DNA of 64,000 bases from Pocillopora verrucosa (lineage: Eukaryota > Cnidaria > Anthozoa > Scleractinia > Pocilloporidae). How positions within the stretch are numbered: position 1 is the stretch's first letter; the number at the start of each line of letters is the position of its first letter. The position numbers were made by a program, and so were the translations under genes. The notes below the pieces were generated by a model, which saw nothing but the letters and a program-made list of their open reading frames with translations, did no database searches and was not told where the DNA came from. Below, piece by piece: positions 1-64,000 of this stretch. The stretch spans positions 8,858,382 to 8,922,381 of the forward strand of contig NC_089316.1 of NCBI RefSeq assembly GCF_036669915.1, read 5' to 3'.

Positions 1-461
1 CTAACTTCAAAGCCAACCTTTAAAAGGTTATAATCAATTTTAAGGAACGTCAGGTTTCTTATTAATGAACTTCCCAAACAAATCTACGTTTGGTTTGCTT
101 TGGTTTGTATATTGTGGCCTCCCTGCTTTGAACAACGTTTATCTCTCGTTACACGTCCAAAAAATTAACAGATGCCCCACTTCTTTAATCTTTCTTAAAT
201 TAGTTTCCTAATAATGAAATATTTAAAATTCTTTCAATGTCTGCATAAGTTTCCCCATACGCCCGTTCTTTAACACAACACTCTCTAACTCCGTTCCGCA
301 TGGGGAAGGAAAACACAGATGTTTTTATTGTATTCTCTATAAGTACACGCCACGATCGTTGTGTGGTAAGCAGTTTTGCATTTTAATCATTTTGTTGCCG
401 TTTCCTGTCTTTTAATTTTTGCAGCAGTTTGACAACGACTTTGCCGAGAAGTAGTTTTTCC
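1..461 (+). other. Putative 5' leader region of the ACSL gene
   Basis: No protein-coding signal. A donor-like G|GTAAGC starts at 366, and a pyrimidine-rich tract ending in TTTTTGCAG closes at 424. This would make a 59-bp intron in the 5' untranslated region just before the candidate first coding exon. No clear TATA box was recognised. The assignment depends entirely on the candidate exon 1 at 462-495 being real. Confidence 0.3.
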
Positions 462-495
462 ATGTTGCGCGAAATGCCTGAAATTTCTACAAAAG
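462..495 (+). CDS. Candidate first coding exon of ACSL
   Basis: The ATG at 462 opens a short frame ([11 protein letters not shown]) that runs into AAAAG|GTAAAG and leaves one base. That is exactly the phase needed by the acceptor before 8301 (GTTCTTTCAG). The joined product has a short leader directly before the membrane segment, and the total length comes close to human ACSL1. Alternative: translation from an ATG at 8270 upstream of that acceptor, giving MYNDRF before the same membrane segment. The exon is small and 7.8 kb upstream, so transcript evidence would be decisive. Confidence 0.4.
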
Positions 496-1522
496 GTAAA
501 GCGAGCAATTGAGCTCACCTAATTGTCAGTTAAGTGAGGGGGAGAAAGTGATTATTGCTGAGACAAGAAACGTATTTTGCAAATAAAATCCATAAAACAG
601 AATAATTTTTAAGTGAACACAGTGGTATACTGTTCGTTGAGTTTACTTAGCGCTTAATTCGCCATGACTTAGGGGAACCAGCTTAATTAACACAATCAGG
701 ACCAAACTGCGACCGTTCATCACGGTCTAAGAGAGCCATGCGCCCAATTAGTGATTAGTTCATGCATTGATGACGGTTCACGATTTGTAAAAACTTTAAA
801 ACTCGCAGTATAAACAGGAAAAGCACAAACAATAAGTTTCATGACCGCAATCATATCGTAATCATATTCATTTTTGAACCAAAAGCTGTTCCTACTGAGT
901 GCGTGAATTTCATCACTAATAAGTTGCTCGCGAGTGTACCCGACGTGTACCCGGACTTTTCTCGTGGTCTTTGTATTATCAGCTTCTAACTTCTCCTTAC
1001 GATTGAAATACGTTGCTAAACAAGCAAAGTAATCAGAGTTTAGAAAAACTTTTAAATTGCCGGATACCTATTTTAATATATTCCGATAAATTCGTTAAGA
1101 GTAGGTTAAAGGAGGGGAAGGAAATGTGGGTTTGTTATTTGTTAGGAAGTTGATTTTTTGAGGATCGCAAGATTCATTAGATCACAGACGTTACTGAGGG
1201 ACACTAGTTGCCAAACGACCCGTACGGATTGCAATTTTTGCTTTTCTTCCACGAGCGCTTTTTTTAACTCCATTATTTCCTGTCAAGCCAAACAAGAAGA
1301 AGCTTGAGTTGAAAAGGGAGGTTATATGCGATGCGATGGCTCGCCGCACGTTGGGGCGGAGGGAGGCGTGGGATGAGAGAGAGGCGGAAAGAAAAAAAAA
1401 AAAAAAACCAAATATAATATAAAGCAGGGGGAATGGGACGGAAAGTTACTTTTCTTCCCCTCCCCTTCTCCCTCCCCCATGTGCCTCATAAACGTTTTCA
1501 GTTATTATTATTCTCTTTTTTT

Positions 1523-1561
<39 letters not shown>

Positions 1562-4500
1562 AAAAAAAAACTCTTTAAGCATATCGTTTTGTATACTGCC
1601 CACCCCGCAACAATCAGGTCGCCACATTTGGGTATGTATCTGGGCACCAATCAGATCACAGCATTGAGGTCATGCTTGCGCTAAATCAGAGCGGTCAGGG
1701 TATCGTCCTTCAATTGCCAATCAGTGTTCATAAAAATTAGGGGTTACCGCAAATATAATAAATAAGAATGTGTTGCGACGGAACTCAAACTCTACATTGA
1801 CACCACACAAAAAGAAAGACATTTAACAAAATTATGTGGAAGAGTATTTTTGAGGTGGCAACTTGCTGTCACTGGAGCAATTTTGATTTTGTCTCTGGAC
1901 GAAGGAAAAAGGCAGTAAGGTATAGTACTACATCCATCATAATCCTGCGGAAGGCCTTTGTTTGGTCTCGTCAACGCAGCAAGGGAGAAATCCGCGTGCG
2001 GTGACGAGGGACCAAACAATGGACTCGGTGAATGAGGACTACAGGAAGCGTTGGCACCAAATAGCAGTTTATTTTTGCCAGCAGTCAGCAGTTAGTTATT
2101 CATTGACCACCAGTGGTAATAGTGCCCTTAAAAAATACGTATGTATGAGTTTATTTCAGATAACTCGTGGAAGGTTGTTTGCTTTCTACACTGAAGAGAT
2201 GTTTCATTGGAATCTTTTGAAAGTAAAGGTTTCTATTTCTTTTAGAACAAAAAATGCAAACATCAGTTTACTTGGTATCTCATTGCAAACACACGGCAAT
2301 CCGAAAAGGAAAAAAAAAAAAATCACTCTTGCATGCGAAGCATATCCATCTTCAAATAGTGTCTCGACGTAAGCCTTTCGGGTCACTTCCCCCCCTCCAG
2401 CTAAGCTGAAAAGGATTAGAGTAAGGAATGCCCCAGGTTTCTCGGTGCTGAGATGTTTTAAAAAACAATTAAGCTTAACAGGCACATTACTACCACGCTC
2501 ACAGAATTTCAAACTCCGACGGAACAACGCACGTGCTAAGCGCCGAAGGGAAAAAAATAGGTGTTCCCGTAGTGACGTCGATAAGGAAGTTTAGGTGACA
2601 TCTTTCCAGGCATCTGAATGAGATTTACCTTCTAAACTATTTTGCACCAGTAGAACGGTACAAGCAACGACAAAATGTCCTAATTCAGTGTGTTGTATAC
2701 CAGCAGCGTTACATTTGAAGATCTCTCAAAAGATCTTGTCAGCGGCTTTCCAGAGCAAACGCCCAATCAGTTAAATAATTATAGCCTCTTGCAGCAGTTG
2801 TAATCTCCCTCCCCTACCTTTTCACGTTCATGCGCTGTTTGGTCAGAACCAATTTCTACTGTCTATTTAAAGTATCGTTTATAGAAATGGACGCCACAAA
2901 TGTTCAATACTTTGCACTTTGGCTCTGTGCTGAAAAATTCATGAGTCATTTCTATTGTTAGTAAAATAGAATGATTGATTGTCATTGTTTTCAAATATCA
3001 GGTCATTTGAGATTTCAGTTTAACCATATTTTCAAAGAGGACGGTTTTCTGGGAGTTCATAATAAAGTGGAACCATGTTCAGGCCTAGGTTGCCGCCGAT
3101 ACGCTGTTGGCATGACCATAATAGTGCTACATGACAGGTTAGATTACGTGACACCGGAAATGACGGTGGACTCTGAAGTAATAATGATAACGTGTAACTG
3201 ATTTAGCGGGCGGTAAATTCCGACGACAGCCACGACGACAGCCGACTTCGGATTCTCCCTTAACACGTAGTTTTATCAAACTAAAACAAAGTGTGAAAGA
3301 AGCTTTGTCGATAAACATGTGTATAACCTCTTAAAGCGATTGACTGAGGTGAGTTGAGAAGTTATATACATTCATTGTGTGGACGCAAATTCTATTCTTG
3401 ACGAAATTACAGCTATATTCGCTTCCTTACGGACTATGTACGTAAACGAGTGGCAAAATCGCATTAAAGGTGTTTTAAAATTTCCATTCAATAAAAAACA
3501 AGGGCTATAAAGCGTTTCGTGAGGCAGAATATTCTTTGCTATGTAAAACACCCTATTAATACAAAAAAGAATTTGAATCTTTCCAAGATCTCGCAAACAA
3601 GTATTAGCTGATTCAGGGAGTTAAGTTTTAGAAATTTAAAGCTGATTTTCCTGACACTTCTGTGAAGCATTTATGTTTGAGCAAGGACATAGTAATTTGT
3701 TTCTACTGAGCATCTTCGAAAATAAAGTCGTTTATCCAGGGTTTAGCTATCACAAAAAGTTTCCCAATTTTGACAGTCTTGCTTCGTTGACGGATTCTTC
3801 GAACTTGCATGTCGTTTCGAGTACCTTGTTCAGAGTGTTTAGAATTGTTTTGGTTGTGATCAGGTTGAGGGCCTGCAATGTCATGCATGCAGTTTCCCTT
3901 AAGCTCGTATAAACAGCTGATGAAACGATTAGCTAACAATAACTTCCACTGACCTTGCCCTAGAACCAGACTGGTTTTCGAAAGCTGTTCAAGTACGTTT
4001 TTATTCATTTGTGAAAATCTTGTGAAAGTGTTGGTTTAGATTTCCGATAAAAAATGTTAAAACTTTCAAGGTCAATCGGCTCGCATACCCACTCACGTCT
4101 ATCGATGGTGCTTATGAAAGCGTGTACTATATAGACTATATAGAGTTATTACAGTATGAGAGTTAGTCAGAGAGCCAAGAGAAGATAGGAAAGAGAGATG
4201 AAACCACTCTAAATAAAACTGTGACAGAAAACGGCAAATAAAAAGAATTGAAAGGGACAGGCAGGGATTCGTTTCTGTATCCAACAAATCGAGGTATGCT
4301 TTGCAGCAACTTTAATTTTCACGCACGTTTCATTAACCTCATATCGCCAAATAAAATCTTCCCAATTTTATTGTTTGTTTACAATTTGTAAAAGTTCTTT
4401 TTAAAACATGGCTTTACAACTTAACTGAATTACCGATTTTTCTTCTTTTTTTTTTTTTATTTAGCGAGAGTTTCAAAACTTATTTTTATCAAAGCATCAT

Positions 4501-7500
4501 GTGAACTAACCCTAAATAAGCTTGTGCGGGCAAAATATTTTCAAGTTTATCTCTCATTAGTATTACAGCCGTCTCATCAAAGATCTAACAATCCTTTTCA
4601 ATTGTTGATTTAATACACACTGTGCATTTGTTATCATGTTTCACAAACAAAGTTAAATTCATCATAAGTTTAAGTTCAACTAAAACATGATTCTTTTCCT
4701 AAGACGCTTTTTAGTTAAACAGAAACTTAAATTTGAATTTACATAACAAGAATCTCCTTTGTTATGTTTCTACTCGAAGAAACGTGACTGAAATAGAAAA
4801 TTCTGGACCGGAAAAAACATGCACAGCCAGCTTTGTAAGGGAGGTGTGATTTCCGCTTGTTATTAACACTGCTGAGTTTTTCTGGATAACCCTGCCACCA
4901 TGAATCAAAATTATAAGAGACATGTTTTTGGAACGTCTGGAAAATATGTACAAACACAACTTAATTCGAGAAATGTAGTCATCTGCAGGATCCCACGTTC
5001 TGCTTAGCACAGCACAGTCGGCGGAGTGGCCTCCAGTCGAAAAAGCACTATGCGTCACTTCCTTGAGACAAATGGAATCCGTCAGTAAACATGTACGGAG
5101 TCGAACCACATCCGATTTCGCGTCTATGCGCTCTGTCAACTGAGTCGTGGATGAAGAATTCATTAGCGAGTTAACTTGGGTCATACATTTGGGGCAATTA
5201 CTATGTAAAGAATTTTGAGTGTCGAGCATAATCCGTGTTTCCGTCCCCTCTTTTGAGAGATTTTCAATCGAACTTCGAGGGTAATCCGGTATTGAAGTGG
5301 TTTTCTTTACTTCGCTCTATGGATTGATCTAAAAAACCCACCCACCAACACAATTCCGTGCTTGAGGCAGTTTGCTTTAATTTGCTTTGAATTCTCATTG
5401 GCTCTTCAGTTGATATTTTCCTTGATTCTAATTGCCTACAATAAAGGTTTTGGTTCCCTAACACTCAAATGAAAAACGCTCTTGTCGAAGCTTTAGGATT
5501 AAACCGTTGAAAAAAAAAAACTGAAGACATTATTCTCAAAGAAGATATAAGCAGAATTGAGCATTGCTTATGTTAACTGACTTCATTGGTGGAGTATGAA
5601 ATAAAACTTCGTTCTGGGTATGGACCGGTTTGGCCAGTCCGTACCAATAATTGTGATATGCGCCACGTTATAACTGTGATAACGGTCCACATGTGTCAAG
5701 CTCTCGGTATTTAAAATCAGGAGACGAGTATAATAAACGGTAAATTTCCGTAGAATCCCATACTGCTCTAAAACAAAACCTTAGTCCCAATGGCAACCCA
5801 TTTTTTTCGCCATCGTTTTGTTTGATGTACAACACTGTTTGTAGAAAACTGACAAAATTTGATGTTTAAATACTTTCAAAATCTTTATGATATCCAAAAC
5901 TTCGCCGATCCACGGCATTATCAGGGATACGAAAAATGTTCCGCGTAGGGTTTAATACAAAAATAAATTTAAAACGTGTAAAATCGAAATGCTAGGAGTA
6001 AACTGATATATAAGATAAATGATATAGTTCAACGAACTGCATGTATACATAATGAAGTGTGTGGTTGTACAAACATCTTGCCAAATATCGCTATCCCTAC
6101 TCATGATGTCATCAGTGAATAGTTTGGCCCACGTCGAGAAATATGTCAGAATGGTAAATTCAGTTGACAGATAGCTCTGATGTTCGCTCAAGGTGATTCC
6201 TCAATATTGCACTACTCATCTTGTACTGCGCATAACATCGCGTATTTAGGTGAATAAGCACGTGCGCATTCTAGGAACATCACGAATTGTTTCAATCAGT
6301 GTTAAACAGCTCAGATGGTATTTTGCTCTTAAACGGGTACGGTCACCTATATTTTTAATTACGATTCTCGAAACAGAGATTTGGTAGGGAAAAGTTTCAA
6401 AAAGATCGCTTGACAACTTTTATTTCTAAAAACTCACCTTAACACTTTAACTCCCAGGATCTGATTATTAATTCTCCCATCTAGCTGCCACACATTCCCA
6501 TGTAAATAAGTCACAAGAATTTGGTATTACATCAGGACCACCAATCTCTACCTGATAAGTTTGAATATCCTCATTACATGTTGGCTGGGTAATATAGGAT
6601 TATCATAGGGAGAAGGTACACTTCTGAAAGTTAAAGGGTTAAGCTATCATCTTTCAAGGTGGCAAGGAATCTTCAGTTGACCATGCGACTTAATCAGACC
6701 TGTATTTCGATTTTCCTGTAACGTTTTTCGAAAAAGAGAGAAAACGGAAAAAAAAAACAATAACAACAACCGTACTCAGGCCATTCGCAATCTCAGAGGA
6801 CACTTCGCGACATTTGCTCTCTTAGAGGATAAATGTAAATGCTTATGAAAAAGGGCCTTTCATATTTATAGTTTACCCGTCAAATTCATCGACTAAACCA
6901 TTATTTCAATTATCAAGACAATACTCGCCTCAGAAATAAAAGGTGATTAAGCCTTTGTCTCGTAGGTGGTAATTTTCCTTTTAAAATACTCATTAACCAC
7001 ACAAAATATTCACGCCCATTTAGCTTCAAAATATTCACCTGCTTTGCTACACTCAACATGTTGTATTCAACGGCATGCGAAATCATATCTTGTTGATCAC
7101 CCAGGTTCAAAATCTTCTGAACGGCCATCTTGAAAACGAGTAAGTTCTGTTGGGTTTTGGATACTTTCGTTTCTTTATGCTAGTTAAAAGTTACTGTTAA
7201 CGCTTTTCCTATATAAAATCATTTCACTAGTTGGAACAAATCTTAAACAAATCTTACATTTACATTATCGGTTGAGGGCAATGGCTGCTGATCGCTCAGT
7301 TTGGTTTCATACTGCAAAACCGCAAAAGTGTTCATTTATGGTGTTTTAAAGGTCCACTACAAAAGCCAGATGTTAGCCACCTTGCTGTGGTCGATATGGC
7401 AACCGATAAGCGAAGAGGATTTTTATTTATCACACGTGGGTTGTAGTCCGTATTATGCATGGTGATTATGTGTACGCTCAATCGAGTGAGTCTCGTTTCT

Positions 7501-10500
7501 GCAGGTCTCAAATTTTGGTTCTTTATTTCTGGATCTTACCGCTCACTGCGAAAGTTTATAGTCATGAAAGAGTTTCGTTTTAAAAACGGTTAACTGAAGA
7601 GAAAGATAGAAGGAAATTTAGGAATTGTATTATGTATTTTGGATTCGTTCCCATCGCATCTCTTGAAATGACAAATTCGAACACTTTGTGTTTATCAAAA
7701 GCAATAAGATAACCTTTCTAATTGCGCCTTTTTGACGAGTCTTAATCAGTGTTTATGCATGGTGATTAAAGGAAATTTCAGCAATGATACAGAAGCTTTA
7801 ATTTGTAATTTTTTCGTTATTTTCGTTATCATTATTTTTATTTTGTCTGTTTCGTTACAGCGCCATTCAGTCAAGCCTGAGAATGCACTATAGAGCTTTT
7901 TTAAAAATACTTAATGGCATCACGCCAGAATGCAGACTTCCTTTCTACTCATTTACATTTTATCATGATGCCAACTTTCCTTTACTCTTATGCCATGATG
8001 CTTCTTGTAACATGAGCACATGAGGCTTATGTTTAGAAATCGAATCTTTTCTTTTAGACAACTTTCCCCAACTCTAAACCACAACACGTTGGTGCAACCT
8101 GAGAATCTGCATTCAATGAGTACTGAAGTCATTCAATAAGCCAAGAGTCTTATTCGACAACATCCCCGCATTGTTCAGGCAATATTTCCAATAATATAAC
8201 CTTCTATAATTGAATTTTCCTCACTTCTCTTGGCAGGGAAGAGGGATGGTAATAAATTAAAAGGTGATAATGTATAATGACCGGTTTCGTGTTCTTTCAG
8301 ACGCAGCATCCGGGAGTTTGGCAGTTTTCACAGCTATCAGTGGCGTGGCTATTTTTGTGTTGATACGCTGGTACAGAAATAAGACTCGTGGACACGAAAT
8401 GGACCTACCACCAGAACAGCAATCTGTTGAAGTAGAGGTAACTTGTAAATTTTTCTTTTTGACTTCGTTTACTCTCCTATTTGAACAAATTTACAAGAGA
8501 TCTGTCTTTCAAAATCATAGGACACCATTAAATTCCTAGTTAGCAGTACGCGCCCTCGATGAACGCAAGATTTCAGGCTGTTCAAAATAAAGTGAATGGC
8601 CGCAAATGGCGATCGGTAGTTCTTCCGATTGTCTCCAATTTTTTCGTAACTTGCCGGCTCTATTAAAAAGATAGTTTCAGTTTCAGATATTTTATAAAGT
8701 ACATTATCAAAAAGACTTGTATGGTTGTTTCCGTGTGAGATATCCAAGAGCTATGGCGAGGACAGGCGAGGCGTTGCGAAACTGAAAAGAAGAACATAAT
8801 CTTAAAAGATTACGAATAAAAATTGTGGTTTGACCATTCTTCCAGTTTCCATTTGACGATAATGGACCGTTAAGGGCTTTAATCCCACAAATTGTAAGTC
8901 TGTTTTTAAACCTGTCAGGAGTGTCACAAAGATTCATTGTATTGGTAAAACGAGTATGTTCCCACCTAAATGTGTTTTACCTAGAGCCTGGTGATATCCA
9001 TGTGCAGTTAAACTTTGAACGAACATTCAGACCCGCGGAACCTTCGATGTGCTGAGTCTGATGTAGAATTAAGTAAAATGAATTTATCCATTTCCAAACT
9101 GAAGAACGGAATTTATTCGGGCTTTTCAATTTATCGCAATTGGCACAAAAAGAAAGGTCGTAAGCTGAATCCAGTTAAGAAATATGTTCAGCATGTTTCT
9201 TTACTCGACTACACAGCTCCAAATACGTTCACTACCTAAATCTATCTACCGGATTCATTTTGGGGACTGTTGATCCTTACAGCAGACAAGAACGTTGTCT
9301 TTCATGAACCTAGAAATAGCCCGCTGTCACCAAACAGTTCTCTGCAGCTCAGATAAAAGCATTGTACTACGGAAGGCCTGAGGCCCGAAGCTTCGCGTAA
9401 AAAACAATCTTTCTTTTATTTGTGTGTGTTCTACGCTTGTACCAAATATTTCTCTAATCGACAACCGAGAGAAATTGCTTAACATGATTCTAGTTCATTT
9501 GTACAAACTAAATCCTGCAACACTTTCAACATTTCTTACATCTAAAAGAAGGTAAACTGGCGTTTTCTCAAACGCACCATTAATTAGCAAAAGCCGACTT
9601 TCTCCTAGTGTTGTAAACAACATGCATCCCTTAGCTGCTAACCTACGATGTTAAAAACGGAATTTATTGCAGGCTTTGAAAGGCAAGCATGTTTAACGTT
9701 ACCAGGCCCAAACAAGACAAAAAAATAAACCCGCTGTTTAAGAGTTTTTTTTAGGGCTGTGGAGACAAGATGGGGTGTCTAAGGAACTACTCTACTTGCA
9801 TTAACTATAAGAACTTTTACATTTTTCGTGTATATCACGGAGAGAAAGGGAATGTTATTTGACAAGTTGTTTCACTCAGATTGAGAGCAAATTGCCTTTA
9901 TGCACTGTATAGTCCGATAGACAAGACTTATAGAAAGTGAAATTTTAGACTAACAAAGGAGCTTTTTCGCAGGGTACTGACGGAGCTCGGCGGACCACGC
10001 TGTCATCTGAAATAATTGCAAGGCAATATCCGGATGTTACCACTGTGTATGAAAGCTTTCTCCGCGGAGTAAAACTGTCAGGTTAGTGAGATTCACAGAT
10101 TTTAGCCCTTAAACCCTCTCGCTCCATATACATGTATGTCCACTCAAATGATCAGTCTTGGAAATGAAAATGTAGATGCCGTGGATTCAAACGGCCTACT
10201 GCATGGTGAAAGAGAGAGGAAGATGATAAGCGACCAGTTCGTGGGCTGAAAAATTAATACTTATTGCTGCGGAGTGATAAAAAAAGAGATGCACTATTGA
10301 TATTGTGTTCAACAAAACGTCTGCGGAGTTTTAAACTTGTTCGGTGGTTTGCAATATTGAACTCCCATGATCCAATTTTAAGGCTTTCAAAGTGTAAAGG
10401 CAATTAGAAGTTGTTAGTTCTTCTGGTCGTTCTTACTTTCGACCTATTAACAGCATTCATATTAAACTATCAGTTTAAATATAATTTTTGACAGCAGAAG

Positions 10501-13500
10501 CTTAGCTTGGTTCAGTCCAACACATCTATTTTATTTTTCGTTTTTCTAACAGGGGACGGTCCTTGCCTAGGAACAAGGGATCCAATCAGTAAGAAGTACA
10601 CGTGGCTGACATATAACCAGGTAAATGTCGGCAGCAAAATAATAAAGTAAACACTGGGAATAACTTTCGAGCATTGCTACCTCACTGCAATAGACAGGGC
10701 CGCCATTAGTGGGGAGAATAAATGCCGAAATGAAAATGTCGCCCCCCTTAAATAAAGGCATTTGATAGCTTGATAGTTCACCATTCCCTCATATCTTCAG
10801 TTATAGTCCGTCACCTGAAAATGTGATGCCCTAATAAAGTACCAAGGTATTTGTCTTATATACGGTACGGGGTTGCCAAAAAGAAGACCCTTCAAACTAA
10901 CTTTTCATCTAAAAGTTCCATTTTATTTGCCCGATATTGTAAACATTATTTCTCCCCCAGGTTCATGAGAGGGCAACGTTCGTTGGCGCGGGCCTGGTCG
11001 CTTTAGGTTGCGAGCCCTCACAACAGACCTTCATTGGGATCTATGGACCAAACCGAGTGGAGGTGAGCTGTGAAATTTGTGAGGTGTGAAATGTGAAATA
11101 TGAAACTGCAATTATCTATGGGAACCATCTTCTTTTAGCAAAGTTTGAATAATGCAATTAACTAAGGGAAGGGGTAGGTTGGGGAACGGACGTAACAAAG
11201 CCGCGAACTGTTAACGTCTTGCACAGTTTTAACCATTTAACTGCCTTGAGTGACCAGGACAGAATATTTCTCCCTACAACGGCAGCACAATATCAAGCAG
11301 ATCACTGATGGATAGCTAATTGATCCCATACGAAATTCTCTAAACTAACAACATAAGAGTTGTATGGAAGACAGTAAGAAGAATAGCAAATGAAATCATG
11401 GGAGACTGAAAGCAGGAGAAAATCCTTCTTATCCCTCTGGGGACAGACGCTGATGATTTTTTAAATTTTTCTTTCTTTTTCTTGTAGTGGGCTTTAACTG
11501 ATCTGGGATGTCAGATGTTCTCAATGATTTCCGTGCCAGTGTACGATACTCACGGCGCTGAAGAATGCATCTACATCATAAACCATGGTGAGAAATTGAT
11601 ATCATATGCAATATAATCTCCATCTTTAAGCCACTCTAATACAGGGCGTGGCTAACACACATGGGAAAGGGAAGTAGAGGATATTAACTATGGCAAGAAG
11701 TATGATCTATGGAAATTTCCAGGCTAATGCAGCGCTTATAAATAGGATGGCAGTATCGGGACGGTGATCGTAAATACATTATTTAATTGATTGATTAATT
11801 ATTCAAACTCGTAACCTCGCGATGGATTAGCATTTCGCCCAAGGAGTAACAATAAACTTAGACACCACATGTAATGTCTAAGTAGATTGTAATGCATCTT
11901 CACAGCTGGGGCATCTTGTAGAGGGAACTCCACCTTTTAGGGTCATTTTGATTCGTATATACAATTTTACAGAACACAATTTTTAGGAGAAATGGTTAAG
12001 TAAATAACAAAGAACTAAAAACGTAATAGATTATGATGACAATAAGCTCATAATGAAGCTGCTATTTATGCTTTACACTTACGTGTTGTTACTCGATGTT
12101 TTCATGAATTTTCTTGTTAAATTATTTTTGCATTGTTTGCCCCATAGTTAATATATATTTGAGTTAGCTTTTTTTTTTCCATTTTACTCTTCAGCCAACC
12201 TTTCTACTATTGTTTGTAACGAAGACAAGGTTCCATTGCTTCTTGAAAAGGCCCAGTTGTGCAAGGAGCTGAAAAATTTGATAAAAATAGGATCCTCTGT
12301 CACTCAAGAAGAAGATAAAAAAGCAAAAGATATGGTCTCAACCTCATCTCCATGACAAATCTAGAAGTAAGTGGTGGTATTTATCCTGAGCCGTAGAGTA
12401 ACACAGAAAAACAGATAGGGATATTACTCTCATCTGTTTATGATAGGGCGGTTTTTAGTAAAGTGTCGTATAACTAAAACCAAACTAACCGTAATGACCA
12501 AAGAGGAAAAAGGAAAATATCTTACAGAACTACCAAGAGCTCAAAAATTAAAACAATAAACTTCTTGAGGCGCGTTAAACCGCGAGCGACTAAGAAGTGG
12601 TTACTTTTTAGTTTTGAGCTCTTTTGACTGAGAGAATGGCGCGACTTTTTTTGCCATTTAAGGAGTAAAGTAATGCAAATTCAATGCAATCCAGGATTAA
12701 TCTCGATGTTCATTTTAAAATTGCTTTTCCATTTTTTGTTATAACCTCTCTGAAAAGTGGAAAGACAAAATTAAATATTCCTTACAAAGACACCTCATTG
12801 CTTAGTATCGTACTATCTGTTGAATCAATAAAGCTTTATTCAAAATCAGTTAGTGCTACACTGAGTTGAAATATATGTTTAACCTGAGCTAAGGCCGCGA
12901 AAGGAATTTTTATGCTGGTCAGTAAATAAAGGAAGGAGTTTCTAGCGTCCAATTTCGCTTCTCATGATCACCGCTGAAACAAACACTAGGTTCATGAATT
13001 GAGAATGAGGAAAGTGATCGAACTTCTTGATTATTAAACAAATTCTCCTTGTCAGTGCCGTAGAAAATTTATAAAGAACGTTATGAAGAATATGTATTCT
13101 GATGTTAGCGTGCAAAAGACTGATCCTCACCCCTCCTTCCCTCTCATGAAACACAAGAAAATCAAGAAAAAAAAGACTGATGTGGCGATCTCATTCCTTC
13201 AACGTTTTTCATCAAACCTGCCTTATATTTCTTCATTTTTGTGGTCACGGATCCAGTACCTAAATGTGTTATTGTCTAATTTTGCCGTTTTTGTTTCCTA
13301 ATCGTAGGACATTGGAAAAGAGAGCTATCAGGAACGAAAGGTAACAGGAATGAAATGATTCGCTGATCTTGTATTGTTCCTCCGAAGACATGAATTCCTT
13401 ATTTCAATGGTTAACTTTTGCAATCAGGATGCCAAAGACTGTGACAAATAGATCCGGAAACTGCTTAAGTTTTTTTTTTTTTAAAGCCAGTTTCCTATGT

Positions 13501-16500
13501 TTAAATCAAATCACTTTCACTCCTAATTGGCTCGTATGCTATCAGCAATTAATATAAATCTACTTGTGCCTTATCACAAATGCTACTATCTGATTTGCTA
13601 CGCTATAATTCCATAATAGACAGTGAGAAGAGAACGTATACTGATACAGTGCGTTTCTAAACAAAGCTGAAAATATTCACATGAGCCTGTCTTGTAGGAG
13701 AATTTTTAAAGGACTTATAGATCTATACTAAAATAACAAGAGTATGCACTCATCATTTTATTGGGAGATAGAAATCTCGAGCTCTGAATCTAGTTATTGA
13801 TTCGTGATCAGTGGTAAGAGGTCGTTTACTTTGTTAACAGGGAATATCTCGTTTCATGAATGATTCTTAAACAAAAATATTTTTCTTAATATTGTGCCTT
13901 CTATTTCAATCGTGAAAGTGATAATTAATTGGGTCTTCGTCCCTCTCCACTAATCCTGTACAACTCTAAATAGGCTTGCCGATCCCGCAAATCACTGCAA
14001 ACTAAAACGACCGCTGTTTTTTATTCCTTCAGCCTGCTAAGCCCGAAGACATTTTGACAGTATGTTACACAAGTGGAACAACAGGTAAAATCTGTTGGAT
14101 CATAGCAACCCCTTAATTTCCTCTTTTAAAAATGAACCTTACTATGCATCTGTCATGAAATGCTTTAATCCTCATATTTTTCCTTTCTCCATTAAATGTT
14201 ATCCTTGAAAACTTTCGCACCAACTTTTTCGGGACCACTTACATTTACTTTTATTATTAGCGGCTTCAGTGTGCTGCATACGTTACAAACCAAAAATACA
14301 TCACATTTGATGAGTGTTTCGTTATATGCTTAACTTATTTCATGGTGATAGGTCCACCAAAGGGAGCCATCCTGACACATGCCAATCTTGTCGCTGACAT
14401 CTCAGCATATCGTTGGACGATGCACCAGGTATGCAGATACGTATGATGCTTTACGTATTTACGTACGTATAATGCACCAAGTATATACGCATGTATGATG
14501 CTTCAGGTATTACGCACGTATGATGCTTCAGGTATGTACGTACGTATAATGCTTCAGGTATGTACGTACGTATGTGCCGTCCTTTTACATCTGAGCAGTG
14601 GATCCTACAAACTTTCCTTTAATTACTTATTGTAATCTCTCGGCTCCCCATCAATGATGTTCTCTGCATATTCAATTTAAGAAGCTTTGTTGGAACATGG
14701 GTAACAATTCGAAATATTGTGTTTTTCCACCTACTAAGCCCCAAAGTTGTTCCCATAATTCTTTTTACCCAGACCACCCGAAGGAAGTCGCGTAACTCGC
14801 GACGACTCGAAAGACTGATAACCAGATTACTTCAAAGTAGATCACTTTATAGAAAAAGACTATAAAAATTCTTAACTCATCTTGCTTGTTTGATAATTAT
14901 CCGCAGGCCGGTTTTGAGCTGACAACGGAGGATGTGCATCTGTCATTTTTACCGCTAGCTCACATGTACGAACGGATAAATCACGTGAGTTTCATATCAC
15001 GCGAAAAAGAAAACTCGGCAGTCCTTAGATGGATCTCATACAACTCACGATTACATTTTACAAATTTTTTCTTGTTTTTTTTTTATTTTTAATACAAGGC
15101 AAACCAAATTTTATAACTTAGAGGATATGATTTTGTATTTATTTCTGAAATAAAGCAGTTATCTTTTATCTTTTTCCTAAGCTTGCAAAATTAAAGCTGG
15201 ATATATAATATTGGTTGCTACTTCCACGTAATTTAACGGTACTCTTACAACTGATGAAACCAAATCATTTCGCCGACTTTTAAGGCCTAAATGTAAAACA
15301 ATGTTTTCAGCTGAACTTGTTTGTAAGCGGAGGAAGGATTGGGTACTACAGTGGTGACGTCAAACAGTTGCTAGAAGACTGCAAAGAGCTGAAGTAAGTT
15401 AATCATTTTATCATCATTTTGTGTGAATGTGCTTTTATTCTGCATTATTATTAATAAGAACACTATAGTTTGCAGTTTCTTAAAACCACTTTTCACTGAC
15501 TTAAGTCTACTCTTAACTGAATCGAGTTGAAGATCGTTCATCACTGTAGTATTATGACATACCGGCTCCCTAAACTACACTTACTTCCCATTTCTCAATT
15601 CTTCACAGGCCAACTATATTCACACCCGTGCCTCGCTTACTAAACAGAATCTACGACAAGGTAGGAAAGCGTTGAGTGAAGTTGATCATTTACAATCGAG
15701 TAAGATATTTTTTTTTTCTTGGCCAAGAAAGATAGGTAATGAGATATTCTGGGTGCATAACTTAAACCTTTATCCTTAAGACGATGGGGTATTAATTTCT
15801 CTTTACAGTATCAGCCTTAAATAAAAAGTTTGGGTTTTCGGAAGAAAGGAAATGATCACCAATTTTAGAAGTTCCTGATTGTCACACAGATTCTCAATAT
15901 AAGTACCACAGGAGTTGTAAAGAAGAAAGTGTGGAGAATCTGAATGCTAACGGGGTGAAAAGGGTTGATGTTTGTTATTTGCACTCTGAAACAAACATTT
16001 TCTCTGAGAATTTTGAGTTGAGATAATGTTCAACCAAACGATTTTTGTCGGCATCTAATTCCTTATATTGAGATTTTGACTTTCAATTGGCCTCACTTTT
16101 TGCCTAAATAGTCATTAGTGAAGAAAAAAAAAGGCAAAAATGCTATCAAAACCAGATTTCTGTCATTTGCGTCGTGAATGTCATGCATATAAGGGAAAAG
16201 AAGTTTTTCTCTTAATCGATAGATCATGTCTGAGGTATCCAAGAGTAAACTGAAGAAGTGGATTTTTCAAATGGCACTTAAGTCTAAGGAAAATGATCTT
16301 AAAAGGTGAGTAACACCGAAAAAACACATTAACTTCAAAGCTGCGAAACAATTTGCCAGAAGTCGAATGGTTCCGTTACTACCATTAATCATGGTAGTAA
16401 CGAGAAATTGTTTTGAAGCGATCACTGGAAAGGAAAAAACCCTCGTTTTCTCATAAGGAAGTTCTTCTCGATTCATTTTCTTTCTATTTGCAAAATAGGG

Positions 16501-19500
16501 GAGTTGTTCTAAATGACTTAAATTTATGAATTGCTTGGCTGAATGCAAAACCATAAACATCGAATTATGACACTTTTCCTTCTAAGGCAAATCATCAGCA
16601 AGAACACGATATGGGATCATCTGGTTCTGCGTAAAATACAGGTAATATACATTAATACATATATCAACCAGTAAATATTCTCCTTGGAGCCCGGTTCGAT
16701 GAAGCTGTCATATAGTTGAAGCTGATTTAATCAAAACAAGGAAGAATATTGCTACAAACATTTTGTGATTATAAAGGACTCAACATAAAAAAGAAAACAC
16801 AAAAAAGCAAAAGATCGGAAATGCAGAAAAACTGACGCGTGCGCATTGGCGTCAGTTCTGATGCTGATTGTTTGAACGGGCCACGCGGTTTTTTTAACCA
16901 ATCACAGAACGTAGTAGAATGAATGCCTCAAGCAAGGGTAAGAGCAGCGACAAAGTATTTTCAGCTCAAAGTCTATTCTATTGCAAAGATAATCGCTTGA
17001 AATTTCCATATAATTAACCTTTAAATATTATCAAGAGAAATATTTCTGTCTCAAGTCTTGACAAAAACGACCTAAATTTTATCGGAAGACAATACTTTCA
17101 TTTCAATTTTTTTCCCCGCTCTCACTTACACTTTTTTCACTTCTCTCACTTAAAACGTTATCCCCTGCTTAGTTTCTAAGGCATTCTGTGTGGTATTGTA
17201 AAGTATTTATGCGAATTCATTCTTTAGTAAAAAACTTTCATGATATGTTCCTTCTTCGTGACAGAGTTTACTTGGTGGTCACGTGCGATACATGCCTTGT
17301 GGTTCCGCACCTCTGTCAGCTCAGGTGACGACATTCATCAGATGCATCATGGGATGTCACGTGAGTTGATTATTTGTATCCAAACATCTAACATCTTTCA
17401 GGGCGAAAAGCTACTCAAAAGCTGTATTTATTTCCTTTATTTTATGGGAAGGGTAGGATAAAAGGGTCATCGTAGGCGAGCAAGTTATGCCTAACTTGGC
17501 TGTCTGGTAGTAAAACAGAACTACCTCTCGATATTGTTAATTTTATCGTACATCGTTGGCCGTTTGTTTCCTCAGCTGACCGAGGGTTACGGTCAGACCG
17601 AATGCACAGCTGCTGCCACCTTCCAGCTGTTCAATGACGTCACAACAGGTATGTCAAGCTCTTTGTGTGTTTCTTGGCAAAAAGGGGAAGTCATTGGCAG
17701 ACTCAGAGGCTGATGAGCTGCGCTAATGACACGCCGACTGACTAACTGACTCGCCAGCCGACGGGCTAACTGGCTGACTGGCTGGCCGGCTAATTGACCT
17801 AGTGGGTCAGTGACTGAATGACTGACTGAATGACTGACTGAATGACTGAGAGACTTGCTGACTGACCGTCTGACTGACTGATTGGCCGGCTGGATGAATA
17901 ACTAAATAGCTGATCAACTGACTGACAGACTGAAGAATGGATTGAATGACAAACTGATAAGTTGACTGACTGACTGACTGACCGACCGACCGACTGACCG
18001 ACCGACCGACCGACCGACCGACCGACCGACCGACCGACCGACCGACCGACTGACTAACCGACCGACCGACCGACTAACTGACTGACGGACTCAGTCACTG
18101 ATTGACCGAATGACTTACTGACAGACTGACTGACTGACAGACAGACTGAATGACTGACTGACTGACTCAATGACTAACAGACTGACTGACGGACTGACCG
18201 ATTGACTGACTTGCTGATTGACTGACTGACTGACTGACCGACCGACTCAATGACTGACTTACAGAATAACTAACAGACAAGCGGCTTGACTGACTTTTAG
18301 TGAGTCACTGAATGTACTGCTTCGACTGAGCCGCTGGCGTAATACCTTTTCAAGTTGTTTGATTTACTCAGTGACAAGCCTCTAAATACTGATAAATTAA
18401 TCGGTTGATTGAACGTTTACCTTACTGACTGATAGGCAAGGTGACTGACTTATTGAAAGTTTGACTGATTGGTGGTGGAGTAGATCAACTGATTGACCAA
18501 TGACCACCCGACTCATCAATAGTTATATACTTATTTGTAATTGTCTTCTTTCTGCAGCCGGACATGTTGGCCCTCCAGTTCCGTGTAATATTATTAAGCT
18601 TGTCGACGTGGAAGAGAAAGAATACTACGCTAAAAATGGTCAGGGAGAGGTAAAATGGACTGACATATAGCAATACTTGGATTTTTAAGATCACCTCATT
18701 TAAGAAAAACAAATCGTTTGTTGCAACAAAATCAATTTGTATTAACCTCAACTAAACTGCAATATCATCATTAATATTTTGCTCTTCTAGATTTGTCTGA
18801 AAGGTCCCAACGTCTTCAAAGGCTACCTTCACGACCCTAAGAAAACTGCCGAAACTATTGACGAGGATGACTGGCTCCATACTGGTGACATTGGTGAATG
18901 GCTTCCGGTAGGTGATAATTTCTGGTCTCGGTTCGATCCCCACTGGAGTTTTTGAAATTCGCATGCGTGAAAACTCCTGTTGCTACCGTATCCTATTGGG
19001 CAAGTCTAAAGTTCGAGGGAGGGGTGGGAAACAAGAGGAATGTTTTAAGCACCTGTTGTGCGCAGTAAATAACTTTTCGGTTAGATGTTAAATGTGCATT
19101 TGAATGCGACAGTATTGAGTCATTTAAGAATTTTGGTTTGCTTCCTGCGGTACAAAACGCTCGTGATGAGGCGCCGTTGTGAGAGCCTGCTACGAAGGAG
19201 ACTACTATACGCGTGGCGCCAATGAAGTTCTTTTCTGCTTAAAATTGTTCAGACAACTGTGACAACAAACCCTAAATAGCTGTGTCCGAGTTTTATTTTA
19301 TATAAACTTAAAGGGTTATTTTTGTTTTCTATCAAACCGTGCGTATGTTGGAAACTACGAAAGTTAATGCTCTTTTATCATTTACAAAATCGAAAAAGAA
19401 AAAAATTTACTTAAAGAGTCCTATTTCAACCTACGCATCCAGAAAATATGTCTTGGATGCTTAGCATGCCTACGTTTACTTATTTTTTGGCATTTGTACA

Positions 19501-22500
19501 TCTTGCACACTGTTTCTTCTCTTCTTCTGATTGACTTTCACTTCAATGATTCACGCAATAAATGTTCCTTTTCTTTTCAATCTGACGTTTCGATCAATGT
19601 CTAGTCCACTTTTTCCTCTCTTTACTTTTGTTTGTTGCAGATATATTGCGCACTGTTTTGTCTTTTCTCTGTTAGGTTGTTTTGTTTGTATCTTGCGCAT
19701 AGTTCGTTCTCTTCTCCGATTGAATTTTGCATTAGAATCTACTACAATACTTTATATTTTCTGTGTTTGATTTTCAAGTTAATATCTACCTCGCTGTTTT
19801 CTCCAATCTAAGTTAGCTTCTAGACTTTTTTCTCTGAATTCTGGCTGATTGTCACCGTTATTTCCTACAAACTGTTTGCACTCTTCTGTTTGACTATTTC
19901 GTAGTAGCTCACGCAATATTTTAGGCCAATTTTACCTGAACAATTTGCATTGGTTTCTTTTTTCTTCTCTGTTTGAAATTAATTTTTAAGTATATTTCGC
20001 TTTGTTTTTTCCCTTCTTCGTTTATCTTTTAGATTATTATATAGTATCTCACGTTCTTTTTGTTTCCTCTTCCGTTTGTTTGTTATGTTATCATCCCCTG
20101 TACTTGCGAACAATTTTTATCACTCTTTGACGATCAAGTTTGCATGCTACGGGAGAATTGAAAGCTAGATCATGGTGACATTAACCAAGGATCAGTTTTA
20201 AGTTTTGACGAAACTTTTTCCATATTCTCTCGTTTTCTAACATTTAGCTTATTTCCTGCGTTCATCTCAATGTTAATTTTGTCCCCTAATGATATACATA
20301 ATAGATCTAACGGCTGAACTACAGGTTTTATTCAGTCGCACGCTTTCGATTCAAACGTGTTTACGAAGGCATGCCAAAACGACTTCTTGACTTCGAAACA
20401 AATTAGAAATGTCTTTACAAAATAATACCAGTGTCCATTTAAAGACGATAAATGGAAGATAAAAAGAAGAATAATCTTTATGTCGGATCAGTCATCACTC
20501 TGCTCCAATCTTTGCTTCATTTTTGTCCTCCTTGATTTCTTCTTTCCTAAAAACAAACATTCTACATTTGTCACTATTTTAACCGAAAAGCAAACGGAAC
20601 AGGTTAATTTCAACGAAATTACTTTTTCCTTCAATGTCACTGGCCATCAGTCATTTCTAACCTCTCCAAATTATTGTCAGATTCCATGATTGGTGCGAAA
20701 GTGACTTTAAAATTATGATTTAATCATTATGGTTATTGTTGTTTTTTTACAAAATAAAGTTAACTTTTTTAAAGTCAGCTTAAGTTTCTCAGATTACATT
20801 TATCGTCATAGCGTCTAGCATCGTATCAACCTCCAGCAGTTATTCCTGAATATCTTCCATGCAAAAGAAACTCTTTTTCAAGGCCAATTTAGGAAGCGAT
20901 TCATCAAAATCTTATGGCTCCGGCGTTAGATAAAATCGTCTTCTTTTTCTTGACAATTCATAGATGAAAGACAAGGAATAAAACAAACAAATAACAAAAA
21001 CTGACTATTATGTCTTCAACTGAAAATTTAAGTGTACTTATGATATTGGTTTATAATAAAAAATTGCTCATTATAACCAGACTTACCCTTTTTTCATAAA
21101 ATCAAATGTCACGTTATCCCCCATCAGCACAAACGGAGCTCATTGGGAAGGTTTAGAATAGCCATTGCTTCTCAACCATTGAACGGCCTGGTGAAGAGAC
21201 TCACTGGCACTTTCTCCACCCACAAGGTGTTTGTAGAAATGCTTCATGAGCTTCGCCGTTGCTTCGTCTTCTAGAGCCCACGATGCTACCAACACTGAAC
21301 GTGCACCGGATGCTAAGAATGCAGGAGCGATTCCGAGGACTCCTTCCTTTTTAACCAATCCACGCCCCTGTGACAACAGCTGAGTACTACCAGTTTAGCT
21401 CGCACTTGAACTCCTAGAATTTCGGACATAGTCAGGAGGTAGTCTTCCTCTTCAGGAGTATTGTTAGTGGTACGTTGAGGAGAGAGGGCAATCTCTCCTC
21501 TTTCGGCATTTCCATGTGCGACAAGATGTATCTGACTTACCGAAGGTATCGCTTGAAGTACTGCCTGCTCTGTTGCGCGACTTCCTAACAAAGGCTCAAT
21601 GCCCAGCAGTTCACCAACCATCTCTGCTTCCTTTCTTGCATGGAACAATGGTGTAATGTCAATGAGACGTCCATTGTAATGCACTTTGTCAACCGTAGGA
21701 TCACCCGCAAGCAGTGCATCAGTTAGACAGAGAAGGGACGATACGGATTCTGTACTTCTCTGATAAATACTTTCCGGCAGATTCATCACGCAAGGCAGCA
21801 AATGGAACTCGGTACGAGAAACGATCCGGCACAATGATGATTTCAGGCTCTGTAAGTAAGTCTGCCACAGGTGCGACGATCCATCTGTAGCACAAATGAT
21901 GAATTCTTTCGGTATCTTTGGTTTGTCCACCTTGCAAATATGCCCGGCTCACTTTATGAAGAGATGTCGTCACGTTGTCATCCAAAGATCGATCTTCGCA
22001 GTTTGCTTTGGGTAAAACGCCAAAGCCAGCGGCGCTCTTTTTAAAGATTCCTTCCACATCGCAAACTTGCTCGTCAATAAGAGTCTCTACTTCCACTTCG
22101 TCTGTTTTTCTAAAGCAAGTGTCTCCATTTGCTTTCAATACCCAGAGAAGAATTTTCCGCTCTCTGTACGCAATATACAAGAAAACAGAGTTACTCTCTC
22201 TCCTCACGACGTTTTCAATCCCGAAAGCTGAGATGTGGCTTTCCACGGAGTACTTGTCTGCTTAATTCTGCGAGGACTCTTGCTCGTCGCAGTTCCTCAA
22301 CAGAGAGAGCATCTGCAAATTTTCCATAATAGCAAAGCAAGCCAGTGAGTAAATTGTAGGGAAATGTACCGTGTTCCTCTAACAGAGACATTTTAAGTTC
22401 ACTGTTTCCTTTCAGAAAAGTACTGATTTGCTCGCATTTTGCAATACATTGAAGAAGATATTTCATCGCCTTCCCAGCCTCTGACTGCGATATCTTTAAG

Positions 22501-25500
22501 AGAGTAATTAATACTAAGAAGGCTTTGAAACTCAAACATCTTGTCTCCAATTAGGCTGCTTATGGAATAAGCTTTCTCAATACAATCTTTTGCCTTGCTA
22601 AATTCCCCAAGCGATCGGTAAAAATTGCCAAGGCTTAAATTAAATTTTCCTTCGGCATTTCTACAGCCACATTCTCTGCTGATGGTAAGCGCTTTCACAA
22701 AATGTTCTTCTGCTTTCTAATTGTCATTCACAGAAGCAAAAACAGCTGCCAAACTTCCTGTAGCATGGGCTTCTAGTCGTCTGTTACCACTTGCTATACT
22801 GATACCAACTACCTTGTCCAAATATTCTTTAGCTCGCCGATATTTTCGAAGCTCACAATAAACAAACCCAAGATTCAAGTATTAGGTAGGTTACTGTTTC
22901 CTATTCTTTCTACTTGTCTGTCGCCAATTTCCATCGCGATAGCAAGTGCTTTCTCGTAATATTCTTTAGCCTTCTGATATTCGCCCAGGGAACGAAACAC
23001 AGTTCCGAGGTTTGCGTAAATTGTTTCTTCTTCTTGTCTCTCGCCCATTTCTATCGCGATGGTAAGTGCTTTCTCGTAATATTCTTTAGCCTTCTGATAT
23101 TCGCCCAGGGAATAAAACACAGCTCCGAGGTTCGCGTAAATTGTTTCTTCTTCTTGTCTGTCGCTCATTTCTATCGCGATGGTAAGTGCTTTCTCGTAAT
23201 ATTCTTTAGCCTTCTGATTTTCGGCAGCGGAATGAAACACATCTCCGAGGTTCGCGTTAATTATTCCTTCTTTTTTTCTGTCGCCAATTTCTATCGCAAT
23301 GGCAAGAGCTTTCCCGTAACATTCTTTAGCCTTCTGGTATTTGCCAAGAGATTCAAAGAGAGCTCCGAGGTTCCCGTTTCTTTCTCCTTCTTCTTGTCTG
23401 TCGCCAATTTCTATCGCGATGGTAAGTGCTTTCCCGTAACATTCTTTAGCCTTCTGATATTTGCCAAGGGATTCAAGGACAGTTCCGAGGTTCCCGTTAA
23501 TTATTCCTTCTTTCTGTCTGTCACCAATTTCTATCGCGATGGCAAGTGCTTTCTCGCAACATTCCATAGCCTTCTGATTTTCGGCAGCGGAATAAACACA
23601 GCTCCGAGTTGGCATTAATTATTCCTTCTTCTTTTATGTCACCAATTTCTATCGCGATTGCAAGTGCTTTCCCGTAACATTCTTTAGCCATCTGATACTC
23701 GCCCAAGGAACAAAACACCTGTCCGAGGTTCCCGTTTCTTTTTCCTTCTTCTTGTCTGTCGCCAATTTCTATCGCAATGGCAAGTGCTTTCCCGTAACAT
23801 TCTTTAGCCATCTGATACTCGCCCAGGGAATAAAACACCTCTCCGAGGTTCCCGTTTCTTTTTCCTTCTTCTTGTCTGTCGCTAATTTCTATCGCGATGG
23901 CAAGTGCTTTTCCGTAACATTCTTTAGCCTTCTGATATTCGCCAAGGGAATGAAACAAAGTTCCGAGGTTCCCGTTGGCTCTCCCTTCTTTTTTTCTGTG
24001 GCCAATTTCTATCGCGATGGTGAGTGTTTTCTCGAGGTGTTTTTTTGCCTTCTACATTTCCTTGAGGCTCATACACACAGTTCCAATTCTTTGATGAGCC
24101 ACTGCTTCTTCGCGTTCGTAACCAAGCGTTTGCATGATGATGAGTGCGCTATTGAAAAGTTTCTTTGCCTCTACAAACCGGCGCTGTGCTTTATATTTGT
24201 CTCCCAATTGAATGGTTAGTCTTCCAGCGTGGTGAAACGTGTAAAGAAGTTTCTTGTCTTTCCTGTTTGTTGTCGTGATAAAAAAATTAACGAAAAGTAA
24301 AACTTAAAAAAAGTTTTAAAAAAGTTAAAAACTGATTATTGTGGAGTCCTTGAGCTATCTTAGGCAATAGGTTGTTTCCTTCTCCTTGTTTCCTTCTCTG
24401 AAAAACAAAAATAAATGCAAATAGCTATTGTAAGAAAGAAGTAAAAACTTCATAGGTAAAACAAAAAAATAAATCAAAGAGGAAACAACGGACACCAAAA
24501 GTAAAGATTAAGTTCGATTTGTAAAACGCAAGTTTAGAAACCTTAAATTCAGTCGCTCTCCATCTTCCCCAAAAATTAAGCGCACGAATTAAACTCATCA
24601 AATAAAAATAGATTTGCCCGCCATAAATAAATTTGAAATATAGCAGAACTGTGCGATTTGAATAAACTCTGCGTTACCACGGACACTGAAAAACCTTAAG
24701 CTATTTAGGACAGCCAAGGAAACAACATTGGACATGCCGGGCCAGACGGAGATTTTATGAGAAGAATATCTGCTCGTGTGATGAACATTTTCACCGAAAA
24801 AAAATTCAATTTCGAATGGCTCTATCTTAACAATTTTTCACATTACGAACACCATCGACGATTTCTGACTTTCTTAATCTGAACATTTGTTTTGCCGAAA
24901 TAATTGACCCCGCACTTGACGCAATACCAACATTTAACATTAGGCCTGCTATTGGAATAGATTTATTTACAGTGGTGTTTTGATTGTTATCCAAGCGTTG
25001 GATAGGTATGAATGGTACGAATTTGACTTACGGCAAAATTTGGCAACACGGCAGAAGTACTGATTTTAATGCGCAAGGGATTTGTTCTTCTCGGGATATA
25101 AAGAAACTTTAAAACATAGATAGAATTTCTTCAGACCGATGTCCTTCTAAACCAATTCACGATGTGTCAGTATATGAATCAACACACTAATGGTCTATGT
25201 GAGAGCAGCTAAAAATATACATTGTAAAATTGATGAGATGTCGCTTTAGCACACCAGCACGTTAGCAATTAAATATCGTACTTACCACGACTCTTTGAAC
25301 CCTTTGTTACTTTGTAAAGTGAAGAATCAGCGGCATATGTCTATTTGAAGGTAAAAAGGCGCGTGGCAAACCTCAGCCTACCCCTATTGCGCCGATGTAG
25401 AGATTGCGTTGTCATGTCGAGGAGAGATTTGTCAGGGATCTGGCACTAATTATCAGTACCAGACCGCGGACACACCTTTCGCTGGCGCGAGTTCCTAAAG

Positions 25501-27690
25501 GCCGCGTACCTTCGCGCGGGAAAAGAAACGCTCGTGACCAAACGCTGGTAATGAGGGCCTGATCACAAGCTAACAAAATATCCTTCGTAAACTTTTGTTC
25601 CCTCTCGTCACGCAATGGAGGGAAGGAGCGCGTTGCGTGACGAGCCCAAACACACCTGCAAAGAAGACTATCATCTACAGTATGTGTGGCAACAATGAAG
25701 ATTATTTTTGCTTACAATTATTCAGAACTAGTGACAATAAACAACAAAACACCTGTGCCTGAGTTTATTTCATACAAGTTAGAAAGGTTTTTTTTTCTCC
25801 CCATGAAACAATATTTTCGTTGGAATCTTTTGAAAGTTAATGCTATTTTTCTTAACAAAAATGCAAGGTACCAGTTATCTTGTTACCCACCCATCCAAAG
25901 AAGATAACTCTTGCATGCGTGGCATGCCTATGTTTTTTATCAAAGCTAAAAGCGCACTGCCTTCTTTTGCAGAATGGAACTTTGAAAATCATTGATAGAA
26001 AGAAAAACATTTTCAAGCTTTCCCAGGTAAGATTACTATATTTTCGTCCCTGAATATCATTGCTTTACAAATGTTATATACCTATGTTCCGTTACAGTTT
26101 GCTGATTCTCTTGGAAGAGGTTATTATTTCTGTGTTGCTATCTTGTATGGATTTCCTTCTAAATCTTTTGCAGCTTAACAAGATAAGAAAGAATGAAATT
26201 GTTAGCTCGGCCGTCCAATGAATATGTGACGTTAAGCTTAAATTGACTTCGTAAAGTTACTGTTGGATACATTGTAGCTTAGAAGTGAAGCATCGGAGTA
26301 CGAAATCCGAACTCGAAGGTTTGGATTCGAAGCCTTTCAGAGAACTCAAATATTTTTTCTGTCTCAGCCTCATGTATCACTTCTTTTTATTTTTTATTCC
26401 TTTTTTTATTTCACTTTATATGATGATGATTTTTTTTTTCTAAAACAGGGAGAGTATATTGCTCCAGAGAAGATCCAGAATGTATATTTACGCAGTCCAT
26501 TTGTTGCGCAGGCCTTTGTTATTGGAAACAGCTTTAAGGTTTGTTCAAAATATTTTTAAACATTGAAGCTGAATAGCAGCTTGAATGAACACATTTTTCG
26601 TTTCCAGTCCTTCTTAGTTGCCGTCATTGTACCAGATGCTGAAGTGATAGAAGCCTGGGCCAAAAAAAATGAAGTGGAGGGAGACGTGAAACAGCTTTGT
26701 CAAGATGAGGTTAGTAAATTTACAGAAGGGGTGAGGGGTTAAAGGTGAGGGGTCCCGAGGGTCGGGGGCTGTAGTCTTAAGTGATTAGTCTAAATGAAAA
26801 AGGCCCGTAATATTATCCCCAGGCCTCCCATGCAAGCTGAAGTTGAACCAACCACAGGTTAACATGGTCGTAGCCAGGTTAATGGGGTCAAACGCCAGTA
26901 ATTTTTATCGTCTTTGATTTTCTCCAGATATCTTTAATTTATTGCTTATTTATTTATTTATGTATTTCTTCTTTTCTTTTTCGTTTGTTTGGTTTTTTTG
27001 CAGTTTTCCATATCTGAAAGATGATTTAATTTTTCACTTTTTCAGAACTCCCTCCTCCTTAATGTTCAATGATAATCTAACATAAACAGCGAAAAAGTTT
27101 CTTTCTTCTTTTATGGAAACGGAGTTAGCTGAGCACATAACTGCGACTTTCCTTTCAGATTATAAATAAAGTTATATTGGAAGACATCTGGGCCAAAGGA
27201 AGAGAAGGAGATCTTAATTCATTAGAACAGGTTAGGGTGTACGTCATACAGTTATTTACTCATAGGTTACAATGTCTGATAGATGTGGGGAATGCTAAAT
27301 GTAATGAGAAGAGTCCGGTTTGAATTGTTTTCCTACACGAGACAGTTTAACTTAAGGAACTTTTTCTTTAACTTTCCCTTTACGCGATAAACAGAAGGAG
27401 TCTCCACGGCAACCAACAAACTTAATTGTGCCAAATGAAAAGTCTCTATATTTCGAGAGCATGGACGAAAAAAAATTCGTATTTCCTAAAAATGAAAACG
27501 GAAGCCACCCTTATATATCACAATAATATCCTATGTTTCAAAGGTCAAGAAAATCTATCTTCATCCTGAGATGTTTAGCATTGAAAACGGACTTCTCACG
27601 CCAACCTTCAAGGCCAAGCGTTCAGAGATACTCAAGACTTTCAAAGACCAAATCGAGCGGCTTTACGAAGAGGTGGAGACTGGGAATTAA
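462..27690 (+). CDS. ACSL: Long-chain-fatty-acid--CoA ligase (ACSL1/5/6 type), 24 exons, one frameshift
   Basis: Activates long-chain fatty acids to acyl-CoA through an acyl-AMP intermediate; expected on ER, mitochondrial or lipid-droplet membranes. Coding exons: 462-495, 8301-8437, 9973-10081, 10553-10620, 10961-11062, 11488-11587, 12195-12366, 13308-13340, 14033-14084, 14352-14428, 14907-14984, 15311-15393, 15609-15660, 16223-16305, 16587-16641, 17265-17360, 17576-17648, 18558-18649, 18791-18907, 25973-26026, 26449-26538, 26608-26709, 27159-27230, 27544-27690. All junctions are GT-AG and in compatible phase except the one-base deficit in exon 7. In the 692-residue model: a membrane segment about 16-34, the ATP-binding loop YTSGTTGPPKGA about 264-275, a tyrosine-type gate IGYYSGD about 331, YGQTECTA about 449, HTGDIGEW about 529, and IDRKKNIFK about 545. 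Exon 1 is the least certain part. The 3' end is secure because of its TAA stop and close match to the family C-terminus. Confidence 0.9.
2170..2350 (+). repeat. Dispersed repeat, degenerate copy
   Basis: Contains TTGGAATCTTTTGAAAGT, then an AAAATGCAA stretch, and ends ACTCTTGCATGCG. The same ordered blocks occur at about 25815-25940, 40555-40670, partly at 19350-19460, and its end at 44250-44300. Those copies lie near the TPR-CHAT units; this one lies in ACSL intron 1 and shows the repeat is interspersed. Superfamily not recognised. Confidence 0.55.
6439..6642. mobile_element. MITE-like element with TTAAC-CTTTAACT inverted ends
   Basis: Starts TTAACACTTTAACTCCC and ends AGTTAAAGGGTTAA, giving inverted termini over about 14-17 bp for a 204-bp non-coding element. 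It shares this terminal style with the element at 28952-29162, but the interior differs. I recall such elements as very common in coral genomes. Confidence 0.5.
8301..8437 (+). CDS. ACSL exon 2: N-terminal membrane anchor
   Basis: Encodes a hydrophobic helix (about [18 protein letters not shown]) followed by basic residues RNKTR and an acidic linker. This matches the single N-terminal anchor of ACSL1-type enzymes. The acceptor is a good pyrimidine tract ending at 8300, and the donor AG|GTAACT is at 8438. The exon ends in phase 0 and joins exon 3 (GTDGARRTT...), which matches the family's GSGGARRS region. Confidence 0.8.
11229..11411. mobile_element. Degenerate MITE-like copy in an ACSL intron
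   Basis: Left end TTAACCATTTAACTGCC followed by GAGTGACCAGGACAGAA. The interior contains CAATATCAAGCAGAT, CTAATTGATCC and AATTCTCTAAACTAACA, and a CATGGGAGA remnant lies at the right. The same ordered blocks occur at 28952-29162, so both belong to one family; the right end here is decayed. Confidence 0.5.
12195..12366 (+). CDS. ACSL exon 7 with a one-base frameshift
   Basis: Begins [12 protein letters not shown] in phase with exon 6 and should end [11 protein letters not shown] in phase with exon 8 ([11 protein letters not shown]). The exon is 172 nt, one short of the 173 required. As read, the frame shifts near 12335 and meets TGA at 12353-12355. The missing base lies either in the six-A run near 12316-12322 or in the GG at 12334-12335. 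Every exon on both sides is intact, so a sequencing or assembly error in the homopolymer, or a recent null allele, are the main explanations. Confidence 0.85.
14418..14572 (+). repeat. 26-bp minisatellite made of copies of an ACSL 5' splice site
   Basis: Six tandem units of about 26 bp (14418, 14444, 14470, 14496, 14521, 14547) start inside the last codons of exon 10 and repeat its exon-intron junction. Unit 1 contains the true donor CACCAG|GTATGC at 14429. Units 4, 5 and 6 carry CTTCAG|GTAT at 14507, 14532 and 14558, which are equally plausible donors. Use of any of them would read into a TGA soon after the normal junction. Confidence 0.85.
17414..17534 (+). repeat. Dispersed repeat copy (about 115 bp)
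   Basis: The blocks TGTATTTATTT, a GGGTAGGATAAA segment, GCCTAACTTG and TAAAACAGAACTAC occur in the same order at 29293-29418 in an unrelated context. Non-coding; the superfamily is not recognised. Confidence 0.5.
17700..18480 (+). repeat. Degenerate tetranucleotide microsatellite (GACT/GACC)n in an ACSL intron
   Basis: About 780 bp of TGAC-type tetranucleotides with a nearly pure GACC core around 17985-18070, decaying on both sides into CTGACTGAATGA variants. It lies between exons 17 and 18. Such tracts are length-polymorphic. Confidence 0.9.
19450..21082. repeat. Shared 3'-flank repeat of the TPR-CHAT unit, copy A
   Basis: Sequence downstream of TPR-CHAT copy A that recurs, in whole or part, at 29600-30537 (B), 44290-45270 plus 51277-51928 (C, split by an insertion) and 59600-60912 (D). 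It is T-rich and non-coding. A short frame starting [10 protein letters not shown] appears at 20480, 51344 and 60325, but its three copies diverge at the C-terminal end. Confidence 0.8.
21083..24255 (-). pseudogene. TPR-CHAT copy A, decayed pseudogene
   Basis: About ten 40-residue TPR units followed by a CHAT-like region, clearly homologous to copies B-D but heavily broken. Defects seen: loss of the first ~240 bp including the MSDAAEILK start (junction near 24255); a TAG in the first TPR unit (24052-24054); frameshifts near 23610, 22880, 22500 and 22262; loss of about 47 bp near 21735; a one-base deletion at 21369 in the catalytic LSCCHSG motif; and TGA replacing the Trp of SQWAPF. The His motif survives as VAHGN. 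It lies inside an ACSL intron in antisense. Confidence 0.9.
25286..25345 (-). promoter_or_regulatory. Candidate 5' non-coding exon end and splice donor of TPR-CHAT copy A
   Basis: On the minus strand the sequence reads AAAGAGTCGTG|GTAAGTACG, a near-perfect 5' splice site, with the exon's last base at 25286. The same block recurs at 38942, 40051 and 58855, always upstream of a TPR-CHAT copy in its sense orientation. It would splice to an acceptor such as AAACAG|GAAAG just before the MSDAAEILK start codon, where that is present. Transcript evidence is needed. Confidence 0.5.
25604..25664. repeat. Hairpin CTCGTCACGCAA ... TTGCGTGACGAG
   Basis: A 12-bp perfect inverted repeat around a short G/C-rich spacer, about 330 bp upstream of the candidate TPR-CHAT exon 1 donor and 300 bp before ACSL exon 20. 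A second copy lies at about 40371-40420 in the duplicate unit. It could be a MITE end pair or part of a divergent promoter. Confidence 0.6.
25973..27690 (+). CDS. ACSL exons 20-24, intact C-terminal set
   Basis: Exons 25973-26026, 26449-26538, 26608-26709, 27159-27230 and 27544-27690 encode the C-terminal subdomain from [15 protein letters not shown] through GEYIAPEKI to the stop after VETGN. All five frames are open and all junctions canonical. This set was the template for the broken copy at 40731-42442. Confidence 0.92.
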
Positions 27691-28204
27691 CGCAGACACA
27701 GGCATGATAAAGCCATCATGAGCGACCCCATCCTTCGCTTCTCGCGAAGGAACGGGAAATGAGACGAAGTCCAAGCAATAATTGATTAAGACATATTAAG
27801 ACACGGCACAAGGACTTTATATCCACTATCAATGACCTTAAAAATAGTCACAATTATGCAGGTTTAAAAAAGTTAGTCTACATAATAACGCCTGAAAAAG
27901 TGTTGAATGAAATATTCATCATTGTAAAAAGTAATTTCGCATTAATTTTAGTGAATGATGACAGCACGTTACACTACCCCTCCCCCCCCCCTCCGTCCAT
28001 GAGAGCAGGCGCACGAGGAGAAAGCTCCATTAGGTTCGCACATCCGGGAAGTTTTGTTTGCAAGTTCTGGTCGCGCCCGATTACATTACTCCTTACGACT
28101 TTTATATACAACATGACTTAATGAGAACATCCCACATTACTCTCTTCCTTAACTTTAAGCAAGATTACCGCATACTATGTTATTATGCTTCAAGTTCTTG
28201 ACAA

Positions 28205-28210
28205 AATAAA
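28205..28210 (+). terminator. Possible ACSL polyadenylation signal
   Basis: First clear AATAAA downstream of the ACSL stop on the plus strand, about 515 bp after it. The motif is common in AT-rich DNA, so this is weak support. Confidence 0.3.
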
Positions 28211-28830
28211 ACAATGCCGAAAACAATACAGTTAGTTAGTGTGGCTTTGTTTTCAAATAGCATGTGGTGATACGGAAATCTTTCCCAATTAGGGTAGCTT
28301 GCCAAAATATTTCCCTAAGCCTCTGTGTTCTACATTGCACTCGAACTCGAACTCGCGGAATTATTCAGACTCACTTATTTAATTTCAGTTTATCACTATT
28401 AGGAATCGATCAATGTCTATTTCTCAAAAAGAGAACTCTGCAGTATTTATCAAACTTTCAAGCAGTTAAATGGCTGCTATTTAACCAACAACGACGAGAT
28501 TTGAAGGAAAATAAACATGTTCTCTATATTTTGTGTTTTTTTTTTTTCGATAATCCCTCAACTTATCTTTCACATCTATCTATTCGTAAACGATACGAAA
28601 ATTGCAAATACATAACTGAAAAATAAAATGAGGCCACCTGGGAACCAAAACCCCTACAAAATCTTGTCTTGAGAATGCGTACCAAAACCCCTAAAAAATC
28701 TTGACTGAGCATGCGTACTTTGTCGAGCTTGCGATATTTTGCTTCAGTCGAGCCATTTGAAATTTCCCAATGTTTTTCTCGTTTTGTTGTAGCTTAGATT
28801 TTACGTTTTCTATATTTTAACAAATGAAAA

Positions 28831-28902
28831 ATGTCGCCCAAGACAACTCAGTCCCAAGCCCCAGAAGGAAAGCGCAAACAGCAACAACTGCATGGAGAGT
28901 GA
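28831..28902 (+). pseudogene. Short MSPKTTQ... reading frame, truncated 5' gene fragment
   Basis: ATG followed by MSPKTTQSQ and a basic stretch, stopping after 23 codons. A GAGAGTGACGACGAGGCGGAG run follows in another frame. The homologous segment at 43596 keeps MSPKTTQPQ and then diverges. Both copies keep a similar upstream sequence, so this may be the promoter and first codons of an unrelated gene carried by the duplication. Product not recognised. Confidence 0.3.
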
Positions 28903-28951
28903 CGACGAGGCGGAGCTTCTACAGATGACGACACCGAGGTACCGACCATCA

Positions 28952-29162
28952 TTAACCCTTTAACTCCCGTGAGTGACCAAGACAGAATTTCTCCTCACAG
29001 TGGCAATCCAATATCAACCAGATACGCAATGAGAATAAAGAAAAATATCAATTTGAGGATAATTGGTTGATCCAATGCTAAATTCTCTGAACTAACATTA
29101 TATAAATTGTATGGTTGACAGTAAGGAGAACTAAAAATTTGATCTGGGAGTTAAAATGTTAA
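28952..29162. mobile_element. MITE with 17-bp TIRs (TTAACCCTTTAACTCCC)
   Basis: Left end TTAACCCTTTAACTCCC; right end GGGAGTTAAAATGTTAA, its reverse complement with two mismatches. The interior is non-coding, about 211 bp in total. It is the best-preserved member here of a family also seen at 11229-11411. It lies between the two duplicated units. Confidence 0.65.
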
Positions 29163-29503
29163 ATCGCGGTCGCCTGGAGATGGGGTTAGAAGGGGGGCGG
29201 AGAATTTTAGTTGTGTAGCAGCAAAAATTTACTTGATCCCTTCCTAAAGCTTTGCAGTATTCTAAAGATCCCGTCTTATTTGCAGTCACTTTTCTATATA
29301 AGTTGTATTTATTTTCCCTTTTCTGTGGGACGGGTGGGACAAAGCGAGTTATCGCAGGCAAGAAAAATAAGCCTAACTTGTCCGTTCTGGTAGCAAAACA
29401 GAACTACTAATTGATATACCAATCCCTCGAGCTCTGACGAAGGGCTAACGCTCGAATCGGCAGCTATTTACCCCTTAACGGTAAACAATTTTCGCTATAA
29501 TTA
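29163..29503. repeat. Spacer with dispersed-repeat fragments
   Basis: The block at 29206-29285 (TTTAGTTGTGTAGCAGC through GCAGTCACTT) matches about 43645-43725. The block at 29293-29418 matches 17414-17534. The run TCTGACGAAGGGCTAACGC around 29437 resembles a motif I recall from many cnidarian repeats. No gene. Confidence 0.45.
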
Positions 29504-29607
29504 TTCAACCATTGAACGGCCTGGTGAAGAGACTCACTGGCACTTTCTTTACGCACAAGGTGTTCGTAAAAATGATTCATGAGCTGTTCCTTTGCTTCGT
29601 CTTCTAC
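29504..29607 (-). pseudogene. Orphan fragment of a CHAT-domain 3' coding end
   Basis: About 104 bp matching the coding sequence around [14 protein letters not shown] of copies B-D, detached from any TPR-CHAT gene and sitting in the 3' flank of copy B. The same fragment with the same right-hand junction (CTTCTACAATACTTTTCC) is at 59511-59613 in the 3' flank of copy D. It is a rearrangement scar shared by the B and D flanks. Confidence 0.8.
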
Positions 29608-30537
29608 AATACTTTTCCTCCTCTATTTAATTTCTAAGTTAATATCTATCTCGCTGATTTTCCATTTGTATTTGTTTCTTACGTTAGAATCTATCCAGGA
29701 ACTTTTTTTCTGAATTCTGGCTGATTGTCACCTTAATTTCCTACCAGCTGTTTGCACTTTTCTGTTCGACTATAGCGCTTGTATCTTACGAAATATTTAA
29801 GGCTAATTTTACCTTTACAATTTGGATATCGTTTCTTTTCTCTTCTCTGTTTGTTGCTGATTTTTAAGTAAATTTCACTCTGTCTGTTCCCTTCTCCGTT
29901 TATCTTTTAGATTTTGATATAGTAACGCCTACGTTTCTCTTCCGTTTGTTTGTTATGTTATCACTCTTTGATGATCGCGTCTGCATGCTACGAGAGAATT
30001 GAAAACCAGATCATGGTGATGTAAACCGAGGATCAATTTTAAGTTTTGACACAACTCTGCCAACATTCTATCATTTTTTAAGATAGGTTTTTTTCCTGCG
30101 TTCATCCCAACGTTAATTTTAGTTCTCTAATGATATAATTAATTGATCTAACGGCCGAATTGCAGGAAGCGACTTCAAAATTATGGTTTAATTGGTTATT
30201 GTTGTTGATTTTTTACAAAATAAAGTTAACTTTTTTAAAGTCAGCTGAAGTTTCTCAGATTACTCTCATCGTCATAGCGTCTAGCATCGTATCAACCTCC
30301 TGCAATTATTTCTGAATATCTTCCATGTAAAAGGAACTCTTTTTCAAGGCCAATTAAGGTAGCGATTCATAAAAATCTTCTGGCTCTGAGCACGAAATGA
30401 AATCGTCTTCTTTTTCTTTACATTTTATGGATGAGAGACAAAGACAAAAACAAACAAAAACCGACTATTATGTGTTGAACTGAAAAAGTTAAGTGTGCTA
30501 ATCGGTTATTATAGAAAATTGCTCATTACAATCAGAC
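29608..30537. repeat. 3'-flank repeat of the TPR-CHAT unit, copy B
   Basis: Matches the copy A flank (about 19760-21082) and the D flank (59614-60912), but lacks about 370 bp after 30174 that both others retain. Non-coding. A possible short 3' exon of the minus-strand gene lies near 30340-30385. Confidence 0.75.
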
Positions 30538-33500
30538 TTACCCTTTTTTCGTAAAATCAAATGTCACGTTATCCCCCATCAGCACAAACGGAGCCCATTG
30601 GGAAGGTTTAGGGAAACTATTGCTTCTCAACCATTGAACGGCCTGGTGAAGAGACTCACTGGCACTTTCTCCACGCACGAGGTGTTCGTAGAAATGATTC
30701 ATGAGCTGTTCCGTTGCTTCGTCTTCTATAGCCCACGATGCTACCAACACTGAACGTGCACCGGATGTTAAGAATGCACGAGCGATTCCAAGGACTCCTT
30801 CCTTTTTAACCAATCCACGCCCACTGTGACAACAGCTGAGTACTACCAGTTTAGCTCGCACTTGAACTCCTTGAATTTCGGACATAGTCAGGAGGTAGTC
30901 TTCCTCTTGAGGAATATCGTTAGTAGCACGTTGAGGAGAGAGGGCAATCTCTCCTCTTTCGGCATTTCCATGAGCGGCAAGATGTATTAGACTTACCGAA
31001 GGTATCGCTTGAAGTACTGCCTGCTTTGTTGCGCGACTTCCTAACAAAGGCTGAACACCCAGCAGTCGACCAACCATCTCGGCTTCCTTTCTTGCACAGA
31101 GTAATGGTGTAATTTCAGTGAGACGTCCATTGTAGTGCACTTCGCCGACCGTAGGATCACCCACAACCAGTGCATCAGTTAGACTGTGATAGTCCGCTGG
31201 ACATTCTTGAATGATTCGGAGAGTCGTCAGTGAAGGGACGATACGGATTCTGTACTTCTCCGATAAATACCTTCCGGCAGATTCATCACGCAAGGCAGCA
31301 AATGGGACTCGGTACGAAAAACGATCCGGCACAATGATGATTTCAGGCTCTGTAAGTAAGTCTTCCACAGGTGCGACGAACCATTTGTAGCACAAATCAT
31401 GAATTCTTTCGGTATCTTTAGTTTGTCCACCTCGCAAATTTGCTCGGCTCTCCTTATGAAGAGATGTCGTCACTTTGTCATCCAAAGATCGATCTTCGCA
31501 GTTTGCCGTGGGTAAAACGCCAAAGCCAGCGGCGCTCTTTTTGAAAATGCCTTCCACATCGCAAACTTGCTCGTCAATAAGAGTGTTTACTTCCACTTCA
31601 TCTGTTTTTCGAAAGCAAGTGCCTCCATTTGCTCTCAATACCCAGAGAAGAACACGCCGCTCTCTGTACGCAATATACAAGAAAACACAGTCATTTTCTC
31701 TCCTCACGATGTTTTCAATCCCGAACCATGATTGTGGATCAGCTGAGATGTGGCTTTCCACCGAATACTTGTCTGCCATTAATTCTGCGAGGACCCTTGC
31801 TCGTCCCAGTTCCTCAACATAGAGAGCATCTCCAAATTTTTCAATGTAGCACAGCAAGTTAGTGAGTGAATGATAGGGAAAAGTACCGTGTTCCTCCAAC
31901 AGAGAAATTTTAAATTCACTGTTTCCTTTCAGAAAAGTTCTGATTTGCTCGTATTTTGCAATACATTGAAGGAGATATTCCTTTGCTTCCACAACCTCTG
32001 ACAGCCATATCTTTAATTGAGTAATACTGAGAAGGCTTTCAAACTCAAGCATCTTGTCTCCGATTTGGCTGCTTATGGAATAGGCTTTCTCAATACAATC
32101 TTCTGCCTTGCTACATTCACCAAGCGTTTGGTACAAATTGCTAAGGCTTATGTAAATTATTGCCTCGACTTTTCTACAGCCACAGTCTCTGCTGATGGTA
32201 AGCGCCTTCTCAAAATGTTCTTTTGCTTTCTGACAGTCATTCACTGAAGCAAAAACAGCTGCCAAACTTGCAGTAGCGTAGGCTCCTAGTATTCTGTCAC
32301 CACTTGCTATACTGATGCCAACTGCCTTGTCCAAATATTCTTTAGCTTGCCGATTTTTTCGAAGCTTAAAATAAACATTTCCAAGGCTTAAGAATAACCT
32401 TCCTTTGCTCTCGCCGATTTCTATCGCGATGGCAAGTGCTTTGTCGTAATATACTCTAGCCTTCTGATATTCGCCAAGGGACATGAACACATTTCCGAGG
32501 TTCCCGTTACTTACTTCTTCTCCTTGTTTGTCGTCAATTTCTATCGCGATAGCAAGTGCTTTCTCGTTATATTCTTTAGCCTTCTGATATTCGCTAAGGG
32601 AACGAAACACATTTCCGAGTTTCCCGTTAATTTTTCCTTCGCCTCGTCTGTCACCAATTTCTACCGCGATGGCAAGTGCTTTCTCGGAACATTCTTTAGC
32701 CCGCTGATATTCCCCTAGGGAACTAAACATATCGCCGAGGTTCCCGTAAATTGTTTCTTCTCCTTTTCTGTCGCCAATTTCTATCGCAATAGCAAGTGCT
32801 TTCTGGTGACACTCCTTAGCCTTCTGATATTTGCCAAGGGAATGAAACAGATCTCCGAGGTTCCCGTTAATTGTTCCCTCTCCTTGTCTGTCGCCAATTT
32901 CTATCGCTATGGCAAGTGATTTCTCGAAATATTCTCGAGCCTTCTGATATTCGCCTAGGGAATTAAATACAGTTCCGAGGTTCCCGATACTTGTTCCTTC
33001 TCCTTTTCTGTTGCCAATTTCCATCGCGATGGCGAGTGCATTCTCGTAATATTCTTTAGCCTTCTGATATTCGCCTAAGGAATTAAACACATTTCCGAGG
33101 TTCCCGTTTATTGTTTCTTCTTCTTGTCTGTCGCCAATTTCTATCGCAATGGCAAGTGCTTTCTTGTGACATTCCTTAGCCTTCTCATATTTGCCAAAGG
33201 AGTGAAACACATCTCCGAGTTTCCCGTTAACTGTTCCTTCACCACATCTGTCGCCAATTTCTATCGCGATAGCAAGTGCTTTCTTGTAATATTTTTTAGC
33301 CTTCTGATATTCTCCTAGGGAATTAAACACATCTCCGAGGCTCCCGTAACTAGTGCTTTCTCCTTGTCTGTGACCAATTTCTATCGCAATGGCAAGTGCT
33401 TCCTTGTAACATTCCTCAGCCTTCTGATATTTGCCAAGGTGATAAAACATATTTCCGAGGTTCCCTTTACTCTTTCCTTCTGCTTGTCTGTCACCAATTT

Positions 33501-33966
33501 CTATCGCGATGATGACTGCTTTCTCGAGATGTATTTTTGCCTTCTGCATTTCACTGAGGCTTATACATACAGTTCCAAGTCTTTGATGTGCCATTGCTTC
33601 TTCTCTTTTGTGACCAATCGTTTGCATGATGATGAGTGCGCTATTGTAAAGTTGCTTTGCCTCTACAAACCCGCACTGGGCTTTATATTTGTCTCCCAGT
33701 TGAATGGTTAGTCTTCCAGCGTGGTGCAAGGTGTAAAGAAGTCTCTTGGTATATAGTTCCCCATTTGCGTTACCAGACATGGCGTAGCATGCATTGGATA
33801 TTACAACAGAGATATTAAGGTGACTACCACAGTCAAGGTTTTGAAGTAGACTTGCGCATTCATTACATAACTCAGTCGCTTGTAGGCCACGATCAGTGTT
33901 GAGAAGAAATATGACGACATTTAAACCTATCTGGACTGACTTTAGGATTTCTGCAGCGTCACTCAT
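30538..33966 (-). CDS. TPR-CHAT protein copy B (TTC28-like), 1142 aa
   Basis: Intact open frame. I chose the ATG at 33966 (MSDAAEILKS) because copy C has the same start and sequence upstream of it is not conserved. Residues 1-137 are helical and TPR-like; about 138-535 hold ten near-identical 40-residue TPR units ([21 protein letters not shown] type); 536-700 hold more divergent TPRs; about 880-1142 form a CHAT (caspase-like) domain. Catalytic candidates: His999 in LAAHGN and Cys1046 in LSCCHSG. No signal peptide or membrane helix, so probably cytosolic. The family is predicted to be cysteine proteases with a repeat sensor arm; the substrate is unknown. The stop overlaps a strong donor-like GG|GTAAGT, so a short further exon may exist. 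Confidence 0.92.
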   Translation of the reverse strand: MSDAAEILKSVQIGLNVVIFLLNTDRGLQATELCNECASLLQNLDCGSHLNISVVISNACYAMSGNANGELYTKRLLYTLHHAGRLTIQLGDKYKAQCGFVEAKQLYNSALIIMQTIGHKREEAMAHQRLGTVCISLSEMQKAKIHLEKAVIIAIEIGDRQAEGKSKGNLGNMFYHLGKYQKAEECYKEALAIAIEIGHRQGESTSYGSLGDVFNSLGEYQKAKKYYKKALAIAIEIGDRCGEGTVNGKLGDVFHSFGKYEKAKECHKKALAIAIEIGDRQEEETINGNLGNVFNSLGEYQKAKEYYENALAIAMEIGNRKGEGTSIGNLGTVFNSLGEYQKAREYFEKSLAIAIEIGDRQGEGTINGNLGDLFHSLGKYQKAKECHQKALAIAIEIGDRKGEETIYGNLGDMFSSLGEYQRAKECSEKALAIAVEIGDRRGEGKINGKLGNVFRSLSEYQKAKEYNEKALAIAIEIDDKQGEEVSNGNLGNVFMSLGEYQKARVYYDKALAIAIEIGESKGRLFLSLGNVYFKLRKNRQAKEYLDKAVGISIASGDRILGAYATASLAAVFASVNDCQKAKEHFEKALTISRDCGCRKVEAIIYISLSNLYQTLGECSKAEDCIEKAYSISSQIGDKMLEFESLLSITQLKIWLSEVVEAKEYLLQCIAKYEQIRTFLKGNSEFKISLLEEHGTFPYHSLTNLLCYIEKFGDALYVEELGRARVLAELMADKYSVESHISADPQSWFGIENIVRRENDCVFLYIAYRERRVLLWVLRANGGTCFRKTDEVEVNTLIDEQVCDVEGIFKKSAAGFGVLPTANCEDRSLDDKVTTSLHKESRANLRGGQTKDTERIHDLCYKWFVAPVEDLLTEPEIIIVPDRFSYRVPFAALRDESAGRYLSEKYRIRIVPSLTTLRIIQECPADYHSLTDALVVGDPTVGEVHYNGRLTEITPLLCARKEAEMVGRLLGVQPLLGSRATKQAVLQAIPSVSLIHLAAHGNAERGEIALSPQRATNDIPQEEDYLLTMSEIQGVQVRAKLVVLSCCHSGRGLVKKEGVLGIARAFLTSGARSVLVASWAIEDEATEQLMNHFYEHLVRGESASESLHQAVQWLRSNSFPKPSQWAPFVLMGDNVTFDFTKKG

Positions 33967-34020
33967 CACGAGTCTTTCCTGTTTTTTTTTTTGTTTTTCG
34001 TGACAAAGAATTAACAAAAA
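33967..34020 (-). promoter_or_regulatory. Candidate splice acceptor before the TPR-CHAT B start codon
   Basis: Minus strand reads AAAACAG|GAAAGACTCGTG just before the ATG. Copy C reads AAACAG|GAAAGATTCGTA at the same place, with a T-rich stretch further upstream. Together with the conserved upstream donor blocks this fits a spliced 5' untranslated region. The polypyrimidine tract in B is interrupted by an A-rich run, so support is moderate. Confidence 0.4.
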
Positions 34021-35425
34021 GGAAAACTTTAAAAAAATTGAAAAATTGAATTGATTTGTGGAATCCTTGAGCTTTTTTAGGGAATTGGTTGAACAGCAGT
34101 TACGAATCGTGTTATGTTTGCATTGAACGTGTTTTTTTTTCCCTCATTTCATGCTATTAAAATTAGTTATTATTGAGTCTGATTTCGATTTACTGCTAGA
34201 AGAAAAATTAGCAGAAAAAGTCGGCAGACTTTTGAATTCAACCCAAAAAATGTACATCAATATGATTTTCTCTGGAACTTCTATGGATTATACGATGATA
34301 GGACGGGATAGTATGGGACAATTTAAATGGGTACCTTCCATGCGTCACGAGCGTCTTGCGCGTGTTTTGGACAGATTACCAAGCTGCCTGGCAGATAAAA
34401 CAGGACAAAATTTCTATAACGCTTTCGCCCGAGGAAGTAGGTTTTCTTCGACTTTTTAATTGAAATAATGGCATTAATGTTTTTCGTACGTATCAGTTTT
34501 AAAGAAATATTTTGACTTCTCTAGAAGAAAATCGTTTTAGTCATTTCAATCAGGAGAGACTATGCAAGCGTAAGCCGTCACTTATTTCATTATGACGGGA
34601 AATGGCGGTACAATTGTCTTTGCTTTATAATGGAGGTTCTTATTTCCTACTCATCTTGCACAGGCGCTTTTCCGCCTGCATGCACGCTCTTGTCACTCGC
34701 TTAAGCTAAAGTCGTATAGTTCTTTACTTGACCTGATTCTCAGCTTAAAGTTGAAGATTCTTTGAGTGAATAAAATTCATATCGACCCTTGACAATTGAA
34801 ATATTAAAGTAAATGGGATGTTCCCTTTTTTTGGCATTCTTTCGCCGTGTTTTGTCCTGCTGAAAGTTATATTAAGATTCGGAAAAACCGTCCTTCTCAC
34901 ACTTTATAGTGGTTGGCAGATAGGAAGGTCGACTTGGGGAAGTGGGTTTTCCTTGCTTGAATTGTTTTGGCAATTAATCCTGAAAACTACCACAGTCGCG
35001 CGAAACTTTCAATTGCAATTTCTATTTCTGAACCTCATTGCAGTGTCATACGAGAGCAGTCAAACTGAATTTTGAAAAGGGGGTACCAAAGGGTTTACAA
35101 GTGATACGTGATTAAGGCCAAAATTAATATGTGACGCGTGAATTTTACAGAAAAGCGATCGTCATCCGTGAATTTATGATCCGGTGTGGGATGTGATTTG
35201 CCTCCTGAAATATAGGTTACCCGTGAATTTCTTTTTTCAACTCGTCAAATCTTCAAGATTTTCCATAAACGTTCTACACAAGGCGAGAGATTCGAAGTTT
35301 TGCCTTTCATATACGTGACGTGTGAATTTTTCTAAAAATTCTGGCATGAAATCCTGTCAGGATCATGAGTCTCACTCTGAGTCATCTCACCCAGGAACTC
35401 ACTCTGCCCTGAATTTCATTGTTTT

Positions 35426-35662
35426 TTGACTTGGAATCAAGGCAAATCAATAATTTTTAATCAATCCGGAGATATCTATCTACGCGACGTAGATCAGTTT
35501 CGTTGCGTGGAAGACAAATTTGATGGACACAAATTCAACGAAATAAAAATTCCATTCCACAATAAAACGAAGTATGAAACTATTCAACTGTGTCCAGATG
35601 AATATATTTGTGTCAATATTTCTAACTGTGTGTCCCATGCAGATTACGGTTTTTCAGTTTAG
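35426..35662 (+). other. Unrecognised open frame in the duplicated 5' flank (B)
   Basis: Encodes DIYLRDVDQFRCVEDKFDG followed by a cysteine-containing tail. The C counterpart (56735-57007) keeps the same core, DVDQFRCVEDKFDG, but its tail differs because B has about 479 bp that C lacks. It could be a relic exon of an extracellular protein. No family recognised and no splice context established. Confidence 0.25.
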
Positions 35663-36076
35663 AAACTAACTTTATGAATTTGAGATGTACGAAATTGGAA
35701 CATATAACTGATGTCAATGACTAGTTTTATTCACGAGTAGCGATGCTTCAAATAAACGAGCGAGTGAGCGCAGCGAACGATTGAGTTTTTCATGCATCGC
35801 AACAAGTGAATAAAAATCACTCAAGTACTTTCCATATATGATGTCTTATCTTTCACACATATAAACTGAAATTTACACTTTAGAGTGGAAAGCGAACGAC
35901 TGTGAAAACATAACGTTCGTACAACCGGAACGATAGTACTTTACACTGTGAATCTCTGTATGTATGAAATAAAATCTTTTCATTTCATTCAATTACATTC
36001 TCGTTACTTCAACAACTTATACCAAGTTCTCCAAATTTTTTGTTCGTTAAAATAAGAAGATCAATTTTATTCATGG
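35598..36076. mobile_element. 479-bp insertion present in the B flank and absent in the C flank
   Basis: Copy C runs straight from AACTGTGTCCA to AAAATGAAACTAAG, whereas B has 479 bp between the corresponding points. The ends read ATGAATATATTTG and, as reverse complement near the right end, ATGAATAAAATTG, possible weak inverted termini. The interior includes a GAGCGAGTGAGCGCAGCGAA block. No clear target-site duplication, so deletion in C remains possible. Confidence 0.4.
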
Positions 36077-38941
36077 AAAATGAAATTAAGAAGTAATCAA
36101 AATATAGAAATTTTAAAAAAAGGGGAACAGTTCACCTTTGAACACAGACCCTGCCGACAGATTTTGATGGTGTGACTTATGAAAACGAAAGTAAAAAAAT
36201 GAAATTAGACTTTCCCAGAAAAACAAACGTATATACAAATAGCTGGTGTAACAACATTTTACTCACACGGTTGGTAACAAGAAATCACCAAAATGAAAAA
36301 AATAAAACCTGAGATGGAAGAAAAATTGTTTCCCAGGTTGCTCATAAGATTCATGAAATAACATATGGCATCTTCTTATTTTACATCGTCACAGTAGTGA
36401 TGAATATGTAGTTTCTCCTTACAATATCAATGTACCGTACAGCAATCAAGTCGTGAGAATAAACAGACTCATCATTCACAAGTATTTATCTCTATCATTA
36501 TTAAGTTGCAATCGTAAACATTTCAGCGCGCTATATTTCTGAAATAAATATTTAGCCGCTCACCTTTCAAGAAGAAATGATCTCTTGATTGGTAGGAGGC
36601 CAAAATCATGGAACTGATTTTAAATTTTCTCTGCAAAGTAACGAAGAATGCAAAGAGTTAGTGAAAGATCGAATATGAAAATTATCGGTAAAAAGTAATC
36701 ATTGTAAAAACCTAAGGAGGATGGAACTTGCATTACAGTTTGCCTATAAGATATCTAAAAAAATATTGGAGCCTGCATATCATTGATACGAGTTTGGTGG
36801 TTAAGATTTCCCTTTAAGCGATTTCTTAAACGTTCAAGTTACAGAAGTGAGGAACTTATCGCTTCTCTTTCCAAAATCAACACGTTATTCAGTGAACAAG
36901 CTAGTGGCGAGACCACTTATCAGCTGAGGGTGTTTTTGTAAAACAACACTAAATTCTTCCTACTGACGAACAAGGTAAAGTGAAGGAGCTATATGGAAGA
37001 ATTGCTAATACGATTATAAATTCAAAGGGTCAAGGTGAAGCCGAATATTTCACAATCAAGTCAAAAATATATCTGAATTTGGTAGGTCTCCACAAATATT
37101 ATCAGACTGAAATTTCTCAAATTTAATTTATACCCGAAATATATTTCTCTTGAAAAGGCGAGAAAATAATAATTACAAGCGAATTTAGTTCTTCAGGTGC
37201 TAACCTTTTTAAAAGTAAACACGGTTTTGAGAGATGAGACCGAAAGCCGCAAGAAACAAAGATAACTGCAAGCAGCTCGTGTAAGAACAAAGTGCTGAGT
37301 TTGATAGGTTAAAAAAGATCACTAAAATGTCGGCAACGAGATTTTAAACCGTAGTTGATAGTATCTTGGTCTGAGATGTATCAATACGAATTTCCGTTTT
37401 GCTCACACTGCTCATTGCAAAACATTGTGGATCCTTCTTTTAAAATCAAGATTTGCTGTTCTTGGATTTGATTTCTGTTGCACCTGATTTGAGGTGGCGA
37501 TGACAGGTTTTTTTGGTTTTGTTTTTAAAGGGGAAAGGAATGTAAGCTATTTTTTCTTTATTTTTGCTGCTTACCCCTGAACAAGGAAGTGTGTCTTCTT
37601 CAGTATTTTAATTGATTGACTGAGGAAGTCGATAGTAAGAAACTGAAATGACAATTTTCTAATAAGAAGAAAAATTGTTCAGAAAACCCAAAACACCACT
37701 ACGTCGCTTTCCAACTTCCCCGTAATTCCATCAAAAACATTGCATCTTTGTTCTTTTTACATGATAGGAAGACTTTCTCCTCATGCGATGAACATTTTTC
37801 ACCACAACAAAATTTCAATTTCGGATGGCTGTATCTTGCCGATTTTCTTTATTGCGAACACCAACATCGATTTTCGTCTTTCTTAATCTGAACATTTGTT
37901 TTGCCGAAATAACTGGCCCCGCGCTTGACGCAATGCGAATATTTAACATTTGTAAACTTTTGAGCACGTTTTTCTTGCTCACAGATCAGGCATTCCTATT
38001 GGATTAGATTTACACTGTCCTTTTGATTGTTATCCAAGCGTTGGATAGTTGTGAATGATACGAATGTAACTCAACACGGCAGAAGTACCGATTTTAATGC
38101 GCAAGAGACTTGTTCTTCTTGTGATATGAAAAAAACTTTAAGACATAGATGGAATTGACTCAGAATGATCAAAGATTAAATTCGATTTGTAAAACGCAAG
38201 TTTAGAAACCTGAAAATCAATCGCTCTCCATCTTCCCCATAAATTAAGTGCACAAAACAAACTATGAAATGAAAAATAGATTTTCCTGCCTTGAATTAAT
38301 TTGAAATGTAGCAACACTGTGCGATTTGAGTATACTCTGCATTACCACCGACACTGAAAAACCATACGCTACTTAAGACGTCCCAAGAAACATCATGGCG
38401 CACCAAACGGAGATTTTATGAGAAGAATAATCTCTGCTCATGTGATGAAAATTTTCCCCCCAAAACATTTCAATTTCGGATGGCTCTCTCTTACCGATTT
38501 TGTTGCATTGCGAAAACCAACAATGGTTTCAGTCTTTCTTAATCTGAACATTTGTTATGCTGAAATAACTGGCCCCGCCTTGACGCAATGCGAACATTTA
38601 ACATTTATAAACTTATCAGGACGCTTTTTCTGTGCACAGATTTGGCATGCCTATTGGATCAGATTTACACTGGAGTTTTCATAGTTATCCAAGCGTTGGA
38701 TAGTTGCACGGCAGAAGTACCGATTTTAATGCGCAAGAGACTTGTTCTTCTTGTGATATGAAAAAACTTTAAATATAGATGGAGTTTATTCAGACCGATT
38801 TCCTTCTTAAGAAATTCATGTGTCAGTATATGAATCAAAACAGTAATGGTCTATGTGAGAGCAGCCTAAAATATGTATTGTAAAATTGACGAGATGTCGC
38901 ATTAGCACACCGGCATGTTAACAATTACAAATCGTACTTAC

Positions 38942-39000
38942 CACGACTCTTTGAACCCTTTGTTGCTTGTCTTGTTCAAGAGTGTCTTGTTCAGTATTTT
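38942..39000 (-). promoter_or_regulatory. Candidate 5' exon donor upstream of TPR-CHAT B (proximal)
   Basis: Same AAAGAGTCGTG|GTAAGTACG-type block as at 25286, with the donor junction at 38942 on the minus strand, about 5 kb upstream of the B start codon. Confidence 0.45.
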
Positions 39001-40050
39001 GATCGAATGACTGAGGAATCCCAGAGCAAGAAACTGAAATGACACTTTTCCTGCAAAACAGAAATGAATGACAATGACTCTATGTGAAAAAAAAAGTATC
39101 AACATAACAAAAGAACAACAACAAAATCGTTCGGAAAAACCTAAAACACCACTACGCCGCTTTCCAACTTCCCCGTAATTGCATTAAAAAAAAACTGCGT
39201 CTTTGTTCTTTTTACAGAAACATTTCCCATTCATACATCGTGTGGCTGCTTTTACTCTTTCAGTCCCAGACTCGGTCACTTAATAATTGTTTAATGTACA
39301 ATTTCTCCTTACAGTTGTGGAGAATAAAGAAACTTGTCAGCTTGACGGTGTTAGACTGACGCAACATGTCATTCTCTTAAAACATTTACAGTGACATTTG
39401 TTACATTTAGAAAGGAGACTTGAAAATGAGATTATGGAAGTTAAAGGCCTTGAGATGTGTGGATCAGTTTAGTTTGAAGACTAAGATAAAGTCAAGGCAA
39501 ATTTTTAGCAACAAGGCAGGAAAAGATTGTTTCTTAATTGGTTTGTTTTGTTTGGTTTTGTTTTTTTGAGAACTAATCTTTTAAAGAAGAAGCCTGTCAT
39601 GTATGATATTCCAGTCGTATGACTAATAAAACCAACAGTTAGAAACTGAAATAGAACTCGGCTTTCTCTGAAAAACAAAGATAAATGCAAATAGCTATTG
39701 TAAGAAAGACTTAAACACTTGATAGGTGAAAAACAGAATGATAAACGAAAGGAAGAACAACGTTGAATAGGTATGAATGGTACGAATTTGACCCACGGCA
39801 AAATTTGGCAACAAGGCAGAAGTACTGATTGTAATGCGCAAGAAATTTGTTTTCATTAGGATATGAAAGAAACTTTGAACATGGATGGAATTCATTCAGA
39901 CTGATGTCGTTCTCAAACAATCAATGATGTGTCGGTATATGAATCAACACAGTCATGTTCTATGTAAGAGCAGCTTAAAATATGCATTATAAAATTGATG
40001 AGATGTCGCATTGGCACACCAGCACGTTAACAATCAAATATCGTACTTAC

Positions 40051-40110
40051 CACGACTCTTTGAACCCTTTGTTGCTTTGTAAAGTGAAGATATAGCGGCA
40101 TATGTCTATT
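40051..40110 (-). promoter_or_regulatory. Candidate 5' exon donor upstream of TPR-CHAT B (distal)
   Basis: CGTG|GTAAGTACG-type block with the junction at 40051 on the minus strand, followed on the plus strand by TTTGTTGCTTTGTAAAGTGAAG as in copy A (25317-25336). It gives B two possible first exons. Only the distal one keeps the hairpin (40371-40420) at the spacing seen in copy A. Confidence 0.45.
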
Positions 40111-40730
40111 TTAAGGTAAAAGGTGCGTGGCAAATCTCAGCCTACACTTGGTACGTTGATATAGAGAATGCGTTGTCATGTCGAGGAGAGGTTTTCCAGG
40201 GATATGGCACTAATTTGCAGTACTAGATCCGGGATGGACCATTCGCTGGCTCGTGTTCCTGAAGGCCTAGTATGTTCGCGCGGGCGAAGAAACGCTCGCT
40301 ACCGAACGTTGATAATGAGGGCCTGATCGCATGCTAGCAAAATCTCCTTTGCAAACTTTGTTCGCCCTCGTCACGCAATGGAGGTCAGAAGCGCTTTGCG
40401 TGACGAGTCCGAACAACGGCTGCAAGGGAGACTGTAATCTACAGTATCTGCGGCAACAATGCAGATTATTTTTGCTTACAATTATTCAGAACTAACGATA
40501 AAACACCACAAAACAAGTAGGGAGGGTTTTTTTTCTCTTCCCGATTAAACGACATTTTCGTTGGAATCTTTTGAAACTTTATGCTATTTTTCTTTAGAAA
40601 AATGTAAGGTACCAGTTAGCTTGCTAACCACCCATCCACAGAAGATAACTCTTGTATACGTAACATGCCTATGTTTTTTTTTTGGTTTTTTTTTTTTATC
40701 AAAGCCAAAAGCGCCTGCCCTCTTTTGCAG

Positions 40731-42442
40731 AATGGAACTTTGAAAATCATTGATGAAAAGAAAAACATTTTTAAGTTTTCCCAGGTAAGAATACTATATT
40801 TTCATCTCTGAATATCATTGCTTCACAAATGTTGTATATCTATATTCCGTTCCAGTTTGCTAAGTCTCTAGGAAGCAGTTCTAAAGTTTAGAATTTCCAG
40901 AGGTTCTTATCTCTTGTGTTGTTACCTCGTATGGAATTACCTTTTAAATCTTCTGAAGCTTAACAAGACAAGGAAAAATGAAATTGTTTGCTCGGCTGCC
41001 CAATTAGGAAATATCTTAGGTTAAACTTAAATTGACTTCGTAAAGTTACTGTTGGATACATCGTAGCTTAGAAGTGAAGCATCGGAGTACGAAATCCGAA
41101 CTCGAAGATTTGGATTCGAAGCCTCTCGGAGAATTTTTTCTGTCTCAACCTCATGTATCATTTCTTTTTCTTTTTTATTCCTTTTTTTATTTCACTTTAC
41201 ATGGTGATTATTTTTTTTATATAAAACAGGGAGAGTATATTGCTCCTGAGAAAATTCAGATCGTATTTTACTCAGTCCGTTTGTTGCACAGGCCTTTGTG
41301 ATCGGAAACAGCTTTAAGGTTTGTTCACAATATTTTTAAGCATTGAAGCTAAATAGCAGCTTGAATTAGCACATTCTTCGTTTCCAGTCCTTTTTAGTTG
41401 CCATTCTTGTACCTGATGCTGAATTGATAAAAGCCTGGGCCAAAAAAAATGAAGTGGAGGGAGACGTAACAAAGCTTTGTCAAGATGAGGTAAATAAATT
41501 TACAGAAGGGGTGAGGGGTTAAAGGTGACGGTTCACGAGGGGCGGGGGCTGAGATCTAAGGTGTAACTGAGAAAGGCCCGTAATATTATCCCCGGGCTTT
41601 CCTATGCAAGCCGAAGTTGAGGCAATCGCAGGTTAACATGGTTGAAGCCAGTCGAATGGGGTCAAACGCCAGCAATTTGTTTTTTTGGCGTTTTTTTGTC
41701 TCCCCATATCTTTACTTTATTATTTATTTATATATGATTTTTTGTTCGTTTGTATGTTTGTTTGGCTGGTTTTTTTTTCGCGGTTTTCCATGGCTTAAAG
41801 ATGATTTAATTTTTCACTTTTTTCGAAACCCCCACCTTTATGTTCAATGATAAACGAAACATAAAAAGCTACACAGTTTTTTTTTTTTCGTTTGGAAACG
41901 GAGTTAGCTGAGTACATAACTGTGACTTTCCTTTTTCAGATTATTAATAAAGTTATATTCGAAGACATCTTGGCCAAGGGAAGAGAAGGAGATCTTAATT
42001 TATTGGAACAGGTTAAGGTGTACGTCATACGGTTATTTACTGATAGGTGTCAATGTCTGGGGGAATGCCAATTGTAATTAGAAGAGTCCAGTTTGAAGTT
42101 TTTTTTTAACACGAAACAGCTTCACATAAAGACATTTTTCTTTAACTTTCCCTTTGCACGATAATGAACCAACGAACTTAATTGTACCAAATGAAAAATT
42201 ATTTATTATTAAATTTCGTGAGCGCGGAAGAAAAAATATTTGTGTTCTGCTAAAAATGAAAACGGAAGTCCTTAGATATTATTATTATATCCTTTGTTTC
42301 AAAGGTCAAGAAAATCTATCTTCATCCTGAGATGGTTAACATTGAAAACCGACTTCTCACGCCAACCTTCAAGGCCAAGCGTTCAGAGAATTTCAAAGAC
42401 CAAATCGAGCGGCTTTACAAAGAGGTGGAAACTGGGAACTAA
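40731..42442 (+). pseudogene. Duplicated ACSL exons 20-24, broken
   Basis: Five exon copies with splice sites retained: 40731-40784 ([11 protein letters not shown]), 41230-41318, 41388-41489, 41940-42011, 42305-42442. The second is 89 bp rather than 90. The missing base near 41270 shifts the frame and ends it at TGA shortly after. The last has an in-frame 9-bp loss (SEILKTFKD becomes SENFKD). No upstream catalytic exons accompany it, so it cannot make an enzyme alone. It could serve as an alternative 3' end only with a truncated C-terminus. Confidence 0.9.
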
Positions 42443-43640
42443 CACAGATACAGGCATGACAAAGCCATCATGAGCGACCCCACCCTTCGTGTCTTGAAAG
42501 CAACGGGAAAACGTTTGGAACTGAGGCAAAGCCCAAGCAATAGTCGATTAAGACATGAGACAAGGACTTTATATCCACTATAAAAATGAACTTAAAAATG
42601 TTCACAGTTATGCTGGTCTAAAAAAAATAGTCTGTATTATAACGCCTGAAAAAGTGGTGAAGGAAATATTCATAATTTTTAAACGTAAATCGCATTAATT
42701 TTAGTGAATGATGACGACACGTTACACTCCCTCCTTTCCTCTTTTCTAAATATTTTAGGTTATACCAGCCCGCGTAACAAGCGTCAACGAAAGCGCGACT
42801 AACACGCGTGCACAAGAGCAGGTACACGAGGAGAAAGCTCCATTACGCTCGTGCATCCGTGATGTTTCGCTCGCACGTTGTGGTCGCACCCGATCACTCT
42901 TTACGTCTAACATGTGCACCATGTGTCACAACATCCCACGTTGCGCTCTCCCTTCAACTTTGGGAAAGATTACCGCATACTTTATTATTATGCATATAGT
43001 TCTTTGATAAAAGAAAACCATAAATTATACCCTTAGGAATATGGCTTTGTTTTCAAATCGTATGCGGTGATACGGAAATCTTTCTTAATTTTGTTAGCTT
43101 GCGAAAATATTCGCTTGAGCCTCTTTGTTCCACATTACACTCGAACTCGAACTCGCGGAATTATTCCGACTCACTTATTGAATTCTAGTTTATCACTCGT
43201 AGTAAGAAAAAACAACCAATGTATACTTCCCAAAAAGAGAAGTCTGCAGTATTTATTAAAGTTGTAAACAGTCAAATGACTCCTATTTAATCAACGATGA
43301 CGAGATTTGAAAGAAAGTAAACATGTTCTCTCTATGTTATATTTTTTTGCGATGATCCCTCAACGTATCTTTCACACCTAACTTCGCGCAAACAATGGGA
43401 AAATCGCAAATACATAACAAAATAATGAAATAAGGCCAACCGGGAACCAAAATTCCCATAAAATCTTGACTGAGCATGCGTACTTTGTCGAGCTTGCCAT
43501 ATTTCGCTACAGTCGCGCCATTTTAAATTTTCCCAATGTTTTTCTCGTTTTTGTTGTAGTTTACATTTTACGTTTTCTACATTTTAACAAATAAAATGTC
43601 GCCCAAGACAACTCAGCCCCAAGACCTAAAAGGAAAAGAG

Positions 43641-45274
43641 GATTTTAGCTGTGTTGCAACAAAAATTAACTTGATCCCTTCCTAAAGCTCTGTAGTTGTA
43701 GATTCCGCCTCATTTGCAGTCACTTCGTTTTTGCTTTCTTTTCATTTTTCGATCCCTTAGTTACCGTCTTCAAGATTTTATCTTTTTATCGATGCAGTGT
43801 CGAAATCAGCCAATTTTTTGTCCTTTTTTAGTTCTGCATTCTTTCCTGGTTGTTTGATGTTTAAACATGCAGTTACTGCTATTTTTTCGTATTTTTCACT
43901 GGGGAATTTATTACACGCATTGTCTTTCTTTCTGCCTATTTCTTGCTTAGCTGGCTGACGTGCAAATATATTTCACGCCAAATCTGTGACGAACACGCTG
44001 ATTACTGGCTAGCATTCTTAACCCATATTCATGAGATATTGCAGTTAGTTTAGCAAACTACACTGTCCATTGAAGAGTAAAGACCTGCTAACCATGGTGC
44101 TCAAGATAAAGATGAACTCTGCAAGAATTAAGATGGTGGAGCCTGTGAGGAAGAAGAGCAACGCAAAGTGGTTTAATGTCACAAAAGGATAAGGTGAACT
44201 TTACCTTTGGAAAATATTGAACCTCAATCCACAACCCTCAACCCACGAATCCAAAAAAAAAATAATAACTCTTGCAAGCGTAGCATGCCTATGTTTACTG
44301 GTTTTTTTTTTTTTGGTTTTTTTCTTTTTACATCAGTACTTCTTGTGCAGTGTTTCCTCTCTTTTTCTGATTGACTTTAACTTCAATGTTTCGGGCAACA
44401 AATTTTCCTTTTCTTTCCAATCTGATGTTTCCATCAATGTTTAGTCCACTGCTTTCTCTATTCACCTTTGTTTGTTGCAAATATATTGCGCACTGTTTTG
44501 TCTATTCTCTGTTTGGTTGTTTGTTTGTATCTTGCACATAGTTCGTTTTCTTCTCTGATTGAATTTTGCGTTAGAATCTTCTACAATACTTTTTCTCTTC
44601 TACTTTGATTTCCCAGTTAATATCTACCACGCTCTTTTTCCCAATTCATAATTGTTTCTTACGTTGGAATCTAGCCCCTGGACTTTTTTTTTTCTGAATT
44701 CTGGCTGATTGTCACGTTAATTTCCTACGAATTGTTTGCACTGTCACTTCTGTTTGACTATTGCGTTAGTATCTCACGCAATGTTTTAGGCTAATTTTAT
44801 CTCAACAATTTGCATATCGTTTCCCTTTTCTTCTCTGTTTGTTACTGATTTTTAAGTATATTTCATTCTATTTGTTCCCCTCTCCGTTTATCTTTTAGAT
44901 TATTATATAGTATCTCGCGCACGTTTTGTTCCCTCTTCCGTTTGTTTGTCATGTTACCATCCCTTCTACCTGTAAACAGTTTTTATCACTCTTTCATGAT
45001 CACGTTTGCATGCTACAGGAGAATTGAAAACCAGTTCACGGCGAAGTAAACCAAGGATCAATTTTGAGTTTTGATGCAAGTTTGCCAACATTCTCTCATT
45101 TTTTAATGTTTAGCTCATTTCCTGCGTTCATCCCAATGTTAATCTTAGTTCCCTAATCATGATATACGTAATAGATCTAACCGCTGAATTGTAGGTTTCA
45201 TTGTCTTACGATTTCGATTCAGCGGTGTTTAAAAAAGCTTGCCAAAACGACTTTTTGACTTTTAAAGAAATTAA
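43641..45274. repeat. 3'-flank repeat of the TPR-CHAT unit, left part of copy C flank
   Basis: From about 44290 it matches the A, B and D flanks: TTCTGATTGACTTTAACTTC, then the run ending CCAAAACGACTTTTTGACTT, followed by AAATTAA at 45268-45274. The match then stops abruptly and resumes at 51273 as TTAAAACGTCTATACAAAG. The sequence between is the inserted transposon. Confidence 0.85.
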
Positions 45275-46354
45275 GAGTAAATGTCAATAAAAATCACAGA
45301 TTATCGAAAAAGTCGCGGAAACGGTCAAAAATCGATTTGGTTCATTTTTTGCCTGTGGGTAGCCTTATCTAGTAAACAAACGGAAATGGGGTTAGATTTT
45401 TTAAATATGCACTTTAACGGGAATAATTTGTTTTAACATTTCCGGGGGTAAATAGCTCAAATTTCACCAAGCGCGATCCTGAAATTATGCACTTTTCGGG
45501 CACTTGCCATGCTTACAAAAATGTAACGGAAGGACTTTTCTAGTCATAGAAATATTGAGTTGGACTTGTATTATCGTGACAAAGTGATAGTTTTTGTTTA
45601 ATGTTATTCTTGGAGGAGCTACGTCCCTATTAAGAGACGACATCTTCGGCCTTTCGAAATTAAGGCAAAGGTGGTCTAGAATAGCTTGGCAAAAATACAT
45701 GTGGTAGTGTCTCAAAGTTTACAATAACACTACCAAGAAGCCTTGAAAGATAGTTCTTTATGATGTGGGTTTTATTTCTTTGGGACCTTTGACTATCAAA
45801 AGATGACCACCAGCCGAATTTCGGTTAAATTACCATGACGCCATAATGAGTGCATAATGACAAAATTAAACGCGTCGGACACAAATAACTGTTTTGGTCA
45901 GTTATATCTTCACTGGCCGTTAAAATGACTAGAAACATATTAAAATGTCTATAACTACACTTGATTTTTATATACGGAGACAGGAGAAACAATTTTCGAC
46001 TTTTGCTACCCTTTGAGAATCACGCCATAATTCTGCATAATTCTACACACAACAGGTTAAACAGTTCAATTGCACTCAAAAGGTTAAATTTGGCACAAAG
46101 CCGTTAGTTTCCGTTTACTCCTCATCCGGTGAACATGGATTCGAGCATTTGCATCCCTTCTGCGCCTTCTGCACTCGCCAGTTTCGAATTTACTGAAAAT
46201 CGTCCAACACAAAGATAAGGAGGTTTCACAAGCAATGGTGAGCTCGAGAGACTAAAATCCGGACTCTGCTGTCACGCAACGCCTTCATGTAAATAATACA
46301 CGCACCGCTTTTATAATCAGCAGATCAGTTATTCGTAAAACGTTCAGTGCTCAG

Positions 46355-49230
46355 TTACTTGGAAGAGCAGGTACACTCCTGGACTAATTGTGTGAGTCGT
46401 GCGATGAATGGCTTTTTCCTCTTCTGAGGTGAAATGTCAGAAATATCCAGCCCAAGGTCGATGCACATGTCTCTTAGCCTATCCACTCTTAAAGTTGTGA
46501 GTGTACGTTTTTGTACAAGTTCGCAGATGTTTAGATCGAAAGATACAATCGGATGTTGAATAGCCACATCTCCATCACATTTGCACACACTGCAGATAGA
46601 TGACTCTCAGCTTCGGCGGAAATTTCGTCCTTGTCGACGCTCTCCATGTCCACTTCTGAGATTTCACTAGCTTTTGCTCGGTTACCGGCTGCTGTAACTT
46701 CTAATCGCTTCTTTGCTGAAAGATGGCTGAAGAAGCCACTAATCTGCTGCGACGTAAGGACTTCATCAGGTTGAAATCGACGTCCCCCCGCTTGGTCTCT
46801 TGCTAGGCTCATGGTTTTCGTTTTTCTTGTGGATCGCTTTTCCGTCCACTATACTCCCCTTTTTGAAATTGGTCAGTTAAGAATTCAGTCTGTTTCCTTG
46901 TAAAACGCACCTTTTTCTTAATTGTCTTCAGGGCCCAACCCATTGGAAGAGGCGGCAAGCCGTCTCTCTTTGATTGTGCAGCAACTTGAACGCTTGGTAT
47001 TCGACCGCGTCCCTCCATCAGCTTGGAAGAATATTCTCTTTTGGCTTTATCGTAGAGAGTTTCCTGTTCGAGCATCATTTGGTGTTTTCCAGTATCTAGG
47101 TGTGTCTGGAGGTTTGCAAAGCGACTGCAGGCTTTTACACATCCTTCTTCTGGACACGGGAAAAGCATGTCATCTGGCTTATATTCCCCAATACAGCTTC
47201 GATCTTGGTTTTCGCTTTCAGTTAAGAAATTTGCTTTGACAGAGCTTTCCTTAATATGTCGGTGTCTCACAATCTTGAACGTCGGTGCGCCACTTGGACT
47301 CTGCGATGGCGAGTCTAGGATTTCCAATTTTTCGGGCTACTTCATGACTCCTTCGAACTTGGCCCATGGCACTACTTTACCGGAACCCACATTGAATGCT
47401 CTCCACACTCGTGTGTCACTTTCATCGTACTCAAAATTGTTGAGTAAGCTTATGCCATCCCATTTGATATTAGAGGTGCTTGACGGTTTGGCAGCAACAT
47501 AACTTGCTTTCTCTCCTGTGGTTTCTTGGCCAGATTCAATGGCTGTTTTGAACTGTAGAGCGTTGATGACATCATTGCCTTCGTTTACGTACCTTCCAAC
47601 GTACCTTCCCTTGATTGTTGCCGCTTTGCGATCACATACCTCCTTTCCACCTTGAGGGTCCGAAAAGTCGTTTCTTACAAAAGCCACTCCCATGGCATCA
47701 CTGGCCAGCTTAGCTGAGATGATTGAATTTCCGCTGTGAAAATAGCCAGCGTTATCTTATTTGTAATAAGCCATTTCCAGCTCTGGAATTTCCTTTTTCA
47801 GGGTAGTGAGGCAGTCAAGCATAATCGAGGCCACAGTCACACTGTCTTGTCTATTTCAGCTTTGAAATACGTGAACAGGTGTCTGCGATTCAAAGTGCTC
47901 AGAACCCTCTGACCGTCTTATGGCAACGCTAATGTGCCATGGCAATCCTCGCTTCGCAAACCAATCTGACTGCGCCTCTCGATATTTTCGGGGCATATAT
48001 TTCATTGCCCAGTCCTGGACTAACAACACCGATCGGCTGTCGAGTTTGGCTAAAACTGAATGCTTCGCCTCAGCTTGGTGGACTGAACGTAGCTGATGGG
48101 CTTTCCAGCAAATGATATCATCCCTTGCCTGTTTGATGGTAAGTTGCATGTCAGCTTGATCTTCTGCTGACGAGAGCGCACTTGAACACTCATCTTCTAT
48201 GGTACACAATACTTCCTGTAACTCATAACACTGCTCATATGACTCATTGTGGAGATGGTCGCAGGAGCCCCGAAGTTCAGCATTGCTCGGATCACTTAGC
48301 GCGTAAATTCGACAATGATCGGGAACCTTTAAGGCCTCCACTGTATGTGCCTAAAATAAAAAGTAAAATGACAAGCGCGTGATTCAATGTATATTTACAA
48401 AGCATTGCATGCGCATATGATCGACATTTCAAAAAGATTACTTAATCGATTCTCAGCGTTGTGTACATGTGTGTAAGCGTATTACAGTGAATTATAAACT
48501 GTTGTTTCATCACTTAAGCATAAAGAAGACTTGGAGGGAAAGAAAGAGGTAGCCGTGAATCATAGTAAGAAGTTCAGAGTACATCACTTCTGCAAAGGCA
48601 ACGCATAATTATAAAATATGCACCCACATTGTAGTCGCCCTTTAGGTACTGCTTCGAAAAACGAAGTTGCTGCTTAATTTCCCTCGCTCATTGCTGAGTC
48701 TTGCCACAGTCAACAAGCTTGTCTACGAGTTTTTCTATAGCATCAACTGCTTCCATTCCTGATGCTGAAAAGTTATCAAGTCCTTGCAGAGACTTGCGAG
48801 CAGATGAAGAACACACGGCCCAGACTCTCTGTAGAGTTCTCTTACTCATAGGCTCAAAGTTGGTTTCACAGCAGTATTGTTGATACTATTGGACAATACG
48901 CTCTGGTATCATTGTTCTGATAAGATTGGGTGTTTTTATGATCTCGCCAGTCGACAATTTTAGAAGTTTTTCCCCGAAAGGAACATCTTGAGTAACGTGT
49001 GGACTCGTTATGAAAGAAACAAAATGTTCTAATCTTACAGGTTCAATTCTCATTCTCCTTTTCTCCTGGTTTGGAAGAGGAGCAGCTCTTCCGTGTATCA
49101 GGCTTCGCGAAAATCCCGCTTCTTGCTAAGATAAGTTCAATCTCTGTCTCAGCACCTGAAAATTGTAAAAAACGCTTGTGGCTTCCTCTGCGCCACAAAC
49201 GCCACCTACAATATCATGTAAAGACTAAGA
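46355..49230 (-). pseudogene. Broken transposase-like gene of a cnidarian multicopy C2H2 family
   Basis: N to C on the minus strand: an exon with TQDVPFGEKLLKLSTGE and RTLQRVWAVCSSSARKSLQG (about 49060-48640); an intron closing with TTTTTATTTTAG at 48351; then a long exon with LLVQDWAMKYMPRKY (Asp codon 48012-48014), DNAGYFHS (Asp codon 47754-47756), DFSDPQGGKEVCDRK, a C2H2 finger FPCPEEGC...HLDTGKH (about 47165-47085) and a basic C-terminus. In-frame stops at 48886-48888, 47856-47858, 47757-47759 and 47337-47339, plus a frameshift near 46810, disable it. I recognise the motifs from uncharacterised, repeated coral and anemone proteins. The two Asp motifs, 86 residues apart, suggest an RNase-H-like fold; this is inference. 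Confidence 0.75.
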
Positions 49231-49320
49231 CATTCTTTTCCTGCTGGAGTTAAAGCAACCGTTGTCTTTATTCCCTTCACCGACGATTATTACGCTTTTG
49301 TTTTTTGTTTACTTTCGTTA

Positions 49321-50084
49321 TGCGGGTAACAGCGGCCATCCCGAGGGGTCGACCCCCGGGCACCCAGGGGCATTTGTCACAGCTGCCGTGACAAATACAT
49401 GCTAAAGCCCCTCGGGTAGGGCAAAAAATTGGGACAAATACCCCCACCCCTGGAGCAATCTGGGCAACATATAGTCGGCGTTGCCTGTTCCTTGATGCAA
49501 AAGTACGAGTGATCATGGTTTACTGAAGCCACATCAGCACTAAAATCCACACAAGTCTCTATGGAGTCCTCAAATTCGAGCTTTCTGGGGCAAACTTTCT
49601 TGGCTTGCGGTTGTTCATCACACTGTCTCTTCCTATCGGCAAGACGCTTCGAATGCGAACTAACCGTATGAAATTGAAATCTCGATGTCGCTTTCCTTAA
49701 AATGCAATGAACAGATTCTTGGATCGCCGAGTGTCTTGAATTTTTTATCCGCTCGCTTACAGAAAACCTCCCACTTCTTACGCTCATTGGGTCTTGTAGG
49801 AAAGCAAAAATAACTGAGATCAGGTCATTTCCTACTCCCATTACGGCACAGAGCAACAGCACAATACTTGACCATGGTACACAGCTGAAAACCGCTGAAC
49901 GTTGAGACAGCAGATTACGTGCAAATCCCGTGGGTATGGCCCCGGGGTATTTTGCCAAAAACGCAAAAGCGCTCTAATGCCCCGCGTGCGGGGCATGCCT
50001 TTGCTACAAATCCCCTGCTAAGCCCGTGGGTTGCCCTTGGGTTGCCCAGGGGTCGACCCCTCGGGATGGCCGCTGATACCCGCA
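49321..50084. mobile_element. Nested 764-bp TIR element with TTA flanks
   Basis: Left terminus TGCGGGTAACAGCGGCCATC; the right terminus is its reverse complement with one mismatch in the first ~36 bases, including CCCGAGGGGTCGACCCC. TTA precedes the left end (49318-49320) and follows the right end (50085-50087). A looser GC-rich inverted similarity continues about 100 bp inward. A 3-bp TTA/TAA duplication is typical of PIF/Harbinger-type elements, but no transposase is present, so the class is tentative. Confidence 0.7.
49377..49958 (-). other. Open frame carried inside the nested TIR element
   Basis: 193 codons; the central part (RSGRFSVSERIKNSRHSA through KRQCDEQPQAKKVCPRKLEF) has protein-like composition, whereas both ends run into the inverted-repeat DNA. 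It could be an upstream exon of the surrounding transposase-like gene, now flanked by TIRs, or host sequence captured by the element. No domain recognised. Confidence 0.35.
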
Positions 50085-51272
50085 TTAACCCATCACATTT
50101 GTTTTCCGTGGGAAAATTGTATTGTTATTTTCGTTCCAAAAGGTTTTCACTGTACGGTTTATATTTGTGAAATTTTGTAAAGTCTATTTCTTTGTTGTAT
50201 CGTTCTCGTTCATGATGGCAATATATTTGTTTAGATCTTATATGTGAGGCAGAATGAATTGTTTGTTGATCTCGTTACGTGACAGATTATCATATGTCAC
50301 GCAGAGTGACAGGAACCTGTGAAAAATTAAAATCCGGCAAATCGCTAGCGTTACCTGCCGTTTTGTACGGGACCCTTTTCGTGTGAGACGTCAATAAAAC
50401 CAAAATTAAGATCAAAGTAGACTAAACGTAACTGAGTTGTGACGCGCTGTAGAAAATGACAACAACAAATAACTTTATTTTACTCATCCCGGCTCAGTGG
50501 CTTCAATGAGTTAGCCGGTCGGCCACCTTCACACCAAATTGCAAAGGACAGTATTTCGAAAATATCTTCCAAGCGGAATAACAAGGGCCTATAAAAGATT
50601 TCTAAGGTAAGGAACTATTTATGTCAAAGCAAAAATAAAAAGCTAAGTGCGGCTGCGACTCAAACAATGCTTTGCTTGTGTCATTGCAATGTTGATTTTG
50701 TTCATTTCAATATGGCGCCATTTACAATTTTAGCGAAGTTTGGTTGGTTGGTACATCAAAACAGCGGAAGATACCAGAAAAATGAAACGATGAATTTGAA
50801 GACCCACCTTATAAGCCCTCGTGATAGTATTGCTGGAGATTTTGAGAAACTACCACATGCATTTTTGCCACACTACATTAGGCCGGGTTTGGCATGAATT
50901 AAATATGGCGAACACGTCCACTGGTAATTAACCCGTGGTTTCGTCAGGAAGGACACGATACAAAAAATATCACTATATCTTGGTAATGGAAGGCCACATG
51001 TATATATTTATAGCTAGAGAAGTCCTACTGTTGTATTTTAGTTCATGCAAGGACGGCCTGAAAACTGCATAATTTAGAGCTCGCAGGCACTCATTTTCGA
51101 TCATGCAATTAGTATCGGTTTATTTCCGTTAAAATGAATATTTACAGAAACTAACCTCACTTCACTTTAAGTAGTACCTATAGCTACCTGTAGACAAAAA
51201 ATGGGACGAAATGATTTTTTTACCATGTCCGCGATTTTGTTATTTTTCTTTGATTTTTAGAGACATTCACTC
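50085..51272. other. Right arm of the transposon, no clear gene
   Basis: Non-repetitive sequence between the nested element and the right TIR. The 76-codon frame at 50667-50897 has no recognisable motif. The right TIR occupies at least 51120-51272. Confidence 0.5.
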
Positions 51273-51276
51273 TTAA

Positions 51277-51928
51277 AACGTCTATACAAAGTAATACTAG
51301 TGTCCAAGACGATAAATGAAAGATAAAAGGAAGGATGATCTTTATGTCGGATCAGTCGTCACTCTGCTCCAATCTTCGCTTCATTGTTGTCCTCCTTGAG
51401 TTCTTCTTTCCTAAAAACAAACATTCTACATTTGTTACCATTTTAACTTATAAGCAAACGGATCAAGTTAATTTGAAAGAAATTACTTTCTCCTTCAATG
51501 TCATTGGTTATCATTTTCCAACCTGTCCAAAATATTTTCGAAGATACTATGATTGATGCGAAAGTGAGTTTAAAATTATGCTTTAATAAATATTGTGCTG
51601 ATCTTTTACAACTTTTTTGGGGTCAGCTTAAGTTTCTCAGATCACTTTTATCGTCATAGCATCTAGCATCGTATCAACCTGGAGCAGTTATTTCTCAATA
51701 TCTCACATATAAAATAAATTCTTTTTCAAGGCCAATTGCGGAAACGATTAAAAAATCTACTGGCTCTGAGCGTAAATAAAATCGTCTTTTTCTTGACATT
51801 TTATAGATGAAAGACGAAGACAAAAACAAACAAACAGAAACTGACAAAAACTGACTATTGTGTGTTGAACTGAAAAAGTTAAGTGTGCTGATTAGTTTAT
51901 TATAGGAAATTGCTCATTATAATCACAC
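51277..51928. repeat. 3'-flank repeat of TPR-CHAT copy C, right part
   Basis: Resumes the shared flank interrupted at 45274 and runs to the end of the copy C coding sequence. Matches 20420-21082 (A) and 60253-60912 (D). Confidence 0.85.
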
Positions 51929-54900
51929 TTACCCTTTTTTCGTAAAATCAAGTGTCACGTTATCCCCCAGCAGCACAAATGGAGCCCATTGGGAAGGTTT
52001 GGGGAAACCATTGCTTCTCAACCATTGAACGGCCTGGTGAAGAGACTCACTGGCACTTTCTCCACGCACAAAGTGTTCGTAGAAATGATTCATGAGCTGC
52101 TCCGTTGCTTCGTCTTCTATAGCCCAGGATGCTACCAACACCGAACGTGCACCGGATGCTAAGAATGCACGAGCGATTCCAAGGATTCCTTCCTTTTTAA
52201 CCAATCCCCGCCCACTGTGACAACAGCTGAGTACTACCAGTTTAGCTCGCACTTGAACTCCTTGAATTTCGGACATAGTCAGGAGGTAGTCTTCCTCTTG
52301 AGGAGTATGGTTAGTAGTGCGTTGAGGAGAGAGGGCAATCTCTCCTCTTTCGGAATTTCCATGTGCGGCAAGATGTATCAGACTTACCGAAGGTATCGCT
52401 TGAAGTACTGCCTGCTTTGTTGCGCCACTTCCTAACAAAGGCTGAACGCCCAGCAGTCGACCAACCATCTCTGCTTCCTTTCTTGCACAGCGCAATGGTG
52501 TAATGTTAGTGAGACGTCCATTGTAATGCACTTCGCCGACCGTAGGATCACCCACAACCAGCGCATCAGTTAGACTGTGATAGTCCGCTGGACATTCTTG
52601 AATGATTCGGAGAGTCGTTAGTGAAGGGACGATACGGATTCTGTACTTCTCCGATAAATACTTTCCGGCAGATTCATCACACAAGGCAGCAAATGGGACT
52701 CGGTACGAAAAACGATCCGGCACAATGATGATTTCGGGCTCTGTAAGTAAGTCTGCCACGGGTGCGACGATCCATTTGTAGCACAATTTATGAATTCTTT
52801 CGGTATCTTTGGTTTGTTCACCTCGCAAATTTGCTCGGCTCTCTTTATGAAGAGATGTCGTCACGTCGTCATCCAAAGATCGATCTTCGCAGTTCGCTGT
52901 GGGTGAAACGCGGAAGCCAGCGGCGCTCTTTTTGAAAATTCCTTCCACATCGCAAACTTGCTCGTCAATAAGAGTGTCTAGTTCCACTTTGTCAGTTTTG
53001 CGAAAGCAAGTGTCTCCATTTGTTTTCAATACCCAGAGAAGAAGATGCCGCTCTCTGTACGAAATGTACAGGAAAACACAGTCACTTTCTCTCCTCACAA
53101 TGTTTTCAATCCCGAACCATGATTGTGGATCGGCTGAGATGTGGCTTTCCACGGAGTACTTGTCTGCCATTAATTCTGCGAGGACTCTTGCTCGTGCCAG
53201 TTCCTCAACATAGAGAGCTTCTCGAAATTTTTCAATATAGCAAAGCAAGTCAGTGAGTAAATGGTAGGGAAAAGTACCGTGTACCTCCAACAGAGAGATT
53301 TCAAATTCACTGTTTCCTTTCAGAAAAGTTCTGATTTGCTCGTATTTTGCAATACATTGAAGAAGAAATTCCTTTGCCTCCACAACTTCTGACTGCGATA
53401 TCTTTAATAAAGTAATACTGAGAAGGCTTTTAAACTCAAGCATCTTGTATCCAGTTTGGTTGGTTATGGAATAAGCTTTCTCTAAACAATCTTCTGCCTT
53501 GTTACATTCACCGAGCAATCGGTATATATTGGCAATGGTTAAACAAATTCCTGCGTCGATATCTCTATCGCTACATTCTCTGCTGATGGTAAGCGCTTTC
53601 ACACAATATTCTTTTGCTTTCTGATTGTCATTCACAGAAGCAAAAATACCTGCCAAATTTACTGTTGCGTTGGCTTCTAGTATTCTGTCACCACTTGCTA
53701 TACTGATGCCGATTGCCTTGTCGAAATATTCTTTAGCTTGCCGATTTTTTCGAAGCTTAAAATAAACATCCCCAAGACTCAAATATTCTCTTCCTTTTGT
53801 CACGCCGATTTCTGTCTTAATAGCAAGTGCCTTCTCGTAATATTCTTTAGCCTTCTGATATTTGCCAAGAGAATAAAACACATATCCGAGCCCCCTGTTG
53901 CTTGTTCCTTCTGCATACCTGTCTCCAATTTCTATCGCGATCGCAAGAGCTTTCTCGAGATATTCTTTAGTCTTCTGATATTCGCCTAGGGAACTAAACA
54001 CAATTCCGAGGTCCGCGTTTCTTGTTCCTTCTGCTTGCCTGTCTCCAATTTCTATCGCGATCGCAAGAGCTTTCTCGTCACATTCTTTAGCCTTCGGGTA
54101 TTTGCAAAGGGAATAAAGCAATTTTCCGAGGTTTTCGTTAATTATTCCTTCTCCGTGTCTGTCCATAATTTCTATCGCGATGGCAAGTGCTTTCTCGAAA
54201 TATTCTTTAGCCTTCTGCAATTCATCAAGGGAACCGAACACAACTCCAAGGTTCACGGTAGTTCTTGCTTCTCCTTGTCTGTCGCCAATTTCTATCGCGA
54301 TGGCAAGTGATTTCTTGTAATATTCTTTGGCCTTCTGATATTCGCCCAGGGATTTAAACACATTTCCGAAGGTCCCGTAAATCGTTCCTTCTCCTTGCCT
54401 GTCGCCAATTTCTATGGCGATGGCAAGTGCTTTCTCGTAATATTCTTTAGCCTTCTGCAATTCACCGAGGGAATCGAACACATTTCCAAGGTTCACGGTA
54501 GTTCTTGCTTCTCCTTGTCTGTCGCCAATTTCTATCGCAATGGCAAGTGCTTTCTCGTGATATTCTTTAGCCGTCTTATATTTGCCAAGGGAATGAAATA
54601 AATTTCCGAGGCTCCCGGCAGTTGTTCCTTCTCCTCGTCTGTCCCCAATTTCTATCGCAATGGCAAGTGCTTTCTTGTGATATTCCTTAGCCTTGTAATA
54701 TTTGCCAAGGGAATGAAATACATTTCCGAGGTTCCCGTTACTTGTTCCTTCTTCTTGTTTGTCGCCAATTTCTATCGCGATGGCAAGTGCTTTCTCGTGA
54801 TATTCTTTGGCCTTCTGATATTTGCCAAGGAAAAAAAACACATTTCCGAGGCTGTCGTTAATTCTTGCTTCTTCTTCTCTGTCGCCAATTTCGATCGCAA

Positions 54901-55477
54901 TGGCAAGTGCTTTCTTGTGACATTCTTTAGCCTTCTGATATTTGCCAAGGGAAACAAACAAAGATCCGAGGTTCCCGTTACTTGCTTCTTCTCCTCGTCT
55001 GTCGCCAATTTCTATCGCCATGGTGAGTGCTTTCTCGAAGTGTTTTTTTGCTTGCTGCATTTCACTGAGGCTCATACATACAGTTCCAAGTCTTTCATGA
55101 GCCATTGTTTCTTCAGTTTTGTGACCAATTGTTTGCACGATGATGAGTGCGCTATTGAAGAGTTGCTTTGCCTCAACAAACCGGCGCTGTGTTTCATATT
55201 TGTCTCCCAGTTGGAAGGTTAGTCTTCCAGCGTGGTGAAACGTGTAAAGAAGTTTCTTGGTATATCTTTCCGCACTTGTGTTACCAGAGATGCCGTAGTA
55301 TGCATTGGATATTACATCGAAGATATCAAGCTGACTACCACAGTCAAGGTTTTGAAGTAGAATTGCACATTCATTAGACAACTCAGTCGCTTGTGGGCCA
55401 CGATCAGTGTTGAGAAGAAATATGACGACATTTAAACCAAACTCGACTGATTTTAGGATTTCTGCAGCGTCACTCAT
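51929..55477 (-). CDS. TPR-CHAT protein copy C (TTC28-like), 1182 aa
   Basis: Intact open frame from the ATG at 55477 (MSDAAEILKSVEFG). A longer in-frame start at 55567 exists, but its extra residues are not conserved in copy B. Same architecture as B: a helical N-terminus, eleven near-identical 40-residue TPR units (one more than B, explaining the 40-residue length difference), divergent TPRs, and a CHAT domain with His1039 in LAAHGN and Cys1086 in LSCCHSG. CHAT proteins are caspase-clan cysteine proteases in bacteria; the animal substrates are unknown. The stop overlaps GG|GTAAGT as in B. Its 3' flank is split by the 6-kb transposon, whose nearer end is about 650 bp downstream of the stop. 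Confidence 0.93.
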   Translation of the reverse strand: MSDAAEILKSVEFGLNVVIFLLNTDRGPQATELSNECAILLQNLDCGSQLDIFDVISNAYYGISGNTSAERYTKKLLYTFHHAGRLTFQLGDKYETQRRFVEAKQLFNSALIIVQTIGHKTEETMAHERLGTVCMSLSEMQQAKKHFEKALTMAIEIGDRRGEEASNGNLGSLFVSLGKYQKAKECHKKALAIAIEIGDREEEARINDSLGNVFFFLGKYQKAKEYHEKALAIAIEIGDKQEEGTSNGNLGNVFHSLGKYYKAKEYHKKALAIAIEIGDRRGEGTTAGSLGNLFHSLGKYKTAKEYHEKALAIAIEIGDRQGEARTTVNLGNVFDSLGELQKAKEYYEKALAIAIEIGDRQGEGTIYGTFGNVFKSLGEYQKAKEYYKKSLAIAIEIGDRQGEARTTVNLGVVFGSLDELQKAKEYFEKALAIAIEIMDRHGEGIINENLGKLLYSLCKYPKAKECDEKALAIAIEIGDRQAEGTRNADLGIVFSSLGEYQKTKEYLEKALAIAIEIGDRYAEGTSNRGLGYVFYSLGKYQKAKEYYEKALAIKTEIGVTKGREYLSLGDVYFKLRKNRQAKEYFDKAIGISIASGDRILEANATVNLAGIFASVNDNQKAKEYCVKALTISRECSDRDIDAGICLTIANIYRLLGECNKAEDCLEKAYSITNQTGYKMLEFKSLLSITLLKISQSEVVEAKEFLLQCIAKYEQIRTFLKGNSEFEISLLEVHGTFPYHLLTDLLCYIEKFREALYVEELARARVLAELMADKYSVESHISADPQSWFGIENIVRRESDCVFLYISYRERHLLLWVLKTNGDTCFRKTDKVELDTLIDEQVCDVEGIFKKSAAGFRVSPTANCEDRSLDDDVTTSLHKESRANLRGEQTKDTERIHKLCYKWIVAPVADLLTEPEIIIVPDRFSYRVPFAALCDESAGKYLSEKYRIRIVPSLTTLRIIQECPADYHSLTDALVVGDPTVGEVHYNGRLTNITPLRCARKEAEMVGRLLGVQPLLGSGATKQAVLQAIPSVSLIHLAAHGNSERGEIALSPQRTTNHTPQEEDYLLTMSEIQGVQVRAKLVVLSCCHSGRGLVKKEGILGIARAFLASGARSVLVASWAIEDEATEQLMNHFYEHFVRGESASESLHQAVQWLRSNGFPKPSQWAPFVLLGDNVTLDFTKKG

Positions 55478-55519
55478 TACGAATCTTTCCTGTTTGTTGT
55501 TATGACAAAGAATTAGCAA

Positions 55520-58500
55520 AAAAGAAAACTTTAAAAAGTTGAAATAATAAAAACTGATCATTTCCACTGAGATTGTTTAAATTAGCAGAAAAAGTCGACA
55601 AATATTTGAATTCAACTCAAAGAATGTGCATCAACATGATTTTCTCTGGAACTTCTATTGATCATACGATGATAGGACGGGATAGGATGGAAAGATTTAA
55701 ATGGCGCCTTCCACGCGTCGCAAGCGTCACGCGCGTGTTTTGGACAGATCACCAAGCTGCCTGGCAGCTGAAACAGGACAGAATTTCAATAACGCTTTCA
55801 GCCGAGGAAGTAGGTTCTCTTCCACTTTTAAATTGAAATAATAGCATTTATGTCTTTCGTACGTATCAGTTTAAAAAAAAAATGTTTTAACTTTTCTAGA
55901 AGAAAATAATTTCAGTCATTTTAATCAGGAGAGAGGATCAAGCGCAAGCTGTCACTTATTCCGTGAACGGGAGGTGGCGGTACTATTTTATTCAGTTTTT
56001 AAAGGAGGTTCTTATTTTCTACTCATCTTGCACAGGCGCTTTTCCGCCTGCATGCACGCTCTTATCACTTGCTTCAGCTCGAGTCGTACTCGTACTTGTA
56101 GTCTTTACTTGACCTGATTCTCAGCTTAAAGTTGAAGATTCTTTGAATGAATACAATTCATATCGACCCTTGACAATTAAAATATAAAAGTAGATAAGGT
56201 GTTTCCTTTTTATTGGCATTCTTTCACCGTGTTTTGTCCTACTGGAAGTTATATTAAGATTCGAAAAATCAGTTCTTCTCACACTTTATAGTGGTTGGCA
56301 GTTAAGAGGGTCGACTTGGAGGAAGTGGGTTTTCCTTGCTTGAATTGTTTTGGCAATTAATTATGAAAACTATCACATTCGCGCGAAACTTTAAATTGCA
56401 TTTCAAATTTCTGTGCTTCATTGAGATGTCATACAAAAGCTGTCAAATTGAATTTCAAAAGGGGGATGCCAAAGGGTTTACACGTGACGCCTGATTAAGG
56501 CCAAAATTAATATTTGACGCGTGAATTTTACAGAAAAGCGATCGTGATTCGTGAATTCATGATTTAGTGTGTGGCGTGATTTGCCTCCTGAAATATGTTA
56601 CCCATGAATTTCTTCTTTCATCTCGTGAAATCCTCAAGAACCTTCTACACAAGCCAAGAGATTTGAAGTTTTGCCTTTCAAATAAGTGACGCGTGAATTT
56701 TTATGAAATTCTTACATGAAATCCTGTCAGGATCATGAGTCTCACGCCGAGTCCTCTCACTCGGGGACTAACTCTCTATGATGTCCATTGTTGTTTGACT
56801 CAGAATCGAGGCGAATTAATAATTTTTAATCAATACGAAGATATCCATCTACGCGACGTAGATCAGTTTCGTTGCGTGGAAGACAAATTTGATGGAGATA
56901 AATTCAACGAAATAAAAATTACAATCTGTAATAAAACGAAGAATGAAACCATTCAACTGTGTCCAAAAATGAAACTAAGAGGCAATCAAAATGTAGAAAT
57001 ATACTGACTATAAAAAACCGGGGGCTTACCTTTGAACACAGACTCTGCCGTCAGACTCCGATGGTTTGACTAATGAAACACAAGTAAAAAATATGAAATG
57101 AGATTTTTTTCCCACAGAAACAAACGTAAATACAAATAGCTTGCGTAACAACATTTTACTTACACGTTAGTAATAAGAAATCACCACAATGAAAAAAAGA
57201 AAACCTGAGATGGAAGAAAGATTGTTTCTCAGGTTTCTCATAAGATTCATTAAATAACATATGGCATCTTTTTATTTTCCATCATTACAGAAATGATGAA
57301 CATATAGCTTCTCCTTACAATATCAATATATCATACGGCAATTAAGTGGTAAGAGTAAACAGACTCATCATGTAGAGGGTGTTACCTCTATCATTATTAA
57401 GTTGCAATTATAAACATTTAAGCGCACTGTATTTCTAAAATAAACATTTAGCCTCTCGCCTTGGAAAAAGAAACGATCTCTGGGTAGGTAGAATACCAAA
57501 ATCAAGAAACTAATTTTAAAAAAATCTCTGAAAAGCAATGAAGAATGCAAAGAGCCAGTGAAAGATCGAATATGAAAATTATTGGTAAAAAGTGATCAAT
57601 GTAAAAACATAAGAAGGTTGGAACTTTCATTACAACTTGCCTATAAGATATCAAAAAAAATATTGGAGTCTTCAAATCATTAATAATAGTTTAGTGGTTT
57701 AACATTGCCCTTTCTCCAATTTCTTAAAAACTTTCAAGTTACAGGAGTGACGAACATGTTGCTTCTCTTTCCAAATTCAACATATTACGCAGTGAACAAG
57801 CGGCGAGAACACTTATCAACTGAGGATGTTTTCGTAAAACAAAACCATATTCTCCCTACTGACGAACAAGGTAAAGTGAAGGAGCTATATGGAAGAATTA
57901 CTAATACGATTATAAATTCAAAGGGTTAACGTGCATGACGCAGACCTTAAATATTTTTTAGTCAAGTCAAAATTTGATTTGAATTTAGTAGGTCTCCACA
58001 AATATTATCAGACTCTTTGGAATTAGAACCTTTTTATCACTTAAATTTCTCAAATCTAATTTATATCCGAAATATATATTTCTCTTGAAAAAACGAGTTT
58101 TTTTTTTCAGGTGCTAACCTTTTTAAAAGTAAACACGGGTTTTATTGTTTGAGAGATGAGACCGAAAGCCATAAGAAACAAAGATAACTGCAAGCAGCTC
58201 GTTTCAGTTAAGAACAAAGCGTTGAGTTTGATAGGTTAAAAAAATCAGTTAAAATGTCTGCAACGAGATTTTAAACTGTAGTTGGTAGTATCTTGGTCTG
58301 AGTTGTATCAATACGAATTTCCATTTTGCTCACACTGCTCATTGACAAACATTGTGGCTCCTTCTCTTAAAATCAAGATTTGCTGTTCTTGGATTTGATT
58401 TCTGTTGCGCCTGATTTGAGGGGGCGACGACAGGGGAAAGGAATGTACGCTATTTTGTTTCGTTATTTCTGCTGATTACCCCTGAACAAGGAAGTGTGTC

Positions 58501-59460
58501 TTGTTCAGTATTTTGACTGAACGACTGAGGAAGCCGAGAGTAAGAAACTGAAATGACAATTTTCTAATCGGAAAAAAATGTTCAGAAAACCCTAAACATT
58601 ACTACGTCGCTTTCTAACTTCTCCGTAATTGCATTAAAAACATTGCATCTTTGTTCTTTTCACATGATAAGAAGAATTATTGTCCATGTGACGAACATTT
58701 TTTACCACAAAAAATTTCAATTTCGGATGGCTCTGTCTTGTCGATTTTTTACATTACGAACACCAGCAACGATTACCGTCTTTCTTAGAGCAGCCTAAAA
58801 ATATGTATTGTAAAATTAATGAGATGTCGCTTAGCAATTAAATATCGTACTTACCACGACTCTTTGAATCCTTTGTTGCTTTGTAAAGTGAAGGAAGTGT
58901 GTCTTGTTCAGTATTTTCATTAAATGACCGAGGAAGCCGAGAGTAAGACACTTAAATGACACTTTCCCTGCAAAACAGAAATGAATGACAATGACTTTTT
59001 GTGAAAATAGTAACCGCATAATCGGTAGAACAAAAGCTAAAACACCACTACGTCGTTCTCCAACTTTTTTCTTTCAGTCCCAGACTCGGACACTTAATAA
59101 TTGTTAAGTGTGCAATTTCTCCCTACAGAATCAATATATTCTTCAGCCAACAGTTTTAGAGAATAAAGAAACTTATCAGCTTGACGGTGTTAGACTGACG
59201 TAACACTTCATTCTCTAAAAATATTTAAAGTGACATTTGTTATATTTAGAAAGGAGACTTGAAAATGAGATTATGGAAGTTAAAGGTCTCGAGATGAGTG
59301 GATCATTTTACTTTGAAGACTATGATAAGGGCAAGGAAAATTGCAAGCAACAAAGCGGGAAAAGATCGTTTCTAAATCTATTTTTTTTAAACTAACCTTT
59401 TAAAAAAGAAGCCTGTCTTGTTTAATATTCCAATCGTATGACTAATAAAACCCACAGTAA
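55520..59460. repeat. 5'-flank segmental duplication, copy C
   Basis: Counterpart of 34021-39480. Relative to B it lacks the 479-bp block near 56970 and about 1 kb around 58790, where GTCTTTCTTA joins GAGCAGCCTAAAA. Short frames at 55573-55836, 56735-57007 and 57705-57929 (ending HILPTDEQGKVKELYGRITN) have partial counterparts in B, but are not supported as genes. Confidence 0.8.
58855..58915 (-). promoter_or_regulatory. Candidate 5' exon donor upstream of TPR-CHAT C
   Basis: The donor block in copy C reads GAGTCGTG|GTAAGTACG with its junction at 58855, about 3.4 kb upstream of the start codon. It is retained although the surrounding flank has lost about 1 kb. Confidence 0.45.
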
Positions 59461-59510
59461 GAAACTGAAATACAACGGTATTAACGGTAACCAATTTTCG
59501 CTATAATTAT

Positions 59511-59613
59511 TCAACCATTGAACGGCCTGGTGAAGAGACTCACTGGCGCTTTCTCCACGCACAAGGTGTTCGTAAAAATGATTCATGAGCTGTTCCTTTG
59601 CTTCGTCTTCTAC
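59511..59613 (-). pseudogene. Orphan CHAT fragment in the copy D 3' flank
   Basis: Near-identical counterpart of 29504-29607, with the same left context (TTTTCGCTATAATTAT) and the same right junction. Encodes part of [14 protein letters not shown] in antisense and is not connected to a gene. Confidence 0.8.
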
Positions 59614-60912
59614 AATACTTTTCCTCCTCTATTTAATTTCTAAGTTAATATCTATCCCGCTGATTTTTCAATTTGTATTTGTTTCTTACGTTAGAATCTA
59701 TCCAGGAACTTTTTTTCTGAATTCTGGCTGATTGTCACCTTAATTTCCTACCAGCTGTTTGCACTTTTCTATTCGACTATAGCGCTTGTATCTTATGAAA
59801 TATTTCAGGCTAATTTTACCTTTACAATTTGGATATCGTTTCTTTTCACTTCTCTGTTTGTTGCTGATTTTTAAGTAAATTTCATTCTGTCTGTTCCCTT
59901 CTCCGTTTATCTTTTAGATTTTGATATAGTAACGCCTACGTTTCTCTTCCGTTTGTTTGTTATGTTATCACTCTTTGATGATCGCGTCTGCATGCTACGA
60001 GAGAATTGAAAACCAGATCATGGTGATGTAAACCGAGGATCAATTTTATGTTTTGACACAACTCTGCCAACATTCTATCATTTTTTAAGATAAGTTTTTT
60101 TCCTGCGTTCATCCCAATGTTTATTTTAGTTCTCTAATGATATAATTAATTGATCTAACGGCCGAATTGCAGGTTTCTTTGTTGCACGCTTTCGACTCAG
60201 TCGTGTTTAAAAAAGCATGCCAAAACGACTTCTTGACTTTTAAACAAATTAAAATGTCTATGCAAAGTAATACCAGTGTCCATTTAAAGACGATAAATGT
60301 CAGATAAAAGGAAGAAGAATCTTTATGTCGGATCAGTCGTCACTCTGCTCCAATCTTTGCTTCATTTTTGTCCTCCTTGAGTTCTTCTTTCCTAAAAACA
60401 AACATTCTACATTTTTCACTATTTTAACTGATAAGCAAACGGATCAAGTTCATTTGAAAGAAATTACTTTTTCTTCAATGTCATGGACAATGATTTTCGA
60501 ACTTTTCCAAATTATTGTTGCATATGCCAAAATTTAGGCGAAAGTGACTTCAAAATTATGGTTTAATTGGTTACTGTTGTAGATTTTTTACAAAATAAAG
60601 TTAACTTTTTTAAAGTCAGCTGAAGTTTCTCAGATTACTCTCATCGTCATAGCGTCTAGCATCGTATCAACCTCCTGCAGTTATTTCTGAATATCTTCCA
60701 TGCAAAAGGAACTCTTTTTCAAGGCCAATTAAGGTAGCGATTCATAAAAGTCTTCTGGCTCTGAGCACGAAATGAAATCGTCTTCTTTTTCTTTACATTT
60801 TATGGATGAGAGACAAAGACAAAAACAAACAAAAACCGACTATTATGTGTTGAACTGAAAAAGTTAAGTGTGCTAATCGGTTATTATGGAAAATTGCTCA
60901 TTACAATCAGAC
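59614..60912. repeat. 3'-flank repeat of the TPR-CHAT unit, copy D
   Basis: Very similar to 29608-30537 but keeps the ~370 bp missing from the B flank. It contains the unoccupied TTAA site (60249-60252) that corresponds to the transposon insertion point in the C flank. Confidence 0.85.
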
Positions 60913-63900
60913 TTACCCTTTTTTCGTAAAATCAAGTGTCACGTTATCCCCCATCAGCACAAACGGAGCCCATTGGGAAGGTTTAGGGAAACCATTGCTT
61001 CTCAACCATTGAACGGCCTGGTGAAGAGACTCACTGGCACTTTCTCCACGCACAAGGTGTTCGTAGAAATGATTCATGAGCTGTTCCGTTGCTTCGTCTT
61101 CTATAGCCCACGATGCTACCAACACTGAACGTGCACCGGATGTTAAGAATGCACGAGCGATTCCAAGGACTCCTTCCTTTTTAACCAATCCACGCCCACT
61201 GTGACAACAGCTGAGTACTACCAGTTTAGCTCGCACTTGAACTCCTTGAATTTCGGACATAGTCAGGAGGTAGTCTTCCTCTTGAAGAATATCGTTAGTG
61301 GCACGTTGAGGAGAGAGGGCAATCTCTCCTCTCTCGGCATTTCCATGAGCGGCAAGATGTATTAGACTTACCGAAGGTATCGCTTGAAGTACTGCCTGCT
61401 TTGTTGCGCGACTTCCTAACAAAGGCTGAACACCCAGCAGTCGACCAACCATCTCGGCTTCCTTTCTTGCACAGAGCAATGGTGTAATTTCAGTGAGACG
61501 TCCATTGTTGTGCACTTCGCCGACCGTAGGATCACCCACAACCAGTGCATCAATTAGACTGTGATAGTCCGCTGGACATTCTTGAATGATTCGGAGAGTC
61601 GTCAGTGAAGGGACGATACGGATTCTGTACTTCTCCGATAAATACTTTCCGGCAGATTCATCTCGCAAGGCAGCAAATGGGACTCGGTACGAAAAACGAT
61701 CCGGCACAATGATGATTTCAGGCTCTGTAAGTAAGTCTGCCACGGGTGCGACGATCCATTTGTAGCACAATTTATGAATTCTTTCGGTATCCTTGGTTTG
61801 TTCACCTCGCAAATTTGCTCGGCTCTCTTTATGAAGAGATGTCGTCAAGTGGTCATCCAAAGATCGATCTTCGCAGTTTGCTTTGGGTAAAACGCCAAAG
61901 TCAGCGGCACTCTTTTTGAAAATTCCTTCCACATCGCAAACTTGCTCGTCAATAAGAGTGTTTACTTCTACTTCGTCTGTTACTCGGAAGCAAGAGCCTC
62001 CATTTGCTTTCAGTACCCAGAGAAGAACTTGCCGCTCTCTATACGAGATGTACAAGAAAACAGAGTTACTTTCTCTCCTCACGATGTTTTCAATCCCGGA
62101 CCACGATTGTGAATCGGCTGAGATGTGGCTTTCCACGGAGTACTAGTCTGCCATTAATTCTGCGAGGACTCTTGCTCGTCCCAGTTCCTCAACATAGAGA
62201 GCATCTCGAAATTTTGCAATATTGCAAAGCAAGTCAGTGAGTAAATGGTAGGGAAAAGTACCGTGTTTCTCTAACAGAGATATTTTAAATTCACTGTTTC
62301 CTTTCAGAAAAGTTCTGATTTGCTCGTATTTTGCAATACATCGAAGAAGATATTCCTTTGCTTCCAAAACCTCTGATTGCGATATCTTTAACTGTATAAT
62401 ACTAAGAAGGCTTTGAAACTCAAGCATCTTGTCTCCAATTTGGCTGCCCATGGAATAAGCTTTCTCCAAACAATCTTCTGCCTTGCTATATTCACCGAGC
62501 GATTGGTGTAAATTGCCAAGGCTTAAGTAAATTTGTGCTTCGCCACTTCTACGGCCACATTCCCTGCTGATGGTAAGCGCTTTCACGCAATGTTCTTTTG
62601 CTTTCTGATTGTCATTCACAGAAGCAAAAACAGCCGCCAAACTTGCTGTAGCCTTGGCTTCTAGTATTCTATCACCACTTGTTATACTGATGCCGACTGC
62701 CTTGTCCAAATATTCTTTAGCTTGCCGATTTTTTCGAAGCACAAAATAATCATTCCCAAGATTCCAGTATTTTCTTCCTTTTCTCCCGCCGATTTCTGTG
62801 ATAATGGCAAGTGCCTTCTCGTGATATTCTTTAGCCTTATGATGTTCGCCAAGGGACTGAAACACGTTTCCGAGGTTCCCGTCAATTGTTCCTTCTCCTT
62901 GTCTGTCGCCAATTTCTATCCCAATGGCAAGTGCTTCATCGTAATATTCTTTAGCCTTCTGATATTCGCCTAGGGAATGAAACACACTTCCGAGGCACTG
63001 TTTAGTTGCTCCTTCTCCTTTTTTGTGGCCAATTTCTATCGCAATGGCAAGTGTTTTCTCATAACTTTCTTTAGCCTTTTGATATTCGCCTAGGGAATGA
63101 AACACATTCCCGAGGTTTAAGTTACTTGCTCCTTCTCCCGCTCTGTTGCCAATTTCTATCGCAATGGCAAGTGCTTTCTTGTGCCATTCCATAGCCTGCT
63201 GACATTTGCCAAGGCAATGAAACACAGTTCCGAGGTCCCCGTTAATTGTTCCTTCTCCTTCTTTGTCGCCAATTTCTATCGCGATGGCAAGTGCTTTCTC
63301 GTGATATTCTAGAGCCTTCTGATATTCGCCTAAGGAATTAAACACAGCTCCGAGGTTCCTGTTCATTGTTCCTTCTCCTTTTTTGTCGCCAATTTCTATC
63401 GCAATGGCAAGTGCTTTCTCGTAATATTCTTGAGCCTTCTGATATTTGCTTAGGGAACGAAACACATTTCCGAGGTTCCCGTTAATTGTTCCTTCTCCTG
63501 GTCTGTCGGCAATTTCTATCACAATGGCAAGTGCTTTCTCGTTGTATTCTTTAGCCTTCTGATATTCTCCTTGGGAATTAAACACAGTTCCGAGGCCCCC
63601 GTTAAATCTTCCTTCTCCTCCTCTGTCGCCTATTTCTATGGCGATGGCGAGTGCTTTCTCGTAATATTCTTTAGCCTTTTGACATTTGCCTAGGGAATGA
63701 AACACACTTCCGAGGTGCCCGTTAATTGTTCCTTGTCTACATTTGTCGCCAATTTCTATAGCAATGGTAAGTGCTTTCTCGTAATATTCTTTAGCATTCT
63801 GATATTTGCCTAAGGAATGAAACACACTTCCGAGGTGCCCGTTAATTGTTCCTTGTCCACATTTGTCGTCAATTTCTATCGCAGTGGCATGTGCTTTCTC

Positions 63901-64000
63901 GTAATATTCTTTAGCCTTCTGATATTTGCCAAGGCAATGAAACACAGTTCCGAGGTTCCCGTTAATTGTTCCTTCTCCTTCTCTGTCGCCAATTTCTATC
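60913..64000 (-). pseudogene. TPR-CHAT copy D, one internal stop, 5' end outside window
   Basis: Open from the window edge down to 62146 (ten complete near-identical 40-residue TPR units plus a partial one, then divergent TPRs), then TAG at 62143-62145, then open again to the normal stop at 60913. The TAG replaces the Lys of [12 protein letters not shown] (AAG in B and C). The CHAT part keeps LAAHGN and LSCCHSG. It may be a recently inactivated gene, a nonsense allele, or one that now makes a TPR-only protein; an ATG at 62136 could start a CHAT-only product. The start codon is not visible. Confidence 0.8.

Follow-up and report, generated by a model that had tools for sequence, protein, structure and literature searches.

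Sola3 is a TTAA-using group of Sola transposons with its own terminal motif, and KDZ (Kyakuja, Dileera, Zisupton) comprises large multi-domain eukaryotic transposases. In the portions of the published descriptions available to us, Sola elements are of the DDD type, have 4-bp target-site duplications, mostly measure 2–9 kb (some over 15 kb), and have very variable ends with terminal inverted repeats (TIRs) of 11–1124 bp (PMC10741241). In the same limited sense, Kolobok elements target TTAA and have RR..YY ends (PMC9587614, PMC6004289), with a C/DxxH motif between the second D and the last E (PMC9587614) and with DDE, THAP, and H2CH as their usual motifs (PMC6004289); piggyBac ends are given as CC[C/T]T in the part of PMC2872659 consulted.

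In the genome of Pocillopora verrucosa, we analyzed a 64,000-nt stretch (the window, to which all positions refer), and inspection of its sequence identified a TIR transposon between TTAA sites at 45275–51272 (Table 1). The sequence-only reading had described such an element, with inverted ends imperfectly similar over more than 100 bp, an unoccupied paralogous site with a single TTAA, and a broken gene inside, and all of this was borne out. When TTAA pairs flanking a 4-kb core were scanned in a 10-kb stretch, the pair bounding the element ranked first among 464, its inner bases agreeing at 17 of 20 positions, and the other five pairs listed had 10 to 12 of 20. The identity of the two ends was 83% over 12 aligned columns, 74% over 50, 70% over 160, and 61% over 250, and the 250-bp ends scored 56 when aligned globally, whereas none of 200 shuffles scored above -22. 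The joined 400-bp flanks of the element align straight through the paralogous site with the single TTAA at 80%, and straight through the second paralogous site at 83%. Exon 3 of the gene remnant is interrupted by in-frame stops and changes frame near 46830–46850, and exon 1 is fused to exon 2 by the internal loss of about 2 kb that the sister copy L009 retains. The nested 766-bp insertion is missing in another sister copy, L016. The window copy is a dead, stop-ridden, internally deleted derivative of a cut-and-paste DNA transposon.

Table 1. Features of the element and its empty sites, in window coordinates (the place of the exon 2 remnant was converted from its contig position).
Feature	Position	Strand	Remarks
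Second paralogous empty site	20005..20828	+	TTAG at 20403-20406
Left target-site copy	45271..45274		TTAA
Left terminal inverted repeat	45275..45426	+	Starts GAGTAAATGTC
Exon 3 remnant	46355..48350	-	Acidic triad region, C2H2 finger, C-terminal part; limits inferred from comparison with L009
Exon 2 remnant	48565..49107	-	With stops; residues 225-405 of the intact 421-residue frame
Exon 1 remnant	49100..49183	-	SHKRFLQFSGAETEIELILARSGIFAKPD; limits inferred, read by eye
Nested 766-bp insertion	49320..50085		46-bp inverted ends (93%)
THAP-domain fragment	49660..49824	-	Within the nested 766-bp insertion
Right terminal inverted repeat	51120..51272	-	Inward reading starts GAGTGAATGTC
Right target-site copy	51273..51276		TTAA
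Paralogous empty site	59892..60669	+	Single TTAA at 60249-60252

The 200-bp ends of the window element were found again across the genome (family A), and 22 of 25 left ends had an inverted right-end partner; 3 of 25 left ends and 5 of 27 right ends had none within 20 kb. Among the 22 paired copies, 17 measure 5.1–8.0 kb. The 19 independent insertions had TTAA at 30 of the 36 ends read (on both sides in 12 of 19) and other bases at the remaining 6, and TTAA was present at all five further partnerless right ends. Two copies, L009 and L010, are 7459 bp each and differ at 5 positions, with unrelated flanks, showing that the family moved recently. The full-length 7459-bp copies contain an open three-exon gene of 1144 aa (read in L009, with inferred splice sites). 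Four copies of 5.2 kb, in which the same 2 kb are missing, have TTAA at both ends and were probably mobilized in trans. Between L009 and L012, the dN/dS ratio was 0.28 in exon 2 (14 differences) and 1.25 in exon 3 (22 differences). We counted the excess of dN over dS in exon 3 against the explanation given below, together with the partnerless ends and the ends without TTAA.

Ends that start with GAG and adjoin TTAA occur in six families of the protein with identities down to 32%, the representatives of the five further families being 32–61% identical to the intact exon-3 protein. When the families were pooled, 35 of 43 independent pairs had TTAA on both sides. The ends read begin with GA, except for GG in one decayed copy. 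The family B element is 9262 bp long, with TIR arms of 1.34–1.38 kb that are 84% identical, and its ends read TTAA followed by GAGTGATTGTC and TTAA followed by GAGTAAATGTC. Its copy L035 has an open spliced frame of 1133 aa and shares the exon-1 donor CAGGTAAGC with L009; between these two coding frames, pN was 0.22 and pS 0.77 (saturated). The one end read in family C was TTAA followed by GAGTCAATGTC. TTAA was found at 14 of 16 further ends in family D (the other 2 lacked it) and at 20 of 20 ends, in 10 of 10 pairs, in family E. For family F, the end predicted from L039 was followed up, and TTAA with GAGGCTGTCTC was read at 18 of 18 further ends. L039 also has 335-bp inverted repeats (GTCGGCC), which were rejected as ends, since they are internal to longer TIRs that start with TTAA followed by GAGGCTG. 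A scan of TTAA pairs by short end identity recovered the window ends and missed those of L035–L039, partly because the loci stopped short; the latter were located with TTAA-GAG patterns.

Of the 101 exon-2 matches in the genome, 66 had a correctly oriented end within 12 kb and 39 had ends on both sides, compared with means of 0.56 and 0.08, respectively, in 200 random placements; at least 2 of the 66 depend on a probably unrelated end at a distance of more than 10 kb. The exon 3 search gave 915 first-look candidates, 67 of which were scored. The proposals of the sequence-only reading that paired ends should recur and that intact genes should lie between TIRs with TTAA thus agree with the family A pairs and with the open genes of L009 and L035. 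The observations that it had named as refuting, gene copies lacking TIRs or TTAA flanks and ends never occurring as inverted pairs, were checked in part: inverted pairs exist, and the gene copies whose ends were sought have them, but for 35 of the 101 exon-2 matches a search limited to ends already defined gave none within 12 kb.

In the six exon 3 sequences compared, D113 and D198 were invariant, position 230 was acidic in all six, and D239 was present in five. The third acidic residue is uncertain, because D239 is replaced by V in the open L035 and D230 by E in L039. The structure model, built from a single sequence, had a mean pLDDT of 31, which provides no usable fold, so the RNase-H-like site is proposed from the conserved residues. 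A scan with 24,736 Pfam models (exons 1–3 of L009 and L035, exon 3 of L036, and parts of L038 and L043) gave a weak C2H2 finger and chance-level matches, leaving the core unmatched; NCBIfam matches were at chance level (best E 0.023), and a PDB search matched only C2H2 fingers. No relatives turned up in viral contigs or in the genomes of prokaryote species, both examined by two-pattern scans. No known transposase model matches the protein, so these models give no independent call of a transposase.

As the sequence-only reading had supposed, this family very probably supplies the transposase of TIR elements that target TTAA, because the inverted ends are paired, open genes lie between them, six families share the ends, and exon 2 is associated with ends far beyond random placement. 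We hold with high confidence that the window element is a dead copy of a cut-and-paste transposon moved by the approximately 1144-aa, three-exon protein that its sisters encode. Binding of the long and unequal terminal repeats would fall to the zinc-binding parts of this protein, presumably the Cys/His-rich exon 1 and the C2H2 finger in exon 3, and to a SAP-like end. A putative DDD/E-type site in exon 3 (D113, D198, and D/E230 or D239) would cut at the terminal GAG, and the excised element would then insert into TTAA.

It is very improbable that the protein is a passenger and that another transposase moves the elements. A candidate for that role would be piggyBac, which also targets TTAA and is abundant here, with 121 matches to DDE_Tnp_1_7 (PF13843), and the catalytic fold of our protein is itself a prediction. 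However, the protein stays with the TTAA and GAG ends in six families down to 32% identity, and the longest frames of L009 and L035 are the candidate transposase gene, the other long frames being mainly antisense to it. The GAG ends also differ from CC[C/T]T, the piggyBac ends in the part of PMC2872659 consulted. As the transposase type of the protein, piggyBac was rejected by its model, PF13843, which did not match our proteins; in a profile comparison, three piggyBac loci of this genome, represented by their longest frames and in one case partly masked, gave probabilities of 0.1% with exon 3 and 0.2% with exon 2, compared with 100% for a related-family control. KDZ, which resembles our protein as a large multi-domain transposase, was likewise rejected by its model: PF18758 did not match the proteins, and by eye none of its 17 genome matches overlapped the listed exon 2 or exon 3 matches. 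The HMM comparisons with piggyBac and KDZ that the sequence-only reading had suggested therefore yielded no match. Its Kolobok-like alternative also fell away, and we regard a divergent Kolobok lineage as improbable. The TTAA target and the GA..TC ends, which are RR..YY, correspond to Kolobok as far as the consulted parts of PMC9587614 and PMC6004289 describe it, and the window copy contains a THAP fragment. Nevertheless, this fragment sits in the 766-bp insertion and is thus not part of the transposase, the scanned exons contain no THAP, and the C/DxxH motif described in the part of PMC9587614 consulted is missing in five of six sequences, the sixth having one CKNH further on.

Our results point to a real group of TTAA transposons that probably belongs, as a new member, to a kind already known. 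This is most likely the Sola3 group of Sola; the literature consulted in part contained no statement for or against the TTAA target of Sola3. The likeness, drawn from a partial description only (PMC10741241), consists of the 4-bp target duplication, seen here in the pairs with TTAA on both sides and in the single-TTAA empty site, and may extend to three conserved acidic places, long TIRs, and sizes of 5–9 kb; the family B arms exceed the 1124 bp quoted there. An undescribed DDD/E superfamily that targets TTAA, has GAG ends, and encodes a kind of transposase that protein-family libraries lack seems less likely than Sola3, and we consider it doubtful. In its protein, an N-terminal domain rich in Cys and His would be combined with a catalytic core (motifs QDWAMKF, QDNAxCYH, and [DE]PQxGKxxCDR), with a C2H2 finger, and with a SAP-like end. 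The database searches and the two-pattern scans described above speak for it, and the transposon literature consulted in part contained no description of the group. On the other hand, the Sola description, as far as consulted (PMC10741241), nearly fits the elements, and the lack of matches says little for a new superfamily because Sola3 transposases were outside the comparison. An existing catalogue name may already cover the group.

With these results, a multicopy protein family that lacks a curated model becomes a probable transposase whose ends and target are defined. The group is large in this genome and moved recently, and nearly identical open copies exist. Genome annotations should mask genes of the family as transposons rather than count them as expanded host C2H2 genes, and if the new superfamily were true, it would explain many so-called C2H2 host genes in cnidarians.

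The two ends of the window copy align with each other at 74% identity over 50 columns and at 70% over 160, which far exceeds shuffled sequences, and its TTAA pair ranked highest among the 464 TTAA pairs tested. The unoccupied paralogous site with a single TTAA that the sequence-only reading had described was confirmed by the match of the joined flanks. The window copy has the same 2-kb deletion as the copies of 5.20–5.22 kb elsewhere in the genome. It also has stops and a change of frame, and it carries an insertion of 766 bp. This insertion is itself an element; it contains a THAP fragment (E 1.5e-9), and comparison with one of the shorter copies (L016) shows an apparent insertion without duplicated bases. 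A locus 62.6 kb downstream, beyond the window (L014, C5:8965883-8972983), has flanks that are 97–98% the same as those of the window copy, so the insertion predates a duplication of the region.

Features of the window copy and its paralogous sites (positions in the window)
Feature	Position	Description
Window copy	45275-51272	Bounded by two TTAA sites
Paralogous stretch without element	59892-60669	Single TTAA; matched by joined flanks of window copy
Paralogous stretch without element	20005-20828	TTAG at insertion place; matched by joined flanks of window copy
Nested element	49320-50085	766 bp; ATGCGGGTA...TACCCGCAT; inverted ends 46 bp, 93%

In the genome search, in which repeat counts are lower bounds, the left end of family A, to which the window copy belongs, was found in at least 25 places at ≥ 86% identity and the right end in at least 27 places at ≥ 91% identity over ≥ 176 bp; five additional weak left-end matches were right ends. 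The ends do recur as inverted pairs, as the sequence-only reading expected: 22 of the 25 left ends had an inverted right end 1.3 to 8.0 kb away, and 3 left ends and 5 of the 27 right ends were partnerless within 20 kb. Because some pairs have common flanks (the window copy and L014; also loci L027, L028, and L029), the 22 pairs represent 19 independent insertions by a criterion of 300-bp flanks. TTAA was present on both sides in 12 of these 19, at 30 of the 36 readable ends (background, 516 TTAA in 63,997 window positions), and at all five partnerless right ends read. Four copies (L015, L016, L018, and L022) of 5.20–5.22 kb, with TTAA at both ends, lack an identical 2 kb of the full-length copy L009 and look like a non-autonomous subfamily.

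Five further families of the protein were compared by the BLAST identity of exon 3 to L009. Family B (60%) has a complete element of 9262 bp on contig C7, with TIR arms of 1.34–1.38 kb that are 84% identical and ends reading TTAA followed by GAGTGATTGTC and by GAGTAAATGTC; locus L038 has one end of this kind. Family C (44%, L037), with at least two copies in the genome, has one end reading TTAA followed by GAGTCAATGTC. For family D (41%), at least 33 places matched one end strongly and 7 matched the opposite end weakly; 16 further ends read gave 14 TTAA, one GTAA, and one TTTA, and six pairs were read, two with identical flanks, with TTAA twice in 4 of 5 independent pairs. A family D cluster at C1:27.05-27.69 Mb contains two short copies (about 1.8 kb) with identical flanks and several more family D ends. 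Family E (44% in the first half of exon 3, 32% in the last part) gave at least 37 end matches at ≥ 85%, and TTAA occurred twice in all 10 pairs read. The end of family F (32%) was predicted from TTAA followed by GAGGCTG in L039, and nine other pairs gave the same reading at all 18 ends; two of these pairs have common flanks, leaving 8 independent. Eight of these nine pairs are about 2.7–4.2 kb and probably non-autonomous; 146 first-look candidate ends were found, of which 40 were scored. On C12, one family F insertion sits inside an element of family D, and its flanks recur identically on C5, close to an end of family D. In total, TTAA lay on both sides in 35 of 43 independent pairs (A, 12/19; B, 1/1; D, 4/5; E, 10/10; F, 8/8), independence in D, E, and F being judged by eye from fetched flanks of 14–60 bases.

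A correctly oriented end of families A to E lay within 12 kb of 66 of the 101 exon-2 matches, and both ends of 39, in a count that includes some genes in pieces and the genes that defined the ends; at least two of the 66 are counted through an end over 10 kb off, and 35 had no such end. The random control (200 placements, with guessed lengths for two contigs) gave means of 0.56 with one end and 0.08 with both (maxima, 3 and 2). Exon 3 has conserved acidic places at D113 in QDWAMKF and D198 in QDNAGCYH, separated by 82–86 residues. The third is either D230 in DPQGGKG, which is E in L039 and is separated from D198 by 30–31 residues, or D239 in CDR, which is V in L035 of family B. Downstream, a C2H2 finger (E 0.04) and a SAP-like end (E 0.14, window piece) are both weak matches. 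All six families have a Cys/His-rich exon 1, for which the weakest matches are those of family E (two pieces, at E 4e-7 and 6e-4) and family F (E 8e-9). Together, these features of the sequence point to a putative DDD/E cut-and-paste transposase, which would bind the long ends and join them to TTAA.

Based on a comparison of features with piggyBac, KDZ, Kolobok, and Sola, we consider that the elements quite probably belong to Sola3, the TTAA group of Sola, by their likeness to the description of Sola; an undescribed superfamily, judged by the same comparison, seems rather unlikely. As described in PMC10741241, Sola has the 4-bp duplication seen here and a size range that would broadly include these elements, and its DDD is plausible for the acidic places of exon 3; the quoted TIR range is slightly exceeded by family B. 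PiggyBac has the TTAA target in common, but its CC[C/T]T ends, as given in PMC2872659, were not found in these elements, nor was its domain in the protein. The KDZ domain was likewise not found in the protein, and KDZ was rejected. Genome G000 as a whole gave 121 piggyBac-domain matches, many of which lie in open frames, and 17 KDZ-domain matches, which are short. The Kolobok-like reading proposed earlier fits in TTAA and RR..YY ends (PMC9587614 and PMC6004289), but was not supported by two other features of Kolobok: C/DxxH (PMC9587614) was missing in 5 of 6 sequences, and THAP (PMC6004289) was not found in the exons scanned.

Open members of the protein family were found between TIRs in L009 and its sister copy L010 (family A) and in L035, in agreement with the sequence-only reading. 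Both L009 and L010 keep open frames of 421 residues in exon 2 and 663 in exon 3, and products without internal stops are predicted for L009 (1144 aa) and L035 (1133 aa) from splice sites inferred from scores and between-family homology. Between L009 and L035, pN was 0.22 and pS 0.77; between L009 and L012, dN/dS was 0.28 in exon 2 and 1.25 in exon 3. L009 and L010 are on separate contigs, and their flanks are unrelated; over 7459 positions the two copies show 5 differences, a near-identity that shows recent movement of the family A element.
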